Positions 1 to 64,000 of a stretch of DNA of 64,000 nucleotides are shown piece after piece (the first letter of the stretch is position 1; every line of letters starts with the position of its first letter). The translations under genes were made by a program, and so were the position numbers. Below the pieces are notes generated by a model. It saw nothing but the letters and a program-made list of their open reading frames with translations. It made no database searches and was not told the DNA's origin. Source of the DNA: Gammaproteobacteria bacterium (GTDB lineage: Bacteria; Pseudomonadota; Gammaproteobacteria; JAADGQ01). Where the stretch lies: contig JAKITI010000009.1 of NCBI GenBank assembly GCA_021648145.1, forward strand, positions 1-64,000, in the 5' to 3' direction.

Positions 1-75
1 TATGGCGGCTCCTGACGAAAGAATAAACAGACTTGATAACAAGTGTGTTCGGTAGAAGTTCTTGCGTGATCTCAT
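1..75 (-). CDS. Secreted or envelope protein, 5' end only (runs off the left edge)
   Basis: An ATG at 75-73 opens a frame of 25 codons with no stop before the window edge. The peptide begins with a basic stretch (MRSRKNFYRTH) followed by a hydrophobic run (LLSSLFILSSGAA), the layout of a Sec signal peptide. A purine-rich ribosome binding site (GAGGGGA on the minus strand, near 86-92) lies about nine bases upstream. The mature protein is outside the window, so no function can be given. The short length leaves some chance that the frame is fortuitous, but signal-like sequence plus a good binding site argue for a real gene. Confidence 0.55.
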   Translation of the reverse strand, partial: MRSRKNFYRTHLLSSLFILSSGAAI

Positions 76-194
76 AGTGTGAGTCCCCTCTTGTAACAAC
101 ATGAGAGACAACCTTGTCAAAAAATTAATCCTTAACAAACAAATGACATATTTTTATATTTATTTTTATACTTAATCCGCTTAAACAAATATTT

Positions 195-216
195 CTTACC
201 TTATTACTAAGGTAAG
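195..216. other. Perfect 8-bp inverted repeat in an AT-rich divergence region
   Basis: CTTACCTT at 195-202 and AAGGTAAG at 209-216 form a perfect dyad around a six-base loop, in the AT-rich gap between the truncated leftmost gene and the TauE-like gene. There is no T-run next to it, so it is not an obvious intrinsic terminator on either strand. It could be an operator or the 3' hairpin of the TauE-side transcript; position alone does not decide. Confidence 0.35.
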
Positions 217-279
217 AGCGGTAAGAATACCATCGGCCATAATAATTTTTACTTTAATTTTTTTATTTTGTGAGCAAAT

Positions 280-1029
280 CTACAAAATAACACTCCATAA
301 TCCCAGCCCACTAATCACAACTAACACGCCACCCACCACCTGTTTAAACAGTCGGTTATTTTTCAAAATTGCATCATGGAATTTTAATCCGATTATATGG
401 CCGATCGCTGCTGCGGGCAGTAATAACAGCGAAAACTGCCAATTCAGCTCCACACTAAATGCAACAAAGGTGCTCATTTTAATGCCCACCAATACAAACC
501 AAAGCACAAACAAGGTATTGCGCAGCTGTTCAAAAGCAACATTACGCATATAAACAGCCACCATTAATGGCGCACCCGTCAGCGACATACCCGCCACATA
601 CCCCCCAAATAGCAGTAACAACTTATCACTCCACTCCTGATTGCTATGAATCACTATATTGAATAGCCACACCAATGCATAAAAGAGTGTCACAGAGTAG
701 ATGAAGATCACCAGCCACTGGTTAGGTAAAGTAATTAAACCAAAAACTCCCACCAAAGCAGGCGGAATAATGAAGAGACTGGATTTGCGTAGGTAAGCCC
801 AATCTACATCATGAAGGCGAGTGCGCAGCGTGAGAGCAGAAAAAAATAGCAGGTGCAAACCAATGACCGGCAGCCAGAATATGGGCTGGTCATAGATAAA
901 CAGCATCAACGGCAACCCCAGTGCCGCCCCTCCAAAACCTAAACCGCTACGAACAAAGCCCGTCCAGACAAAAATCAATCCGATAAAAATCAGTTGCGTG
1001 GCATCAAAACCCAAAAGTAAGTGACTCAT
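280..1029 (-). CDS. TauE/SafE-family (TSUP) membrane transporter
   Basis: The 249-residue product is almost entirely hydrophobic, with seven to eight likely membrane segments. It carries the two family-typical glycine-rich stretches, one in each half: GFVRSGLGFGGAALG near residues 24-38 and GGYVAGMSLTGAPLM near 142-156. This internal duplication is characteristic of the TauE/SafE (4-toluene sulfonate uptake, TSUP) family, whose members are proposed to export sulfite, sulfoacetate or other small organic anions across the inner membrane. The length matches the family. The gene stands alone between unrelated genes, so the substrate cannot be inferred from context. No strong ribosome binding site precedes the ATG. 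Confidence 0.8.
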   Translation of the reverse strand: MSHLLLGFDATQLIFIGLIFVWTGFVRSGLGFGGAALGLPLMLFIYDQPIFWLPVIGLHLLFFSALTLRTRLHDVDWAYLRKSSLFIIPPALVGVFGLITLPNQWLVIFIYSVTLFYALVWLFNIVIHSNQEWSDKLLLLFGGYVAGMSLTGAPLMVAVYMRNVAFEQLRNTLFVLWFVLVGIKMSTFVAFSVELNWQFSLLLLPAAAIGHIIGLKFHDAILKNNRLFKQVVGGVLVVISGLGLWSVIL

Positions 1030-1144
1030 TTTTGTTTATTGTTCATGGCTTATTCAGAGATTTTTTCATAGATAAAATGAAAACAGTGTAAAATTAATCA
1101 TCGTCAGTTGCTAACAATAAAGCAATCACAAAGGAGAAGCCGAA

Positions 1145-1477
1145 ATGCTTAACGAACATGCCCCCACCTCAACCAAAACAATTGCCACCGTTGTTTATGC
1201 TTTGCAAGCCGTTTCATTTTTTCTTGGTATTACACTTATTATTGCGGTTGTTATTAATTACATTAAAAGGGAGAGTGTTCAAGGAACCTGGCTGGAGTCC
1301 CACTTCAGGTGGCAAATACGCACTTTTTGGTTCAGTTTGTTATGGGGCGCTATTGGATTTATAACCATATTTATTGGTATTGGATATGTCATCTTGATCG
1401 CCAATATGATCTGGCTTATTTATCGCATCGTCAAAGGCTGGCTGCGACTGAATGATGAGCAGGAGATGTATGTTTAG
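1145..1477 (+). CDS. Small DUF4870-like integral membrane protein
   Basis: The 110-residue product has a hydrophobic segment around residues 14-41, a polar linker containing GTWLESHFRWQIRTFW, and two closely spaced hydrophobic segments over about 63-98. The linker sequence and three-helix layout are typical of small proteobacterial membrane proteins grouped with DUF4870; no biochemical role is established. A clear ribosome binding site (AGGAG, 1132-1136) sits eight bases before the ATG, which fixes the start. The gene is alone on its strand and converges with the propeptide-like gene, whose stop is only a few bases from its own. Confidence 0.7.
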   Translation: MLNEHAPTSTKTIATVVYALQAVSFFLGITLIIAVVINYIKRESVQGTWLESHFRWQIRTFWFSLLWGAIGFITIFIGIGYVILIANMIWLIYRIVKGWLRLNDEQEMYV

Positions 1478-1480
1478 GAA

Positions 1481-2113
1481 CTACCGCGCAACGACTTCCT
1501 GCCACCAGTTGGGCGAAGCCAATACGACATCATCTGTTTCGTAAATTCGATTCGCAGTTTTAAGAGAGTCCAGCCCTGACTCTGTCTGTATCAGAAAAGT
1601 ATTCGGCGCAAATGTTAGAGGTTTGATCACAGTTAAAGCATGCGCATCAAACCATGCCTCTATCTCTTTCTGGCTCCAGTCAGGCTTCATTTGAACCAGA
1701 ACATTCCCTGGCAGAGCCCTTTTTACTCCATGAGTTGATGCCGTATCATGCAATACAGGAGAGAGATTGCTGTCCGTTCCGGACTTTAAGCTTCTAGCAA
1801 CCGCTTTGGTTGAGGTGTGATCCTTAATCTTCCACAAGCGAATATAGGGTGATTTTACATCAACTTCTTTCGCGGCATAAAGTGACCTTAGCTGAGCGCT
1901 TGTTTCAGGCTTTAACTTGAATTCAGCGATTAACTCCGGATTCACCCAGACGGATTTTTTCCGATCCCCGTCATACCAAAAGTAATGCGGTAACTCCGCA
2001 AGCCCAGCTTCACCCATTTTCGAAGATGAACTCACCGACAAACCTGAGTGGAGCACCATCAGCCCCATGATGATGCTCACAAAAGCCCATTTACGTAACA
2101 ATATTATATTCAT
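1481..2113 (-). CDS. Secreted stand-alone subtilase-propeptide-like protein
   Basis: The 210-residue product has an N-terminal signal-like segment (residues about 9-27). Residues about 135-208 read like the N-terminal propeptide of fervidolysin/proprotein-convertase-type subtilases: a beta start (PGNVLVQMKPDWS), an amphipathic helix (QKEIEAWFDAHAL), a second strand ending FLIQTESG, a second helix, and a terminal LASPNWW, resembling the AEPN-like end of such propeptides just before the mature enzyme. The catalytic domain is absent. The gene begins 15 bases after the stop of the subtilase gene on the same strand, so the two are probably co-transcribed. The upstream subtilase has no recognisable propeptide of its own. 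Inference: this protein may act in trans as folding chaperone or inhibitor. The domain call is by eye and needs a profile search. Confidence 0.6.
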   Translation of the reverse strand: MNIILLRKWAFVSIIMGLMVLHSGLSVSSSSKMGEAGLAELPHYFWYDGDRKKSVWVNPELIAEFKLKPETSAQLRSLYAAKEVDVKSPYIRLWKIKDHTSTKAVARSLKSGTDSNLSPVLHDTASTHGVKRALPGNVLVQMKPDWSQKEIEAWFDAHALTVIKPLTFAPNTFLIQTESGLDSLKTANRIYETDDVVLASPNWWQEVVAR

Positions 2114-2128
2114 AATAAACTATTAATC

Positions 2129-4678
2129 CTAAGTTCCGTAAAAGGTCAGCCCCCATGACTGAAATGTCCCTTTATCACTCGAACTCTTGTCTCTAATAAT
2201 TAACTGCCAATCTCCATCTGCACTTTCACCGAAGTGGCGTGCTGAACCAAAGCGCCATGCATCATAAGGCGCACATCCACCAAACCTACCATCACACTTA
2301 TGCTTTTCTGCTAAACGACTCTCTGTTCCTGTTGTCACATTAACCAATATTATTTCCAGATCACCAGAGTAAGTGTGATCCGCAGCACTAAATTTGATTT
2401 CAACAAACTCAAGTTGACTGATGCCACTCGAACTTACACTCAAAGTTGAATCAGAAGAGGTGCCATCATTATCTCCAATTGGTTTATTAACATTATCAGC
2501 CTGTATCGAAAACTTTTTCTCAGCCCCCAAAAAATCCCAGTTTTTTGCTAACAAAACAGCAGCCTCCGCATCCACCACGCCAAAGCCATAGTTATGGTTC
2601 ACATGCAGCCCTGCGCCATTTATTTTCCAATCGGATTGATCTGGATCATTTTTTTTCGCGCTGTGCGCTAAAATAGCGTGAACGTCACGCCACCCTAATT
2701 CAGGATTGGCCTGCAGTATCAGCGCGGCCACACCAGATACCATCGGCGCTGCAGCAGAAGTTCCATTAAAACAATCGGTGTAATCATCAGCACTATAACC
2801 ACTACTTCCAGTGTTATCTGTCGTCACAATGCCATGTTTTTTACAATCCTCTCCCCCCGGAGCACTGACTAACAGATTCGCTCCCTGCTCACTGTCAATA
2901 GAGCGTTGGCCTGAATTATTCACTGAGCCCACGGCGATAACGCCCCGATAATTCGCATAGCCATCGTAATTTGAATTATCACTGAAGTCCCCTGCATGGC
3001 CATTACCCGCCGCCCAAACATAAATGACCCCTAAACCATTGCGCCCAACTTTGTGCCCCGTTTCATCAATCGCCGTACGCCAGAGAGCCGAAGAATCAAA
3101 AAGTATCCCTCTGTAATCAGGAACCCCCCAGCTATTATTAGAGATGTGGTTGTCTACTGCGTCTCGAGTCATCGCATCAGCTTCATTCTCATCAGTCTGC
3201 TCCATCAAATAGTTATATCCGACCAGCTCAGCACGAGGCGCAATCCCTCTAACGCCCACGCCATTCAAATCCCGAGCAGCAATGATGCCTGCGACACTAG
3301 TGCCATGCTTACTCCCTTGTGATGGATCAGTTCCCTCATCAGAATAGTTATAACTTTTACCGGGTACTACGTTTGCTTTTAGATCTTCGTGCCCAATTTC
3401 CAGTCCGTCGTCAACAACAACAATGCGAACCCCTTCCCCACGACATGAGCTCTCAAGGCAATTGCTCCAAACGGGCTCGACATTAATATCTTCACCCACA
3501 ATGCCTAGAATTCCATCATTACCCGCTTGCCCTGTATTTTTCAGATGCCACTGGCCTGAAAATAAAGGGTCGTTACTGTAAATTTCCCAATGATAGGTTG
3601 CCGCCTGACCTTCGTTGGTAGCCGCATCAATCGCCCAAACTTTGAATGTGCGATCACCCGCCTTCAGACCTGTATAATTTACAGGACTGGTGCAACTCTC
3701 AAAATTACCGTCATCAAGACTGCATTTAAACGAAGCGTCTGCCTCTGACTCAAACAAAAAAATAGCATCAGTTAGCTCTGTGGGCTGAGGAAAAGGATCA
3801 TTTGTAATATTTGTATCGGGCGGTGTGGTATCAATTTCCCATTGGTAAACTGCATCTGTGGGATCCATATTTCCTGCAATATCAATGGCTCGGACTTTGA
3901 ATGTGTAACTGCCTTCAACCAGGTCTTCGTAGGTTGTAGGGGTGCTACAATTAACAAACGAACTATCATCAAGGCTGCACTCAAACGAAGCCTCTGCCTC
4001 CGTGGCTGTAAAAGAAAACTCAGCCCGAGTTGAGCCCGTCGCAGAAGAAGGGCGCTTTGTAATATTTGTATCGGGCGGTGTGGTATCAATATCCCATTGG
4101 TAAACTGCATCCGTAGAATCTGCATTTCCTGCAATATCAATGGCTCGAACTTTGAATGTATGACTGCCTTCAGCCAGGTTCTCGTAGCTTGCAGGGTTGC
4201 TACAGTCAGCAAAATCACTACCATCAAGGCTGCATTCAAACGAAGCCTCTGCCTCCGTGGCTGTAAAAAAAAACTCAGCCAGGGTTGAATTCATCACGGA
4301 AGAAGGGCGCTTTGTAATATTTGTATCGGGCGGTGTGGTATCAATACCCCATTGGTAAACTGCATCCGTGGGATCCGTATTTCCCGCAATATCAATGGCT
4401 CGGACTTTGAATGTGTGATCACCCACCGTCAGGCCTTCATAGTTTACAGGGCTGGTACAACTAACAAACTCACTACCATCAAGGCTGCACTCAAACGAAG
4501 CCTTTGTCTCCGTGGCTGTAAAAAAAAACTCAGCCAGGGTTGAATTCATCACGGAAGAAGGACTCTTTGTGATATTTGTATCCGGTGGTGTGATATCACC
4601 ACCGCTAGAGCTGCCACCGCATGCTGTCAGCATAATAATAGCGAAGGCTATTGATAAATATTTTGTTAATATAACCAA
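2129..4678 (-). CDS. Lipoprotein subtilase: four Ig-like repeats, kexin-type S8 domain, P domain
   Basis: The 849-residue product starts with a lipoprotein signal peptide (LTAC, lipidated Cys20). Residues 29 to about 367 are four Ig-like repeats of about 85 residues, each beginning TPPDTNIT and carrying two cysteines. A subtilisin/kexin-like peptidase domain follows (about 370-715): Asp423 in VVVDDGLE, His458 in KHGTSVAG, oxyanion Asn559 in AAGNG, and Ser641 in NGTSAAAP. The last 125 residues, ending SWGLTFYGT, resemble the P (Homo B) domain that stabilises proprotein convertases. All catalytic residues are present, so it should be an active surface protease anchored by lipid. There is no propeptide between the Ig repeats and the catalytic domain; a propeptide-like gene follows immediately. 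The substrate is unknown. Confidence 0.88.
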   Translation of the reverse strand: MVILTKYLSIAFAIIMLTACGGSSSGGDITPPDTNITKSPSSVMNSTLAEFFFTATETKASFECSLDGSEFVSCTSPVNYEGLTVGDHTFKVRAIDIAGNTDPTDAVYQWGIDTTPPDTNITKRPSSVMNSTLAEFFFTATEAEASFECSLDGSDFADCSNPASYENLAEGSHTFKVRAIDIAGNADSTDAVYQWDIDTTPPDTNITKRPSSATGSTRAEFSFTATEAEASFECSLDDSSFVNCSTPTTYEDLVEGSYTFKVRAIDIAGNMDPTDAVYQWEIDTTPPDTNITNDPFPQPTELTDAIFLFESEADASFKCSLDDGNFESCTSPVNYTGLKAGDRTFKVWAIDAATNEGQAATYHWEIYSNDPLFSGQWHLKNTGQAGNDGILGIVGEDINVEPVWSNCLESSCRGEGVRIVVVDDGLEIGHEDLKANVVPGKSYNYSDEGTDPSQGSKHGTSVAGIIAARDLNGVGVRGIAPRAELVGYNYLMEQTDENEADAMTRDAVDNHISNNSWGVPDYRGILFDSSALWRTAIDETGHKVGRNGLGVIYVWAAGNGHAGDFSDNSNYDGYANYRGVIAVGSVNNSGQRSIDSEQGANLLVSAPGGEDCKKHGIVTTDNTGSSGYSADDYTDCFNGTSAAAPMVSGVAALILQANPELGWRDVHAILAHSAKKNDPDQSDWKINGAGLHVNHNYGFGVVDAEAAVLLAKNWDFLGAEKKFSIQADNVNKPIGDNDGTSSDSTLSVSSSGISQLEFVEIKFSAADHTYSGDLEIILVNVTTGTESRLAEKHKCDGRFGGCAPYDAWRFGSARHFGESADGDWQLIIRDKSSSDKGTFQSWGLTFYGT
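3578..4594 (-). repeat. Four tandem ~255-bp repeats coding for Ig-like domains
   Basis: Four head-to-tail units of about 255 bp occupy 4340-4594, 4085-4339, 3830-4084 and roughly 3578-3829. The first three are nearly identical over long stretches at the DNA level, including the blocks coding for TPPDTNITKRPSS and FKVRAIDIAGN; the fourth is diverged. Such units can change in number by recombination and may be misassembled from short reads. They form the stalk between the lipid anchor and the protease domain. Confidence 0.88.
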
Positions 4679-4853
4679 CTTAATTTATTCCAACAAACCC
4701 GCAAAAAACCTTCAGTATATTTCTAAAAGAACACATATAAATGGTAACAGATAAAGGGTTTTACTTTAAATAGAGAGAGACTTTAGCACGAAGAGCATAC
4801 TTTCGCTGTTATAACCAAATTAAGATATTAAAAATATCAGCCTAAATTCAAAT

Positions 4854-6119
4854 TTATTGCTTTAGGTCACTATCAGTTTTTTCACTAAAAGTACGTTGTA
4901 CTGATCCGTTTATTCGACAAGCCTTTGGTAAATCGCCCTTATACCCCATGCCATATTTAACAAAGAAGTTTTTAAGTGGTGTGGCTCTGTTCGTCACATT
5001 CAATCCAAGGTGACGCATGAATTGAACGGGGGCGGCTTGGTTACTGAAGAGGCGTTTGAAGCCGTCCATAGCGGCGAGCATGGCGAGGTTGTCGCCTTTG
5101 CGCCAACGTTCAAAACGACGTAAAACTTGATGAGAGCCGATATTTTTACCCGCTTGGTGCGCATCCAGAATCACTTCAGCAAGTGCCGCTGCATCAAGTA
5201 GCCCTAAATTAACGCCTTGACCGGCAAGAGGGTGAACCGCGTGAGCGGAATCTCCGGCCAGCGCCAGGCGTGGACGGGTGTAGTCGGTGGTGTGTTGCAG
5301 TTTGAGTTGGAACGCTCCGCGTTGGCCAACTTCTGTAATTGCCCCTAGCTTGTTTTCAAAAGCTTGCTCTAACTCTTGTTTGAACAGATTAGCATCCATC
5401 GCGACCAGTTGGTCGGCTTGCGATGGCGAGGTCGACCAGACAATCGAACTGTAACCCTCTTCAAGCGGTAAAAAAGCTAAAGGGCCGGTCGGCAAAAACC
5501 GTTGCCAAGCGATGTTTTGGTGTGGTTTTTCAGTTTTAACGACAGTGACCACCGCTTTGTGATCGTACTGCCAACCTTTAGTTGTGATTCCCGCAATTTT
5601 CCGGACACGTGAATTCGCGCCATCCGTGCCGATGATTAACTTGGCGGTGAGTTTTTTACCATCATCAAGCTCCAACCAGGCATGCTCTTTTTCAAAGGCC
5701 AAGCGAGTGAAGTTGGCGGGACAGATAAGCTCAATATTGTCGAAATCATTAAAGCGCTCTACCAGAGCGGATTGGATTACGCTGTTTTCAATGATGTGAC
5801 CTAAGTTAGGCTCATTGATTTCAGCGGCATCAAAGAGGATCTCGCCGTGACCGCCCGTGCTGTCCCATACGTGCATTTCATTATAAGGCGTGACTCGGCG
5901 ATCTACCATGCCCTGCCAAGCACCAAGATTTTCAAAAAATCGCTGGGATGCACGGGTGATAGCAGAAACGCGAATATCAAAATTTTCAGGTGGCCACTTT
6001 AAGTTTGGCATATGGTTTTCAATGATGCCAATGCGCAGTGGGCTATCGCCAAGCGCATTGGCAATGGCTGCGCCGACCATGCCGCTGCCTACAATCAAAA
6101 CATCGTAATCAGTCTTCAT
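4854..6119 (-). CDS. ubiI: FAD-dependent ubiquinone-biosynthesis hydroxylase, UbiI/UbiF type
   Basis: The 421-residue product has the three flavin-hydroxylase motifs: the nucleotide-binding GSGMVG at residues 11-16, the DG motif GTDGANS at 164-170, and GDSAHAVHPLAGQG at 289-302. The segment LGHIIENSVIQSAL (about 106-119) resembles E. coli UbiI (VisC, C5 hydroxylation of the ubiquinone ring), whereas the C-terminal region (FMRHLGLNV) resembles UbiF, so the exact ring position is not certain. It overlaps ubiH by four bases (ATGA), a sign of coupled translation, and the pair is the conserved ubiH-ubiI unit. The last 25 residues extend beyond the usual end of the family and show nothing recognisable. 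The enzyme would act with the soluble Ubi complex. Confidence 0.85.
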   Translation of the reverse strand: MKTDYDVLIVGSGMVGAAIANALGDSPLRIGIIENHMPNLKWPPENFDIRVSAITRASQRFFENLGAWQGMVDRRVTPYNEMHVWDSTGGHGEILFDAAEINEPNLGHIIENSVIQSALVERFNDFDNIELICPANFTRLAFEKEHAWLELDDGKKLTAKLIIGTDGANSRVRKIAGITTKGWQYDHKAVVTVVKTEKPHQNIAWQRFLPTGPLAFLPLEEGYSSIVWSTSPSQADQLVAMDANLFKQELEQAFENKLGAITEVGQRGAFQLKLQHTTDYTRPRLALAGDSAHAVHPLAGQGVNLGLLDAAALAEVILDAHQAGKNIGSHQVLRRFERWRKGDNLAMLAAMDGFKRLFSNQAAPVQFMRHLGLNVTNRATPLKNFFVKYGMGYKGDLPKACRINGSVQRTFSEKTDSDLKQ

Positions 6120-7351
6120 AACGATAATCCTCGGGTGAGCCGTGACTGTTTACCTGCAATGCCCATCGCGTGTTGAGCTAATAGGCGCTTGGCGGGCGGA
6201 AAGAGATCCAGTAGCGTCAGCACTTTATTGCGTGCAATGGCCACCGGAATGAAGGGTTGAGTAAACAGGCGAACCAACGTGTCGGTGGCGGTTAAAACCG
6301 TACGATAATCTTGCTTTCGTGTCTCAGCATACTGCTCAAGAATATTGATATCGCCGGGGTCACCGCCCTTTTGAGTTGTGGTTGCGATGGTTTCTGCCAG
6401 CGCTGCGACATCACGCAGCCCAAGATTAAAGCCTTGTCCCGCCAGTGGGTGCAGGGAGTGGGCTGCATTTCCAATAATGGCAATCCGCGGACGAACCTGC
6501 TCCAGCGCTTGAATCAGTTGGAGTGGATACGCGAAACGTGAGCCTACTTTTGTTAATCGACCCAAGCGATAACCAAAACGCTCTTGCAGCCTTTTGAGAA
6601 AGGTTTCATCATCCAGACCAAGAATTTCTTGCTGTTGATCGGTGCGAGCTGTCCAGACAACAGAGCAGCGATTTTCAGTCATCGGCAACATGGCCAGTGG
6701 CCCAGTTTCAGTGAAGCGTTCAAAAGCTCTGTTCTGATGGGGCAGTTCGGGTGTGATGTTGGTGATGATGGCGCTTTGTTGGTAATCACTGGTTTTTGTC
6801 TGAATGCCGAGCTTTTCACGTATTGCAGATTGCCCCCCATCGGCTGCGACTAATAAACGGGTGGTCATGGTTTGTGGTTTGGCACTCTTTTTTGTGATTG
6901 CCAGTGTGATGTGATCGGGGTTTGACTCAAGCTCTGTCCAGCGAGCGGGGCAGATAAAATCGATATTGGCTTGTTTTTTAATATGTGCATGAAGGGTTAG
7001 GCCAATGCTGCGACTGGGGATGACATAGCCAAGCGCTTCAACCGATTCATCCGCCGCATTTAGGCGGGTAAAGCCGCAGTGCCCTCGGTCTGAAACGTGG
7101 ATTTTATCAATGGGGCAGATATCGCTCTGAAGTTCGTCCCAAACGCCAATACTTTTAAGAATGCAGCGGCTTCCGTAAGAGAGCGCGATGATTCGGTCAT
7201 CATAACTGGGTTGAATTTTGGCAGAAAGAGGGGTGCTTTCGATGATTCCAATGCGTAACGGCTGATTGGAAAGTGCAGCCGCAAGACTGATGCCAACCAT
7301 ACCGCCGCCAATAATGAGAATGTCGTAATCAATTTTTACGGGGCGGGGCAT
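6116..7351 (-). CDS. ubiH: 2-octaprenyl-6-methoxyphenol hydroxylase UbiH
   Basis: A FAD-dependent aromatic hydroxylase of about 411 residues that hydroxylates C1 of the ubiquinone head group. It carries GGGMVG in the N-terminal Rossmann fold, [12 protein letters not shown] and [10 protein letters not shown], which are close to E. coli UbiH, an AADGGQSA loop, and [14 protein letters not shown], where UbiH proteins have Asn-Ala rather than Gly-Asp. The start is placed at the ATG at 7351 because GGAGGAG precedes it directly; an upstream in-frame ATG at 7369 would add six residues. Either start overlaps the 3' end of tsaD by a few codons, so translation of the two is probably coupled. ubiI follows with a four-base overlap. 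Confidence 0.92.
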
Positions 7352-8355
7352 AACTCCTCCATAGGCCATCGAGCCCGGGCATTAAATTCAAGCGATTCAT
7401 GTTGACCCGCTTTGAGCCTTAAATAACCCGCATAGGCAATCATGGCACCATTATCGGTGCAAAACTCAAAACGTGGGTAAAAAACTTCGCTTTGTAACTT
7501 TTCTGAAAGCAGGTTCAACCGTTCACGAAGCCGCTCATTGGCTCCGACACCTCCGGCAATCACAAGTCGTTTAATGCCTGTTTGTTTGAGAGCGCGTTGG
7601 CATTTAATAGCGACAGTATCGACGACCGCCTCTTGAAAGGCGCAGGCAATGTCGGCTTTGGTCTGCTCATCGGGTGAGTCAAATTGATGAAGCGTATTGA
7701 CTGAAAATGTTTTGAGGCCACTGAAACTGAAATCAAGCCCAGGACGATTGGTCATCGGACGTGGGAAGTGAAAGCGGTCAGGGTTGCCTTGCTTCGCCGC
7801 TTCGGCAATCGCAGGGCCACCAGGATAACTGAGACCGAGCATTTTAGCGGTTTTATCAAACGCCTCACCGGCGGCATCGTCGAGAGTTTCGCCTAACAGC
7901 TCATAGCGACCCACGCCCTCAACTTTAATAAGCTGTGTATGTCCACCAGAAACGAGTAAAGCAATAAAGGGAAATTGGGGCGGATTATCTTCTAGCATGG
8001 AGGCCAACAGGTGACCTTCCATATGGTGAACAGCAATCGCGGGCACTTGCCAGGCGAGCGCAAGGCTTCGACCAATTGAGGTGCCGACAAGCAGAGCGCC
8101 GATCAGGCCAGGGCCTGAGGTGTAAGCAACGCCTTGAATCTCTTGTGCTGAAACATCCGCCTCTTTCATAACCTGCTTAATCAGCGGAATCGTTTTGCGA
8201 ATATGGTCACGAGAAGCCAGCTCAGGCACTACGCCGCCATATTCTGCATGAAGTGCAATTTGACTATGAAGCACATGCGCCATAATGCCTTGACTGGCAT
8301 CATAAATAGCGATACCTGTTTCATCACATGAAGTTTCAATTCCGAGTATTCGCAT
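7336..8355 (-). CDS. tsaD: tRNA threonylcarbamoyladenosine transferase TsaD
   Basis: The 339-residue ASKHA-fold protein transfers the threonylcarbamoyl group to A37 of ANN-decoding tRNAs together with TsaB, TsaC and TsaE, which are not in this window. The metal ligands are visible: His111 and His115 in HHMEGH and Asp301 in FCTDNGAM, at almost the same numbers as in E. coli. The nucleotide-binding segments [10 protein letters not shown] (about 133-142) and [11 protein letters not shown] (about 267-277) are present, and the start [13 protein letters not shown] is the family signature. In enterobacteria tsaD lies beside rpsU; here it stands between pepP and ubiH and overlaps ubiH, so it appears to have been drawn into this operon. 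Confidence 0.97.
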
Positions 8356-8393
8356 GTAGATATAGTACCTGAAAAATCAGTTGGATCACGGTT

Positions 8394-9704
8394 TCATTGT
8401 TTGTTGCACTGATCTTCAATATCGGCAATAGTTTTTGGTGCGCCGTGTGTAAGCACTTCATTTCCATCACTCGTTACCAATATATTGTCTTCAATACGAA
8501 TGCCGATATTCCACCACTTTTTTGCAATACCTTTGCTTCCAGATGCGATATAAAGACCCGGCTCAATGGTTAAAACCATACCCGGCTCAAAGGTTCGCCA
8601 TTTTTTGTCGCGCTTGTAATCACCGACATCATGCACATCCATACCAAGCCAGTGGCCAGTGCTGTGCATATAAAAAAGCTTGTAAGCCTCTTTTTTTATG
8701 AGCTCCCTAGGTGTTCCCTTCAGTAGCCCCAGCTTAATAAGCCCTTTGGTGAGCTCTAATACAGCAGCAGTATGAGGCGCATTCCAGTGATTGCCTGGTT
8801 TTACTTTTTTGATCGCAGCCTGTTGCGCTTTGAGAACGACTTCATAAAGAGCGCGTTGTTCAGTGTTAAAGCGACCATTAATGGGGAAGGTGCGTGTGAT
8901 GTCTGCGGCATAAAGGTCATATTCTGCACCGGCATCAATAAGTAGAAGCTCTCCATCATTCAGTGGCATGTTATTTTCTGTGTAGTGCAAAATGCATGCA
9001 TTTTCACCTCCGGCAACAATGGAGGAGTAGGCTGAATCACGGCAGCCCATACGGTTAAACTCGTGTGAAATTTCTGCTTCAACCTCATATTCCATCATGC
9101 CTGGCTGACAGAATTGCATTGCACGGCGATGGGCATTGGCTGAAATTATTGCAGCCTTGCGCATCGCTTTGATTTCAGCGCTGCTTTTAAAAAGGCGCAT
9201 CTCGTGCAGTAAAGGTTCAATTCCGATAAAGTCAGTGGGTACGCTAACGCCTTTGCGAGCCATTGCGCGTACCTGTTTAACCCAGCTCATGAGCTGTTGG
9301 TCAAAAGCCTGACTCTCTCCTAATGTACAATAAATTTGTTGGCGATCTTTGATGAGCTCAGGAAGATATTGGTCTACTTCCTGAATCGGTCGCGCCTCAT
9401 CGGCACCCCATTGCTTTTGAGCACCCTCCAGGCCTGCGCGTTTACCATTCCAAATCTCTTTTTCTTGATCTCTTTCACGGCAAAACAGAACAAACTGCCC
9501 TTGCTTTCGTCCTGGAATGAGAACCATAAGGGCTTCAGGCTCTGTAAATCCCGTGAGATAAGCAAAATTACTGTTTGGGCGAAAAGGGTAGTTGACATCA
9601 CTATTGCGTTGCTGCTCAAGCGATGTGGGTAAAATAGCAATATTACCCACCCCAATTTTTTTCATGAGCCGCTTGCGGCGCAGGAAGAACTCTTTATTAT
9701 CCAT
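8394..9704 (-). CDS. pepP: Xaa-Pro aminopeptidase PepP
   Basis: The 436-residue cytosolic metallopeptidase removes N-terminal residues that precede proline. The pita-bread fold's five metal ligands can be read: Asp257 (LLIDAGAEYD), Asp268 (AADITRTF), His351 (HSTGHWLGMDVHD), Glu381 (TIEPGLY) and Glu405 (IRIEDN). The creatinase-type N-terminal domain occupies about residues 1-170. Length and spacing match E. coli PepP. It lies six bases downstream of ygfB and upstream of tsaD on the same strand, consistent with one transcript ygfB-pepP-tsaD-ubiH-ubiI. Confidence 0.96.
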   Translation of the reverse strand: MDNKEFFLRRKRLMKKIGVGNIAILPTSLEQQRNSDVNYPFRPNSNFAYLTGFTEPEALMVLIPGRKQGQFVLFCRERDQEKEIWNGKRAGLEGAQKQWGADEARPIQEVDQYLPELIKDRQQIYCTLGESQAFDQQLMSWVKQVRAMARKGVSVPTDFIGIEPLLHEMRLFKSSAEIKAMRKAAIISANAHRRAMQFCQPGMMEYEVEAEISHEFNRMGCRDSAYSSIVAGGENACILHYTENNMPLNDGELLLIDAGAEYDLYAADITRTFPINGRFNTEQRALYEVVLKAQQAAIKKVKPGNHWNAPHTAAVLELTKGLIKLGLLKGTPRELIKKEAYKLFYMHSTGHWLGMDVHDVGDYKRDKKWRTFEPGMVLTIEPGLYIASGSKGIAKKWWNIGIRIEDNILVTSDGNEVLTHGAPKTIADIEDQCNKQ

Positions 9705-9710
9705 AATAAT

Positions 9711-10286
9711 CTAATGTAATTGTGGGGGTGTTTTGAATGGCTGCAACTCTTCGTTAAGCAGCATCACAACCGTACGTACATACTCTACAATTTCATTGTA
9801 GGCACCTTCGTCTTTCTCATTGCTGTTGGCCGTATGGTGCAACGCGTGTGATATATCAACAAGATCCTGAATCGCTTCAGCCGTATCATTTTGCAGTTGA
9901 TTCAGTGGTTTTTTAATACCAATACCTAGCCCATAAAGATAGCCATGGCACCAACTGGCGAGCATTTCGGTACGATAATGGAGTGGCATCTGATCTTCGG
10001 GCAAAAGTGGATAAAATGTACATTCAACATCATTGAGTTGCTGGAATGTTATTTCATATAGCTTTTTGAGTCCCTTTTGAGTTTCAATAGAAAGGTCATT
10101 TCCAAGCTCATTATCTTCGCCATCCCATAGCTGATTGATCCAGAGCGAGTCACTGAAGTGACCCTTGCTACAGAATAAACCGCATAAAATACCGTGGCAC
10201 TCTGATGCGCCTATAATAATTTCTTGCTCATTCAGCAACTTATCTATGAGGTTGAAGTCAGTGGTCGAATCTGTTTTTTGTGTCAA
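9711..10286 (-). CDS. ygfB: UPF0149 family protein YgfB
   Basis: The 191-residue soluble acidic protein matches the UPF0149/YgfB family in length, in the N-terminal segment around ASECHGILCGLFCS, and in the mid-region MLASWCHGYLYGLG. In Pseudomonas a family member modulates expression of a peptidoglycan amidase gene, but no general biochemical function is settled. It is the first gene of the minus-strand ubiquinone/PepP operon and is divergent from the zapA transcript across an 89-base gap, as in many Gammaproteobacteria. The symbol rests on sequence pattern and synteny. Confidence 0.9.
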   Translation of the reverse strand: MTQKTDSTTDFNLIDKLLNEQEIIIGASECHGILCGLFCSKGHFSDSLWINQLWDGEDNELGNDLSIETQKGLKKLYEITFQQLNDVECTFYPLLPEDQMPLHYRTEMLASWCHGYLYGLGIGIKKPLNQLQNDTAEAIQDLVDISHALHHTANSNEKDEGAYNEIVEYVRTVVMLLNEELQPFKTPPQLH

Positions 10287-10375
10287 TGGTGCTTGCCCTC
10301 AAACTTTGCATTTCGTCAAAAGGGGTATGCTATCATTCTATCTGCTTGGTGGGCACTATAACTGGGTTTAAATGA

Positions 10376-10603
10376 ATGTTTGAAAAAGAAAATGATGAAA
10401 TCACCACTGTTTCGAAGTTGGAAAGTAGTATTAATGATCTATTGTTGACTTGTCAGCAGCTAACAGATGAGAATCGCGCACTTAAAAAAAAGCAGGCTGA
10501 GTGGCCTGTGGAGCGTTCATGTCTTTTAGAAAAAAATGAGAGGGTGCGCGCTCGTTTGGAATTGATGATTTCACGACTTAAAATGATGGAGGTTGAATTA
10601 TGA
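10376..10603 (+). CDS. Short coiled-coil protein, TIGR02449 type
   Basis: The 75-residue product is a single predicted coiled coil with leucines and isoleucines at heptad spacing (for example LESSINDLLLTCQQL). It matches the small TIGR02449-type proteins encoded just before zapA in many Gammaproteobacteria; their role is unknown, though a link to division through ZapA is plausible from the constant pairing. Its stop overlaps the zapA start by four bases (ATGA, 10600-10603), so the two are translationally coupled. Confidence 0.8.
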   Translation: MFEKENDEITTVSKLESSINDLLLTCQQLTDENRALKKKQAEWPVERSCLLEKNERVRARLELMISRLKMMEVEL

Positions 10604-10920
10604 GTCAGAACGATGAGCCAGAGCCGATTTTAATTAATATTTTCGGAAAAGAGTATCAGGTTGCCTGTAAAAAAGAGGAGCGGCCTGCGTTGGTCTCGGC
10701 ATCGGATCTTCTTGACTCCAGAATGCGAGAAATTCGCAAGGCGGGTAAAGTGCTGGGGACTGAGCGAGTGGCTGTGATGGCTGCACTTAATTTTGCGCAC
10801 GAATTAACTATCAGCCAGAAAAATGAATATAAAAACAACGATGCTGCTTTTGAAAAAATAAAAGTATTACAAGAGAAAATAGACACCGCGCTCGCATTGA
10901 ATAAAGGTGAACCAAAGTGA
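10600..10920 (+). CDS. zapA: Cell division protein ZapA
   Basis: The 106-residue product has the ZapA layout: an N-terminal globular part (ILINIFGKEYQVAC) that contacts FtsZ, and a C-terminal coiled coil (about 60-100) for dimerisation and tetramerisation. ZapA cross-links FtsZ filaments and stabilises the Z-ring. The context is diagnostic: 6S RNA and the 5-formyl-THF cyclo-ligase gene follow, as in E. coli. The start lies inside the preceding gene's stop. Confidence 0.93.
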   Translation: MSQNDEPEPILINIFGKEYQVACKKEERPALVSASDLLDSRMREIRKAGKVLGTERVAVMAALNFAHELTISQKNEYKNNDAAFEKIKVLQEKIDTALALNKGEPK

Positions 10921-10967
10921 AAATTAAGCTACCCAAGCTTATAGTTCTGAGTTAAACTGAAAATCAA

Positions 10968-11156
10968 GGCATACTCTGCAACGTTTGCCAGTTTGTCTGA
11001 GATGGTCTTGGGCCTAATATATATCTCAGGGAACGCGTCCCCGACGCTGTTGTGCATACCCGCTTTGCTGCGGGTCGCCTGATGCGTCATATGTGTACCC
11101 ACTTGAACCCTTGGTTCAAGACTGATGACAACAAGCGGCGCTTGCGGATATGCCTC
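10968..11156 (+). ncRNA. ssrS: 6S RNA
   Basis: A regulator of sigma70-RNA polymerase, recognised by position and structure. The ends pair: GGCATACTCTGCAA at 10968-10981 with TTGCGGATATGCC at 11142-11154, interrupted by a small bulge, as expected for the closing stem. A perfect hairpin CTTGAACC/GGTTCAAG (11102-11120) with a CTT loop is close to the 3'-arm hairpin of enteric 6S RNA, and an apical hairpin CCCGC/GCGGG (11059-11074) closes the central arm. The span of about 189 bases fits the family. It lies between zapA and the cyclo-ligase gene, the conserved ssrS location, and is probably processed from a transcript shared with that gene. Exact ends are estimates. Confidence 0.85.
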
Positions 11157-11189
11157 CTCTTTGTATACTCAACTCAAACTTAAAAACAG

Positions 11190-11783
11190 ATGTCGCTTTC
11201 AAAAAAGCAACTACGCCAACAGATGCGCAACATGCGTCGCTCACTGGGTGATTCTGACCGCCATGAAGCCTCTGTACGGGTGGCTCAATCCTTATCGAAA
11301 AACAGGTTATTTCAGCGTTCACACCGAATTGCACTTTACCTACCCCATGATGGAGAGCTAGATCCCACACCAACATTAGATATCATTCGGAACTTAAATA
11401 AACAGAGTTATTTACCGGTGATACAACCATTTTATTCAAACCGCCTGATGTTTACTTCTTATAATACAAAAAGTCGCATGCAGAATAATAAATATGGCAT
11501 TCCAGAACCCATTGCTTCAGCTTGCTCCATTGTACCCGCCTGGGCTTTGGATTTGGTGCTGCTGCCTTTGGTCGCTTTTGATATAAAAGGGCACCGTATG
11601 GGGATGGGGGGAGGGTATTATGATCGTACTTTTAACTTTTTACATCATCGCCAACATTGGAAAAAGCCCTGTTTGATGGGGCTGGCGTACGATTTTCAAA
11701 AACTAGATGCTATTCCACATGACCCTTGGGATATTCCATTATCGGGTGTAATAACGGAAAAAAACTTGTATCTTAACGAGTGA
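11190..11783 (+). CDS. ygfA: 5-formyltetrahydrofolate cyclo-ligase
   Basis: The 197-residue enzyme converts 5-formyl-THF to 5,10-methenyl-THF using ATP, returning an inhibitory folate to the active pool. The ATP/folate-binding signature GMGGGYYDR is at residues 138-146, and the basic N-terminal helix (KKQLRQQMRNMRR) is family-typical. It follows 6S RNA, as ygfA (also called fau) does in E. coli, where the two are co-transcribed. Confidence 0.93.
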   Translation: MSLSKKQLRQQMRNMRRSLGDSDRHEASVRVAQSLSKNRLFQRSHRIALYLPHDGELDPTPTLDIIRNLNKQSYLPVIQPFYSNRLMFTSYNTKSRMQNNKYGIPEPIASACSIVPAWALDLVLLPLVAFDIKGHRMGMGGGYYDRTFNFLHHRQHWKKPCLMGLAYDFQKLDAIPHDPWDIPLSGVITEKNLYLNE

Positions 11784-11802
11784 ATTTCCTAGGAAAAAAC
11801 AT

Positions 11803-12570
11803 ATGAATCAAAACTCTATGAAGCGTATAGAAGTTCTCGGCTGCCCTATGGATGTGGCAACAGAGAGTGATACTGTAAGTGTGATTGCAGAGAGAGTCGA
11901 GCAGAGACGCTTTACACAGCATGTTGTTGTGAATGTAGCGAAAGTGGTCAATATGCGTAAGGATGCTGTACTGGATGCATCAGTTCGCTCTTGCGATATC
12001 ATTAATATTGATGGTATGGGGGTTGTTCTGGGAGCTCGGATGTTAGGGCATGACGTTCCTGAGCGTGTTGCTGGCGTTGATCTGTTTCATGCACTATTGC
12101 GGATGAGTGCCGAGCGAGGTTATCCAGTATTTTTATTGGGTGCTGAAGATGAAGTTGTCACTGAAGCGCGCCACCAAGTCGAGAAACTTTATCCAGGGTT
12201 GATTGTAGCAGGTCATCATCATGGCTATTTCTGGGATGATGAAGGTGCTGTGGTGAGTAAAATAAAAGAGTCGGGAGCCCGTTTATTATTTGTTGCGATT
12301 ACTTCACCGAAAAAAGAGAACTTTATTAACCAGTGGCAAGAGCAACTCGGTGTTAATTTTGTAATGGGAGTGGGGGGCACTTTTGATGTGGTTGCCGGGA
12401 AGGTTAAAAGGGCTCCACAATGGATGCAAAACTACGGACTTGAGTGGTTTTATCGTGTTTTACAGGAACCAGGGCGAATGTGGAAACGCTATTTAGTCAC
12501 AAACAGTCTGTTTTTATGGATGCTGTTAAAAGAAAAAGCCAAACAGCGCATGAATAAGCAAGCAAGGTGA
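11803..12570 (+). CDS. WecG/TagA/CpsF-family glycosyltransferase
   Basis: The 255-residue product matches the GT26 family: VVNVAKVVNMRKD (about 42-54), IINIDGMGVVLGARMLG (about 66-82, with the probable catalytic Asp70) and ERVAGVDLF. Family members transfer N-acetylmannosamine or a related sugar from a UDP-sugar to a lipid-linked acceptor at the inner membrane face. The basic C-terminal helix (KRYLVTNSLFLWMLLKEKAK) resembles the membrane-targeting appendage of TagA proteins. No polysaccharide cluster surrounds it, so the product glycan is unknown. AGGA precedes the ATG by about eight bases. It lies 19 bases after the cyclo-ligase gene and could share its transcript. Confidence 0.85.
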   Translation: MNQNSMKRIEVLGCPMDVATESDTVSVIAERVEQRRFTQHVVVNVAKVVNMRKDAVLDASVRSCDIINIDGMGVVLGARMLGHDVPERVAGVDLFHALLRMSAERGYPVFLLGAEDEVVTEARHQVEKLYPGLIVAGHHHGYFWDDEGAVVSKIKESGARLLFVAITSPKKENFINQWQEQLGVNFVMGVGGTFDVVAGKVKRAPQWMQNYGLEWFYRVLQEPGRMWKRYLVTNSLFLWMLLKEKAKQRMNKQAR

Positions 12571-12605
12571 TCAGGTGATTTCGAGACCGTTCCTAACAGG
12601 GATTA

Positions 12606-13487
12606 TTAGCCAATAGTGCTTAATAATTCATCAATCATATGTTGCGCCTGTGATAGATAGCCCGACCCAAAAAGGTTTAGATGGTTCAATATGTGATAAA
12701 GGTTATAAAGTGCTTTACGGCTGGGATAATCATCACTGAGTGGGTAGGCTTCATTGTAGGCTTTATAAAACAGGGGCGGAAAACCACCAAAAAGCTCTGT
12801 CATGGCTAAGTCCGTCTCTCTGTCACCATAATAAACTGCGGGGTCAAAAACGAAAGGTTGACCCTGCGCATCAAACCCATAGTTTCCTGACCATAAATCA
12901 CCATGCAAAATAGTCGGCGCGGGTTTGTGGCCAGAAAAAAATTGATCGAGGTGAGTGACGAGCTGCTCACCTCGCCTCTGCAAATCTCCTCTGTAGCCAT
13001 GGCGAGCTGCGAGTTCTAATTGATACACTAGGCGATTTTCTTTCCAAAATTGACTCCACGTTTCTTTCTGGCTATTTATTTGTGAGGTGGAACCAATGGT
13101 ATTGTCTTGAAACCAGCCATAATAAGGAGCTTGTGCTTTGTGTAATGCGGCCAATTGCTGCCCAAGCAATTCGAAATTACCTGAGGGGCTAAAATGAATA
13201 TATTCAAGCACTAAAAATGCGTGTTTATCCGCTTGGCCACAACAAATGGGGGGTGGAGTACGAATTGTTTGGCTGTTGATAATTTCATTGAGCCCGCTCA
13301 TTTCCGCTTTGAACATGAGAAACTTTGAGGCATCATTAATTTTGACGAAATATTTTTGCCCTGATTTACTTTCCAGAAGGTAAGAGGCATTGATGCAGCC
13401 GCCACCGACAGGGTGATGCTGGTGGCATATAAATGTTTGGTTTGTTGCTATTGAGATCTCTTTTGCAATGATTTTCCATGGAGGCAT
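12606..13487 (-). CDS. Fructosamine/ketosamine-3-kinase family protein
   Basis: The 293-residue product has an aminoglycoside-kinase-like fold: Lys49 in YFVKIN, Glu62 in FKAEMSGL, the catalytic loop HGDLWSGN at 195-202, and the metal-binding segment DPAVYYGDRETDLA at 215-228. This matches the FN3K/YniA family, which phosphorylates sugar amines formed by glycation so that they fall off proteins. The length is typical. It lies between the glycosyltransferase gene (convergent) and envC (same strand, 32 bases away). Its physiological substrate in bacteria is not firmly known. Confidence 0.9.
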   Translation of the reverse strand: MPPWKIIAKEISIATNQTFICHQHHPVGGGCINASYLLESKSGQKYFVKINDASKFLMFKAEMSGLNEIINSQTIRTPPPICCGQADKHAFLVLEYIHFSPSGNFELLGQQLAALHKAQAPYYGWFQDNTIGSTSQINSQKETWSQFWKENRLVYQLELAARHGYRGDLQRRGEQLVTHLDQFFSGHKPAPTILHGDLWSGNYGFDAQGQPFVFDPAVYYGDRETDLAMTELFGGFPPLFYKAYNEAYPLSDDYPSRKALYNLYHILNHLNLFGSGYLSQAQHMIDELLSTIG

Positions 13488-13519
13488 TTTTCTTTCCTAG
13501 ATTGACTTGGCCACTACAT

Positions 13520-14698
13520 TTATGAGCTTGAAGCCTTGCACCACAACAACGGGTTAACGGGTTTGCCCTGGTTACGCACCTCAAAATAGAGACCCGCCTG
13601 ATTGCGCCCGCCACTGAGACCCACACTTGCAATCACTTCACCTTTTTCAACCCAGTCACCGACTTCAAGATAGAGGCTCTGGTTATACCCATACAAACTC
13701 ATATAACCACCCCCATGATCAATAATCAATAACAAGCCATAACCACGTAACCAATCAGAAAAGGCAATGCGTCCAGGTGCAATTGCCTGAACATCGCGCC
13801 CCTCTTTTGCATCAATAATAATGCCGCGCAATTTCAAGCCACTCTCTTTATCACGTATACCACCAAAACGGGTTGAAACTTTCCCTTTTACCGGCAGTTT
13901 CAGGCTGCCCTTCAATGATACAAATGGTTTACGCTCACCTTTCTCCTTAGGAATATCAGCCAACGCTTTGCGCAGTCCTGATAGTAACTTTCCCAACAGT
14001 TTTTCATCTGATTTCAAGTTCTCAAGCAGTTGGCTTTTATCACGCACCTCTGCATCCAGCTTGACCAGCAATGATCGCCGGTCATGACTGCGCCTGCTTA
14101 ATCGGTTTTTTTTAGATTTTTGCGTTTGATACAATGTTTCAATTGACTGGACTTTCTTTCCAATACGCTCTTCCAGCAACTTAAGCTCAGTTAAACGAAG
14201 ATTAATTTCAGCAATTTTTTTTGCGCGTGCTTTATTAAAATATTCGTAATAGACCCATGTTCGACTGACTGCCGATGGATCTTCCTGATTCAATAAAAAC
14301 TTAAGCGGCCCTTGTCGACCCAGCGCATAATTTGAGCGTACTAGCTGCTCAAGTTCTTTGCGTTGTGAAAAGATACCCGACTGCTGCTGATTTTTTTCTA
14401 CTCCGAGCTGCTTCAATTCACGCTGCTCAGATTTTAAACTTTTTCCGAGTTGCTTTAATGAGTTATTAAGTTGGCCCATTTCACGTTCAATAGGTCTGAG
14501 TTGAACGCGTAAACTGCTCTGTTCACCCCGTGTTTTTTCGAGCTTTGAACGTAAACTGTCAATCGTGGATTGTAATTTTTTATGCTGTGAAGATTTGACC
14601 GCATAATTATCTGAAGCAAATAGAGTTGAAACTGAAAGGGATAAAAATAGAGCGACAATCAAAGAGGTCAGGGTTGATTGATTCAGAAGCCTTTTCAT
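13520..14698 (-). CDS. envC: Murein hydrolase activator EnvC
   Basis: A periplasmic protein of about 392 residues: signal peptide, a long coiled coil (roughly residues 35-240), and a C-terminal LytM domain. The LytM zinc ligands are degenerate: the usual HxGxDI site reads LRGIIIDA, the HLS-like site reads SLYGYN, and the last His is Tyr in LYFEVR. That is the EnvC pattern: the protein has no hydrolase activity and activates the amidases AmiA/AmiB at the septum through FtsEX. The ATG at 14698 is preferred; a TTG at 14710 would add four residues, and neither has a strong binding site. It follows gpmI by 39 bases, the usual gpmI-envC neighbourhood. Confidence 0.9.
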   Translation of the reverse strand: MKRLLNQSTLTSLIVALFLSLSVSTLFASDNYAVKSSQHKKLQSTIDSLRSKLEKTRGEQSSLRVQLRPIEREMGQLNNSLKQLGKSLKSEQRELKQLGVEKNQQQSGIFSQRKELEQLVRSNYALGRQGPLKFLLNQEDPSAVSRTWVYYEYFNKARAKKIAEINLRLTELKLLEERIGKKVQSIETLYQTQKSKKNRLSRRSHDRRSLLVKLDAEVRDKSQLLENLKSDEKLLGKLLSGLRKALADIPKEKGERKPFVSLKGSLKLPVKGKVSTRFGGIRDKESGLKLRGIIIDAKEGRDVQAIAPGRIAFSDWLRGYGLLLIIDHGGGYMSLYGYNQSLYLEVGDWVEKGEVIASVGLSGGRNQAGLYFEVRNQGKPVNPLLWCKASSS

Positions 14699-14737
14699 TA
14701 TATCAAACAAGATATCAATCGACTCTACCCCCTTTGG

Positions 14738-16294
14738 CTAGATGAATTTCACGAGTGACGACCCATTCATTTCTGGCGGTTTTTCCAAACCCATTAAATA
14801 CAGCATGGTTGGTGTGATATCTTTTAATGAACCCCGTCGATCAACTTCACCTACTAGCCCTGCCGGACGAAGCCCAACATAAACAAAGGGAACCAGGTTA
14901 TTGGTATGCGCAGTATGTGGCTGACCCGTAATCTCATCTCGCATTTTTTCAGCGTTACCATGATCCGCCGTAATTAATAGATCCGCACCCGATTCCTTCA
15001 CCGCTTCATAGAGTCGCCCCAAACAGGCATCCAACGCTTCAATCGCTTTAACAGCTGCCTTAAAATTACCACTATGCCCAACCATATCAGCATTCGCATA
15101 GTTACAAATAATGGCATCATAATGGCCACCTTTAATGGCTTCGACTAATTTATCCGTCACGATTGATGCGTTCATTTCGGGCTGTTTATCATAAGTACTG
15201 ACTTTAGGGGATGGAATCAGCTCACGATCTTCGCCTGGAAAAGCATTCTCTTCACCGCCATTAAAAAAGAATGTCACATGAGCATATTTTTCAGTTTCAG
15301 CGACACGCAACTGCTTCAAACCCAGGCTGGATATATATTCACCAAAAGTATTTTCGAGCTGTTTTGCCTGAAAAACAACAGGCACATCAAAACTTTTGCT
15401 GTATCCTGTCAAACAGACAAATTCGGCAAGTTCAGGATGTTTATTTCGAGCAAAATCAGTGAACTCTTTCTCAAAAAATACTCGGCTGATTTGACGTGCG
15501 CGATCAGCACGAAAATTCATCATAATCATGACATCACCATCCTCAACATGAACGGCCTGACCATTTTTTGAGATCACTGTACTTTGTACAAACTCATCTG
15601 TTTCACCACGTTCATATGCAGCTTCCAAGGCGGCAATTGCGCTGGGCGCTTTAAATTCACCTTTGCTATGAGCAATCAAATCGTACGCTTTTTTCACACG
15701 ATCCCAGTTATTATCCCGATCCAGAGCAAAGTATCGCCCAATCACGGAGGCAAATGAACCGCACCCCAAGCCAGAAAAACAGGCTTCCATTAATCTGATT
15801 GATTTTGCAGCACTTTTAGGTGGTGTATCTCGCCCATCAAGAAAAGCGTGAAGATAAACGCGTGTCGCACCACGTCTCACAGCCATTTTTACCGCGGACT
15901 GGATATGCACTTCATGGCTATGCACTCCGCCCGTAGATAACAACCCCATGATATGCACCGCTTTATCATTTTTGATGGCTTTATCCACCGCACCTACCAA
16001 AATAGGGTTGGTATAAAAGTCACCGCTCGTAATATCCAGATCAATACGACTCAACTCCTGATGCACGACACGCCCAGCACCGAGGTTTAAATGCCCAACC
16101 TCAGAATTACCCATCTGATCCCCAGGCAAGCCCACCTCCGCGCCAGAGGTGCAAATCAAACTGTTAGGATGCTGTTGGCACAAATGATCCCATACGGGTG
16201 TATGCGCATGATGTATCGCATTCGACTCTGTTCTTTCGCTGTATCCCCAGCCATCAAGAATAACAAGTACTGCGGGACGATGTTTTTCTGTCAT
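14738..16294 (-). CDS. gpmI: Cofactor-independent phosphoglycerate mutase
   Basis: The 518-residue enzyme interconverts 3- and 2-phosphoglycerate using two Mn ions and a phosphoserine intermediate. The alkaline-phosphatase-fold motifs are present: Asp14 in VILDGWGYSE, catalytic Ser64 in MGNSEVGH, the inserted phosphotransferase domain with LDGRDTPP, and the C-terminal metal sites NYANADMVGH and ITADHGNAEKM. The length is full. It is transcribed with envC and diverges from the rhodanese-secB-gpsA operon across a 186-base gap that holds a dyad and a -10-like sequence. Confidence 0.97.
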   Translation of the reverse strand: MTEKHRPAVLVILDGWGYSERTESNAIHHAHTPVWDHLCQQHPNSLICTSGAEVGLPGDQMGNSEVGHLNLGAGRVVHQELSRIDLDITSGDFYTNPILVGAVDKAIKNDKAVHIMGLLSTGGVHSHEVHIQSAVKMAVRRGATRVYLHAFLDGRDTPPKSAAKSIRLMEACFSGLGCGSFASVIGRYFALDRDNNWDRVKKAYDLIAHSKGEFKAPSAIAALEAAYERGETDEFVQSTVISKNGQAVHVEDGDVMIMMNFRADRARQISRVFFEKEFTDFARNKHPELAEFVCLTGYSKSFDVPVVFQAKQLENTFGEYISSLGLKQLRVAETEKYAHVTFFFNGGEENAFPGEDRELIPSPKVSTYDKQPEMNASIVTDKLVEAIKGGHYDAIICNYANADMVGHSGNFKAAVKAIEALDACLGRLYEAVKESGADLLITADHGNAEKMRDEITGQPHTAHTNNLVPFVYVGLRPAGLVGEVDRRGSLKDITPTMLYLMGLEKPPEMNGSSLVKFI

Positions 16295-16342
16295 AATTAT
16301 CCATTTTAACCCAGATGATTTTCTGAAAATTTTTCCTTAATA

Positions 16343-16380
16343 TTTTAGCTATACGCTAAAAATGGGCAGTATTGTATAAT
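16343..16380 (+). promoter_or_regulatory. Probable promoter with dyad ahead of the rhodanese-secB-gpsA operon
   Basis: A consensus -10 hexamer TATAAT lies at 16375-16380. The expected -35 position falls inside a perfect 7-bp inverted repeat, TTTTAGC (16343-16349) and GCTAAAA (16355-16361), separated by TATAC. No good -35 hexamer is visible, which would suit an activated or repressor-controlled promoter. The regulator is unknown. Confidence 0.4.
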
Positions 16381-16480
16381 GCTGAGCGAGTAAAGGCTAC
16401 GGTACGACTGAGCTTTCCCTCACATTTTTCAGAATTTATATTAGTCACAAACTTTAAGCTCAAGGATAAAACCGTACAAC

Positions 16481-16903
16481 ATGAATGACTTTGGAACTTT
16501 TTTCTCTGACAACATATTCCTCTTTCTAGCGCTGATTACTGTTGTAACGGCATTAATCATGTCAGAACTTCAACGCAAAATGGGAGTTAAAACACTTTCA
16601 CCCTCAGAGGCCACCCACTATATAAATAAGGAAGAAGCGCTTGTTTTAGATATACGTGACAAATCAGATTTCAAAAAAGGGCATATTTCCAATGCAAAAA
16701 ATATCACCAATGCCAATCTGGAAAACCGTATCGGTGAGCTTGAAAAATTCAAATCCAAACCCATTATTGTTTGCTGTAATACTGGACAAAAAGCAATCGC
16801 TGCAAGCAAAATTCTTCACAAAAAAGGCTTTGAAGCTATTTACAGACTGAATGGTGGTATGCAAGCATGGCGTGGTGAAAATATGCCAGTGATCAGTAAA
16901 TAA
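16481..16903 (+). CDS. yibN: Membrane-anchored rhodanese-domain protein (YibN-like)
   Basis: The 140-residue product has one N-terminal membrane helix (about 11-28) and a single rhodanese domain whose active-site loop reads IVCCNTGQKA, with Cys99 in the catalytic position. It should carry persulfide sulfur or act as a redox relay at the inner membrane. It heads the cluster yibN-secB-gpsA, as in E. coli, but grxC, which usually lies between yibN and secB, is missing here. Confidence 0.85.
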   Translation: MNDFGTFFSDNIFLFLALITVVTALIMSELQRKMGVKTLSPSEATHYINKEEALVLDIRDKSDFKKGHISNAKNITNANLENRIGELEKFKSKPIIVCCNTGQKAIAASKILHKKGFEAIYRLNGGMQAWRGENMPVISK

Positions 16904-16938
16904 TAAATTTAGTATCTTTTTAAAAGGAAACCATAGTA

Positions 16939-17436
16939 ATGGCCGACGCAGAAAAAAATGAGCAAACAGCTCAGGAAAAACAGTTCGCAGTACAAAATAT
17001 TTATACCAAAGATATTTCTTTCGAATCCCCCAATTCTCCTCATATCTTTCGTGAACAGATGAATCTGAATATTAATCTGCAAGTCTCGAATAACGCAGCT
17101 GTACTGAATGAAAATGTCCATGAAGTTGTATTGTCTATCACCGTCACAGCCAAACTAGGCGAGGAAGAGGATGCTAAAACGGCTTATCTGGTCGAAATTC
17201 AACAAGCAGGAATTTTTCAGATCACTGGTTTTTCACAGCAAGAGTTAGGTGCCATGGTTGGCAGCTACTGCCCTAATCTGTTATTTCCTTACGCTCGTGA
17301 AGCCATCTCAAACATGGTCTCTAAAGGGGGCTTTCCTCAACTGTTACTTGCGCCTCTTAATTTTGACGCACTCTATGAACAGCACCTCAACCGTTTGAAA
17401 CAACAAAAGAGTGAGAGTGGAGAAACGACTCATTAA
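16939..17436 (+). CDS. secB: Protein-export chaperone SecB
   Basis: The 165-residue cytosolic tetrameric chaperone keeps presecretory proteins unfolded and delivers them to SecA. Family-typical segments are visible: QNIYTKDISFESPN near the N-terminus, VVLSITVTAKL, QQAGIFQI, and the region LGAMVGSYCPNLLFPYAREA toward the C-terminus. An AAAGG binding site precedes the ATG. The 3' end overlaps the start of gpsA by 26 bases. Confidence 0.96.
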   Translation: MADAEKNEQTAQEKQFAVQNIYTKDISFESPNSPHIFREQMNLNINLQVSNNAAVLNENVHEVVLSITVTAKLGEEEDAKTAYLVEIQQAGIFQITGFSQQELGAMVGSYCPNLLFPYAREAISNMVSKGGFPQLLLAPLNFDALYEQHLNRLKQQKSESGETTH

Positions 17437-18433
17437 TAGCAACAACCCCATTCTCGTACTCGGTGCTGGATCGTGGGGAACCGCGCTGGCACTGGTGCTG
17501 TCTCGTAACAAACAAAATACTTTGCTGTGGGCTCATAATGCAGAGCATCTGCAACAAATGGAAAGTGAACGCTGCAATGCGCGCTATTTTCCAGACACCC
17601 CTTTTCCTGATGACCTGCATATTTGCACCTCACTAGAAGAGGCATCAACTACGCAAGATATTTTATTGGCGGTTCCTTGCATTGCTTTTCGCAGTACACT
17701 GGAAAAAGCCAAACCTTATATTAATAAAAATTCGCGCATCGCATGGGCCACCAAAGGGCTTGAGCCAGGCACAGGAAAATTATTGCATGAAGTGGCTCGT
17801 GAAGTACTGGGCGATACAATTCCACTTGCCGTTTTATCAGGACCCACATTTGCTAATGAAGTTGCAAAAGGGCTGCCCACTGCCATTACGCTAGCATCAG
17901 CAGACAAACACTTCGCTGCTCAGCTTGCAGAACGCCTTCACCAACCATCTTTTCGAGTTTATACCTCTACAGACATTATTGGTGCAGAACTTGGCGGTGC
18001 AGTTAAAAATGTACTGGCGATTGCCACAGGGATCTCTGATGGCCTGAAACTTGGAGCCAATACACGCGCCGCACTAATTACCCGTGGACTCTCCGAACTC
18101 ATGCGTCTCGGAACGAAATTAGGTGGCCAGAGAGAAACTCTGATGGGGCTTACAGGGATGGGAGATATTGTTCTAACCTGCACTGATAACCAATCACGCA
18201 ACCGCCGCTTTGGTTTATCAATGGCTCGTGGTAATTCAGTACAAAAGTCCCTAGAAGAGATCGGCCAAGCCGTTGAAGGGGTAAAAGGTGCAAAAGAGGT
18301 GACAGAAAAAGCCAGAAAACTTGGTGTTGAGATGCCGATTTGTGAACAAATATATCAAGTTATCTATAAAAATTTGAGCCCTCGTGATGCCGCCCAAGCA
18401 CTGCTCAAACGTCGTCCGAAAACTGAAATATAA
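17411..18433 (+). CDS. gpsA: Glycerol-3-phosphate dehydrogenase [NAD(P)+]
   Basis: The 340-residue enzyme reduces dihydroxyacetone phosphate to sn-glycerol-3-phosphate for phospholipid synthesis. The Rossmann motif LVLGAGSWGTALAL is at about 15-28, with LSGPTFANEVAKG in the middle and GAVKNVLAIATG plus GANTRAALITRG forming the substrate domain. The start is a GTG at 17411; another GTG at 17417, with AAGAG upstream, is equally possible. Both lie inside secB, so translation is coupled. secB-gpsA is a conserved pair in Gammaproteobacteria. Confidence 0.95.
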   Translation: MRVEKRLINSNNPILVLGAGSWGTALALVLSRNKQNTLLWAHNAEHLQQMESERCNARYFPDTPFPDDLHICTSLEEASTTQDILLAVPCIAFRSTLEKAKPYINKNSRIAWATKGLEPGTGKLLHEVAREVLGDTIPLAVLSGPTFANEVAKGLPTAITLASADKHFAAQLAERLHQPSFRVYTSTDIIGAELGGAVKNVLAIATGISDGLKLGANTRAALITRGLSELMRLGTKLGGQRETLMGLTGMGDIVLTCTDNQSRNRRFGLSMARGNSVQKSLEEIGQAVEGVKGAKEVTEKARKLGVEMPICEQIYQVIYKNLSPRDAAQALLKRRPKTEI

Positions 18434-18487
18434 ATAGTTTCAGCATGGCTCTCCCCTTGGGTTCCTTAAATCACCAACAAAGCGGAG

Positions 18488-20128
18488 TTAACTAATCCCT
18501 TTTTTTTTCATATAAGGTACGTATTGCTTGTCCTGTCCTTTAATATGTTTTATCAGCCACGCCTTGAGAAACTCTAGCAGCTCTTCACCAATATTTTCAC
18601 CTGCATCAACCCGACGAACAAATTCAGTCACTTGGGTGATCAAAGCCTTATGAAGTTTTATATGGTTATCAAAATCTGGATAGCCACTTTTTTTCATCAA
18701 ATGCTCTTCATAACTAAAATGCATGAGCGTGTAATCCACCAACCCAGACAGCACTCTACGTATCACACGCTGACTACGTTTACTCTGCACCAAATAGTTC
18801 AACTCATTGATAATATTAACCAGCATTTTGTGTTGCCGATCAATCTCTTCCACGCCCACATTCATAGAGCTATCCCAGGCAAACATCTCATCGTTTCTGC
18901 TACGGTTTACCTCATCAATCTTAAATCGATTCATCAATGAGCGCACCTCAGATGATAATGCCGACACTCGGTAACTGGACTCAAAGGCTCCATCTGCTGT
19001 CAGCGCTGTATCCTGTGATACCTCATGAACAGCAACCATGCTTTTATTAATTTCAGAAGATGAACAGGACATTTCTTCCGCTGCAGTGGCAATTTGATGG
19101 TTCATATCTGCAATTACACCAACACTACTTACGATTTCCTGTAGTGCATCACTGGTCTGTTCGGCTTGGCTGACACTGGATTCTGCCGCTTCTTTGCCGG
19201 ATATCATTACATTGACCGCCTCTTTGGTACCCTTTTGCAGGCGCTCAATCATCTCCTGAATCTCTTGAGTTGATTCTTGAGTTCGGCTGGCCAAAGAGCG
19301 CACTTCATCCGCCACCACAGCAAAACCACGACCATGCTCACCCGCCCGAGCCGCCTCGATGGCAGCATTTAATGCCAATAGGTTGGTCTGCTCCGCAATA
19401 TTACGAATTGTATCGAGAATCAGATTAATATTGCCGCTATCGTCTTCAACTCGCCGGATCACTTCTGCAGCATGCTTAACTTCATCGGAAAGTGCAGTAA
19501 TGGTATCAATTGTTGCATCGACCACCTGCTGGCCATGATTGGCCGACTCTTGAGCTTTGGTGGTTGCATCAGAAGCCATGCTGGCATTGGCAGCCATCTC
19601 TTCAATGGTGGTACTCATCTCAGTCACCGCTGAAGCGGCCTGCTCAATATCGACAGCCTGTGCTCTGACTCTATCACCTGTAGTGCGATTAGCATCCAAC
19701 ATACTTGATGACAAATCAGTCAGATAGGCGCTGGAAGATTTAATAGAGATAACAGAGGAGCCAATATCAATAATGGCCGCATTGAACGCAGTCACTAGCT
19801 CACCTAGTTCATCATTACGCTTGATATTGATCAACTGAGTCAAATCGCCTTCTGCGATATCGTTGGCACGTTCAACAATTTTTTTCAGCGGGTTGATAAT
19901 CCCCCTATCCAGAAACAGATAGAACCCTATAAAAGCAACCAGCATCATAACCAGCCATGCCATTATTGCCCATACAATGATAGCATCAGCATTTTCAACG
20001 GCATATTGCAGTGAATAGAACACCACACCCGCCATACTGGACGCAACCAGCATTACGACTCCGAGCATGATTAATGCTTTAGTTTTTAAACTATCTATTT
20101 TCACTGGTTCATTCCTTTGTTGCCACAT
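18488..20128 (-). CDS. Methyl-accepting chemotaxis protein with C-terminal hemerythrin domain
   Basis: The 546-residue protein has two membrane helices (about 18-41 and 49-73) with only a very short loop between them, a HAMP domain (about 74-126), a methyl-accepting signalling region whose conserved tip lies at about 241-280 ([20 protein letters not shown]), and a hemerythrin domain (about 416-540). All seven diiron ligands are present: His433, His470, Glu474, His489, His493, His528 and Asp533. With no periplasmic sensor, the input is probably cytoplasmic oxygen or redox state sensed by the diiron site; DcrH of Desulfovibrio is a known hemerythrin-linked receptor. The ATG at 20128 is used; a GTG at 20104 preceded by AAGGA is an alternative. 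No other chemotaxis gene is in the window. Confidence 0.93.
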
Positions 20129-20302
20129 GTCATAAGCAGGTTGCTACATAAGTCGGACAAACCAGAATAAATAATTAGCCATCAATGGTCTTTTTTTATT
20201 TTCCTGAATTCAAGTCATAAGCGCATAAACAATCAAATCAGGCTCAGACATTTTGTTATACTCAAAAGCAGTCCAAACCTGAACTGTAACTCAACAATTC
20301 CA

Positions 20303-20998
20303 ATGAAAGCGATGATTCTAGCGGCTGGGCGTGGCGAACGTATGCGTCCACTCACAGACCACACACCAAAACCTCTGTTACAAGCCGGTGGAAAATCACT
20401 GATTGAGCACCACTTAATTGCACTTGCACTGGCAGGTTTTAAGCAGGTCGTGATTAATCACGCTCATTTAGGCCAACAAATTGAAAACAGGCTCGGCGAT
20501 GGCCCGCGTTATGGGCTCAATATATTATATTCCAGTGAACCCGAAGGTGGATTAGAGACGGGTGGCGGCATTCATCACGCTTTGCCACTTTTAGGTGATT
20601 TACCTTTTTTAGTGATTAATGGTGACATCTGGACCGATTACCCACTCTCACTAATTCCCTCACTAAAGCCGGACACTCTTGCACACCTCATTCTTGTGGA
20701 TAATCCACCTCATAATCCTGAGGGTGATTTTTCACTTTCAGCAGACAACAAACTGCACGAGACAGCAAGGCAGCGGCGTTATACATTTAGTGGCATCGGT
20801 ATTTATCATCCCAATCTATTCAAACAACAAAAAAGTGGCCGGTTTGCTCTGGCTCCCTTATTACGCAAAGCAATGCAGGCCAACCAAATCACAGGGGAGT
20901 ACTACTGCGGTCAATGGGTTGATGTTGGCACACCACAGCGCCTTCATGAACTGGATCAACAGCTAAGCGTGCATTCTGGGTCAGAAAGTCAGCAATGA
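20303..20998 (+). CDS. murU: N-acetylmuramate-1-phosphate uridylyltransferase MurU
   Basis: The 231-residue nucleotidyltransferase has the signature LAAGRGERMRPLTDHTPKPL at residues 7-26 and the metal-binding NGD (VINGDIWTDY). Length and sequence fit MurU, which makes UDP-MurNAc from recycled MurNAc-1-phosphate and bypasses the fosfomycin-sensitive step. The usual partner kinase AmgK is not adjacent. The gene overlaps the next by four bases (ATGA at 20995) and starts a tight three-gene operon. A closely related sugar-phosphate nucleotidyltransferase activity cannot be excluded. Confidence 0.82.
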   Translation: MKAMILAAGRGERMRPLTDHTPKPLLQAGGKSLIEHHLIALALAGFKQVVINHAHLGQQIENRLGDGPRYGLNILYSSEPEGGLETGGGIHHALPLLGDLPFLVINGDIWTDYPLSLIPSLKPDTLAHLILVDNPPHNPEGDFSLSADNKLHETARQRRYTFSGIGIYHPNLFKQQKSGRFALAPLLRKAMQANQITGEYYCGQWVDVGTPQRLHELDQQLSVHSGSESQQ

Positions 20999-22836
20999 AT
21001 AGTATTTTACGACGGCAGGGATTTCTACCTTTTTTGGTGGTGCTTTTTCTCAATGCTTTTGTTGATCTTGGGCATAAAATTATCATTCAAAATACAGTCT
21101 TCAAAATTTACGACGGACAAACACAGATTGTTTTAATCGCCATCGTTAATGCGCTCATCTTACTGCCATTTGTTCTGCTTTTTGCACCGGCCGGATTTTT
21201 ATCTGATCGCTTTAGCAAGCCTAAAGTGATGCGAATCAGTGCTTGGTGTGCAGTTATTTTAACGCTAGTCATTACCTTGTGTTATTACCAAGGCTGGTAC
21301 CAAGTTGCATTTTTAATGACATTGGTTTTGGCAATACAAAGTGCTTTTTATTCGCCTTCAAAATATGGTTATATCAAAGAGGTTGTGGGTAAAGAGGGGC
21401 TAGCAATGGCCAATGGCATGGTTCAAGCGACGACGATTATCGCCATTTTGACGGGTATATTTGCTTTCTCTATCGCCTTTGAATTTTATCTGGATGGCCA
21501 CACCATCACAGATGAAGAGATGATTTTAAAAACCATTGCACCCATCGGCTGGGGGCTGGTTTTGTGCTCAATCATCGAGCTATTTTTCGCCTATCGTCTG
21601 CCTGAAATAGTTAATGGTGATTCAACTCAAACCTTTGATCGCCGAAGTTATTTTAATGGCACCTATTTACGTCGTAACATTGATGCCATTCGTCACCAAC
21701 GAACCATCTGGTTGTCGATTGTCGGATTATCAATCTTCTGGGGAATATCACAAGTTGCACTGGCTGCTTTCCCTGCATTTGCAAAAGAGATATTACAAGA
21801 GACCAATACCATAATCATTCAAGGCATTCTCGCTTGCTCAGGCATTGGCATTGTAATCGGCTCACTGCTCGCCGGACGTGCTTCACACCACAGCATTGAG
21901 CTGGGATTAATACCGATCGGAGCCATCGGCATTATGGCCACACTGACACTCGTGCCTCAGCTGCAATCATTTGAATCACTTGCGATTACATTTATTATTT
22001 TTGGCTTTTTTGGTGGGTTATTTATTGTTCCGTTGAACTCGCTGATCCAGCTTCACGCCAGTGATGAACACCGAGCCACCATTATAGCGGGCAATAATTG
22101 GGTACAAAACTTGACGATGCTAAGTTTTTTAATCATGACGGTCTCATTTGCGTTCATCGGCCTAAAAAGTATCGGGCTACTTTATATGATTGCACTCATT
22201 GCACTGATCGGCTCTCTCTACACAATAAAGTTGCTTGCCCGCCCGATGATGATCTATCTAATCGGACTTCTTTTTCGTAGCATCTACCATGTTGACGTAC
22301 AAAACCTGCAGCATCTGCCAAAACAAGGTTCGGTACTGTTATTAGGCAACCATATCAGCTGGCTCGACTGGGCCATTATACAGCTCGTCAGCCCACGCCC
22401 GATCCGCTTTGTGATGGATCGTCACTATTACCAGCGCTGGTACTTTAAATGGTTTCTCAACTTTTTTAATGTCATTCCGATTACACCAGGCCAAAGTAAA
22501 ACTGCACTGCAAAAAACCAATAAAGCATTAAAGGCCGGTGAGATTGCTTGCCTCTTTCCTGAAGGTACGATTAGCCATAGTGGTCAGTTAAACAGTTTCA
22601 AACGTGGCTTTGAAAAAACCGTTGATGGAGTGCATGGAACCATCGTTCCTTTTTATCTTCATGGCTTGTGGGGAAGTCGATTCTCCCGTTCAACGAAAAG
22701 GCAATGTGAGCTGGGCAGATCAGGCTGGAGGCGCCGCCTCATAGTCAGCTTTGGCGAGGCGATGCCCATGACGGCAACCGCAGATGAAGTCAAACAGAGC
22801 GTATCTGATCTCAGTCAACCTTTGGGAGACCAATAA
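20995..22836 (+). CDS. LplT-like MFS transporter fused to a PlsC-type acyltransferase
   Basis: The 613-residue protein has two parts. Residues 1 to about 420 are a major-facilitator transporter like LplT, which flips lysophospholipids inward. Residues about 430-600 are a glycerophospholipid acyltransferase with NHISWLD (His453 and Asp458 of the HX4D motif) and FPEGT at 521-525. In E. coli lplT and aas are separate genes, and many other bacteria carry a triple fusion ending in an acyl-ACP synthetase. Here the synthetase domain is absent and the protein ends normally about 90 residues after FPEGT. Expected role: import lysophospholipid and re-acylate it, using acyl donor made elsewhere. It overlaps murU by four bases and the next gene by one. 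Confidence 0.88.
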   Translation: MNSILRRQGFLPFLVVLFLNAFVDLGHKIIIQNTVFKIYDGQTQIVLIAIVNALILLPFVLLFAPAGFLSDRFSKPKVMRISAWCAVILTLVITLCYYQGWYQVAFLMTLVLAIQSAFYSPSKYGYIKEVVGKEGLAMANGMVQATTIIAILTGIFAFSIAFEFYLDGHTITDEEMILKTIAPIGWGLVLCSIIELFFAYRLPEIVNGDSTQTFDRRSYFNGTYLRRNIDAIRHQRTIWLSIVGLSIFWGISQVALAAFPAFAKEILQETNTIIIQGILACSGIGIVIGSLLAGRASHHSIELGLIPIGAIGIMATLTLVPQLQSFESLAITFIIFGFFGGLFIVPLNSLIQLHASDEHRATIIAGNNWVQNLTMLSFLIMTVSFAFIGLKSIGLLYMIALIALIGSLYTIKLLARPMMIYLIGLLFRSIYHVDVQNLQHLPKQGSVLLLGNHISWLDWAIIQLVSPRPIRFVMDRHYYQRWYFKWFLNFFNVIPITPGQSKTALQKTNKALKAGEIACLFPEGTISHSGQLNSFKRGFEKTVDGVHGTIVPFYLHGLWGSRFSRSTKRQCELGRSGWRRRLIVSFGEAMPMTATADEVKQSVSDLSQPLGDQ

Positions 22837-24059
22837 TGCATCGCAGAACATTCCTTGGTTTCTTTGCCGCAGGGCTCTCAACCAGCCTGACCGGCTGTTT
22901 GCCTTTTTGGCCTGATGAAGGGTTTTTAAATCCATGTTTACCTGGCCCACTGCCCGCCCGCCTTGCCCAGCATGATTGGGTGAAAGAGGCCTGGCAAGGC
23001 ATTGACAGCAAACAGGTCTGGGATTGCCATGTTCATCTCATCGGTCTGGGCGATAGCAACAGCGGCATCTGGGTCAACCCCTCAATGAAAAGTATGCTGC
23101 ATCCCATTCAGCACACTCGCTTTAAATTTTTTCTCAATGGCTCATGCGTCAATGAAGAAGATGTTGATACGCCTTTTGTAACAAAACTAGCGGCGCTCCA
23201 CAATGACTTGCCCACTGGAGTCAAGTTGATGTTGCTGGCGTTTGATCACAACTATGATGAAACAGGCAGGCAACGCCTGGATCGAAGCGCCTTTTATGTA
23301 CCCAATGAATATACAGCACAGATTGCTGCGCAGCATTCACAACGCTTTGAATGGATTGCATCAATCCACCCATATCGTGAAGATTGCGTTGATGCACTGA
23401 AACAAGTCATAAAGGCTGGTGCTCGTGCGATCAAGTGGCTTCCCTCAGCGATGGGTATGGATCCCGCTTCACCGTTATGTGATCGATTTTATGAAGCACT
23501 TAAAAGCCACAATATACCACTACTCACTCACGCAGGTGATGAACACGCCGTTGAAAGCAGCAGCGGCCAACAACTTGGCAACCCTTTACGCTTACGGCGG
23601 GCGCTGGATCATGGTGTGCGTGTGATCATCGCCCACGGCGCATCACAAGGAAACAATATAGATACCGACAAAGGCCCGAATGCCAAACCGGTTGATAATT
23701 TTGAACTGTTCAGCCGCCTGATGGATGAACCTCGTTATGAAAAACTGGTGTATGGCGATATTTCAGCCATGCCTCAAACCAATCGTGTCGGCTCTGCCTT
23801 GGATACCCTGATCAAACGCCAGGACTGGCACCACCGCTTGATTAACGGCTCAGACTATCCCTTGCCTGGTGTGATGCCACTTTTTTCTATGAAAAAAATT
23901 GTTGAGCGCGGCATGTTCAGCAATGAAAAGGCACGCCTATTTTCAGAGATTAGAAAATACAACCCACTGCTTTTTGATTTTTTGGTGAAACGACACATGC
24001 AGAGTGATGGGTTAAAATTTTCACCCTCTGTATTTGAAACGCGAAAGCACTTTGTATAA
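22836..24059 (+). CDS. Exported amidohydrolase-superfamily lipoprotein
   Basis: The 407-residue protein starts with a twin-arginine motif and a lipobox: HRRTFLGFFAAG followed by LTGC with Cys21, so it is probably a Tat-exported lipoprotein, folded and metal-loaded before export. The body looks like an amidohydrolase-2 TIM barrel: DCHVH (63-67) as the first metal site, LLTHAGDEHAVE as a middle site, VIIAHGAS, and NGSDYPLPGVMP near the end. The substrate is unknown. Its start overlaps the previous stop by one base, so it belongs to the murU/LplT-PlsC operon; a role in envelope turnover would fit but is inferred only from that. Confidence 0.75.
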   Translation: MHRRTFLGFFAAGLSTSLTGCLPFWPDEGFLNPCLPGPLPARLAQHDWVKEAWQGIDSKQVWDCHVHLIGLGDSNSGIWVNPSMKSMLHPIQHTRFKFFLNGSCVNEEDVDTPFVTKLAALHNDLPTGVKLMLLAFDHNYDETGRQRLDRSAFYVPNEYTAQIAAQHSQRFEWIASIHPYREDCVDALKQVIKAGARAIKWLPSAMGMDPASPLCDRFYEALKSHNIPLLTHAGDEHAVESSSGQQLGNPLRLRRALDHGVRVIIAHGASQGNNIDTDKGPNAKPVDNFELFSRLMDEPRYEKLVYGDISAMPQTNRVGSALDTLIKRQDWHHRLINGSDYPLPGVMPLFSMKKIVERGMFSNEKARLFSEIRKYNPLLFDFLVKRHMQSDGLKFSPSVFETRKHFV

Positions 24060-24061
24060 GT

Positions 24062-25105
24062 TTAAAGCCCCAGCTCATCTTGCGCTCCCGGCGCAACAAT
24101 AAGTTTGCGGCGCCTTTGGAACTTTTTAATTTTTGGGTCAAAGTTTGCCATCACATCCTGATACTGCTGGCGCAGGAAACTATCGGCCTCCTGTTTAGCA
24201 TCATCAACAAGCGCCGTCAGCTCTTCAGAGGGGCATTGCAAGGCACGACAATCTCGCAGGAAAGTTTGAAAATGAATAGCTTTTGCCGCTTCGTCATTTT
24301 GCACCACAACATCGAGGTTAGGCTCACCGTAGACCTCCTTCGGTAACAGGTAGACACCTGTGGATGTTTGTTGTTGGCACTGTTCATCCATCCTCTCAAT
24401 CAGCGCTGCTTCGTAACGATAACAGCGGCTTCTTAGCTCATCGAGCTGATCCTCAAGACCGTTGGCATCTACGCGCATATCCCAGCGCACACCACCCTTA
24501 TCGCTCTCGCCGTGGTGAACCCCCTTTTTATAAGTGTGGGGAATCAAGTTGTCGATCTGCTCGTTGATAAACTCTTCAACTTCGCTGTGAAGATAAAAAC
24601 TCAGTGAGCTTATGGTGGAGTAATAGAAACAGCCATCGTCAATAAACCGTGCCCAACGGTGCGACAGGTAGAGGCGGTAGGGTTTGATTTGATAGGGTGA
24701 AGTACCTTCTTTTTCCGCCTCCTCTTTGCGCGCCTGCTGCTGGAAATTGAAGTCGTCAAGATCGTAGTCATAGAGGGTTTTGAAATCTTGCAGAGAATGC
24801 CCCTCAGCAAAATGCTCATTTAAACAAAAAGAGTTTTCGCCTACACCCCGCAACAACGTAGTGTAGGCGTTGTAGATATTCTTTTGCTCACTATCAAGCT
24901 GTTCCCAGGCCGTATTACTCTCCTGCTCAGACCCTGTTTTGATGCCAAAAAGAGCATCCAGCAAAAAGATGGCGACTTTTGTTTGTTGCGCATCACTAAG
25001 CTGCAGACGGAAGCTCTCCTGCGCTTGAGGCGACAGATTGAAATAGGCCGAATCCAGCCATATCAGCAAGCGATTAAAAATCGGCATTTCGGGTTCTATT
25101 TTCAT
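24062..25105 (-). CDS. Uncharacterised 347-residue soluble protein
   Basis: I do not recognise this protein. It has no signal peptide or membrane segment, is rich in Asp, Glu and Gln, and looks mostly helical, with a basic C-terminal patch (KIKKFQRRRKL). Aromatic and charged clusters such as YRLYLSHRWARFIDDG and KGGVRWDMRVD may mark a folded core. It is convergent with the amidohydrolase gene (stops two bases apart) and divergent from lgt across a 93-base gap. The long open frame with ordinary codon use, and the absence of a competing frame, support a real gene. Confidence 0.7.
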   Translation of the reverse strand: MKIEPEMPIFNRLLIWLDSAYFNLSPQAQESFRLQLSDAQQTKVAIFLLDALFGIKTGSEQESNTAWEQLDSEQKNIYNAYTTLLRGVGENSFCLNEHFAEGHSLQDFKTLYDYDLDDFNFQQQARKEEAEKEGTSPYQIKPYRLYLSHRWARFIDDGCFYYSTISSLSFYLHSEVEEFINEQIDNLIPHTYKKGVHHGESDKGGVRWDMRVDANGLEDQLDELRSRCYRYEAALIERMDEQCQQQTSTGVYLLPKEVYGEPNLDVVVQNDEAAKAIHFQTFLRDCRALQCPSEELTALVDDAKQEADSFLRQQYQDVMANFDPKIKKFQRRRKLIVAPGAQDELGL

Positions 25106-25198
25106 AATTCCTTGATAGACTCAAAAATCAAACAGTATGAGAAAAGCTAGGTTAAATGCTACAATTAATTTCATTTTTAATCAAAGAATAAGAACTAG

Positions 25199-25993
25199 AT
25201 GCTGCCTTTTCCAGATATAGATCCTGTTGCACTCAGCCTTGGCTCACTAAAAATTCACTGGTATGGCCTGATGTACCTCATCGGTTTTGCCTTGGCATGG
25301 CTACTGGGAAATTGGCGCGCCAAGCAACCTGGTTCTGGCTGGAACAGTGAGCAGGTCAGCGATCTGATTTTCTACTGTGCGCTAGGGCTCGTGCTAGGCG
25401 CACGCATCGGTTACATGCTGTTTTATCAATTTGAATCTGTACTTGCCAACCCTCTGGATCTTTTAAAAATATGGCAAGGGGGTATGTCATTTCATGGTGG
25501 GGCTATTGGAGTCACGATTGGCATCTGGTTATTTGGCCGAAAATACAAGAAAGACTTTTTCAGTGTTACAGATTTTCTCGTTCCCCTCGCACCTTTAGGG
25601 CTCTTCGCAGGCCGTATGGGTAATTTCATTAATGGTGAACTTTGGGGCAGAACCACGGATAGCTCCTTTGGAATGATCTTTCCTAGCGGTGGGCCGCTGG
25701 CACGTCACCCTTCACAACTCTATGAAGCCATTCTTGAGGGACTGGTTCTATTTCTCATTTTGTGGTTTTACTCCAGTAAACCTCGACCCAAAATGGCTGT
25801 TACAGGTCTATTTTTACTTGGCTATGGTTGCTTTCGATCTTTTGTCGAGTTCTTCAGAGAGCCTGATGCACATCTTGGTTTTATCGCTTTTGATTGGCTC
25901 ACAATGGGGCAAGTTTTATCTCTGCCGATGATTATTGGTGGGCTGGCATTAATCGTGCTGGCGTACAAATTAAATCCTAAAGAACGCTCCTAA
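25199..25993 (+). CDS. lgt: Prolipoprotein diacylglyceryl transferase
   Basis: The 264-residue inner-membrane enzyme transfers diacylglycerol from phosphatidylglycerol to the lipobox cysteine of prolipoproteins, the first lipidation step. It has about seven membrane helices, His99 in SFHGGAIG and the Lgt signature [14 protein letters not shown] at 138-151. At least two lipoprotein substrates lie in this window, the subtilase and the amidohydrolase. thyA, a frequent neighbour, is absent; instead the 3' end overlaps by four bases, tail to tail, with the HgdB-like gene. Confidence 0.97.
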
Positions 25994-27420
25994 CTTGGAG
26001 CCTGATCAAACTCTTTCTGTGCTTGTTTACGCGCCCGAAACAGCGCCATTTGCACACGACTATAAACATTCACTGCCCCATCGCCTGTTGTTTCTATCGC
26101 AAGAAAATTGGCTTCAGGATAACGCGCCGTAATGAGTGACTGAATACCATCTGATACACCCGAAGAGGGCATACAACCGAATGGTTTTACACTCAAAACC
26201 AGATGAGCCTTTTTTTGCTCGACCGCTTGAATCAACTTACCCACTTCCATATGTCCTTCACCGCCCCGCACCTCATTGAGGTAATAGGGGTGACTGATAC
26301 GGGCAATTTCATCCATATCTGACAGTTTGTATTTTTTGAGCCCGACCAAAGAAGCAACACCGTAAAAAAACCCTTTGAGCCCAAGCGCGGCCATATTGAC
26401 TTGAGCACTAGCGAGTATAGATTTTTTATCTTTATAGCTGTTTTCTGTGTGCTCTGCCTTGCGCAGCAACATCGTCTCTTTTAAACGAGACTTTTTCTCC
26501 CACACCATATAGAGCAACCAATTGGTAATGGGCTGCACTTCACACTCAGCACCCTCTTGCTCTAAAAAGCGTTGTAAGCGATAGTTGCCATCACCTTCAG
26601 TGGTCATCGCCCAAAACTCACCAATCACTAAAACCTTGGGTTTGACTTGTGTGACATCTGTTTTGACTGCGGCCAAAAGTTTCCGACACTGATAGAGTGT
26701 TTTAATTAAATTTTTTCGTTTACCAATTGCAGTTTGCAACAACTTTTTGCTTGCAAGCAGAGCTTGATCTGTCGCTCCATGTTCGACTTCATAAGGTCGA
26801 ATACGATAGCCCATGGCATTCAGTACATCAGCAATCACAACACATTTCACTGCTGTTGCAAAAAACTTTAAATCTGTTTTTAATCCATCATTTTTATTGC
26901 CATCTTTTCCTGCATTATCACCTTGAAATGATAAAATTCGAAAACCCTCAAACCCAGCATCACGCAAAGCTTTACGATATTCGGTGACATACATTCCAAA
27001 ACGACAAGGACCACATGTTGCCGCTGTAACAAAGAGGTAGTTTTTAATGATCTCAGCAACGGACAGATTTTTATCATCTCGCAGATAGCATAGGTAATTA
27101 ACCAGATTACCCACCGTAAAATAGGTTGGATTACACTGGCCTCGGTTGCCATACTCCTTGCCACACTGCAATGCGGCAAGATCAGCGACTGGCAGTGCTT
27201 TTGCTTTATAGCCAAGTGCTAACAGCCCTGCCTCCAATAGCTGATCATGCATTTCAGTCAAACCACCAAAAAGAAGCGTTGTTTCACTGCGCTCTTCAGC
27301 ACTAAAATTAATTGGGTTTTCGTCGTACCAGTGTTCGACATCTGGATCAGTCAGCCTGTCCATAGAAACAAAATTAACCACTTCACCTACACTGTTATTT
27401 TCTTTGAATTGAGGTTCCAT
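25990..27420 (-). CDS. HgdB/DUF2229-type iron-sulfur protein, partner of the tandem activase
   Basis: The 476-residue protein resembles the component-D side of the 2-hydroxyacyl-CoA dehydratase superfamily and the proteins annotated as activase-related. Candidate cluster ligands are Cys86 and Cys96 ([13 protein letters not shown]), Cys136 and Cys139 ([12 protein letters not shown]), and Cys416 (KPFGCMPSS), all in motifs typical of these families. It starts nine bases after the stop of the 1145-residue tandem ATPase and is surely co-transcribed with it. By analogy with known systems, the ATPase would drive electrons into a cluster in this subunit to power a difficult reduction. No dehydratase, CoA-transferase or fermentation gene is nearby, so the substrate is unknown. 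Confidence 0.8.
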
Positions 27421-27429
27421 ATTTGTTCC

Positions 27430-30400
27430 CTACGATACTTTGGTGTCAGGTTTATAGGCGAGCATCACACTTTCTTTGCTGGCTTCCAGTTCAGCTTGAA
27501 AGCGTTGCAGTGAATAGTGAAACGTATTGACTCGAATTTTAATTGAGCCGCCAGGTTTATTTGCATCAATATCGTGCAGCATAAAGTGTGGCGTTTTACT
27601 GGCCGCAAGAATCTGGTTGACCAAACCATATGTCGGCGCATCATGACCGCATTTAAAACTTGAAAAATCAACAACAGCAATATTAGGGTGACGTGCAGCA
27701 AATTTTGCTGCCCATACTTTTTGAGCACTGTTGACTGAATAACTTTCTGGCCAGACATCACGAGTATCAAAAACATCGCTGATCTTTCCTGACGCAATTT
27801 CCTCACCAAAATATTGATCGAGATAAGCAGGATCTTTAGGAATCGAACGAATAGAGAGCACGGGATAGCCGAGCGCCTGAAAGTCACTTAATACTTCATG
27901 GTTGATTCCAGGGTCATTATGATAAGGTCGCCCCAACATTAACAAACCAACTCGGTTGTTATCTTTCATGGATTTGAGCAACTCCATGCCACGGCTTTGC
28001 ACTTTTGCATCAATATGCTGCATCGCTTTCTGCCCCTGCTCACATGCCCAATCACTCTCATCTTCTGTGATATCAAGATGTGAAGCCCATGTATCAAAAA
28101 GTTGCCGTTTGAGCAGTGGCAAATTATTGAAATCAAGCGCACTATCAATGTAGCCAACACCACATTGATCAAATAGATTCTTTTCCTTTGTAAACGATGC
28201 TTTGACTACATTGGGCGTGCCCGCCACAATGGGGCAAGTCGTATTACCAATAACGTTTGTGCAAAAATTAGAGAGCTGAAGCACACTCGGGAACCAGACA
28301 TAATCAAGCGATTTACGGCTCGTCTGCTTTTTATAGAGCAAATTATAGATATGAGCTTGTGAGACCTTGGCAGGAAAGCAGGGATCAATCGAGCCATACT
28401 TACCCCCTTCACGCCATAACTCTTCAGAAGTTTCATCGGAAAACACAATGTTGTGCGAAGTAATGCCCAAAGTTTCAAGATAAGTTCGCATAAAAGGGGC
28501 GATCGTATAGATATTAAGCGCACGCGGCATTCCAACTCTAATTTGTTGGCGGCGTTGCATGACCGCTTCTGAGCTGCGCTGAAAATGACGTTTTACTTTT
28601 TTATGGTGAACTGTAAACCAACGCTTTTCAGGTTGAGTCGTTTCGATCTGCGTTGAAGCGTCAGGAAGCAGAGTCGCTTTATAAACATGGCGAAAAACCA
28701 GCTTCGACTCTTCATCCACCAGATTGGGGTGGTTCGATTTAAGCTTTCGCCTTCGCTTTTCTTGCGCAACCACTTCCTGTTTGGATTCGACCTCTCCCTT
28801 TTCACAGGAAAATCCTGCGATATGCCTGACAGGAGGCGCGACAGGCAGTTCGATGTCAATAAAGGTGCGCGAACAGTGACTGGTACAAAAAGTACAGCGC
28901 GTCTCTTCATCAGTACGTGCAGTAAATTGTACATTGAGCGCAGCATCAAGCCCGACAAATGAAGAGTTGCCGCGAAGTGTTACGATCCGCATCGCCTCAA
29001 GCGCCGCACCAATCGCGCCGCCTTCTCCACAAAAGGGATGCACAATCACTTCTGCATTCGGCACTCGCGCTTTAATATAATCAACCTGGGCTTTGACCGC
29101 CGCTAGGTTATATTGCGTGCCGCCCTGCAATACAAACTTACGCCCCAATTCGGCAAGACGTGGAATTTGCACCACATATTGCCATATATTTTTTGGCAGG
29201 ACACGAGCTAATCCAGCAAATAACTCTTCTCGGGAGTAACCCTCTTTCTGGAAATTGACACGATCACTATCGAGAAAAACAGCGCAGCCATAACTAAAGT
29301 TAGGGGAGCTTTTAGCTTCAAATGCGACATCAGCGAACTGCTCTACTTTCACACCAAACTGCTGCGCCATTGCCTGCAACAACATGCCATTTCCGGCCGA
29401 GCACTGATTTGAGAGACGGAAACTTTTTATATCACCATGTTGCAAAAAAAGCACTTTGATATCCTGTCCACCCACATCACAAACCACATCAATATCATCG
29501 CCACAAAAGCGCTTGGCGCTTTGCATGTGTGCAATTGTCTCAACAATATTGGCATCACAGCCTAATGCTTTTTCGAGTATATCGCCTGCATAGCCCGTCA
29601 CACCGCAGCCTGCAATTTCAATGGAAGCACTTTGCTGCGATATATACTCTTTCAGCTTTTTGAAAATTATATTGCTATCATTGATCGGGTTACCCGTTGA
29701 GAGAAGATACTCTTTTGTTATCACCTCACCCTGTTCATCAAGCAATACCGCTTTTGTGGTGGTCGAGCCACCATCAATTCCGACGTAAACACGAACAATT
29801 TTTTCGGTGTCAAATTGCCGTGCTTTAAATGCAGGTTTCGCATAGCTCCGTTTAAACGCTTCCAACTCCTCTGGTGTTTTCCATAAGCCTGGGCCGGTGT
29901 GATGAGAGGATGCACGCTGACTATCACCATTCAAATGTGAACGAAGCCGTTCAACACCACAATAATCAGCTCCTTCAGCCTGCTCCTGTGCACCAAATAC
30001 TACAGCACCAAATGCGGCATAATATTGTGCATCATCGGGCACTTTGATCAACTCTTGGGCAGGAATATCTGGAACGGCATAACCACGCTCCTTCCATGTT
30101 TCTATAATTCGTTTGCGCCAGCATGCCTGTAAAAAAGGCAGATAGGTGTTGGGGCCACCCAGTAACAATACATTGCTTAGCAGCGTATTACCTCGTGTCA
30201 GCACGGTAAGATTTTGCATCACAATGGCATCAGCCAATGAGTTTACAATCTCCTCAGAGGGTACGCCCGACTTCACTAGGTTGACCACATCCGTTTCTGC
30301 AAACACGCCACATTTTGCGGCCACATGGTGTAGTTTTTCGGGTAAAAATGGAATTTGAGTCGCTTGTTCTGAGCTGAGACCCACTTTTAACAGACATTTA

Positions 30401-30867
30401 TCAATGGTTGCACCGGTACCTGAGGCGCACTTGTCATTCATTGAAGTGACAACTCGCCGTTCCTCAGAATTAGCACCAGGTTGAAATATGATGATTTTTG
30501 CATCCTGCCCCCCCAGCTCAACCACGCTGTTGACATCAGGATGCAATCGTTCAACCGCAAGCGTGACGGCATTCACTTCTTGAATAAATCTCGCGCCCAC
30601 ATGCTCGGCAACAGCTGTGCCACCAGAGCCCGTAATATAAGCCAAGTGCTGGCCTTCTTTTAAAAAGGGATTTTCTGACTCCATGCGCTCTAGTGATTCA
30701 AGCAGCTTTGGCCCTTGCAAGCCTTCATGTCGATCATAACAGCGCCATACAATAGAAAAGCTTTCAGGCTCAACAACCACACATTTCACGGTGGTTGAAC
30801 CCACATCAATGCCGATCAGATAAGTTGTAACGCCGCTATTGGTTGAATGGGGCATGTTAGAGCTCAT
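27430..30867 (-). CDS. Tandem BadF/HgdC-type ATPase fused to a cysteine-rich DUF2229 region
   Basis: The 1145-residue protein holds two complete ASKHA activase domains. Domain 1 (about 15-295) has GIDVGSTTVK, ELGGQDAK and the cysteine pair Cys147 (NDKCASGTG) and Cys186 (AAKCGVFAE). Domain 2 (about 358-630) has GIDGGSTTTK, DVGGQDIK and Cys489 (NQCSAGNG) and Cys528 (YGCAVFLDS). In both, the cysteines are 39 residues apart, as are Cys127 and Cys166 of HgdC, which bind one [4Fe-4S] cluster across a homodimer. A CTFCTSHC motif (658-665) and a DUF2229-like region (about 776-1145, with Cys830, Cys869 and Cys878) follow. The likely role is ATP-driven electron delivery to the next gene's product. Uncharacterised homologues occur in many genomes; the target reaction is unknown. 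Confidence 0.85.
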   Translation of the reverse strand: MSSNMPHSTNSGVTTYLIGIDVGSTTVKCVVVEPESFSIVWRCYDRHEGLQGPKLLESLERMESENPFLKEGQHLAYITGSGGTAVAEHVGARFIQEVNAVTLAVERLHPDVNSVVELGGQDAKIIIFQPGANSEERRVVTSMNDKCASGTGATIDKCLLKVGLSSEQATQIPFLPEKLHHVAAKCGVFAETDVVNLVKSGVPSEEIVNSLADAIVMQNLTVLTRGNTLLSNVLLLGGPNTYLPFLQACWRKRIIETWKERGYAVPDIPAQELIKVPDDAQYYAAFGAVVFGAQEQAEGADYCGVERLRSHLNGDSQRASSHHTGPGLWKTPEELEAFKRSYAKPAFKARQFDTEKIVRVYVGIDGGSTTTKAVLLDEQGEVITKEYLLSTGNPINDSNIIFKKLKEYISQQSASIEIAGCGVTGYAGDILEKALGCDANIVETIAHMQSAKRFCGDDIDVVCDVGGQDIKVLFLQHGDIKSFRLSNQCSAGNGMLLQAMAQQFGVKVEQFADVAFEAKSSPNFSYGCAVFLDSDRVNFQKEGYSREELFAGLARVLPKNIWQYVVQIPRLAELGRKFVLQGGTQYNLAAVKAQVDYIKARVPNAEVIVHPFCGEGGAIGAALEAMRIVTLRGNSSFVGLDAALNVQFTARTDEETRCTFCTSHCSRTFIDIELPVAPPVRHIAGFSCEKGEVESKQEVVAQEKRRRKLKSNHPNLVDEESKLVFRHVYKATLLPDASTQIETTQPEKRWFTVHHKKVKRHFQRSSEAVMQRRQQIRVGMPRALNIYTIAPFMRTYLETLGITSHNIVFSDETSEELWREGGKYGSIDPCFPAKVSQAHIYNLLYKKQTSRKSLDYVWFPSVLQLSNFCTNVIGNTTCPIVAGTPNVVKASFTKEKNLFDQCGVGYIDSALDFNNLPLLKRQLFDTWASHLDITEDESDWACEQGQKAMQHIDAKVQSRGMELLKSMKDNNRVGLLMLGRPYHNDPGINHEVLSDFQALGYPVLSIRSIPKDPAYLDQYFGEEIASGKISDVFDTRDVWPESYSVNSAQKVWAAKFAARHPNIAVVDFSSFKCGHDAPTYGLVNQILAASKTPHFMLHDIDANKPGGSIKIRVNTFHYSLQRFQAELEASKESVMLAYKPDTKVS

Positions 30868-30891
30868 AGTTTAAGGTGTTGTTGAGTATAA

Positions 30892-31503
30892 TTACTCTTT
30901 TAATTTTAGCAAAATAAATTCAATGTTGTTCTGCTGAAGCTGTAATTGAGTCTCATGCAAGCGTGGCAACTCATGAATAGGGCCAATGCGAACACGATGC
31001 CAAGCGGCTCCTTTTTCAATCGTGACGGTTTGTATACCCGCCTTAATACCAAGTATAGCCAGTTTTGCTTTCAATGCATCTGCCATTTCATGCTCTTTAA
31101 ATGAAGCAACTTGTAAAATATAAGCCCCTGGGGCATTTACTTTTTTACTTTCAGCACTTTCAGAAACCGCTCTTTTATTCGGAATGATCTCTTCCTCATC
31201 TGGAATGAAAATCTTCATATCACGCAATGATTTATAAAAATCAAAACGTGGCTCTGGCTTAGGCGGCAAAGGTGCTACGGGCTCTTTCTGTTGAACTAAG
31301 GGGACTGTCATTTTTATTTCATGTGACTCTTTTTCAGGGCTGTCTTTAAAAAAAGAGATTAAAAATGCCACACCCAGACCAATCAAAAGCCCGGATAAAA
31401 GCCAAACCCAACCGGGTGTTCTTTTTTTCGACACTGTTTTTTTATCTGGATTTCTACGCACATAAACACGCTTATTTTTTTTACTTTTTGTAGACACGAT
31501 CAC
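30892..31503 (-). CDS. SPOR-domain membrane protein (FtsN-like)
   Basis: The 203-residue bitopic protein has a basic cytoplasmic start, one membrane helix (about 31-52), a proline-rich periplasmic linker, and a C-terminal SPOR domain (about 125-203) beginning [22 protein letters not shown] domains bind denuded glycan strands at the septum. It is encoded right after argS, the same place where ftsN-like genes are found in many Gammaproteobacteria, so it may be the FtsN of this organism; the essential N-terminal FtsN region cannot be recognised with certainty. Its start overlaps the argS stop by four bases. Confidence 0.82.
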
Positions 31504-33266
31504 ATTTTTTCCGGTGCAGAGACACCCAATAATAATAAAGCATTTTTCAACACATGAGCCACCGCTAATATGAGTTCAACGCGCGCACCTCGTAATTTTT
31601 CATCATCAACAATAAATTGGTGAGCATTATAATAAGTGTGAAACTCAGTCGCCAGATCACGCAAATAATAAACAACCTGATGTGGCTCATGACTGAGTGC
31701 CGCTGTTTCGAGCAGCTCTGGATAACGTGCAAGAGTGGCCATTAGTGCTTGCTCATGAGCTTCGGTCAGCAATGACAGATGAGCGAAGCCCTGCGCGCTA
31801 CTCCAACTCAACTCTCGCTCCTTCAATTGCCGCATCACGCTACAGATACGTGCATGAGCATATTGCACGTAATAAACCGGATTATCATTCGATTGTGATT
31901 TTGCCAGCTCCAGATCAAAGTCCATATGTTGCTCGCATTTACGCATCACATAGAAAAAACGTGCCGCATCTTTGCCCACCTCTTCACGCAATTCTCGCAA
32001 CGTCACAAACGAGCCACTACGCGTCGACATCTGTACTTTTTTGCCATCACGATAAAGATTTGCAAACTGAACAAGAAAAACATCCAGCAGATCGGGTTGT
32101 TTACCCATGGCCGAAAGTGCGGCTTTAACTCGTGGTACGTAACCATGATGATCAGCCCCCCAAACATCAATGACCTTGTCGTAGCCACGCTCGGCCTTAT
32201 CTAAATGATAAGCAATGTCGGATGCAAAGTAGGTGGTCTCTCCATTATCCCGAACAACAACTCGGTCCTTTTCATCCCCATAGTCCGTAGATTTAAACCA
32301 CCATGCGCCCTCTTTTTCATAAAGGTGGCCACTGCTTTTAAGTCGCTCAATTGTTTTTTCAACCGCACCGTTCTCAACCAGTGAACGCTCGGAAAACCAC
32401 GTTTCATAAACGACACCAAACTCTTCAAGATCTTCACGAATATCGCCTAAAATAGACTCCAGTCCCGCATTAAAGACTGAGCGATAATCTTGATGGCCTA
32501 ATAACTGCTTTGCTCGCTGGATCAAAGCATCAATATGTGTCTCTTTGTCGCCTTGTCCGCCTTCGGTCTCATCTTCTGGCAAACCAGCCATGACAATTTG
32601 AGCCGCACGCTGAAAGGTATCGCCATGCTTGTTTTTCAATGTCATTGAAATATCACGGACATATTCACCACGGTAACCATTCACTGGAAATATAATGGCT
32701 TCACCGCACAGCTCCAGATAACGCAACCAAACACTGGTGGCTAAAATATCCATCTGACGACCTGCATCATTCACATAATATTCACGATGCACTTTAAAGC
32801 CAGCAGCCACCAGCAAATCAGCCACCGTAGCACCGTATGCAGCTCCTCGGCCATGCCCGACATGCAGTGGCCCCGTCGGGTTTGCTGAAACGAATTCAAC
32901 CTGCACTCTTCGCCCCTGGCCAACGGCACTGTGTCCATAGGCTTCACCAGCCTCATGTATCGCTGGAATAATCTGCTGAAATGCGGCGGGTGCCATAAAA
33001 AAATTGATAAATCCCGGCCCAGCAATTTCGATTTTAGATATTGAATCTGACTCAGGCAGCGCCTGCACTAACTTTTCTGCCAAATCACGTGGCTTACAAC
33101 GGGCAATTTTAGATAGCATCAGCGCAAGATTACATGCAAAATCACCCAGCTCTTTGTTACGCCCACGCTCAACCTGAACATCCAGTTTCAATTCTTTTGG
33201 TAGCACATCACTCTGCTGTAGTTGTAAAACAGCATCACAAAGCAGGTTTTTTATCAGTTGTTTCAT
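31500..33266 (-). CDS. argS: Arginyl-tRNA synthetase
   Basis: The 588-residue class I synthetase has the N-terminal Add-1 domain, the HIGH-equivalent HVGHGRGA after VSANPTGPL, a KMSKS-like loop reading VQMSTRSG, and a C-terminal DALR anticodon-binding domain. The altered KMSKS is normal for ArgRS. Full length. It is the first gene of argS-SPOR and is divergent from engB. Confidence 0.97.
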
Positions 33267-33376
33267 CAGGTCAGTATCTATTAATTAGTGGAGAACGATT
33301 CAAAAACAGCCTATTATGGCGGCTATTTGTGATCTTGCAACCCGCAAGTGACAACTTTGATCGAAGTTTTTTATCC

Positions 33377-33994
33377 ATGCGTGCGTTCTACAATAAAGCC
33401 CAATATACAACCAGTGTCAACAAAGCCTCCGAGCTTCCCGTTGATATGGGAAAAGAAGTCGCTTTTGCCGGCCGCTCTAATGTCGGAAAATCCAGCGCCA
33501 TTAATACATTGACTCATCGGCGTGGCCTTGCGCGAACCAGTAAAACTCCAGGACGAACCCAGCTCATCAATTTTTTTGAAATAGATTCAGAGCACAGATT
33601 GGTCGATTTGCCTGGTTATGGTTTTGCCAAAGTACCTGATCGAGTCAAACAACATTGGCAGCAACTGATTTCATCGTACCTAAATGAGCGACAAGCACTT
33701 AAAGGGCTGATTGTTATCATGGATTCACGCCGCCCATTTACTGAATTTGATATGTCGATGCTTGACTGGTGTGAACACGCCAAGATGCCCGCACATATTT
33801 TGTTGACCAAAACAGATAAACTCAGCAGAAATGCAGCCCAGGCAACACTCAGCAAAGCAAAAAAAACCCTAAAGCAGCAAGCACGAGATATCCCAATCTC
33901 CGTACAACTTTTTTCATCCCTGAAAAAAACAGGCATTGAAGAGATATACAGTAAATTAAATGAATGGCTAGAAGTCAGCAACCAATTAAAATAA
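33377..33994 (+). CDS. engB: Ribosome-biogenesis GTPase EngB (YihA)
   Basis: A GTPase of about 205 residues needed for maturation of the 50S subunit. Visible motifs, numbered from the chosen start: G1 GRSNVGKSS (32-40), G2 in TPGRTQLINFF, G3 DLPG (77-80) and G4 TKTD. The frame is open upstream to 33134, but that extension runs through argS on the other strand and has no conserved sequence; the ATG at 33377 (MRAFYNKAQY) gives the normal family length. In E. coli this gene is followed by csrC, which makes the structured region behind it worth attention. Confidence 0.94.
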   Translation: MRAFYNKAQYTTSVNKASELPVDMGKEVAFAGRSNVGKSSAINTLTHRRGLARTSKTPGRTQLINFFEIDSEHRLVDLPGYGFAKVPDRVKQHWQQLISSYLNERQALKGLIVIMDSRRPFTEFDMSMLDWCEHAKMPAHILLTKTDKLSRNAAQATLSKAKKTLKQQARDIPISVQLFSSLKKTGIEEIYSKLNEWLEVSNQLK

Positions 33995-34017
33995 TTTTGA
34001 TTGGTTATACTGGAGAC

Positions 34018-34051
34018 AAAAAAAACCCCAGCTACTGGGAGATAGCCGGGG
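34018..34051 (-). terminator. Intrinsic terminator for the 34162-34653 gene
   Basis: Read on the minus strand, CCCCGGCTA (34051-34043) pairs with TAGCTGGGG (34034-34026), with a G-U wobble in the middle, and is followed directly by eight T (34025-34018). That is a standard rho-independent terminator about 110 bases downstream of the secreted-protein gene. On the plus strand the same stem has an A/C mismatch. Confidence 0.75.
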
Positions 34052-34110
34052 AGTTTAAATCCCCGCTTTGAAGGGAGATAAAAAGCGGGAGAGTATTTGT
34101 GCGTACTCTG
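34018..34110 (+). ncRNA. Candidate structured small RNA with GGA-bearing hairpins behind engB
   Basis: Three hairpins stand back to back: 34026-34051, CCCGCTTT/AAAGCGGG at 34062-34089, and AGAGTA/TACTCT at 34090-34109. On the plus strand the first two loops contain GGGAGA (ACTGGGAGATA and AAGGGAGATAA), and five GGA triplets fall between 34012 and 34090, a density seen in CsrA/RsmA-titrating RNAs. A -10-like TATACT at 34006-34011 would start RNA near 34018. E. coli csrC lies at the same place relative to yihA/engB. Against this: hairpin 1 is better as a minus-strand terminator, the RNA would be shorter than CsrC, and no good plus-strand terminator is visible. Confidence 0.3.
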
Positions 34111-34161
34111 CTATTAAAGACACGCGCTATTTTTAAAAGTTCACAAAATTAATCAGGTATT

Positions 34162-34653
34162 TTACCAGTACCTTTCAAAGCCCAAGCCAATGTTTGGCTT
34201 CAACTTAAGTTCAGTCAATGAGTTCATCAACTCTTCAGCAGTCGCCTGCTCAATATTTATATCGGTACCCAGCAAAAAACTGATTCGCAAGATCTCTTGA
34301 TTAATCAACCCCATACCAAGCACTGGATTATCACTCTGTACATTTAAACGAAAAGTGGGATTGCCTATATGCTTGTGAACCGACAACAATCGGTTTTGTA
34401 AACTTGAAATTGCGTTACTTGAATAGTCCAGTAACAGCGACTTTTTTTTGGTATCAATAGGGAAAAAAGAGTGGGATCGAAGTGATTCGGAGCAGAGGCG
34501 TTTTGCCTCTTCAGGTGTTTTGCAAATAATCTGTTTCGATTCGGTCTGCACAGCGGGTTGACCAGAGACTTCATCGGCATAACCAGAAACTGCAACACAG
34601 GTTCCAATGAAAAACAGAGCAATACGTGGCAACGTAAAATCTATCTTTATCAT
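34162..34653 (-). CDS. Secreted hypothetical protein
   Basis: The 163-residue product begins with a signal peptide (hydrophobic IALFFIGTCVAVSGYA, cleavage likely near residue 26). The mature part has two cysteines near its start (IICKTPEEAKRLCSES), which could form a disulfide, and no motif I recognise. A strong binding site (GGGAGG, seven bases before the ATG) and a clear terminator downstream show that it is a real single-gene unit. Its upstream region is shared with the divergent transaldolase gene. Function unknown. Confidence 0.72.
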   Translation of the reverse strand: MIKIDFTLPRIALFFIGTCVAVSGYADEVSGQPAVQTESKQIICKTPEEAKRLCSESLRSHSFFPIDTKKKSLLLDYSSNAISSLQNRLLSVHKHIGNPTFRLNVQSDNPVLGMGLINQEILRISFLLGTDINIEQATAEELMNSLTELKLKPNIGLGFERYW

Positions 34654-34867
34654 TATAAAACCTCCCGTGCTTGATTCAGAGTGTTTCGTCCCTGCTGCAC
34701 AACAACACTCTTTTCCTCACCGTAACAGACAACGCCAATGAAACTAACCTATCGAATACCGATCTATCTGCCGACAACCTTTAAAATCTGGTTAAGGGCA
34801 ATTTCCGATTATAGCCCTATTCAGCAAACAATACCACCATTTGAAATGTGACATTTAGGAGATAATA

Positions 34868-36016
34868 ATGAACTCACTGCGCCGTTTACATGATTTTGGG
34901 CAAAGCCCCTGGTATGACAATATTCATCGTAAAATGCTCACATCAGGCGAGCTGGAACGTATGATTCAAGAAGATGGTGTAAAAGGCATCACCTCTAACC
35001 CAACAATTTTTCAGAATGCAATCAGCAAAAGCAGCGATTACGATGACCAAATAAAGCAACTCCTTGAGGAAGACCCATCGAAAAGTAGTCGCGATTTATT
35101 TTTCTCTCTCGCTATTACTGATATTCAATCAGCGGCTGACTTATTACTGCCAATCTATAAAGAAAGCCATGGTATTGATGGCATGGTCAGCCTTGAAGTC
35201 TCACCCGATCTGGCCTATAACGCAGACAAAACAGTTTTAGAAGCACTGCAACTGGTTAAGCGAGTCAACCGCCCCAACCTGATGATCAAAGTCCCCGCAA
35301 CCCGAGAAGGTTTAAGTGCAATCGAAACACTGACTTCAGAAGGAATTAGCATTAATGCAACGCTTCTATTTTCCAGTAAACGCTACAAAGAAGTTTTAGA
35401 GGCTTATTTACTGGGCCTTGAAACACGCTTGCGCCGTGGCCAGCCCATTGATAACATCAGCTCAGTGGCCAGCTTTTTCATCAGCCGTGTTGATGCAATG
35501 GTCGACAAGTTGCTGGATCAAAAAATGGAAACGGCCGATCATCATACAAAAATTCAGCTTCAATCACTCAAGGGAAAAATTGCGATTAGCAATGCCAAGC
35601 TCTCTTACCAGCATTATAAAAAAGTTTCCAACAGCCAAAGAGGCAAAGATCTCGTAGAAAGTGGTGCAAAAATGCAACGATTACTTTGGGCAAGCACTGG
35701 CACTAAAAACCCGGATTACAGTGACGTACTGTATGTCGACACATTAATCGGTGCGGATACAGTCAATACAATTCCACCCGCAACGTTTGAAACCTACAAA
35801 GACCATGGAAACCCGCAAGCGACACTCGAAACAGATCTGGAACTTGCAAAAAATAGTATTGATTTATTAAAAAATCTGGGCATTGATCTGAATCGGATTA
35901 CAGATACCCTGGAAGATGAAGGTGTCAAATCTTTTTCTGAATCGTTCGATACATTATTAAATGCAATTCAGAAAAAAGCAGATGTTATAAATGAACTTCA
36001 GACAGCCAGCGCATAA
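34868..36016 (+). CDS. tal: Transaldolase
   Basis: The 382-residue pentose-phosphate enzyme transfers a dihydroxyacetone unit between sugar phosphates. Lys141 in LMIKVPATREGL is the Schiff-base lysine, and GITSNPTIFQ (40-49) is the N-terminal family signature. It is longer than E. coli TalB and fits the transaldolase subfamily of about 370-380 residues found in cyanobacteria, actinobacteria and some proteobacteria. AGGAG precedes the ATG. It stands alone, convergent with mutS. Confidence 0.94.
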   Translation: MNSLRRLHDFGQSPWYDNIHRKMLTSGELERMIQEDGVKGITSNPTIFQNAISKSSDYDDQIKQLLEEDPSKSSRDLFFSLAITDIQSAADLLLPIYKESHGIDGMVSLEVSPDLAYNADKTVLEALQLVKRVNRPNLMIKVPATREGLSAIETLTSEGISINATLLFSSKRYKEVLEAYLLGLETRLRRGQPIDNISSVASFFISRVDAMVDKLLDQKMETADHHTKIQLQSLKGKIAISNAKLSYQHYKKVSNSQRGKDLVESGAKMQRLLWASTGTKNPDYSDVLYVDTLIGADTVNTIPPATFETYKDHGNPQATLETDLELAKNSIDLLKNLGIDLNRITDTLEDEGVKSFSESFDTLLNAIQKKADVINELQTASA

Positions 36017-36040
36017 AATTTAAACCTGTATTTATGTCGA

Positions 36041-36075
36041 GTCGAGTACGGTAGAAAAACTCTATCGTGCTTGAC
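36041..36075. terminator. Long hairpin between convergent tal and mutS
   Basis: GTCGAGTACGGTAGA (36041-36055) can pair over 15 positions, including three G-T wobbles, with TCTATCGTGCTTGAC (36061-36075) around an AAAAC loop. It lies in the gap between two converging genes, where a bidirectional terminator is expected, but no clear T-run follows on either strand. A tandem GTCGA duplication abuts the left arm. Confidence 0.45.
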
Positions 36076-36110
36076 ATGATTTTATGTGCATTGATGGCCA
36101 TTATATTCCG

Positions 36111-38660
36111 TTACATTTTTTTAAGCTGAAACAAAGCTTCAAGCGCTTGCATCGGGGTCATGTCGTTTGGATCAAGGTCGGCAAGCTTATCGACCGCTGG
36201 ATGGCTTTCTGGCTCAGCATTAAAAAGCGACATCTGAGGGGCAGATGCGGCCTTTATTTTGTCATGTGGGGCATTAGCCTCCAGCTGGGCAAGGCGCTTT
36301 TTGGCGACTTTAATCACTTTTGAAGGCACACCGGCGAGTGCCGCGACTTGCAAACCATAGCTTTGATTGGCGGGGCCTTCTTTGACCGCATGCATGAAAA
36401 TAATTTTATCGCCGTGCTCAATGGCATCAAGGTGAACGTTGTAGGTCGTATCTAGTGTTTCTGGAAGGGTGGTGAGTTCAAAATAGTGGGTGGCGAACAG
36501 GCAAAATGCTCGGGTATTTTGTGCCAGATGCTCGGCACAGGCCCATGCGAGTGACAGGCCATCAAACGTGCTGGTACCACGGCCTACCTCATCCATTAAA
36601 ACCAGACTTTGCTCGGTAGCGTTGTGCAAAATATTGGCTGTTTCTGTCATTTCAACCATGAAGGTTGAGCGGCCACCGGCCAGATCATCAGAAGCACCAA
36701 TGCGCGTGAAAATACGATCAATCGGGCCGAGGGTGGCACGAGTTGCAGGAACATAGCTGCCGACATGTGCGAGCAATACAATGATGGCCGTTTGTCGCAT
36801 GTAGGTCGATTTTCCGCCCATATTGGGGCCGGTGATGATGAGCATTCGCCGGTTATCATCAAATAGTGTGTCATTTGCGACAAAAGGGGCGTTCAGTGTT
36901 TTTTCGACCACTGGATGTCGGCCTGCTTCAATCTGAATGGAGGGTGTGTCGATCAGTTCGGGCGAATTTAGATTCAGCGTATCGGCACGTTCAGAAAAGT
37001 TGGTGAGAACGTCCAGTTCCGCCAGTGCAGCAGCCGATTGTTGCAGTGCTACGATATGTGGCAACAGACCTTCCAGCACTCCTTCATAAAGAAATTTTTC
37101 TCGTGCCAATGAACGTTCACGCGCACTGAGCACCTGATCTTCAAATTTTTTCAACTCGGGTGTGATAAAGCGTTCGGCATTTTTGAGTGTCTGGCGACGT
37201 GTGTAATCATCCGGTACATTATCTGAGTGCAGGCGGCTGATTTCAATGTAATAACCGTGAACTCGGTTGTAATTGACTTTGAGGTTTGTAATTCCTGTTC
37301 GTTCTTTCTCTCGGGTTTCGAGATCAATCAGGTATTGGTCGGCATTTTCGCTGAGCGAGCGCAGCTTATCCAGATCTCCATCGTAACCTGTGGCGATCAC
37401 ACCGCCATCACGAATGAGTACGGGCGGCTCTTCGATAATTGCACTTTCTAATAGATGATGAACTTCAGGAAATTCTGCAATTTTTTGTTGTAACGTTGAA
37501 AGCAAAGGCGCATCAAGTGGGTTTATCATCTGCTGTAGTGCGGGTAGTTCTGATAGAGCAAAACGTAGCAGTGCCAAGTCACGCGGTCGTGCTGTTTTGA
37601 GTGCAACACGGGTCAAAATGCGTTCGATATCACCGATGCCTTTGAGGTTTGTTTGAAGTGCTTCATAAGCTTGGTTTTCACACAAAATACCGATGCAGTG
37701 GTAGCGTTGTCGCAATGTGTTGTGATCACGTAGTGGGCGATTGATCCAGCGTCTGAGCAGGCGGCTTCCCATCGAGGTTGAGGTGCGATCCATCACCCAG
37801 GCCAGGGTGTGATCCTGGCCGCCACTGAGGTTAAATTCCAGTTCGAGGTTGCGGCGACTGGCTTGGTCGAGCAGCACCGTTTCATCACGTTGTTCAACTT
37901 TAATGCTTTGAATATGCGGCAGTGCCGTACGCTGGGTATCTTGTGCGTATTGCAGCAGACAACCAGCAGCGGCAAGGGCGATGTCCAGCTTTTCACAGCC
38001 AAAGCCACTGAGATCTCGTGTTCCCATTTGCTCTGTGAGCAGCCTTGTGGCGGTATCAAGGTCAAAGTGCCAGGGGGGCATGGGCCGAGCACATGATTGG
38101 TTTGCCAGTAAGTCACTGCGCTTGGTTTCGTCATAGAGCAGTTCACTGGGTTTGAGGCGTTCCAGTTCATCGGCGAGTGCATCTTGACCGTTTACTTCAA
38201 GCACACTGAATCGACCACTGCTGATATCCAGCGAAGCAATGCCTATTTTTTCTTTGTGTTGATGAATGGCGACCAGTAAATTATCACGACGTTCATCAAG
38301 CAGCGCTTCATCCGTGACAGTGCCGGGGGTGACAATACGCATGACTTTGCGTTCGACAGGCCCTTTTGATGTGGCCGGATCACCCACTTGTTCACAAAGA
38401 GCAACAGACTCCCCTTTTTTGATCAATTTAGCGAGATAATTTTCTGCCGCATGATAGGGAATGCCTGCCATTGGAATCGGGTTGTTTCCGTGCTTGCCAC
38501 GGCTGGTGAGCGTAATGTCGAGTAGTTTTGATGCAAGGCGAGCATCATCAAAAAAAAGCTCATAAAAATCCCCCATACGATAAAAAACGAGCATGTGAGG
38601 GTAGTCAGCCTTGATGCTAAAGTATTGCTGCATCATGGGGGTGGATTGTGTGTTAGACAT
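36111..38660 (-). CDS. mutS: DNA mismatch repair protein MutS
   Basis: An 849-residue mismatch sensor and ATPase. The N-terminal mismatch-binding domain contains [11 protein letters not shown] with the Phe-x-Glu motif that inserts at the mismatch; the C-terminal ATPase has Walker [12 protein letters not shown], Walker B within [15 protein letters not shown], and the following helix-turn-helix. The start is placed at the ATG at 38660 ([15 protein letters not shown]), the usual family start; an in-frame extension to 38708 would overlap the upstream gene and is not conserved. It lies five bases after the sulfurtransferase gene, so the two may be co-translated. Confidence 0.97.
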
Positions 38661-38665
38661 GGTTG

Positions 38666-39484
38666 TTATTCGATTAGAGTCTCTTCGCTGTTTCCCCATT
38701 CTGACCATGAACCCGGGTAGCCCTTTATATTTTTGTAGCCGAGGCTTTTTAACACAATATAGGTATGTGCCGAACGGCGATGAGTCTGGCAGTAGGTGAT
38801 GATGGTTTTGTCTTTATTAATACCCGCTTGCTCATAAAGTGCTTGAAGTTCATGTTCGTCTTTAAAGCGAGTATTATTTTCACGATCAACCGCATCAATC
38901 CACTCTATATTTTTTGCGCCAGGAATATGACCACCACGCAGAGCACGTTTGTCCCACCCTGAAAATTCACTATCAGAACGAACGTCGAGCAATATATTTT
39001 TGTTACTTTCCAGCCCTGCCAGAATTTCAGATTTTGAAGCAATTGCATCGCTATTAAATGTATTGGCTTGATAATGGCTGGAGCTTGGAACCACCGCTTC
39101 ATCGCTTACGGGAAAACCTTCCCCCATCCATGCGTGTAGTCCACCATTAAGAAGTGAAAAGCTGTGATGACCTATTGCATCCAGCGTCCATAAAAAACGA
39201 CATGCTTTCAGCCCCATGTCGTCATCGTAAGCAATCACATGTGTATTCGAGGTCATGCCAATATCGGATAAAACATGGTTGATCGTATCAATATCAGGCA
39301 AGAGTCCCATGACAGGAGGGATGGATACTGAAAGTTGTTCGATATCCAGATGAACTGCGCCTGCAAGATGGTAATCTTCATAAATATCAGACGAAGAGAG
39401 GTCGACGATCAAAATATTATCGACATTCAGGAGCTGTTCGAGAATATCGGCTTCAAGCAATAAAGGTATATTGAACTGATTCAT
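38666..39484 (-). CDS. Two-domain rhodanese (thiosulfate/mercaptopyruvate sulfurtransferase)
   Basis: The 272-residue protein has two rhodanese domains. The N-terminal one is inactive ([11 protein letters not shown] at the loop position); the C-terminal one has Cys232 in [10 protein letters not shown]. The active loop CQTHRRS differs from the CGSGV type of mercaptopyruvate sulfurtransferases and resembles thiosulfate:cyanide sulfurtransferases described from Pseudomonas, so thiosulfate is the more likely donor. It lies directly upstream of mutS on the same strand. Confidence 0.88.
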
Positions 39485-39609
39485 GGGTGTACTTTTCTGG
39501 CTTTATTTTTTGGATGATTGGGCGAGGATTATAACACCAATTAAAATCATGCAAATTATTGGAAAGGCCTCACCCGTGAACAGATCACCCACCCAATCAT
39601 ATGGTATAA

Positions 39610-39774
39610 GATAATGCTCTTAAATTATGCAACCATCAGGTGTTTCTGAAAATTCTGGAGTTAAAATATGGCGCTCTGCCAGGGCGGTCAAAAGAGAAGG
39701 TTGCCAATGCTAATGGCGAAACGATCGAACGTTGGGAGGGGCAGATGAAAATCTGCCCTGATATCGTTCAATAA
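39610..39774 (+). pseudogene. Remnant of a DUF4351-like C-terminus
   Basis: A stop-free frame of 55 codons ends in TAA at 39772. Its translation contains FLKILELKYGALPG, then NANGETIERWEGQMK, a pattern like the DUF4351 tail of Rpn/PD-(D/E)XK transposase-like proteins (helix, YGxLP, a helix with ExxERW). There is no plausible start with a binding site and no nuclease domain upstream, so this looks like the last piece of a decayed gene. The rest of the 538-base gap (39485-40022) holds the promoter region of the next gene. Confidence 0.45.
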
Positions 39775-39944
39775 AAACCTGACAGCAGCCCACCCTATCC
39801 GCGCGACTCTATTTTACGCCGATCAATATGTCCATGATTTGAAATTCCAGTTTTTTGAACAAGAGCCAGATGGTTGCATATAAGTGTGTTATCTTTCATC
39901 ATACGGTATTGAATCCCCCTATTATTGCTCAGGAACGAGCGCGG

Positions 39945-39967
39945 AATAACTTGAGATCGAAGTTATT
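39945..39967. promoter_or_regulatory. Perfect inverted repeat upstream of the LRR-OmpA gene
   Basis: AATAACTT (39945-39952) and AAGTTATT (39960-39967) form an 8-bp perfect dyad with a seven-base spacer, 55 bases before the start codon. A weak promoter, TTGCGT (39966-39971) and TATTTA 17 bases further on, would place the dyad next to the -35 element, a usual position for an operator. The regulator is unknown. Confidence 0.35.
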
Positions 39968-40022
39968 GCGTGATTGTTGCTGAGTTGTTATTTATACAGG
40001 TACAACTCTCAGGAGATAAAAA

Positions 40023-43000
40023 ATGAGATGGTTCTTGAATTGGAACAGATTATTACAAATAACAGGGATTGTTGTTATGGGTCAGTTTGCCTTTTATGGG
40101 CAAGCTGTGGCTGATGATGATGATGCTTGTGCTGTGGCGGAAGGTGTCAATGAAAGAAAGGTTCTGGCCACAATATTTGAATCGTTAGAACATAGTGTGC
40201 CTCGCAGAATGGTCAGTATCTGTAATTGGAGGGGGGTAGAGTGTAATGATGATAAATCAGTCATTGGATTAGATTTGAGTCACAACACTCTCAAAGGCAT
40301 CGTTCCAAAGGAAATCGGGGGTTTAGCTTGTCTGGAGCAACTGAATTTAAGTAATAACTCAATCACAGGCACAATTCCAAAGGAAATCGGAAGTTTAGTT
40401 AACTTGGAAATATTAGACTTAAGTAATAATTTAATCGAAGGTACCATCCCAAAGGAAATCAAAAATTTAAGAAATCTGAAAAAATTGTACTTAAATGGCA
40501 ACAGCATTAAAGGTACAATTCCAAAGGAAACTGGGAGCTTAGCCAACCTAGAAATATTGGACTTAAGTAGTAATTCAATTGAAGGTACTATTCCAGAGGA
40601 AATCGGTAATTTAGTTTCTCTGGAAATATTGGACTTAAGTAGTAATGCTCTTACAGGGATAGTCCCAAAGAAAATAGGCGACATAGAGATCCTATTCCTA
40701 GGTCTGGATTATAATGGACTTTACCCTGCTAAAGACTCAAATATTGAAGATTTCATGCCAACCCAGACGCTGGATGCGACAATTACAGGGTATACCCCTG
40801 AACAGAGTAGCATCGCCTTAAGTTGGGATGCAGTAAATTATGATCAGAAGGGGGGGTACATTATTCAGCTCTATGATGAAAAGGGTGAAAAGGTTAATGA
40901 TGCGATTGAAGTTGAGGGAAAAGGCATAAATAGCAGAGTGATTGAGGGTTTGGAAAGCGGCACTGACTATTTTGTTGAAGTTCGCTCTTTTACCAACGTT
41001 CATGGGGATAACAAAAATAAAATCATCAGTGATGGCCAATTTTCAGATCGCTTTAAAGTGATAACCAAGGATGCCGATTCAGATGGCGACGGCATTCTTG
41101 ATAATGATGAAGGCAAAAAAGAGCAGAGAAACAGTGATGGCGATGATAGACCCGACTATCTGGATAATGATGATGATAACGATGGCATACCGACCGCCGA
41201 TGAAGCGCCGGTGACGCTGGATACCGATAACGATAAGATTTTTAACTATCTAGACCCTGATGATGATAATGATAAAATTTCCACCCGTGATGAACTCACG
41301 CTGGGAACTGACCCACTAAACACCGATTCAGATGGTGATGGCCTTGCTGATGGCGATGAAGTGGGTGATATTAAGGCTCCTAGAAATACCGATGGTGATG
41401 ACCTGATTAATGCGCTTGATTCTGATGATGATGATGATGGGCTCTCCACCCTTAATGAGCGCAACATACTGAAAACCGACCCACTAAAGGCCGATTCAGA
41501 TGAAGATGGCACTCCTGATGGCGATGAAGTGGGAAGGGATGTTAATGCGCCCAAAAATACCGATGGCGATGAGCTGATTGATGCGCTTGACCCTGATGAT
41601 GATAATGATGGAATTTCCACCCGCGATGAACTCACGCTGGGAACTGACCCACTAAACACCGATTCAGATGGTGACGGCCTTGCTGATGGCGATGAAGTGG
41701 GTGATGTTAAGGCACCTAGAAATACCGATGGTGATGACCTGATTGATGCGCTTGATAACGATGATGATAATGATGGGCTCCTGACCCGTGACGAGCAGCC
41801 AGGAGACTTTGACGATGATGGAACCCCCAACTATCTAGATAAAGACGATGTCAAACCCAAGCCCGTTCAAGCTGAAGCACGAGATGGTGGTGCGGTGGTC
41901 ACAACCTCAATGGGCGGTGGCTCTATGGGCTGGGTGATGTTGATGGTGACTTTGTTAGGATTGATGCGCCGCTTTCCTTTTCAAAAAGTTTTTCCTGCGA
42001 TACTTCTTTTACTGGTCAGCGGCCAAGGAGCAGCCACCACCGATGAGCAGAATGAAACTTATGAGGTTTATAGTGAGGATCCACAGAGTGGTTTTTATGT
42101 CGGCCTGGGTCTTGGAACGAGCTTTCTTGATCCTGATGTCGGCTCTACAAAATTTTCTGTTGCCCATAACCGAGATACTGCCATCAAATTTCTGGCTGGG
42201 TATGAGGTCACCGACTATATCAGCATTGAAATGTCTGGTAACTTGATGGGGCAGGCTCATCTAAATCCGGATAACAAGTATATTAAATACAACGCTTACA
42301 CATTAGGAGCGGCCTACCACTTTTTTGGGGATATTGCGGGGTTTTCTCCCATGTTCAAATTAGGTGTGAGCAAGCTTAATAACTCGGCCAACATACAGTA
42401 TAAGCAAGATGATTCATTACTTCCTTTCGGCAGCGTGGGAGTGAAATATGAGTTTGACAACGGTTTTGCCATACGGGGTGAATATGAATATATTGCAAAA
42501 GATGCTCAGGTGTTTTCGATCAGCGCCCTCAAATATTTTGGACATAAAGCAAAAACGGTAACCGTTGTGGAAGAACCTATTGCTGAGCCTGAAATGGAAG
42601 TTTCTGAACCTTCTGTTGATGAAGCTTTTGTTGAGCCTGAAATGGATTTTTCTGAACCTTCTGTTGAGCCTGCCATAGTTGCCCCACCACTGAGCTATCA
42701 GCCTCCAGGATTAAAAACGGCGGCCTCTTCCAATGTAGATTCAGATTCAGACGGAGTAAATGATGCATCGGATCACTGCTCGGGGACTCCTGACGGTGCT
42801 CAGGTCGATGAGGTGGGCTGCGCTATGTTTGAGGGTGTGTTGCAGGGCGTTAATTTTGAATCCAACTCCTCCGAACTGACCAATAATGCAAAATATGTTC
42901 TGGGCGAGGTGGCTGTGGAGTTAAAAAACTACCCTTCCATCACAATGGAAGTGCATGCTCATACCGATAGCGACGGCTCATTAGAACATAACCAGCAGTT

Positions 43001-43175
43001 ATCAGAGCAGCGTGCAAACAGCGTGACTCGTTATCTGGATTTACTGGGTGTCTCTATGCTGCGGATGTTTCCGGTCGGGTTCGGTGAAACCAAACCCATC
43101 ACTAGTAATGACTCAGCACTCGGGCGTGCTAAAAACCGACGGGTGGAGCTTTTGGTGCTACCAGCTCAGGAGTGA
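40023..43175 (+). CDS. Surface protein: plant-type LRR, FN3, thrombospondin-3 repeats, OmpA barrel and OmpA C-domain
   Basis: The 1050-residue product has: signal peptide (to about Ala30); a cap with WRGVECN and leucine-rich repeats (about 80-230) of the plant-type LxGTIPKEIGxLxxL consensus; an FN3-like domain (about 248-347); Asp-rich calcium-binding thrombospondin-3 repeats (about 349-610); a segment GGGSMGWVMLMVTLLGLMRR (631-650) that reads like a GlyGly-CTERM sorting tail; a second signal-peptide-like stretch (648-671); an eight-strand-type barrel (about 688-855); a short TSP3 segment; and a peptidoglycan-binding OmpA domain (about 944-1050, with NFESNSSELT). AGGAG lies seven bases before the ATG. 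It reads as two envelope proteins joined in frame; an internal ATG at 41964 (Met648) has a weak AGGA before it. Confidence 0.85.
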   Translation: MRWFLNWNRLLQITGIVVMGQFAFYGQAVADDDDACAVAEGVNERKVLATIFESLEHSVPRRMVSICNWRGVECNDDKSVIGLDLSHNTLKGIVPKEIGGLACLEQLNLSNNSITGTIPKEIGSLVNLEILDLSNNLIEGTIPKEIKNLRNLKKLYLNGNSIKGTIPKETGSLANLEILDLSSNSIEGTIPEEIGNLVSLEILDLSSNALTGIVPKKIGDIEILFLGLDYNGLYPAKDSNIEDFMPTQTLDATITGYTPEQSSIALSWDAVNYDQKGGYIIQLYDEKGEKVNDAIEVEGKGINSRVIEGLESGTDYFVEVRSFTNVHGDNKNKIISDGQFSDRFKVITKDADSDGDGILDNDEGKKEQRNSDGDDRPDYLDNDDDNDGIPTADEAPVTLDTDNDKIFNYLDPDDDNDKISTRDELTLGTDPLNTDSDGDGLADGDEVGDIKAPRNTDGDDLINALDSDDDDDGLSTLNERNILKTDPLKADSDEDGTPDGDEVGRDVNAPKNTDGDELIDALDPDDDNDGISTRDELTLGTDPLNTDSDGDGLADGDEVGDVKAPRNTDGDDLIDALDNDDDNDGLLTRDEQPGDFDDDGTPNYLDKDDVKPKPVQAEARDGGAVVTTSMGGGSMGWVMLMVTLLGLMRRFPFQKVFPAILLLLVSGQGAATTDEQNETYEVYSEDPQSGFYVGLGLGTSFLDPDVGSTKFSVAHNRDTAIKFLAGYEVTDYISIEMSGNLMGQAHLNPDNKYIKYNAYTLGAAYHFFGDIAGFSPMFKLGVSKLNNSANIQYKQDDSLLPFGSVGVKYEFDNGFAIRGEYEYIAKDAQVFSISALKYFGHKAKTVTVVEEPIAEPEMEVSEPSVDEAFVEPEMDFSEPSVEPAIVAPPLSYQPPGLKTAASSNVDSDSDGVNDASDHCSGTPDGAQVDEVGCAMFEGVLQGVNFESNSSELTNNAKYVLGEVAVELKNYPSITMEVHAHTDSDGSLEHNQQLSEQRANSVTRYLDLLGVSMLRMFPVGFGETKPITSNDSALGRAKNRRVELLVLPAQE
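41259..41759 (+). repeat. Thrombospondin-3 repeat block with a near-identical 165-bp direct repeat
   Basis: Three units of about 55-57 codons lie in tandem. The first (41259-41423) and third (41595-41759) are nearly identical in DNA, both coding for DELTLGTDPLNTDSDGDGLA and then APRNTDGDDLI; the middle unit is diverged. This suggests recent duplication or gene conversion and makes copy-number change or assembly collapse possible. Confidence 0.85.
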
Positions 43176-43207
43176 CCGCACTTCAACCACGCCATACCCT
43201 TCATAGG

Positions 43208-43696
43208 TTATGGCGTGGTTCGGTGGGTTATCACCAATCGTGGGTCAAATGAAAGTGGCTGAGCCTCTTCAATCTTCAGCATCTTAAAATCGGGGTGCAG
43301 TGGATTGATGAGGTAATTATTCTCTTCGGGGATGATGACACTGGGAACTCCAAGCACAGCAGACGCTTGTTGCTTGACCCAATCATCGCCAATGGCCTGA
43401 GTTGAAAGTGGAATGATGTCACTCTGCCAATCTTTGGGTAAACCCTTGCCCAAATCCATGATATATGAGTCATTCACAGTCACTCTAAAAATAACAAAAT
43501 TTTGTTGTATGATGTAGGAATCTTCCAGATGAACGAGCAGCTCCAGAACGGCAAGCGCGCGCGTTGATGCCGTGTAGACCATCGCTGTGCCTTTACCATT
43601 CCAGCGGCCTCCACAAAGACGGGCACCTTCACCGTCAAAAGCATGACCACCCCATGGTTTTTCTACGATCCGAAACAGCTCCATGAGTGAGTTCAT
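43208..43696 (-). CDS. RES-domain toxin (NAD+-degrading)
   Basis: The 162-residue product matches the RES family, named for conserved Arg, Glu and Ser: Arg31 in GGRWNGKG, Tyr41, Glu52 in LAVLELLVH, and Ser119 in PSVIIPEENNYLINP. Characterised relatives (MbcT, ParT and others) degrade NAD+ or use it to modify targets, causing growth arrest. The gene follows its antitoxin by 12 bases on the same strand, the standard Xre-RES order. All key residues are present, so the toxin should be active. Confidence 0.93.
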   Translation of the reverse strand: MNSLMELFRIVEKPWGGHAFDGEGARLCGGRWNGKGTAMVYTASTRALAVLELLVHLEDSYIIQQNFVIFRVTVNDSYIMDLGKGLPKDWQSDIIPLSTQAIGDDWVKQQASAVLGVPSVIIPEENNYLINPLHPDFKMLKIEEAQPLSFDPRLVITHRTTP

Positions 43697-43708
43697 AAAG
43701 ACTCAAAT

Positions 43709-44173
43709 CTAAGAAAATACACCATGCCGAATACGAGCAATCAAGTTTCTGACTTCTTGCACCCCCATTTCCGTATCCACATAATCGGCAGGCGAAGCGC
43801 CGCCCAATGCTTTCTTTGGTGTAGTAAACCAGTGCGATGCTTTGGTTTTATCTCCCCCCAGCATATCCACTGCTTCATCAAAAACCATAGCAATACGTGC
43901 TAAACGATCCGATTCATCGGTACGCAGTTTGCCTTCGGTTTTGCGCCTTGTGAGTGTTCGAGTGGTAATGAGAGCGAGCTTTGCGACCGCTTGTTCTGTC
44001 AGCCCCATGGTTTTAGATAAGTGGATAACGACACTGACATCAAGCCCTTCCCTGACCTTGTTGATCATTGTCGCCCGGTTGTTGATATGCAACCCCAAAC
44101 TTCGCCCGAAAGGTGTCGCAGTTTTTTTTAGCTGAATATCTATTGAGGGAACAAAATGTGTGTGTGGAATCAT
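43709..44173 (-). CDS. Xre/MbcA/ParS-type antitoxin (DUF2384)
   Basis: The 154-residue product has a helix-turn-helix region in the middle (LTEQAVAKLALITTRTLTRR) and the C-terminal DUF2384 toxin-binding part, including DMLGGDKTKASHWFTTPKKA and the end RIRHGVFS. It should neutralise the RES toxin by covering its active site and repress the operon. A strong binding site (AGAGGG) lies seven bases before the ATG, and a near-consensus promoter lies upstream. Confidence 0.92.
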   Translation of the reverse strand: MIPHTHFVPSIDIQLKKTATPFGRSLGLHINNRATMINKVREGLDVSVVIHLSKTMGLTEQAVAKLALITTRTLTRRKTEGKLRTDESDRLARIAMVFDEAVDMLGGDKTKASHWFTTPKKALGGASPADYVDTEMGVQEVRNLIARIRHGVFS

Positions 44174-44205
44174 ATTAAAACCCTCTAGAAAAGACTCATG
44201 TCTGA

Positions 44206-44234
44206 ATTATATCGGCCATCTGGCTTAACTTCAA
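44206..44234 (-). promoter_or_regulatory. Sigma70 promoter of the toxin-antitoxin operon
   Basis: On the minus strand TTGAAG (44234-44229) and a perfect TATAAT (44211-44206) are separated by exactly 17 bases. Transcription would start near 44199, giving a leader of about 25 bases before the antitoxin ATG. The direct repeats just upstream (44241-44270) are candidate regulator sites. Confidence 0.8.
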
Positions 44235-44240
44235 TATAAT

Positions 44241-44270
44241 TTGTTTATATTTGTTTATATATGTTTTTAT
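44241..44270. repeat. Tandem 10-bp direct repeats upstream of the RES-Xre promoter
   Basis: TTGTTTATAT occurs at 44241-44250 and 44251-44260, followed by a degenerate third copy ATGTTTTTAT at 44261-44270. The helical-turn spacing puts all copies on one face of the DNA, directly upstream of the -35 element of the toxin-antitoxin promoter and up to the recQ stop. They could be binding sites for the Xre antitoxin or part of an AT-rich upstream element. Confidence 0.6.
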
Positions 44271-46186
44271 CAAGCAACCGCATGAGCCAATAGTTGCTGA
44301 AAAGGGACATGTGACAGCGCACCAAACAGGGGGCTTTTTGTGAGCTTGGCTCGGCTGAGCTTGGGTGAAGTGATGCCACATAAAAATCGGGCTAAAGTAT
44401 GTGAATCATGCAGCAGAGCTGTGTCAGCCTGTAAATCTAATGCTTGTTGCCAGACTCCTTCATCAATGGCAACGGCTGGATGCTGGATATCTTCGGCTGT
44501 TTTACCTTCCAGACACCAAGAGCAATGACCGCAAGGTTGATCCCTCTGATCACCAAAGTGAGTTGCCAGAAAATTGACCTGGCAGCTTTGATGGTGAGTC
44601 AACTCAAGCACTTGTTGCAAACGTTTAATTTCACTATTTTCACGCTGCAAGGCGCGTTGGTGCAGGTCTGTTGCCAGAGCATCGGTCGTCTCTGGGCTTT
44701 TAATCCGCTGATAACGATTACGAAGCCCCGATACTTTGACTTCCAGAAGGTTTTTCTCACTTAAATAATCCAATGCACGAATGATACGATCTCGCGTTGT
44801 ATTGATGGCTTCAGCCGTTTGTTCAAGATCAATATTGAACCAGATTTTTGCTTTTTGTGCCTGCCTGAAAATACTCGCAATAAACTCACGGCGTTCACCT
44901 TCAAAGCGGTTAAGAATCTCGTGTGAACTTTGCAAAGGTTTAAATTGATACGTGGAATAGAAGGGCGTTCCACCTTTCAGGTAACCATCCAGCTCCAGAT
45001 AAGTGAGCAGAGTACGCAAAACCAGCGGACGAATATCATGTGCCGATGAGAGCGTATATTGGCTGACGCTGAACTCATCTTCATGAGAAAATAGCTCAGT
45101 CACCAGGCTCTTGAGTGATACTAGAGAAGGCGTATCGCCGTAGATAAAATTTTCAAGAACATTCAAATCATTTGCACAAACGAAAGTTTCACAGATGGAA
45201 GGCAGCCCATCACGACCCGCACGGCCAATCTCCTGAGCGAAGTTTTCGAGGCTTTTGGGCAGGTTATAGTGATAAACGTAGCGAATATTTGATTTGTCCA
45301 CGCCCATACCAAAAGCGATGGTGGCGACGACGATGCCATCATCAGAGTTCATGAACCAATCTTGTGTATTGCTGCGCTGTTCACTTTTCATACCCGCGTG
45401 ATACGCACGAGCAGGAAAGCCAGCTTGAGCAAGATGTGCTGCAATTTCTTCAGCGGTATGCTGCAAGGTGACATACACAATGGTGGAGCCGTTAGGCTGA
45501 TCCTGTAGATGGGTTAATAGCTGCTGATCTCGGTTTTCATGAGTGGCTGTGGTGGTGAGCACGGTCAAATTCGGGCGATAAAAACCGGTGCACACGGCAT
45601 GTTTTGGGGCGATATCAAAAGCACGGCGGATATCTTCTTGAACGGTAGGTGTGGCCGTCGCGGTTAAAGTGAGCACACGTTTAGCGCCACAGCGTTTGGA
45701 AAATTCGGGTAACTTCAGGTAATCCGGCCGGAAATTATGTCCCCACTCAGAAATACAATGCGCCTCATCAATGGCCAATAGTGCAATAGGCAGTCGCTCA
45801 ATGGTGGCACGAAAACGCTCATTATTAAAACGCTCCGGTGCGACATAAAGCAGGCGTAATGTTCCCGAGCGCGCTTGATTAAGCACCTCATGATATTCAG
45901 TGGCACTCAAGCTGGAATCAAGACGAGCGGCGGCAATACCGCGTTTAACCAAAGCATCAATCTGATCTTTCATCAAAGCGATCAGAGGAGATACCACCAG
46001 TGTAAGCCCCGGCAGCAGCAGTGCGGGCAGTTGATAACATAAGGATTTTCCACCGCCCGTGGGAAATACAGCCAAGGCAGAATGCCCTTGCATTAAATAT
46101 TCAATGACCTCACGTTGGCCTTCATTAAAGTGATCGAAGCCAAAGTGTTGCTGTAATGATTCATCAATGGAAGGGTTGTTTTTCAT
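44270..46186 (-). CDS. recQ: RecQ-family ATP-dependent DNA helicase
   Basis: A 638-residue 3'-5' helicase. Motif I FPTGGGKSLCYQLPA, motif II DEAHCISEWGHNFRPDY, the aromatic-rich loop within it, motif VI QEIGRAGRDG, and a zinc-binding module ending CGHCSWCLEG are all present. No HRDC domain is recognised after the winged helix, so it may belong to a shorter RecQ subgroup. The ATG at 46186 is chosen; the frame stays open to 46408, but that stretch runs through the upstream ligase gene and is not helicase-like. The start overlaps the ligase 3' end by 23 bases. Confidence 0.88.
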   Translation of the reverse strand: MKNNPSIDESLQQHFGFDHFNEGQREVIEYLMQGHSALAVFPTGGGKSLCYQLPALLLPGLTLVVSPLIALMKDQIDALVKRGIAAARLDSSLSATEYHEVLNQARSGTLRLLYVAPERFNNERFRATIERLPIALLAIDEAHCISEWGHNFRPDYLKLPEFSKRCGAKRVLTLTATATPTVQEDIRRAFDIAPKHAVCTGFYRPNLTVLTTTATHENRDQQLLTHLQDQPNGSTIVYVTLQHTAEEIAAHLAQAGFPARAYHAGMKSEQRSNTQDWFMNSDDGIVVATIAFGMGVDKSNIRYVYHYNLPKSLENFAQEIGRAGRDGLPSICETFVCANDLNVLENFIYGDTPSLVSLKSLVTELFSHEDEFSVSQYTLSSAHDIRPLVLRTLLTYLELDGYLKGGTPFYSTYQFKPLQSSHEILNRFEGERREFIASIFRQAQKAKIWFNIDLEQTAEAINTTRDRIIRALDYLSEKNLLEVKVSGLRNRYQRIKSPETTDALATDLHQRALQRENSEIKRLQQVLELTHHQSCQVNFLATHFGDQRDQPCGHCSWCLEGKTAEDIQHPAVAIDEGVWQQALDLQADTALLHDSHTLARFLCGITSPKLSRAKLTKSPLFGALSHVPFQQLLAHAVA

Positions 46187-47039
46187 CGCTCGATAAACTC
46201 CTGATACGTAAAAAGCTGGCAAATCGCGGCAGTCCCTTCGCTGTTTTACCATAATACTTGTAGGTGACCATTGAGCCAATAGGTGGCGCTTCTCTACGTT
46301 GTTGATCTGTAAGCCCTGTGCCGAGGCGAAAGCGTTTGTTGTCTTTTGTTTCAACCAGCAATGCACCGAGCATTCCTGTGTACTTCCCCTTGCCCGGCAG
46401 ATGAGCAATCACGCGTGCCTCTGCATTCTGAAAGGATTTTACTTTCAATAAATCATGGCTGCGACCTGCCAGGTAATAAGAATCTCCTTTATGCAGCATT
46501 AACCCTTCTCCTCCGGCTTTCACCACTCCATCTAGCTTTTTCATTAAAACTTCATGGCTGGAAATTCGAGAGTGTTCGACTAATTGAAGATAAGAGGAGT
46601 CTATTTTTGAAAACAAGGCTTTCAGTTTGTTGATACGATTAGTGAAGGTGACGTTTTTCAGTGGTAGATCAAACACCATGTAACGCACTTTACGCCAATC
46701 GTCGCTGGGTTGATCGTCACGAACGATACTCATTAATTGCTCAAAGCTGTTACGTGAAACCCACAATTCGCCATCCAGCGGTTGTTTTGGAAAACCCGCA
46801 ATAAACCAACTCGGTGCATGGTAGATATTGCCTTTTTTAGATCTCAGTTGCTTGCCATCCCAGTAGGCGCGTACACCATCAAGCTTTTCACTCAACCAGT
46901 ACTCTTTTAAATCCACGCCTTGTTTATAGGTATGTGCCAGAGGAAGTTTAGGCGGCTCTATATCAGCAAAAACTGTTTTAAAATTACAAAAAACCAGTAT
47001 GAAGCTGATGAGTATTAATAATCGAGCCTGTCGTAACAT
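46164..47039 (-). CDS. Periplasmic ATP-dependent DNA ligase (Lig E type)
   Basis: The 291-residue protein has a signal peptide (about 1-25) and a minimal ATP-dependent ligase core: nucleophile Lys52 in EKLDGVRAYWDG (KxDG motif), LDGELW as motif III, VFDLPL, GEGLMLHKG as motif IV, LLKVK as motif V, and an OB-fold domain to the end. Such secreted Lig E enzymes occur in naturally competent or biofilm-forming proteobacteria and may join extracellular or incoming DNA. It has no extra DNA-binding domain, as expected for the group. recQ begins inside its 3' end, which suggests joint expression. Confidence 0.88.
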   Translation of the reverse strand: MLRQARLLILISFILVFCNFKTVFADIEPPKLPLAHTYKQGVDLKEYWLSEKLDGVRAYWDGKQLRSKKGNIYHAPSWFIAGFPKQPLDGELWVSRNSFEQLMSIVRDDQPSDDWRKVRYMVFDLPLKNVTFTNRINKLKALFSKIDSSYLQLVEHSRISSHEVLMKKLDGVVKAGGEGLMLHKGDSYYLAGRSHDLLKVKSFQNAEARVIAHLPGKGKYTGMLGALLVETKDNKRFRLGTGLTDQQRREAPPIGSMVTYKYYGKTAKGLPRFASFLRIRSLSSDEKQPFH

Positions 47040-47214
47040 GAGTTATCATCCTTGATTTAGCACCTGTTAATAAAATATTAGCACGAGCCATGAGCGTCAA
47101 CAATCGACTGACGGGAAAAGGACAGGTAGCGATTTTCCAGTCATCGTGTTACTTTATTGACATTAGTATGCGCAAATAACCTGCTCGCATTAAATTTCGG
47201 GAGAAATCACTTCA

Positions 47215-47865
47215 ATGCACATTTCAGACGGCATTCTTTCCGCTCCCGTTCTAGCGGCTGGCTTTGTTGGCACCGCAGCACTAGCGTATCTGACCATGCG
47301 CAACATGGATATGGATGACGTGCCTAAAATATCAGTCATCACCGCTGTTTTTTTTATCGCGTCACTGATTCATGTGCCCATAGGGCCTAGCAGTATTCAT
47401 TTAATCTTGAATGGTCTCGTGGGCGTTGTTCTTGGATGGCGTGCATTTCCGGCCATCATGCTGGGCATTATTTTACAAACCATTCTTTTTGGTCATGGTG
47501 GTGTCACCGTCATCGGCGTGAACACATTAATGCTCGGTGGTGGCGCATTGATTGCTTATATTGTCTGGCAACAGCGGCATCGTTTCTCATTTAAAAATAA
47601 AGATATTTTATTCGGCGGACTCGCCGGAGGAGTGGCCACAATTTCATCTGGAATCATACTTGCGATCGCACTGCTCACGACTGGTGAAGAGTTCGTCGTC
47701 ACCGCAGGGCTTGCACTGGGAGCTCACGTTCCTGTCATGATTCTTGAAGCGATTGTGACGGGATTTTGCGTTGCTTTTATATTGAAAGCCAAACCTGACT
47801 TACTTGCGGGACAAATCGTGCAAAAACGAACCACTTCACCGGTTAACGCAACGGCTGATTCATAA
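47215..47865 (+). CDS. cbiM: CbiM-type substrate-binding subunit of a cobalt/nickel ECF transporter
   Basis: The 216-residue membrane protein begins MHISDGILS; the N-terminal Met-His-x-x of this family coordinates the metal after removal of nothing but the formyl group, so the start is constrained to this ATG. About six to seven membrane segments follow, with GPSSIHLILNGLVGV and GVNTLMLGGGAL typical of CbiM/NikM. It imports Co2+ or Ni2+ together with CbiQ and CbiO, encoded next. No cbiN or nikN-like gene is present. GGGAG lies 11 bases before the ATG. Confidence 0.9.
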   Translation: MHISDGILSAPVLAAGFVGTAALAYLTMRNMDMDDVPKISVITAVFFIASLIHVPIGPSSIHLILNGLVGVVLGWRAFPAIMLGIILQTILFGHGGVTVIGVNTLMLGGGALIAYIVWQQRHRFSFKNKDILFGGLAGGVATISSGIILAIALLTTGEEFVVTAGLALGAHVPVMILEAIVTGFCVAFILKAKPDLLAGQIVQKRTTSPVNATADS

Positions 47866-47901
47866 ACATTCAACCCGACCCATTAACAGAAGAGACTCAC
47901 A

Positions 47902-48690
47902 GTGCCGCTCGATATTGATCGCTTTGCGCATATAGACTCCCCGTTACAACGGTGGGATCCTCGCTTGAAAATAGCCTCCCTTGGGGTTTTAATTTTTGGC
48001 ATCGCCTTGTTAAAAACACTGCCTCTGGCAGTGATTGCGCTCGGCCTTGCCAGTGTGTTGCTTTGGTCTTCTGCGCTGCCTTATCACTTTATTTCAAATG
48101 GCATTAAATGGATTATTTTCTTTTTACTGCCCTTTTTTTTGATTTTACCTTTCAGTTATCCGGGTGAAGCTGCTTTTCATGTAATCGGCCTGCCTTTTGC
48201 TTGGGAAGGGTTGCGCCTTGCCTCACTTATTTTCATCAAGGCACTGGCCATTGTCATGTGTACTTTTTCTATTTTTGGAACCTCGCGCTTTGATATTTCG
48301 ATGATTGCATTGCAGCATTTGAAATGCCCTAAAATTATCACCCAGATGCTACTTTTTACTTATCGCTATACCTTTGTTTTTCTCGAAGAGATGCGCCGCA
48401 TGCAGCTTGCGATGCAAGCACGAGGTTTTGTGATGAAAACGAATATTTATACCTTAAAAGTGATCGGTAACTTTATTGGCACACTACTCATACGCAGTTT
48501 TGAACGCACCGAACGTGTTTATAAAGCCATGCTATCCAAAGGCTATCAAGGTGAATTTCATTCTTTAGTCAAATTTCAGGCGATACGTAAAGATTACATT
48601 AAAGCCGCAGCCGCACTCAGTATCACCCTGATTCTTGTGATAGGTGATTTTTCAGGTCTTTTTACACCCGCCCTTCAGGGCTGGCTTTAA
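47902..48690 (+). CDS. cbiQ: CbiQ-type transmembrane subunit of the ECF transporter
   Basis: The 262-residue membrane protein is the energy-coupling (T) component linking CbiM to the ATPase. The coupling motif region appears as MQARGF (about 170-175) and SKGYQGEF (about 212-219), the two Ala-Arg-Gly-type helices that contact the ATPase. The start codon is GTG at 47902, with AGAGA upstream. It lies 36 bases after cbiM. Confidence 0.92.
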   Translation: MPLDIDRFAHIDSPLQRWDPRLKIASLGVLIFGIALLKTLPLAVIALGLASVLLWSSALPYHFISNGIKWIIFFLLPFFLILPFSYPGEAAFHVIGLPFAWEGLRLASLIFIKALAIVMCTFSIFGTSRFDISMIALQHLKCPKIITQMLLFTYRYTFVFLEEMRRMQLAMQARGFVMKTNIYTLKVIGNFIGTLLIRSFERTERVYKAMLSKGYQGEFHSLVKFQAIRKDYIKAAAALSITLILVIGDFSGLFTPALQGWL

Positions 48691-48705
48691 TCAAGAGAGA
48701 AAAAC

Positions 48706-49725
48706 GTGTCAGACGATAAATCTTCTATACGAGTCAAAAATGCCTTTTTTAGTTACCCAGACGGTCACGAAGTTCTAAAAGGAATTTCATGTGATATCAA
48801 ACCTGGTGAAAAGGTCGCACTGATTGGCCCCAATGGTGCGGGTAAATCTACGTTTATGAATCTACTCAACGGCATCAATTTAACCACAAAAGGTGAAGTT
48901 TTTATTGATGGAATGAAAGTTGTCAAAAAGAATTTGATACAAATCCGCCGTAAAGTCGGCATTGTATTTCAAGATCCTGATGACCAACTTTTCTGCCCCA
49001 CGGTATTTGATGATGTGGCCTTCGGCCCACTCAATTTAGGTTTGTCTGAAGACGTGATTCGAGAGCGCGTTAAAAGCTCACTTGAAGTCGTTGGACTCGG
49101 GGGCTTTGAAGAACGCTCATCATTTCATCTCTCTTTTGGCGAACGTAAACGCTTAGCGCTGGCAACCGTGCTCTCATACCAACCTGAAATATTGGTCTTC
49201 GATGAACCTTCAACCAATATGGATCCACTGAATCGACGGAAATTAATTGAATGGTTAAAACAATCCGACAACACTATTTTGCTGTGTACTCATGACCTTG
49301 ATATTGCGCTGGAAGTTTGTGATCGCTGCCTAGTGCTTTCAGAAGGACAATTCATTAAAGAAGGCCCCACCTCAGAAATTCTTTATGACCGAAAGCTATT
49401 GGAAGAAAACAAGCTCGAACTGCCGCTTGCATTGATGACCCACGAACTGTTGCATGACATTTTGCATTCTGCAGAAATGGATGAAGAGCACCGCTCAATT
49501 ATTGGCAAGTTTTTGCACTCTCATCGCCATGCTCACGGTGCGGACGGCCATGTGCACTACCACATCCATGCGCATCCACATGAACACGGCCATCTGCACG
49601 ATCACACTAACGCAGAACACTCTCATCACGGAACACATGGGCATGGCGATGATCACCAACACTCCCATGATGATGTAGTGTCTCACTCACACTCAACCAC
49701 CGATAAAAAACAACACGATGCGTGA
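48706..49725 (+). CDS. cbiO: CbiO-type ECF ATPase with a histidine-rich C-terminal tail
   Basis: The 339-residue ABC ATPase has Walker A GPNGAGKST, signature SFGERKRLALA, Walker B ILVFDEPSTNMDP and the switch histidine in CTHDLD. After the normal ATPase end (about 260) comes a tail of about 75 residues containing 25 histidines (HSHRHAHGADGHVHYH and onward), which should bind several Co or Ni ions; it may buffer metal at the transporter or report internal metal. The start is a GTG with AAGAGAG upstream. The gene overlaps the phosphatase gene by eight bases. Confidence 0.94.
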   Translation: MSDDKSSIRVKNAFFSYPDGHEVLKGISCDIKPGEKVALIGPNGAGKSTFMNLLNGINLTTKGEVFIDGMKVVKKNLIQIRRKVGIVFQDPDDQLFCPTVFDDVAFGPLNLGLSEDVIRERVKSSLEVVGLGGFEERSSFHLSFGERKRLALATVLSYQPEILVFDEPSTNMDPLNRRKLIEWLKQSDNTILLCTHDLDIALEVCDRCLVLSEGQFIKEGPTSEILYDRKLLEENKLELPLALMTHELLHDILHSAEMDEEHRSIIGKFLHSHRHAHGADGHVHYHIHAHPHEHGHLHDHTNAEHSHHGTHGHGDDHQHSHDDVVSHSHSTTDKKQHDA

Positions 49726-50347
49726 AACAGAAGATTCAACCCAGCTACTCTTTGTTCGACACGGTACGCCTGACTTCCCTGGAAAACGTATTTACTGTGA
49801 TGGTAAAGAAGATCCCGCTCTAAATGAAAAAGGGTTGAAGGAAGCACAGGCTACGGCGCAACTTCTAAAAGGCTGCGATGCCTCCGCCCTCTATTCCAGC
49901 CCACTCAAGCGCAGCCAAATGACGGCCGCTGAAATTGCAAAAAAAACGGGGCTGGCCATCATCACGCATGAAAAATTGAAAGAGCGAAATTTTGGCATTT
50001 GGGAAGGGCTCTATTTTGATGAAATCGAGAATAATTTTCCCGAAGATTACAAACGCTGGAAACAAAGCCCTGCTTGTTTCAATCCAAAAGGCGGTGAATC
50101 CATTCATGATATGAATCATCGTATCCAACAAGCAATAAATGAAATAATTACTGAAAATTATGGCAAAAAAGTCATTGTCGCCTGCCATGTTGGCCCCATT
50201 CGAGTTGCACTCACCCAAGCCATGAAGATGCCTGTTGAACACTATCGACAACTGCGCATTGACTGTGCCTCTATCAGCCGCATTGATTACGGAGCAACAC
50301 AAAATAATTTTATCTATATGAATGTCACAGCGGAAATAGAATTATAA
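49718..50347 (+). CDS. Histidine phosphatase, probable CobC (alpha-ribazole phosphatase)
   Basis: The 209-residue protein has the phosphoglycerate-mutase/phosphatase signature FVRHGTPD with catalytic His15, the second Arg in SSPLKRSQMTA, ERNFGIWEG and ACHVGPIRVAL. Several phosphatases look alike at this level. Overlap with cbiO puts it in the metal-transport operon, and alpha-ribazole-phosphate dephosphorylation in cobalamin assembly would explain the pairing and favour cobalt as the transported ion. No other B12 gene is in the window. Confidence 0.7.
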   Translation: MRETEDSTQLLFVRHGTPDFPGKRIYCDGKEDPALNEKGLKEAQATAQLLKGCDASALYSSPLKRSQMTAAEIAKKTGLAIITHEKLKERNFGIWEGLYFDEIENNFPEDYKRWKQSPACFNPKGGESIHDMNHRIQQAINEIITENYGKKVIVACHVGPIRVALTQAMKMPVEHYRQLRIDCASISRIDYGATQNNFIYMNVTAEIEL

Positions 50348-50390
50348 AAAACCTGAAAATAAAGCAGCTAAAAGCCAGTTGGAGCATCAA

Positions 50391-51047
50391 ATGATACATA
50401 CTCAAATTTTCATATCCTCCATCACTGTATTGCTGGTCACACTGACATCTTCACTACAGGCCGAAACAATCCGTATCGGCGACTTCAGTCAAGGTGATCT
50501 CAGCGGCTGGGAAGAAAAGTCTTTCGCTGGCAACACCCGCTATCAAATCGCAGACACGACCAAAGGGAAGGTGTTGCGTGCTAGTAGCCAAGGCAGCGCA
50601 TCGGGACTATTCAAGAAGGTCACTATCGACTTAACGAAAACACCATACCTGTATTGGTCGTGGCAGATAGACAACATATTTAGCGGCAATAATGAGCAAA
50701 CCAAGAACGGTGACGATTACCCAGCACGGGTCTATATCGTCGTCTCTGGCGGGCTGTTTTTCTGGCGCACGCGAGCAATAAATTATGTCTGGTCCAGCAA
50801 TCAAACAGTGGGAACAAGCTGGCCCAATGCTTTTACTGACAACGCACTGATGCTCGCCGTGCGCTCGGGAAAAGATGACGATGTAGGCCGCTGGGTGCAA
50901 GAACGCCGTAATGTGCGTGAGGATCTACGCCGCCTTCTTGGCAAAGAGGTCACCCAGATCGATGCTGTGGCAGTAATGACCGATAGCGACAATACTCAAC
51001 AAAGTGTCTCGGCGGCCTACGGTGATATTTATTTCTCCAGCGAATAA
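50391..51047 (+). CDS. Exported DUF3047 family protein
   Basis: A secreted protein of about 218 residues: signal peptide with cleavage after SLQA, then a beta-rich domain with the DUF3047 features YLYWSWQIDNIF, DDYPARVYIVV, INYVWSS and AVAVMTDSDNT. The fold is thought to be carbohydrate-binding-like, but no function is known. The ATG at 50391, with GGAG six bases upstream, is preferred over a TTG at 50379. It follows the phosphatase by 43 bases and converges with surA. Confidence 0.8.
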   Translation: MIHTQIFISSITVLLVTLTSSLQAETIRIGDFSQGDLSGWEEKSFAGNTRYQIADTTKGKVLRASSQGSASGLFKKVTIDLTKTPYLYWSWQIDNIFSGNNEQTKNGDDYPARVYIVVSGGLFFWRTRAINYVWSSNQTVGTSWPNAFTDNALMLAVRSGKDDDVGRWVQERRNVREDLRRLLGKEVTQIDAVAVMTDSDNTQQSVSAAYGDIYFSSE

Positions 51048-51050
51048 CGG

Positions 51051-52367
51051 CTACCGCAACTCAACATACGCTTCATCCCGCAAACGACGCAACCAGGTTT
51101 GATACTCTTCTTCCGCTTTACGCTGTTGTAACAAACGCCGAGCCTGAGAGCGTTTAAACTCTTCGGTATTATTATGAGCTCGTCGATCTAACACTTGTAC
51201 AATATGCCAGCCAAAGCGGGTTTGAAAAGGTTCGCTCACTTCGCCGGGCCTCAAAGAGTCCATCGCTTGTTCAAATGGCGGCACCATCTCACCTGGACTC
51301 GTCCACCCCAATCCACCGCCATCAGATGCAGAGCCTTTATCGTCAGAATTGGAGCGCGCTAATTCAGCAAAATCATCACCAAATAAAATGCGTTCTCGTA
51401 ATTCATCAAGGCGCTTAATAGCACTCTTTTCTGTTTCAATCTCAGAAGTGCTGATCAAAATATGCTGAGCTTTTGTTTGGGTCACCGAGTGCTGCTGTTC
51501 ATTGCGTTGATCTATCAGTTTGATAATGTGAAATCCACTGGGACTGCGCACGACAGAGCTTACATCACCTTTTTTCATTTTAGTCACAATATCTGAAAAC
51601 AGTGTTGGAAGTTGCCCCCCTTCTCGCCAACCTAAATCACCCCCTTCCAGTGCACGCTGGCCATCAGAAGAAGCCACGGCAACTTCTTTGAAGTCAGCCC
51701 CTCCCTTTAACTTTTGCAGAATTTGTTCTGCTTTAAGCTGTGCTTCTTTAACCTCTTCTGGTGAGGCCGCTTCGCTTGTAGCAACCAGAATATGCCCCAG
51801 ATGATACTCATTTCCTGAATCACCCTGTGCCCCAGCGCTGGCAAGGTAATCATTCACTTCTTGCTCGGTGACATTGACCTGGCTCTCAATTTGACGCTGG
51901 CGTAGACGAGTTATGATAATTTCATTGCGAATATCTTCTCGAAATTTTTCAAACTTGAAACCGTCCTCTTCCAGCACATCACGAAATGCCGTTAAAGAGA
52001 GATTGTTTTGTAAGGCAATATTGCTGATCGTACTATTCAGTTGATCATCATCCACTCGAATTCCGGTCTCTTTTGCTAACTGAAGCTGAAGCTGCGTCAT
52101 GATCAGTTGTTCCAGTAACTGTTTACGCAGTATATTGTCTGGTGGTGCTTGTACTTTTTGCTGAGAAAGCTGCTGCTTCATCGCTTTCATCTGGGTTTCC
52201 AGTTCAACAGACGTAATCACTTCACTGTTCACCACAGCAATAATATGATTCAGCGGGATGGCCTTTGCATCAATAGCAGACTCTTTGGCAGAAACTCCGG
52301 CAGCCGAAAAAAAACAGGAAATTCCAACCCAACTCACTAACAAAGCTAATTTTTTTAATTGATTCAT
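51051..52367 (-). CDS. surA: Periplasmic chaperone and peptidyl-prolyl isomerase SurA
   Basis: The 438-residue protein has a signal peptide, an N-terminal chaperone domain (about 35-180), two parvulin-type PpiC domains (EYHLGHILVAT... and TKAQHILISTS...), and a C-terminal helix. It escorts unfolded outer-membrane proteins, especially LptD, to the BAM complex. It follows lptD by 31 bases on the same strand, the conserved lptD-surA unit; pdxA, ksgA and apaGH, which usually follow, are absent. Confidence 0.96.
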   Translation of the reverse strand: MNQLKKLALLVSWVGISCFFSAAGVSAKESAIDAKAIPLNHIIAVVNSEVITSVELETQMKAMKQQLSQQKVQAPPDNILRKQLLEQLIMTQLQLQLAKETGIRVDDDQLNSTISNIALQNNLSLTAFRDVLEEDGFKFEKFREDIRNEIIITRLRQRQIESQVNVTEQEVNDYLASAGAQGDSGNEYHLGHILVATSEAASPEEVKEAQLKAEQILQKLKGGADFKEVAVASSDGQRALEGGDLGWREGGQLPTLFSDIVTKMKKGDVSSVVRSPSGFHIIKLIDQRNEQQHSVTQTKAQHILISTSEIETEKSAIKRLDELRERILFGDDFAELARSNSDDKGSASDGGGLGWTSPGEMVPPFEQAMDSLRPGEVSEPFQTRFGWHIVQVLDRRAHNNTEEFKRSQARRLLQQRKAEEEYQTWLRRLRDEAYVELR

Positions 52368-52398
52368 TTTTTATCTAATACTTACCTGAAAATTTATA

Positions 52399-54642
52399 TT
52401 ATTCATCATAGCCAAGAATACCACGCTCCAGAATCTGGCGGATATCTTGTCCGATCGCAGACAAGCCTTTCAGTTCCAGTTGCAGTGAAATGGACTCATC
52501 GTATTCATCCTTGAGACTATCCACCAGAAAGCGTTGTGATAATACGCGTACAGCCCAACAACAGCTGCTATATTCTAACCCTGCCAATGACTCCAGCAAT
52601 CGACTCTCGTATTGTGAATAGTTCCAACGCCCCACAGCACTCCATTTTGAAGAGAACTGCCAGAAAAAAGAGAGGTCGATCTGTTTTTGTCGTTTGTTTT
52701 CAAAACGGTAACCAAAATTTAACACATGACGTTGACTTGGCTTGTATTGCAGCCGCACCGTTTTTTTATAGAGACTGTCTGTTTCTGGCTCCCAGTGCAG
52801 CTCTGTTTTTCCATTCCAGTGATTATTCAAACGAAATTTAATCTCGCCTATAGTATCCGATTGACTCACCGTTTCCATGCTCACTCCAGACAATTGAACG
52901 AAGCGATCACGAAAGTACTGTATCTGACCAATTCGCGCCTGAAAATATTCCTGTCCGTTATTAGCATCCAGCAGACGTGAAGTTAATGCGACCGTCAGTT
53001 GATTCGCATCACCAATTCGATCAGAGCCGCTGAAACGGTTTGTTTGAAACAGCTGTAAAAAATTAAAACTGGGTACGGCCGTATCAAAAACAGGTAATTC
53101 AGACTGGCTCCTGAAAGGTACATTAAGATAAAAAAAGCGGGGTTCCAGCGTATGCAGTAACGGCTTTTTGCCCCATGCTGTATCCCGCTCAAAAAATAGG
53201 CCGCTATCTAAACTCACAATCGGCACAGTACGCACAGGTTGCTTTTCAGCCTCATCGACCACTGCGCCACCAAGAGCATAGGCCGTATGACGCAGTGTCA
53301 ATTGAGGTTTAAAAAATCCCGCTTGCCTGCCGAATAATCCACTTATTTTGGGCTGTAAATCAAAACGTGTTGCATTGATGCTTTCTGCACGCTCAAAACG
53401 CACCAATTCACTTTGAAAATTGAATTTTATAGGTCCAAATTTTTGCTGTGGCAGATCATAGATAAGCTGTGGCAAACGCCGATAAGGGCGTGATGAATCC
53501 GCCAAATTTTTATCGACAACCTGATGATTTTGCAATCGTATTTTAAAACGTCCCATATTGCCGCCGTAACTCAAATCCAGACGGCGCTCCACATAGCGCG
53601 CACTGGAGCTGGCAAGGCTACCGCCCAGATCTTCTAGGTAATCTGTATCAGAAACTTGATTGAATCGTACCACCAAATTCCAGTTTTTAGCGATTGAACC
53701 ATCATGTTTATAGTTATAAAGCGCTCGACTCCCACCATAAATTTTGTCTTTCGGTAAAAAGTCAGCTTGAAGTGACCCTCCACCAAAACGGCTTAAATAA
53801 CGCAGCTCATTCTTTAATTGCAAACCACGCTTTGCCATATAAACCGGCGTTAAAGTCGCATCGTACTGCGGTGCAATATTCCAGTAGTAAGGCACACTGA
53901 TTTGAAAACCGGATCGGCTTGAGTTAGTAATTCGAGGCGATAACAAGCCCGACTTACGTTGGTCATCAATTGGAAATGAAAGATATGGAAAGTAAAAAAA
54001 AGGAACCTGCTTAAAAGTTAGTACCACACGACGTGCGCTGCCTATTGCATTTTTTTTATCCAATTTTATTTCGGGTGAACTCAAGTACCAATCATCATTA
54101 CCGGGGCGACATGATGTATAGCGTGCTGTTTTCAGACGAATCAACTCAGGGCTATCAACTGCAATGGTTTCAGCCAGACCCCGACCATTAATATCTGTCA
54201 TGAAAAATTCAGCCTGGTTGAATTCACCCTGTTTTTGGTTCAGTGAAAATACCGCATCACGACTCGTTAACGAAAAAGCGCCATCCTGAAAACCAACGTC
54301 ACCTTCAGCGAACACTTGTGATGTATTTTGTTGGTATGTTGCAGATTCAGTGCGGAGTGTCTGACCCGCTTGCTGAATTACCACGTCGCCATCAAGAACA
54401 TAATTACCATGATCGGCCATCGTCACACGGTCAGCCGTCAAATAAAGAGGTGCCAATGCTTCATCACCTTTCCACTCTACGGTCGGTTGATGCACGTTAG
54501 ACCATGGCGGACATTGCTGTGAAGGCGTCAAGTCAATCGAATCTAACCCCATCAATTCTGCAAACGATGAGTGCGGTAAAGCCAGCATGAAAAATAGACT
54601 CAGCCACTGACGTAACCGACCGTGATAACGGGCTTTTTTCAC
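52399..54642 (-). CDS. lptD: LPS-assembly outer-membrane protein LptD
   Basis: The 747-residue protein has a signal peptide, an N-terminal OstA/LptA-like domain (about 55-170, starting [11 protein letters not shown]) and a large C-terminal beta barrel. It inserts lipopolysaccharide into the outer leaflet together with LptE. Cysteines in the expected places for the two essential disulfides are present: one near the N-terminus (SQQCPPW), one after the OstA domain (YTSCRPG) and the adjacent pair near the C-terminus ([10 protein letters not shown]). The start overlaps the argH stop by four bases. Confidence 0.96.
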
Positions 54643-56036
54643 GCAGACAACATCCGCGCTCGTGCTCGCTTGATCGCTGCTCGTACTTGATTGGGTGCGG
54701 TGCCACCTAAATGATCGCGTGCCGCCAACGAGCCTTCCAACGTCAGCACATCAAAAACATCGCTGCCAATCGCATCAGAAAATTTGCGTAATTCGTCCAG
54801 TGTCATCTCACTCAGATCTTTCGACTGCTCAACGCCCAAACGTACCGCTCTGCCCACAACTTCATGTGCATCACGAAAAGCAACGCCTTTACGCACGAGA
54901 TAATCGGCAAGATCTGTGGCGGTTGAAAACCCTTGAAATGCCGCTTTCGCCATATTATCCCGATTGATTGCCATGGCAGGAATCATATCAGCAAAAACTT
55001 TTAGTGAGCCTCGAAGCGTATCAATGGTATCAAACAGCGGCTCTTTATCTTCTTGATTATCTTTATTGTAAGCCAGCGGCTGCGCTTTCATCAGCATCAG
55101 TAATGAAATCAAATTACCCGTCACACGCCCCGCTTTGCCGCGAACCAGTTCGGGCACATCGGGGTTTTTCTTTTGCGGCATAATGGATGAACCCGTGCAA
55201 AAACTGTCAGACAACTCAACAAAGCCAAACTGAGCCGATGACCAGATAATCAACTCTTCCGAAAAACGTGACAGGTGCGTCATCAAAAGCGCAGCGGCTG
55301 CATTGAACTCGATGATAAAGTCACGGTCACTCACCGAATCCAGTGAATTCTCTGTTGGTGCATCAAAACCAAGCAACTCAGCGGTATAGGCTCGATCAAT
55401 CGGATAACTGGTTCCCGCCAGTGCTGCCGAGCCCAGCGGCATCACATTGACTCGTTTACGACAATCTTTCAACCGATCGTAATCGCGTGACAACATCTCA
55501 AACCATGCCATCAAGTGATGTCCAAACGTAACTGGCTGCGCCACTTGCAGATGAGTAAAGCCCGGCATGACCGTTTCAACTTCTTTGGAAGCCACATCCA
55601 GTAAAGCATTTTGCAGGCGCTGTATTTCAATGGCAATCTGATCAATCGCATCACGTAGATAAAGGCGCATATCAGTGGCGACCTGATCATTACGCGACCG
55701 ACCGGTATGCAGCTTTTTACCGGCAATACCAATTTTGTCGGTAAGACGGGCTTCGATGTTCATATGTACATCTTCCAACGCCACAGACCAATTAAACTCA
55801 CCGGCTTCAATCTCTTTTTCAATGGCCTGTAAACCACCAATAATTGCATCGCGGTCAGAATCGCTCAACACACCGACATGTGCCAACATACAAGCATGAG
55901 CGATTGAACCCGTGATATCTTGTTTATACATTCGCTGATCAAACTCGACCGAAGCGGTAAATGCCTCAACAAAAGCATCTGTTGGCTCCGTGAAGCGCCC
56001 AGCCCAAAGTTTGTTTGATATCTTGCCTACTGCCAT
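54639..56036 (-). CDS. argH: Argininosuccinate lyase
   Basis: The 465-residue homotetrameric enzyme cleaves argininosuccinate to arginine and fumarate. The superfamily signature [12 protein letters not shown], with the catalytic Ser in its flexible loop, and the segments [10 protein letters not shown] and [11 protein letters not shown] are present. Full length. It overlaps lptD by four bases (ATGA), so argH, lptD and surA appear to be co-transcribed, an unusual mix of arginine and outer-membrane functions. Confidence 0.97.
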
Positions 56037-56126
56037 TACTGTTACCTGTCTCTGATTTTATCCAAGGTGCGAAATTATAACGAAAGCAGTGAATATAGGT
56101 AAGCAGTAAAAATTTTCACTTTACCC

Positions 56127-56155
56127 CTTGATTACAAGATAATTACCCCTATTAT
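56127..56155 (+). promoter_or_regulatory. groSp: Sigma32-type heat-shock promoter of groSL
   Basis: CTTGATT (56127-56133) and CCCCTATTAT (56146-56155), separated by 12 bases, match the heat-shock sigma consensus (CTTGAAA, then CCCCATnT). The position is right for the groES leader. No CIRCE element for HrcA is present, so control is probably by sigma32 alone. A palindrome CACTCT/AGAGTG at 56162-56177 would lie at the transcript's start and could form a leader hairpin. Confidence 0.75.
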
Positions 56156-56242
56156 CTCTATCACTCTTTTGAGAGTGTGCGAAAAAGCACTCAATTACTT
56201 CATAAAAATTATTATTTGAATAACCCTATAGGAGAATCACTG

Positions 56243-56533
56243 ATGAAGGTACGTCCTTTACATGATCGCGTCATTGTCCGTCGCTTGGAAGAAGAAACTA
56301 CATCTGCAGGCGGTATTGTACTTCCTGATTCAGCCACTGAAAAACCAATGCGTGGCGAAATCATTGCCGCAGGTAACGGTAAAATTCTGGAAAATGGCGA
56401 TGTTCGCCCGCTTGACCTGAAAAAAGGTGACTCAGTTTTATTCGGCAAATACTCAGGCACTGAAATCAAGGTTGATGGTGAAGAACTGCTAGTAATGCGT
56501 GAAGACGACATCATGGCGGTGATTGAAGCTTAA
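56243..56533 (+). CDS. groS: Co-chaperonin GroES
   Basis: The 96-residue lid of the GroEL cage. The start at 56243 ([14 protein letters not shown]) is the universal one, with GGAG eight bases upstream; the frame is open further upstream but nothing there is conserved. The mobile loop ([16 protein letters not shown]) and the C-terminal [14 protein letters not shown] are intact. groL follows after 65 bases. Confidence 0.98.
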
Positions 56534-56556
56534 TCAGTTTCAGATCTTGCAATTAA

Positions 56557-58245
<1,689 letters not shown>

Positions 58246-58273
58246 ATCATTCCGGTCTGCTAATTCAAGCGAC

Positions 58274-58312
58274 TAAAAAAGCCCCGCTGGAAACAGTGGG
58301 GCTTTTTGTTTT
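58274..58312. terminator. Bidirectional intrinsic terminator between groL and the heparinase-like gene
   Basis: GCCCCGCTG (58281-58289) pairs with CAGTGGGGC (58293-58301, adjusted for one G-T wobble) around a short GAAA loop. Six A lie on the left and TTTTT on the right, so each strand has a hairpin followed by a T-run. It would end groSL transcripts on the plus strand and the heparinase-like gene's transcript on the minus strand. Confidence 0.88.
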
Positions 58313-58334
58313 TAGGGTCGGAATATAAATAAAT

Positions 58335-60332
58335 TTAAGAAAATTTACAAACTACCTCAACAGTAAACTCTGTTTCTCCCTTAATTTTCTGACTTACAAT
58401 CACAGTTGTACTCGGTACTTTCACATCAAATCGACGTGAAACCCAGCCACAAGGAGGCGATTCTTGCCCTCGACAGCTCTTGATTTCAACATTTGATGGC
58501 AGCGTCATGACCATCTGCACACCCTCGTTAATAGCTGTAATTTCATGGCCATCAATAGTGACATCACACGCTTCTGAAAAATGCCAAAACTGCTCAATCA
58601 GATGCTCAGCATCACATTCGAGCCTATCTGTGATTAAAAATTTCGACTCTTTTTTAGAAAAAACAATCGTACGCTGATGTTTAACAGGATCACTCAGACG
58701 CATATAACCATCATGCTCCCCTGAGAACTGCTCTTCTTCAGGATCAAGCGTCCATAAGTCACACTGAGTGTTGGCTTTTTCCATCCACATAAAGCTGCCA
58801 CCAATCACAGATTGATCCTGTCCATCAACCTTGATCGTATTATGCGCTGAAGTCCCACGAAAGTAGTCTCGCCACACTTTTTCAGCATGATAAGAGTATG
58901 TCCCTGGATCCACTAAAAACTCACGTCCCCCAATGGATAAATAGATGGCTAAAGCATCGGCATGGCCGTGTGCTGCAATGGATTGATAACCGAGCGGCCC
59001 CGCATCCACAACCATACGAATTTCATTCGGCTGTTCAAATTCCTGGCCTAAAATATAATATCCACCCGAATGAAATGCACGATGCACAGGGAGCAGTTTA
59101 ACTGAAGGCTCTCTACCTATGGCATTAAATTTTTCTTGCGCTTTCTCTCCCAACAACCAAGCTGTTTTGTCATCAAGAGTGCCCGTCTTTTGTTTAAAAT
59201 CTGCACGATTAAACAAGATTGATCCCGTGACCAATAATGAACGATAAGGGCAAAACCCATTTTCTTGAGAAAGCCTGACTGCATAACCATCATCAGCATC
59301 ACCAATCATTGGAATATTACCTGCAACATCCATGATTGAGGCCAAATATTCCAACATTTTTTCAATTGTTTTATGGTAACTTTCAGGAAATTGAATTCCA
59401 CTGGCTTTTCCGGCCAACATCGGAAGTATCAAGAAATCCAGCACAAACTGCTGATACGAAATGGCCTGCTCAAGATTCACTCCATCTTTACCGTTTTGAA
59501 TTTCAGCCTCATGAATCAGCTCTTTTTGTGCCGATTTTTGCCATTTTTCAAACTCAGGCCAATAAGGCCAGGTGACGGTTGCAATGAATAGACCCGATAA
59601 TTCGCCCATCAAGTGATTATTAGCTGATGAAAAACGTGAAAAGTGCCCTCGGATAAAATGTGCATGCTGATAAATTGACGTTAACCATTTATTTCGCAAA
59701 GTAAGCCCGTCTTTTCCTTCAAAAATTTCAGAATCTGCCCCACCAATCCATTGCCAAATAAAACTCCAGTTAATCAAGCGAATGGCATGCTCTAATGAAC
59801 TGACCCAATGTGCCCCCTGCAAATAAGGACACTGCTCTAGCCAGGAATCCAATTGCACAGCTAGGCCATCCAGATATTTAGTATTTTTCGATACATAATA
59901 TGCCTGAGCTAATGTTGTCAATTGCAAATGCCTGTTAGGCTCCCACAAATATTTAATATCACCCACAACATCTGAACTTCGGTAATTCATCGTCTTACCA
60001 AAATCCAAAGGTGACACCGTTCCTGTCAGGGGATCTTTATTCCATTCAGGCGGATGCCCGATCGCACAATTTTCCTGGGCAAATATAGTCAGATAACCTT
60101 CTAAAATTCGATCAGCAGCCTTCAATAACCCAGCCTCATCCGCACACTGGCCACCTAACCACAATGTCGCCGGAGTTTTATCAAAACCACTGACAACCCG
60201 AGCAGGTTTTGCAATGAAAAAACCTTTTTCTTGCAATTTTGATGATAACGTTGCAGCCGCCCGATGCGACACTTCAGCAACGGACATACACCTGAAGCGG
60301 TTGTAATACCAAAATAGTTTATTTTGCAACAC
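58335..60332 (-). CDS. Heparinase II/III-family polysaccharide lyase
   Basis: The 665-residue protein has an N-terminal alpha/alpha-toroid (about 90-350), with RYSSDVVGDIKYLWEPNRH-like residues around the Hepar_II_III_N region, and a C-terminal beta-sheet domain (about 400-660) containing AAHGHADALAIYLS and FLVDPGTYSYH, where His and Tyr of the active site are expected. Members cleave uronic-acid polysaccharides such as heparin or alginate, or act in exopolysaccharide synthesis clusters. No clear signal peptide is present, so it may act in the cytoplasm. It stands alone beside groEL, without polysaccharide genes, so the substrate is unknown. Confidence 0.82.
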   Translation of the reverse strand: MLQNKLFWYYNRFRCMSVAEVSHRAAATLSSKLQEKGFFIAKPARVVSGFDKTPATLWLGGQCADEAGLLKAADRILEGYLTIFAQENCAIGHPPEWNKDPLTGTVSPLDFGKTMNYRSSDVVGDIKYLWEPNRHLQLTTLAQAYYVSKNTKYLDGLAVQLDSWLEQCPYLQGAHWVSSLEHAIRLINWSFIWQWIGGADSEIFEGKDGLTLRNKWLTSIYQHAHFIRGHFSRFSSANNHLMGELSGLFIATVTWPYWPEFEKWQKSAQKELIHEAEIQNGKDGVNLEQAISYQQFVLDFLILPMLAGKASGIQFPESYHKTIEKMLEYLASIMDVAGNIPMIGDADDGYAVRLSQENGFCPYRSLLVTGSILFNRADFKQKTGTLDDKTAWLLGEKAQEKFNAIGREPSVKLLPVHRAFHSGGYYILGQEFEQPNEIRMVVDAGPLGYQSIAAHGHADALAIYLSIGGREFLVDPGTYSYHAEKVWRDYFRGTSAHNTIKVDGQDQSVIGGSFMWMEKANTQCDLWTLDPEEEQFSGEHDGYMRLSDPVKHQRTIVFSKKESKFLITDRLECDAEHLIEQFWHFSEACDVTIDGHEITAINEGVQMVMTLPSNVEIKSCRGQESPPCGWVSRRFDVKVPSTTVIVSQKIKGETEFTVEVVCKFS

Positions 60333-60902
60333 AGAAGCTCCCTACTTAGACCCGTCAATAACCTGATTTATGGACAGGTTCTTATCTCAACAATGCCATA
60401 ACTTAAAAACAGTGATTATAAACCTGTTATAAATGGAATCCAAAAAAGCCGAGTTGTAGTGGCCTAATAATCCCGCCACTACTGTCCGGTTAAGCATCAT
60501 CCAGTCTCAAAATTAGCTGATTTTGTAATTTTTGTGCAGGCGGCGAGTGTACTGGATCGGGATGAAGCAACTTAAAAATCAAGCGACGGCTGGTCAAGTT
60601 TGCAGTGACAAGGGGTAACTGTTCGATAATTGAGCCAGCTTTAAAAGCAGAATGGAACGTTAGTTATACTAAATTATCAATATCCTAAAAAGAAGATTAG
60701 AGGTTAATTTGGGTCTATTCCACATCTTTTTTCATATGCTCGCGGCTAGACATTATGTATTGCGCGATCTATTTAGTTACAAAAACTTAACTTTGAATCA
60801 ATAATATGTATCAATGTGACTCTGTTCCTGCCATGGCACCAATGTAATTGAGTTATACTTCGCCATTTTGACCGTGTTACTTTAGAACTTATTATCTGAA
60901 CT
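60333..60902. other. 570-base intergenic region upstream of mrcA
   Basis: No convincing gene is visible on either strand. The stretch contains the inverted repeat at 60456-60482 followed by ACTGTCCGGTTAAG, which looks like a fragment of a lost mobile element, and AT-rich sequence nearer mrcA. Near the mrcA start TTGACC (60870 region) and TATTAT lie 16 bases apart, but this would place transcription almost at the start codon. Confidence 0.5.
60456..60482. repeat. 8-bp perfect inverted repeat, possible mobile-element scar
   Basis: GTAGTGGC (60456-60463) and GCCACTAC (60475-60482) flank 11 bases. No T-run follows on either strand. Repeats of this kind occur at the ends of some insertion sequences, but no transposase remnant could be read beside it, so the origin is uncertain. 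Confidence 0.4.
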
Positions 60903-63398
60903 ATGAAGAAAAAGTCTCGTATTTTCCGCGTTGTTTTGGCGCTGTTTGCTAGCACAGCTCTGGTCGTGATGGCTGTGGTACTCGGAACTTATCTCTATCT
61001 AACACCAAAACTTCCTACGACAGATCATTTAAAAGAAACGCAATTACAAGTGCCACTGAGAATTTATACTCAAGATAGCAAGTTAATAGGCGAATTCGGT
61101 GAAAAGAAGCGTATTCCCGTTCGTTATCCTGAGCTGCCCAATATGATGGTAAAGGCTGTTCTATCTGCAGAAGATGATCGGTTTTTTGAGCACCCTGGGG
61201 TTGATTATCAAGGAATTTTACGTGCTGCATTTATATTGATGACGACGGGTGAAAAGGCGCAAGGCGGAAGTACTATCACGATGCAGGTGGCACGTAATTT
61301 CTTCCTGAGCCCTGAAAAAACTTACTTGCGTAAACTCAATGAAATTCTGCTTTCACTCAAAATTGAGCGTGAATTGAGTAAAGAGGAGATTCTCGAGCTC
61401 TATTTTAATAAAATTTATTTTGGTAACCGAGCTTATGGCATTGCTTCTGCATCGCAGACCTATTATGGCGTACCACTGGATCAGTTGACGATTGCCCAAA
61501 TGGCCATGCTGGCAGGTTTGCCCAAAGCGCCGTCAACAATGAACCCTATTATAAATCCACCACGAGCATTAGTGCGCCGCAACTATGTACTTAAACGCAT
61601 GGTGGCACTGGGCCATATCGACCAAGAAACGTATCAGCAGGCTAAAAATGAAGTGGATGATGCAAAAAACCATGGGTTTTCAACGGATCTTGAAGCGCCT
61701 TATGTGGCTGAGATGGCACGATCATATATGGTTGACCGCTTTGGACAGGAAGCTTACACCCATGGTTACAAAGTATTTACAACACTGGACAGCCGTCTAC
61801 AACAATCTGCAAATAAAGCGTTACGCCAAGCACTGCTGGAGTATGATCGTCGTCATGGCTATCGGGGCGCAGAAGAGCGAATTGATGTCGATGATCCATC
61901 TGCCTGGCAATCTGCGCTTAAAAAATATCGCTCATTTGGCCAGCTAACACCCGCTTTAGTGGTTGAAATTGGAAAAAAATCGGTCGTTGCCCAGTTGCCC
62001 TCTGGTGAAACGACGCTCGTTTCATGGGATGGCCTATCGTGGGCACGACCTTATATTGATGTGGACTACCGAGGCTCAGCGCCTAAGGTCGCAAGTGATA
62101 TTTTGGGTGTTGGAGATATTATTTGGCTACAAAAAGGAAGTAGTGAAGAGGTTCCGTGGCACTTAACCCAGATACCGACCATTAACGGCGCTCTGGTTTC
62201 TCTGGATCCAGAAAATGGGCGTATTATCAGCTTGGTGGGTGGCTTTCACTTTGCGAGAAGTAAATTTAATCGAGTGACTCAAGCACAGCGTCAAGCGGGC
62301 TCCAGTTTCAAACCATTTATTTATTCAGCGGCATTGGATAAAGGCTTTACAGCAGCTTCGTTGGTCAATGATGCACCGGTTGTGTTTGAAGACTCAAAGC
62401 TGGAAAGTGTATGGCGACCCGAGAATTATAGTGGCAGGTTTTATGGTCCGACCCGTTTGCGTGAAGCGCTGACAAAATCACGTAATCTGGTCTCTATTCG
62501 ACTGTTACGCAGTATTGGCATCGGTTACACAACGCAATATGTTGCACAGTTTGGCTTTGATAAAGCCCGGTTACCCCGTAATTTATCACTTGCCCTTGGC
62601 AGTGCTGCTGTCACACCATTGGAGTTGGCGAACGCCTATACTGTGCTGGCCAACGGCGGCTATCGGGTGGAGCCTTATTTCGTTGAGCGTATTGTGGGTG
62701 CGAATGGTGAAATCATGGAGCAGGCGCAGCCTGTTACTGTTTGTCGTGAATGTGAAGCATCTTCTAGCCCTGAAGTTGTAGACATTAATAATAATTTCAG
62801 GCGTGATGAAATAGTAAAAACCTCCCCACGATCTGAAGCATATGGGGTGATTGCTCGTTCGCCCGAAATAGACGCAGGTGATGGTGCACCTATACCAGCG
62901 GAGCAAGTTGTTTCAAAGCAAAATATCTGGTTAATCACCAGCATGATGCGTGATGTGATTAAACGAGGCACGGGGCAACGTGCCATGGCTTTGGGACGTA
63001 ATGATCTGGCGGGTAAAACCGGAACTACGAATGATCAATTTGATGCTTGGTTTGCCGGGTTTAACTCCAGTGTTGTGACGGTCGCTTGGGTCGGGTTTGA
63101 TCAGGTCGCAACATTAGGTGCACAAGAGAGTGGTGGTAAAGCAGCACTACCTATGTGGGTCAGTTATATGCGGGATGCACTAAAAGGTGTTCCTGAGCAT
63201 GAGCTCATACAGCCAGAAGGTTTAGTCTCTGTAAAAATTTCCCCTGAAACAGGCATGTTAGCCAGTGTCGACCAAGCGGACGCTATCATTGAAACATTCA
63301 GAGAAGAAAATGTACCGCAGCAGAAAATTCAAAGCGATGCCGTGATTATGACAGGCGGCGAAGACGGACAGCCTGTTGTGGAAGAAGAGCTGTTTTGA
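60903..63398 (+). CDS. mrcA: Penicillin-binding protein 1A
   Basis: The 831-residue bifunctional peptidoglycan synthase has an N-terminal membrane anchor (about 8-33), a GT51 glycosyltransferase domain with catalytic Glu90 in SAEDDRFFEHPG, an OB-like insert typical of PBP1A, and a transpeptidase domain with Ser467 in GSSFK, SRN at 526-528 and a KTGTT motif. It polymerises and cross-links murein in the periplasm. In many Gammaproteobacteria the pilMNOPQ genes lie divergent from mrcA; here a long gap and the heparinase-like gene take that place. It converges with murJ, stops two bases apart. Confidence 0.96.
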   Translation: MKKKSRIFRVVLALFASTALVVMAVVLGTYLYLTPKLPTTDHLKETQLQVPLRIYTQDSKLIGEFGEKKRIPVRYPELPNMMVKAVLSAEDDRFFEHPGVDYQGILRAAFILMTTGEKAQGGSTITMQVARNFFLSPEKTYLRKLNEILLSLKIERELSKEEILELYFNKIYFGNRAYGIASASQTYYGVPLDQLTIAQMAMLAGLPKAPSTMNPIINPPRALVRRNYVLKRMVALGHIDQETYQQAKNEVDDAKNHGFSTDLEAPYVAEMARSYMVDRFGQEAYTHGYKVFTTLDSRLQQSANKALRQALLEYDRRHGYRGAEERIDVDDPSAWQSALKKYRSFGQLTPALVVEIGKKSVVAQLPSGETTLVSWDGLSWARPYIDVDYRGSAPKVASDILGVGDIIWLQKGSSEEVPWHLTQIPTINGALVSLDPENGRIISLVGGFHFARSKFNRVTQAQRQAGSSFKPFIYSAALDKGFTAASLVNDAPVVFEDSKLESVWRPENYSGRFYGPTRLREALTKSRNLVSIRLLRSIGIGYTTQYVAQFGFDKARLPRNLSLALGSAAVTPLELANAYTVLANGGYRVEPYFVERIVGANGEIMEQAQPVTVCRECEASSSPEVVDINNNFRRDEIVKTSPRSEAYGVIARSPEIDAGDGAPIPAEQVVSKQNIWLITSMMRDVIKRGTGQRAMALGRNDLAGKTGTTNDQFDAWFAGFNSSVVTVAWVGFDQVATLGAQESGGKAALPMWVSYMRDALKGVPEHELIQPEGLVSVKISPETGMLASVDQADAIIETFREENVPQQKIQSDAVIMTGGEDGQPVVEEELF

Positions 63399-63400
63399 TA

Positions 63401-64000
63401 TTAATCTTTCTGTTTCAATAGCTGTTTTGGATGGATGCCCATGAGCAATAATGCGATAAAATAAACAATCGCACCGACTGTAACCCATAAAAATAGCTGC
63501 ACTGCACGTTCATACCAGCTCCATTCAAGCCACTGGCTGAGTTCGCCCGCTCCCCACCAAATAACAGTGACCATGGCCGTTGTAGCGACCATAATTTTTA
63601 GGATCAAAATCGCCCAGCCCGATTCAGGCTGATATACGCCCTCTTTACGCAAGGCACGATAAAGTAAAACAGCGTTCAAAAGCGCAGAGAGTGATGTGGC
63701 AAGCGCCAGACCCGCATGCGCTAACGGTAATACCAGTGCGAGATTCATTGCCATATTAGCCACCATGGCAATGATGCCTATTTTGACTGGAGTTGTTGTA
63801 TTTTGCCGCGCATAAAATCCGGTCGCCAGCACCTTGATAGTGATAAAGCTGACTAAGCCTAAAGAGTAAGCCATCAAGCTCTCACGAGCCATTCTGACAT
63901 CATAACCACTGAACTCACCATATTGAAAAAGTGTCGCGAGCATTGGCCCTGCAAGAATCGCTAAAGCTGCAGCGGCAGGCACACTGAGTATCACCACTAA
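63401..64000 (-). CDS. murJ: Lipid II flippase MurJ, 3' part only (runs off the right edge)
   Basis: About 199 C-terminal residues are visible and the frame continues past the window edge. The sequence (FQYGEFSGYDVRMARESLMAYSLG-like region, ATGFYARQNTTTPVKIG, NLALVLPLAHAGLALATSLSA) matches the last five to six membrane helices of MurJ/MviN, the flippase that exports lipid II for murein synthesis. The functional N-terminal half is not seen. It is paired tail to tail with mrcA, which uses its product. Confidence 0.93.
   Translation of the reverse strand, partial: LVVILSVPAAAALAILAGPMLATLFQYGEFSGYDVRMARESLMAYSLGLVSFITIKVLATGFYARQNTTTPVKIGIIAMVANMAMNLALVLPLAHAGLALATSLSALLNAVLLYRALRKEGVYQPESGWAILILKIMVATTAMVTVIWWGAGELSQWLEWSWYERAVQLFLWVTVGAIVYFIALLLMGIHPKQLLKQKD

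Follow-up and report, generated by a model that had tools for sequence, protein, structure and literature searches.

The 64,000-nucleotide stretch of gammaproteobacterial DNA analysed here (the window) encodes a kexin/furin-like subtilase that has no propeptide of its own, although enzymes of this type normally depend on one for folding, and, directly downstream of it, a small exported protein that is very probably the propeptide of this protease supplied in trans. This partner would bind the protease and chaperone its folding, and would then act as an inhibitor resembling a cleavage product. The reading is based on the anatomy of both genes, a sequence match to a prodomain family, the predicted fold, the co-occurrence of the two genes, homology to the cis-encoded pro-region of single-chain subtilases, and a conserved basic tail.

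Both open reading frames on which the original prediction was built are present on the minus strand, separated by a gap of 15 bases (2114..2128). The protease gene (2129..4678) is read from 4678 to 2129, begins with TTG, has a stop codon three codons upstream, and encodes 849 residues. Its N-terminus reads as a signal peptide with the lipobox LTAC (Cys20) and Gly after the Cys (4619..4678, minus strand); homologues have similar N-termini, and the protease is predicted to be an outer-membrane lipoprotein. Four Ig-like all-beta repeats follow at residues ~34–365 (3584..4579, minus strand), as indicated by Big_13/Y_Y_Y matches, the structure model, and a tandem array (3801–4598, period 255) in which three of the repeats are near-identical 255-bp units. 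The subtilase catalytic domain occupies residues 414–700 (2579..3439, minus strand; Pfam and alignment columns) and matches the S8 profile at E 1e-47, and a P-domain lies at residues 767–846 (2141..2380, minus strand; PF01483, P_proprotein, E 1.4e-12). The catalytic residues were described earlier as intact, and they are: Asp423, His458, the oxyanion Asn559, and Ser641 share alignment columns with their counterparts in each of the 36 proteases. With its D-H-S triad, oxyanion Asn, and P-domain, the window protease belongs to the kexin/furin-like subtilases (S8B); its best PDB relatives are furin (E ~1e-55) and kexin (~1e-48), and Aeromonas ASP ranks after both. Asp521 and Asp572 are the putative S1 acids. 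The latter aligns with the Asp of furin NCDGYTN, which we take to have a role in the S1 pocket, and in the alignment the S1 Asp equivalent is kept in 20 of the 23 linked protease-partner pairs, the window included.

No propeptide had been expected between the Ig repeats and the catalytic domain, and none is found. The predicted structure passes from a signal helix through the four all-beta units to the catalytic domain, and no beta-alpha-beta-beta-alpha-beta unit precedes the latter; the mean pLDDT of this model is 74, and residues 363–390 fall below 50. In several homologues, the catalytic region starts after only 31–45 residues, a count that includes the signal peptide; in L036, L045a, L046, L048, and L049 the stretch is 31–44 residues long, which leaves no space for a propeptide. 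Kexin-like proteases also occur on alphaproteobacterial plasmids (L061, L062, and L063), where the catalytic region starts no later than about residue 42 of the reading frame, with little or no space for a propeptide, and is followed by long C-terminal regions; these enzymes possibly leave the cell by type I secretion and fold afterwards. No such partner was seen beside L061 and L062, whose catalytic domains are likewise not preceded by a propeptide. Thus, a missing propeptide is by itself no proof that a trans factor is needed.

The partner gene (1481..2113, minus strand, read from 2113 to 1481 with an ATG start) encodes 210 residues with an export signal read by eye, and belongs to a family of 25. 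The claim that its C-terminal part resembles a subtilase propeptide is borne out by residues 132–202 (1508..1720, minus strand), which match PF22148 (Fervidolysin_NPro-like) with 23.5 bits against a curated cut-off of 21; this was the only family matched at E<=10. At E<=1, PF22148 is matched by seven of nine members of the partner family, and the partners of L037 and L038 gave no match. A structure model built from 17 sequences places a beta-alpha-beta-beta-alpha-beta unit at residues 138–201, with pLDDT of 89–97 in the blocks over 121–200. Additionally, an N-terminal domain at residues 41–122 (1748..1993, minus strand) is delimited by the model and by the homologous region of a fused subtilase; within it, a second ferredoxin-like unit is predicted at residues 51–122 at lower confidence (pLDDT ~57–93 by block of ten).

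Comparison of the partner model by VIA-align gave the PC1/3 prodomain bound to furin as the first match (Z 8.9, 72 aligned residues, 2.7 A), two further entries of the same prodomain at ranks 2 and 3, and POIA1 (Z 6.6) and pro-subtilisin E (Z 6.5) at ranks 7 and 9. On this scale, Z under 8 is modest and within the range that common folds reach; only the first match exceeds it, and unrelated rows attain up to Z 6.8. Foldseek returned nothing at E<=0.001, and its top 50 were ACT, RRM, and designed folds, with no propeptide and no Aeromonas ORF2. The subtilase propeptide fold proposed for residues 135–208 was not refuted by this comparison, as VIA-align ranks a prodomain first and the Aeromonas ORF2 chaperone fourth. 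Given the Foldseek null and the modest Z scores, the sequence match, the fused homologues, the co-occurrence, and the tail pattern weigh as much as the fold.

The stand-alone propeptide fold shared with POIA1 and the I9 inhibitors also favours a different role, in which the partner would be an inhibitor or self-protection protein only, binding a folded protease whose folding is independent of it, as with fungal POIA1 or SUB1-ProM. Unlike POIA1 and the I9 inhibitors, the window partner has no I9 Pfam match. Subtilisin, the target of stand-alone propeptide-like inhibitors, has its own propeptide. That such inhibitors exist is documented by SUB1-ProM of Plasmodium, which according to its abstract (PMC6993865) is encoded beside subtilase genes, as the window partner is; however, the same abstract states that its target SUB1 has its own propeptide, whereas the window-type proteases have none.

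Further evidence comes from fused relatives. The single-chain subtilases L022, L023, L024, and L039 contain a region homologous to the partner, N-terminal to the catalytic domain. Residues 1–171 of L022 align with partner residues 33–202 (24% identity, E 6e-8); PF22148 scored in L024 and gave no score in L022 or L023. As the L022 alignment spans both partner domains, the separate partner matches a complete two-domain pro-region and not a stray domain. By the curated cut-off, its domain is the same as that of the PF22148 pro-regions of single-chain subtilases; in contrast to these, the pro-region here is a gene of its own that usually follows the protease gene, and its product carries a separate export signal and ends in a basic residue. 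This correspondence to a whole pro-region, along with the operon pairing and the presence of several pairs per genome, makes a purely inhibitory role unlikely, and a propeptide supplied in trans is the preferred reading.

The window genome holds three protease-partner pairs (C9, C4, and C21). About 1.6 kb past the intact C4 pair lies a 37-residue remnant (L014:7781-7891; C4:93780-93890) that is 57–68% identical to the C-terminal part of the partner; a protease remnant was not found beside it, and it probably represents one more copy on that contig, now decayed. Altogether, 25 distinct partners were collected, forming 15 groups at ~50% identity, after three duplicates with the same coordinates and products (L043, L044, and L050, equal to L016, L018, and L017) were counted once each. 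They come from the same genus, other Gammaproteobacteria, Thiomicrorhabdus, Lysobacteraceae, Acidiferrobacteraceae, and Wenzhouxiangella, as well as from MAGs labelled betaproteobacterial, Burkholderiaceae or just Proteobacteria, and two MAGs labelled Nitrospinales. The starts used for L017 and L038 precede the likely ATG by a single residue and that of L019 is uncertain, with the C-termini unaffected. A lipobox-like Cys near the N-terminus was seen by eye in about 7 of the 25 partners (L015, L017, L019, L020, L021, L036, and L048), and in such pairs both proteins may be lipid-anchored.

The layout of the genes is mostly constant, as 23 of the 25 partners directly follow the protease, with gaps of -2 to 87 bases. 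In genome G197 the order is reversed (L038:2584-5096), the partner preceding the protease as a separate reading frame that keeps its Arg end. A Thiomicrorhabdus MAG contains two complete pairs in tandem (L045:4316-9435). The partner of L020 (L020:7103-7720) is unlinked and is the only partner gene detected in its genome, G049, where two propeptide-less lipoprotein proteases stand in tandem on another contig (L042:204-4391); this is a natural trans arrangement.

The suggested survey of gene co-occurrence favours the pairing. Among 369 genomes of the class, a full-length partner is present in nine, all of which have the protease; G058 and G194 matched the partner search solely through fused subtilases. 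Conversely, the protease was detected at E<=1e-40 in 12 class genomes, three of them without a partner: G002 and G132 have a cis pro-region, read by eye, and G232 has a very large multidomain protein. The co-occurrence yields a Fisher value of 3e-17 (9/0/1/359 table), in which G132 and G232 are treated as having no protease of the close type and kinship is disregarded. Partner and protease distances are correlated (r 0.89; none of 5000 permutations as high), and this is no evidence of contact because inheritance of a shared operon predicts it. There was no partner match in plasmids and none confirmed among viral contigs, and the phylum sample gave a match in 1 of 397 other genomes, in a 654-aa frame that is probably a fused form.

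The C-terminal tail of the partner is LASPNWWQEVVAR, of which the last six residues are informative. The original prediction of a propeptide-like C-terminal part that ends in LASPNWW needs a small correction, as QEVVAR follows (1484..1501, minus strand), with Arg at the end, six residues after the last Trp. In the alignment of 25 partners, the spacing from the last conserved Trp to the C-terminus is exactly six residues in every case, and the terminal residue is Arg or Lys in 24 of them (14 of the 15 groups at ~50% identity), compared with 4 of 46 long reading frames of the window. Kexin-type propeptides have basic ends because the enzyme cleaves there, and hence the genome-encoded basic end of the partner resembles a pre-cut product. 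Among the 23 linked pairs (L055, whose protease is cut by the contig end, was excluded from the tree and the S1 table, and L020 has no adjacent protease), the sole non-basic tail is that of L049, which ends in Leu and whose protease lacks both S1 aspartates. The L018 and L019 proteases also lack both, yet the tails of their partners end in Arg. Covariation of S1 acids and tails is therefore suggestive only, with a Fisher value of 0.13 in the 23 linked split pairs and of 0.004 with two ORF2-type pairs added, the rows being non-independent and the mix picked after inspection of the data.

A secreted protein sharing an operon with a protease might also be its substrate or be unrelated to it, and co-transcription by itself proves no interaction. 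Nothing specific favours this explanation, and the PF22148 match, the fused homologues, the genome-encoded tail of fixed length, and the protease in all nine partner-bearing genomes render it quite improbable. Although the existence of fused relatives could suggest fragments of one broken protease gene, as a pseudogene or an assembly artefact, this is already refuted, since the gene order, with the partner 3' of the protease, is not what a simple frameshift would produce, each protein has its own export signal, and the split form recurs as intact reading frames in many genomes.

Under the preferred reading of a propeptide supplied in trans, protease and partner would be exported separately, and the C-terminal prodomain of the partner would bind to the catalytic domain and serve as the template on which it folds. 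As in a kexin-type propeptide after cleavage, the free C-terminus ..WWQEVVAR would then occupy the substrate cleft and place its terminal Arg in the acidic S1 pocket. Owing to this placement, inhibition of the new enzyme would end only once the partner is released or degraded.

The closest known counterpart is the A. sobria protease ASP with its partner ORF2. Excerpts of two reports (PMC5638518, PMC2613230) describe ASP as lacking a propeptide and requiring ORF2, encoded just downstream, whose C-terminal Lys is at the ASP catalytic centre and which inhibits ASP with an IC50 of 84.3 nM; they also mention asp-orf2 operons in Vibrio, Shewanella, Chromobacterium, and Pseudoalteromonas. The trans-acting partner of the original prediction is supported by sequence, predicted fold, fused homologues, co-occurrence, and tail; the arrangement, there called unusual, has a characterised precedent in ASP/ORF2. 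Chaperone and inhibitor, which had been posed as alternatives, need not exclude each other, as ORF2 is reported as both in the same excerpts. The two systems (PDB 3WQB and PF18492 for ASP/ORF2) have in common a kexin-like S8 and P-domain protease without N-terminal propeptide, a small exported partner encoded directly downstream, and a tail with a basic end, Lys according to the excerpts on Aeromonas ORF2.

However, the window partner differs from ORF2 in matching PF22148, in its second predicted domain, and in having fused relatives. PF18492 (ORF_2_N) was not matched by the window partner at E<=10, nor was it among the families matched by nine members, while the same library found it in ORF2 of Pseudoalteromonas (1.2e-9) and V. 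campbellii (1.1e-25). No PF18492 match came up among 274 surveyed genomes of the class, while a positive control record was detected. A sequence link to ORF2 was also sought against the PDB, where both phmmer of the partner and hmmsearch of the family profile missed 3wqb_B and gave chance rows, e.g. PPAR-delta, as best hits. Alignment of the partner family by hhalign with one and with two ORF2 proteins was non-significant, the two-protein run putting the C-terminal domains in register. In fold, ORF2 (3wqb_B) ranks fourth in VIA-align, with model residues 42–210 on chain residues 12–129 (91 aligned, 2.8 A) at Z 7.2, below the caution line of Z 8. In a tree of 36 catalytic domains, the 25 split-type proteases fall on one side of a weakly supported branch (69/87), and the two ORF2-type proteases lie elsewhere, with RTX proteases (80/77); the tree has long branches, and a common clade of both types is not rejected (p-AU 0.19). 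The fold similarity leaves open that window partner and ORF2 may have a very distant common origin.

A 2022 survey, as far as its excerpts go, lists ASP as the single subtilase exception without an N-terminal propeptide chaperone (PMC9549277), and the partner family was not recognised in titles and abstract beginnings of the papers listed by searches on ASP/ORF2, stand-alone subtilase propeptides, and this arrangement. The trans arrangement itself is already known. The novelty lies in the partner, which belongs to another family that sequence comparison does not link to ORF2 and that has fused counterparts. Further new traits are the pre-cut end conserved among the tails, the layouts with reversed or unlinked genes, and a lipoprotein protease bearing Ig repeats. 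As a tentative proposal, trans propeptide chaperones of kexin-like subtilases may have arisen at least twice, the window representing a second family whose source would be the pro-region, with its two domains, of fused subtilases; the encoded Arg or Lys would mimic the cleavage product so that self-processing is unneeded, and one partner could serve several proteases at unlinked loci, as may happen in G049.

The partner family suggests that the design for which ASP stands as the exception recurs among Gammaproteobacteria. Moreover, its cis-encoded relatives, none of which were observed here for ORF2, offer a route to testing the change from an intramolecular to an intermolecular chaperone. They also make it a testable question whether the omission of self-cleavage alters the control of a surface-anchored protease.

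Follow-up and report, generated by a model that had tools for sequence, protein, structure and literature searches.

Recurrent in-frame joining of a tagged adhesin to an OmpA-type barrel in Gammaproteobacteria suggests an envelope polyprotein

Bacteria seldom make polyproteins, and sorting tags of the GlyGly-CTERM kind are defined as protein ends. A reading frame in which such a tag runs straight into a second signal peptide and an OmpA-type protein raises the question of whether one gene can supply two separately sorted envelope proteins. The gene considered here lies in a 64,000-nucleotide stretch of gammaproteobacterial DNA (the window), and the original prediction, made from its letters alone, held that two secreted proteins had been fused at tail and leader. 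The comparisons below support that proposal, and the same join recurs in 36 other open reading frames (ORFs), which speaks against chance.

Architecture of the fused gene and its internal tag

The frame at 40023-43175 (+) is single and uninterrupted and encodes 1050 aa, in the order signal peptide, leucine-rich repeats (LRR), fn3, TSP3, GGGS-helix-RR, second signal peptide, OmpA barrel and peptidoglycan-binding domain, with no stop codon between (Table 1). The TSP3 stalk is long and Asp-rich, the fn3 domain scores above cut-off in the homologue L038, and a Pro/Glu linker with one TSP3 unit separates the barrel from the peptidoglycan domain. At the junction, residues 631-650 (GGGSMGWVMLMVTLLGLMRR) continue without a stop into FPFQKVFPAILLLLVSGQGAA (651-671), after which a predicted cleavage would leave TTDEQ as the new N-terminus. 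The stretch at 648-671 had been called signal-peptide-like, and it does contain a second hydrophobic segment (residues 654-672) with an AxA-type site, GAA.

Table 1. Coordinates of the features of the fused gene within the window
Feature	Residues	Position	Strand	Basis
First signal peptide (…FYGQAVA/DDDD)	1-30	40023..40112	+	Sequence; hydrophobic ~11-22; cleavage site predicted
Leucine-rich repeats	~83-246	40269..40760	+	Pfam LRR_8 84 bits, LRR_1
fn3-like domain	261-326	40803..41000	+	Pfam fn3 22.6 bits, cut-off 25 not reached
Calcium-type TSP3 repeat stalk	~350-612	41070..41858	+	TSP3_bac, four stretches, 20.9 bits (cut-off 25)
Internal GlyGly-CTERM-type tag (GGGS, hydrophobic helix, RR)	631-650	41913..41972	+	TIGR03501; profile A4
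Second, internal signal peptide (MRRFPFQKVFPAILLLLVSGQGAA/T)	648-671	41964..42035	+	Sequence; AxA-type site GAA; cleavage predicted
Eight-stranded outer-membrane beta-barrel	691-844	42093..42554	+	Pfam OMP_b-brl 55.6 bits; AF2; Foldseek
OmpA peptidoglycan-binding domain	945-1039	42855..43139	+	Pfam OmpA 70.5 bits; Foldseek
Stop codon of fused ORF		43173..43175	+	

That the part beyond the junction is a complete OmpA-type protein is borne out by Pfam, AlphaFold (AF2) and Foldseek alike, which together place it in the OmpA family by its eight-stranded barrel and OmpA peptidoglycan domain. AF2 returned both with pLDDT above 90 and drew the junction, at low confidence, as two consecutive helices (model 27-41 and 44-57, that is, protein ~636-650 and ~653-666). 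The barrel resembles that of Escherichia coli OmpA (9fzc, TM 0.73 by target), and the C-domain resembles the OprF C-domain (5u1h) and also Pal.

The GlyGly-CTERM-like tail proposed for residues 631-650 matches TIGR03501 (GlyGly_CTERM) above the curated cut-off, at 17.4-17.7 bits against 15.5, a margin of only ~2 bits, and is without the TGLxGxG lead-in seen in most relatives. Tag profile A4 gives E 2e-7, with the window sequence itself in the profile. A six-frame scan of the 2.66-Mb genome with TIGR03501 found one other place over the cut-off, a true protein end, that of a 1987-aa FG-GAP/TSP3 protein on contig C7. The tag-profile scan of the same genome yielded three strong candidates, all of them members of the profile, namely the window protein, a 1366-aa fusion on C7 and the terminal tag on C7, so that two of the three best rhombosortase candidates are internal. 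The 1366-aa FG-GAP fusion and the 1987-aa terminally tagged protein lie on one contig (G000:C7, 36000-55000, L042).

The protease expected for such a tag is encoded in the genome. One rhombosortase, at C1:41799-42248, was detected at 158.6 bits (cut-off 84), with the GLSG and NSH rhomboid catalytic motifs visible in its sequence, and the type II secretin GspD was detected at 583.7 bits. A second GspD-like match, in two pieces of which one is flagged with an internal TAA (G000:C8:72556-73827, L169 and L170), may represent a pilus secretin or else a broken gene. MrtJ is absent from the window genome and the window tag has no Cys; against the MYXO-CTERM model the tag scores 11.7 bits where 20 are needed, the invariant Cys being missing.

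The rhombosortase substrate VesB is cleaved after the second Gly and receives a glycerophosphoethanolamine moiety (PMC6219818), and the extreme C-terminal position of the tag has been suggested to help define rhombosortase substrates (Haft and Varghese, PMC3237569). In substrates such as VesB the tag normally ends the protein, whereas 400 residues of a second envelope protein follow it in the window protein, which is therefore to be described as carrying an internal tag and not as a classical GlyGly-CTERM member. The N-terminal signal-like segment typical of the class is present, but a second helix stands after the tag where none other would be expected.

Recurrence of the fusion and its two-gene counterpart

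Nine junction-plus-barrel queries over 369 genomes of the class, followed by the fetching of 80 loci and a barrel-profile scan, yielded 37 ORFs that hold the whole join in frame, spread over 24 gammaproteobacterial genomes and 15 families; L163, L165 and L166 are less certain members with weak barrel scores, and several fusions run off their contig at the N-terminus (L089 almost wholly). All 37 have two hydrophobic segments, usually 16-30 residues apart from centre to centre, and in all 37 the loop between them is more positive than its flanks, with a net charge of +2 to +8. An AxA-type, signal-peptidase-like motif follows the second segment in 34 of the 37, against 24.4 expected from shuffles. 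The homologues thus do not present the junction as one ordinary membrane helix, the result that would have spoken against the original prediction.

What varies among the fusions is the adhesin half, which may consist of LRR and fn3, FG-GAP, SdrD_B, HYDIN/VesB-type Ig, bacterial Ig or cadherin-like domains; the tag, the second signal and the barrel are constant. The full-length homologue L038 (987 aa), from a different family, has LRR, fn3, TSP3, a GGGSMS tag, second signal, barrel and OmpA domain, is 39% identical to the window protein over 640 aa and is fused alike, and L090 is a further example of the window type. The contig of L038 (G011:C107) holds three loci of the family within ~13 kb, a 987-aa fusion, a 1224-aa fusion and a 433-aa stand-alone barrel, and this cluster is a local expansion with differing adhesin halves. 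A T-G-[LVI]-x-G-x-G lead-in, found in most tags of the set, is common to rhombosortase-type and JDVT-type barrel-linked tags, weak or absent in the window, and may be a signature of the barrel-linked family itself.

The window comes from a draft assembly of 31 contigs, and one might suspect faulty sequencing or assembly, or else that a stop codon was recently and neutrally read through in one genome. Such an origin is very improbable given the like fusion of L038 in another family, that of L090, and 37 fusions in 24 genomes with repeated changes of state on the barrel tree (below); an artefact of one assembly is effectively refuted by the recurrence together with L038. A wider phylum sample of 299 genomes added a single match to the barrel family at E 1e-25, which is a stand-alone ORF from the same class. 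Among named genome contigs no close relatives of the window protein were found, and tblastn against plasmids returned LRR, TSP3 or OmpA fragments only. The named host genomes are metagenome assemblies.

If the gene joins two proteins, relatives might be expected to carry them as adjacent genes, and this is the case at 30 loci, where an ORF that closes with a tag of this kind is directly followed by a separate barrel ORF that has a start and a signal peptide to itself, the two overlapping or standing close together. The clearest case is an orthologous pair from two species of the window's genus, on short, starred branches of the tree: the 1366-aa gene of the window genome (G000 C7) is fused and its orthologue G001 C33 is split, with a 26-nt difference that holds a stop codon and a Shine-Dalgarno (SD) sequence. 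The split barrel begins with GTG ~12 nt past the stop and is preceded by AAGGGAAG. A tree of 63 barrels requires at least 11 changes between the fused and the split state, of which 7 are imposed by branches with good support. At L094, L109, L132, L134 and L136 the adhesin and barrel ORFs are in frame with one stop codon between them, such that readthrough would yield the fusion.

Match between tag type and protease

Rhombosortase scores over its cut-off in 24/24 fusion genomes against 126/369 of the sample (Fisher 1e-12), and in 15/15 against 70/181 when each family is counted once (2e-7); the per-family count apart, the tests given here take loci or genomes as independent. A second tag type has the JDVT signature, a Cys and then D-P or D-A ahead of the helix, in 15 tags (4 fused, 11 split). 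All 15 are in MrtJ-positive genomes, as opposed to only 8 of the 52 non-JDVT tags (1e-9); these 52 all come from genomes with rhombosortase. In G102, the one genome here without rhombosortase, the tag is of the JDVT type and MrtJ is present. A Cys tag in a genome with MrtJ is found at L041, whose tag also exceeds the JDVT model cut-off (32 against 27 bits), and at L091, L122 and L153; the window is not of this type.

Nothing would make an ordinary helix pair track the protease set of its genome, and the internal tags are therefore probably recognised. On this match and the two-segment pattern, an ordinary membrane helix at the junction was rejected. It also bears on a reading in which the chain is uncut or cut once, so that the helix pair would form an inner-membrane hairpin, or signal peptidase alone would act and leave the adhesin held in the inner membrane. 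The internal position of the tag, unlike that of classical rhombosortase substrates, would suit this reading, but tracking of the protease set would be unexpected, relatives have separate genes, and from what is established for the BAM pathway an outer-membrane barrel would not be readily placed while tethered by an inner-membrane hairpin; we consider it quite improbable. On the whole, the junction is real and recurrent, and probably functional.

The gene mrtJ lies just downstream of an OmpA-barrel gene on the same contig at G212:C79, G078:C115, G045:C8, G306:C34 and G312:C54, and likewise at G146:C45, G185:C37, G066:C44, G317:C149 and G180:C131, so a JDVT locus often consists of three genes (tagged adhesin, OmpA barrel, MrtJ).

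A single chain versus an internal start

The original prediction left open whether the product is a polyprotein or two translation products. Under the latter, ribosomes would also initiate inside the tag, at Met641, Met648 or a nearby codon, making the barrel with its own signal peptide, and the long product would be a by-product or be trimmed by rhombosortase. Residues 648-671 by themselves amount to a complete signal peptide, and the separate barrel genes of relatives begin at or just after the tag. The old start suspected at Met648 is present in part as described, with an ATG at 41964 and AGGATTG ahead of it; the spacing is poor, the AGGA standing 3 nt from the ATG. The ATG of residue 641 has a weak, G-rich pairing of -5.8 kcal/mol.

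Initiation inside the fusions would be expected to preserve the start signals of the split genes, yet across the set these signals are mostly missing or weaker in the fusions. An ATG near the second signal peptide is found in 14/37 fusions against 28/30 split genes, and the best SD pairing has a median of -2.5 kcal/mol in fusions against -5.75 in split genes (p 4e-5). The difference persists with equal search regions (p 3e-4), in which a pairing of -5 or better occurs in 9/37 fusions against 19/30 split genes (p 0.002), and in 5/37 fusions no start codon of any kind lies within 16 codons of the second hydrophobic segment. The fused allele of the genus pair retains an ATG, but its SD is gone with the 26-nt change. 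As most fusions are without the start codon and SD of the split genes, one chain that is cut is likelier than two starts, and we regard dual initiation as an unlikely account of these genes. A second start is possible in some fusions, since a minority, 9/37 with the window among them, retain an in-frame start with some SD-like pairing, and the window's Met641 and Met648 keep signals that might serve.

Proposed processing and comparison with known systems

There is good reason to think, and we consider it likely, that the gene encodes a preprotein cut into a lipid-anchored surface adhesin and an OmpA-type barrel partner. The first signal peptide would export the adhesin-like LRR/fn3/TSP3 half until the Gly-rich tag acts as a stop-transfer helix, its Gly end outside and its Arg end inside. 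The short Arg/Lys loop would stay cytosolic and double as the basic leading part of the second signal peptide; that peptide would cross back from in to out and export the barrel half. In this topology, which draws on established knowledge of Sec export, both cut sites should be on the periplasmic face. Signal peptidase I would cleave after ~671 and release the OmpA-type barrel to the outer membrane and peptidoglycan, and rhombosortase would cleave at the Gly motif, leaving the adhesin half lipid-anchored at its new C-terminus, with type II secretion carrying it to the surface. The outcome would be a fixed 1:1 supply of surface adhesin and barrel partner, as with TraA and TraB. The two cleavages, the lipid attachment and the partnership of the products are what we infer, and the LRR/TSP3 domain that had been predicted to be released is expected to be anchored at the surface and not simply set free.

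The Bradyrhizobium fbcH product (cytochrome b/c1) is a bacterial polyprotein cut at an internal signal peptide. Like the scheme proposed here it has a signal peptidase cut within one chain separating two envelope proteins, but its upstream half has neither a sorting tag nor an intramembrane protease; a paper on this precedent was not found in the open-access literature.

More broadly, we lean towards a widespread class of envelope polyproteins built around a cytosolic basic loop that serves both a tag and a signal peptide. Two membrane proteases of different kinds (an intramembrane sortase-like enzyme and signal peptidase I) would yield a 1:1 lipid-anchored adhesin and barrel partner, and fused and two-gene states would interchange in evolution. 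A published counterpart is MXAN_5598 of Myxococcus xanthus, an atypical protein whose internal MYXO-CTERM motif lies between adhesin and barrel-OmpA parts; the authors of that 2025 myxosortase paper suggest a traA-traB-like gene fusion, propose processing of the N-terminal part, and cite earlier work in which sorting tags were functional away from the C-terminus (PMC11980579). MXAN_5598 resembles the window gene in having adhesin, internal sorting tag, outer-membrane barrel and OmpA domain in one ORF. It differs in being a single myxobacterial case with a Cys-type MYXO tag and myxosortase, whereas the present kind is gammaproteobacterial, recurrent, associated with GlyGly/rhombosortase or JDVT/MrtJ, and accompanied by split orthologues. 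The polyprotein idea is thus not wholly new, MXAN_5598 having been published with a different tag and enzyme and from a different phylum; what is new is the recurrence of the adhesin-OmpA fusion and its link to rhombosortase. We found no report in the open-access literature of GlyGly-CTERM tags inside OmpA fusions, nor of JDVT/MrtJ internal fusions, the recurrence, or fused and split orthologues.

TraA and TraB, the outer-membrane exchange pair, act as 1:1 complexes (PMC12045341) and are encoded by two genes overlapping by 4 bp (PMC3325183, PMC12045341). In that pair a surface receptor ending in a sorting tag stands immediately before a partner in which signal peptide and barrel are joined through a TSP3 linker to an OmpA domain. 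The 30 split loci and the 37 fusions likewise have a tagged surface protein just ahead of a signal peptide, barrel and OmpA domain. Membership of TraAB itself was rejected, since the TraB model NF033763 gave 84.9 bits against 700, at the OmpA end only and with the barrel unmatched. For JDVT-CTERM/MrtJ (NF033191, NF033192), the available account describes two-gene loci with MrtJ and one JDVT protein (Haft 2024, via PMC11980579). In the present set, four fused and eleven split relatives with JDVT-like tags occur in MrtJ-positive genomes, often with mrtJ beside the OmpA gene.

These loci would supply rhombosortase and MrtJ with many natural substrates of the internal kind, which bear on whether a free tail is needed, and they point to TraAB-like adhesin-OmpA pairs far outside the myxobacteria. 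If the halves pair, the fused gene would secure their 1:1 ratio. Tools that seek tags only at protein ends, or signal peptides only at starts, will miss genes of this class.

Two features of the surrounding DNA may be added. Open frames of 134-194 aa, Ser-rich or Leu/Lys-rich, lie on the opposite strand over the TSP3 and LRR repeats, at 41246-41830 (-) and 40280-40684 (-), and are probably mere mirrors of the codon bias of the repeats. Just downstream of the gene, at 43208-44173 (-), two small adjoining ORFs resemble by eye a RES-domain toxin and an Xre/MbcA-type antitoxin.
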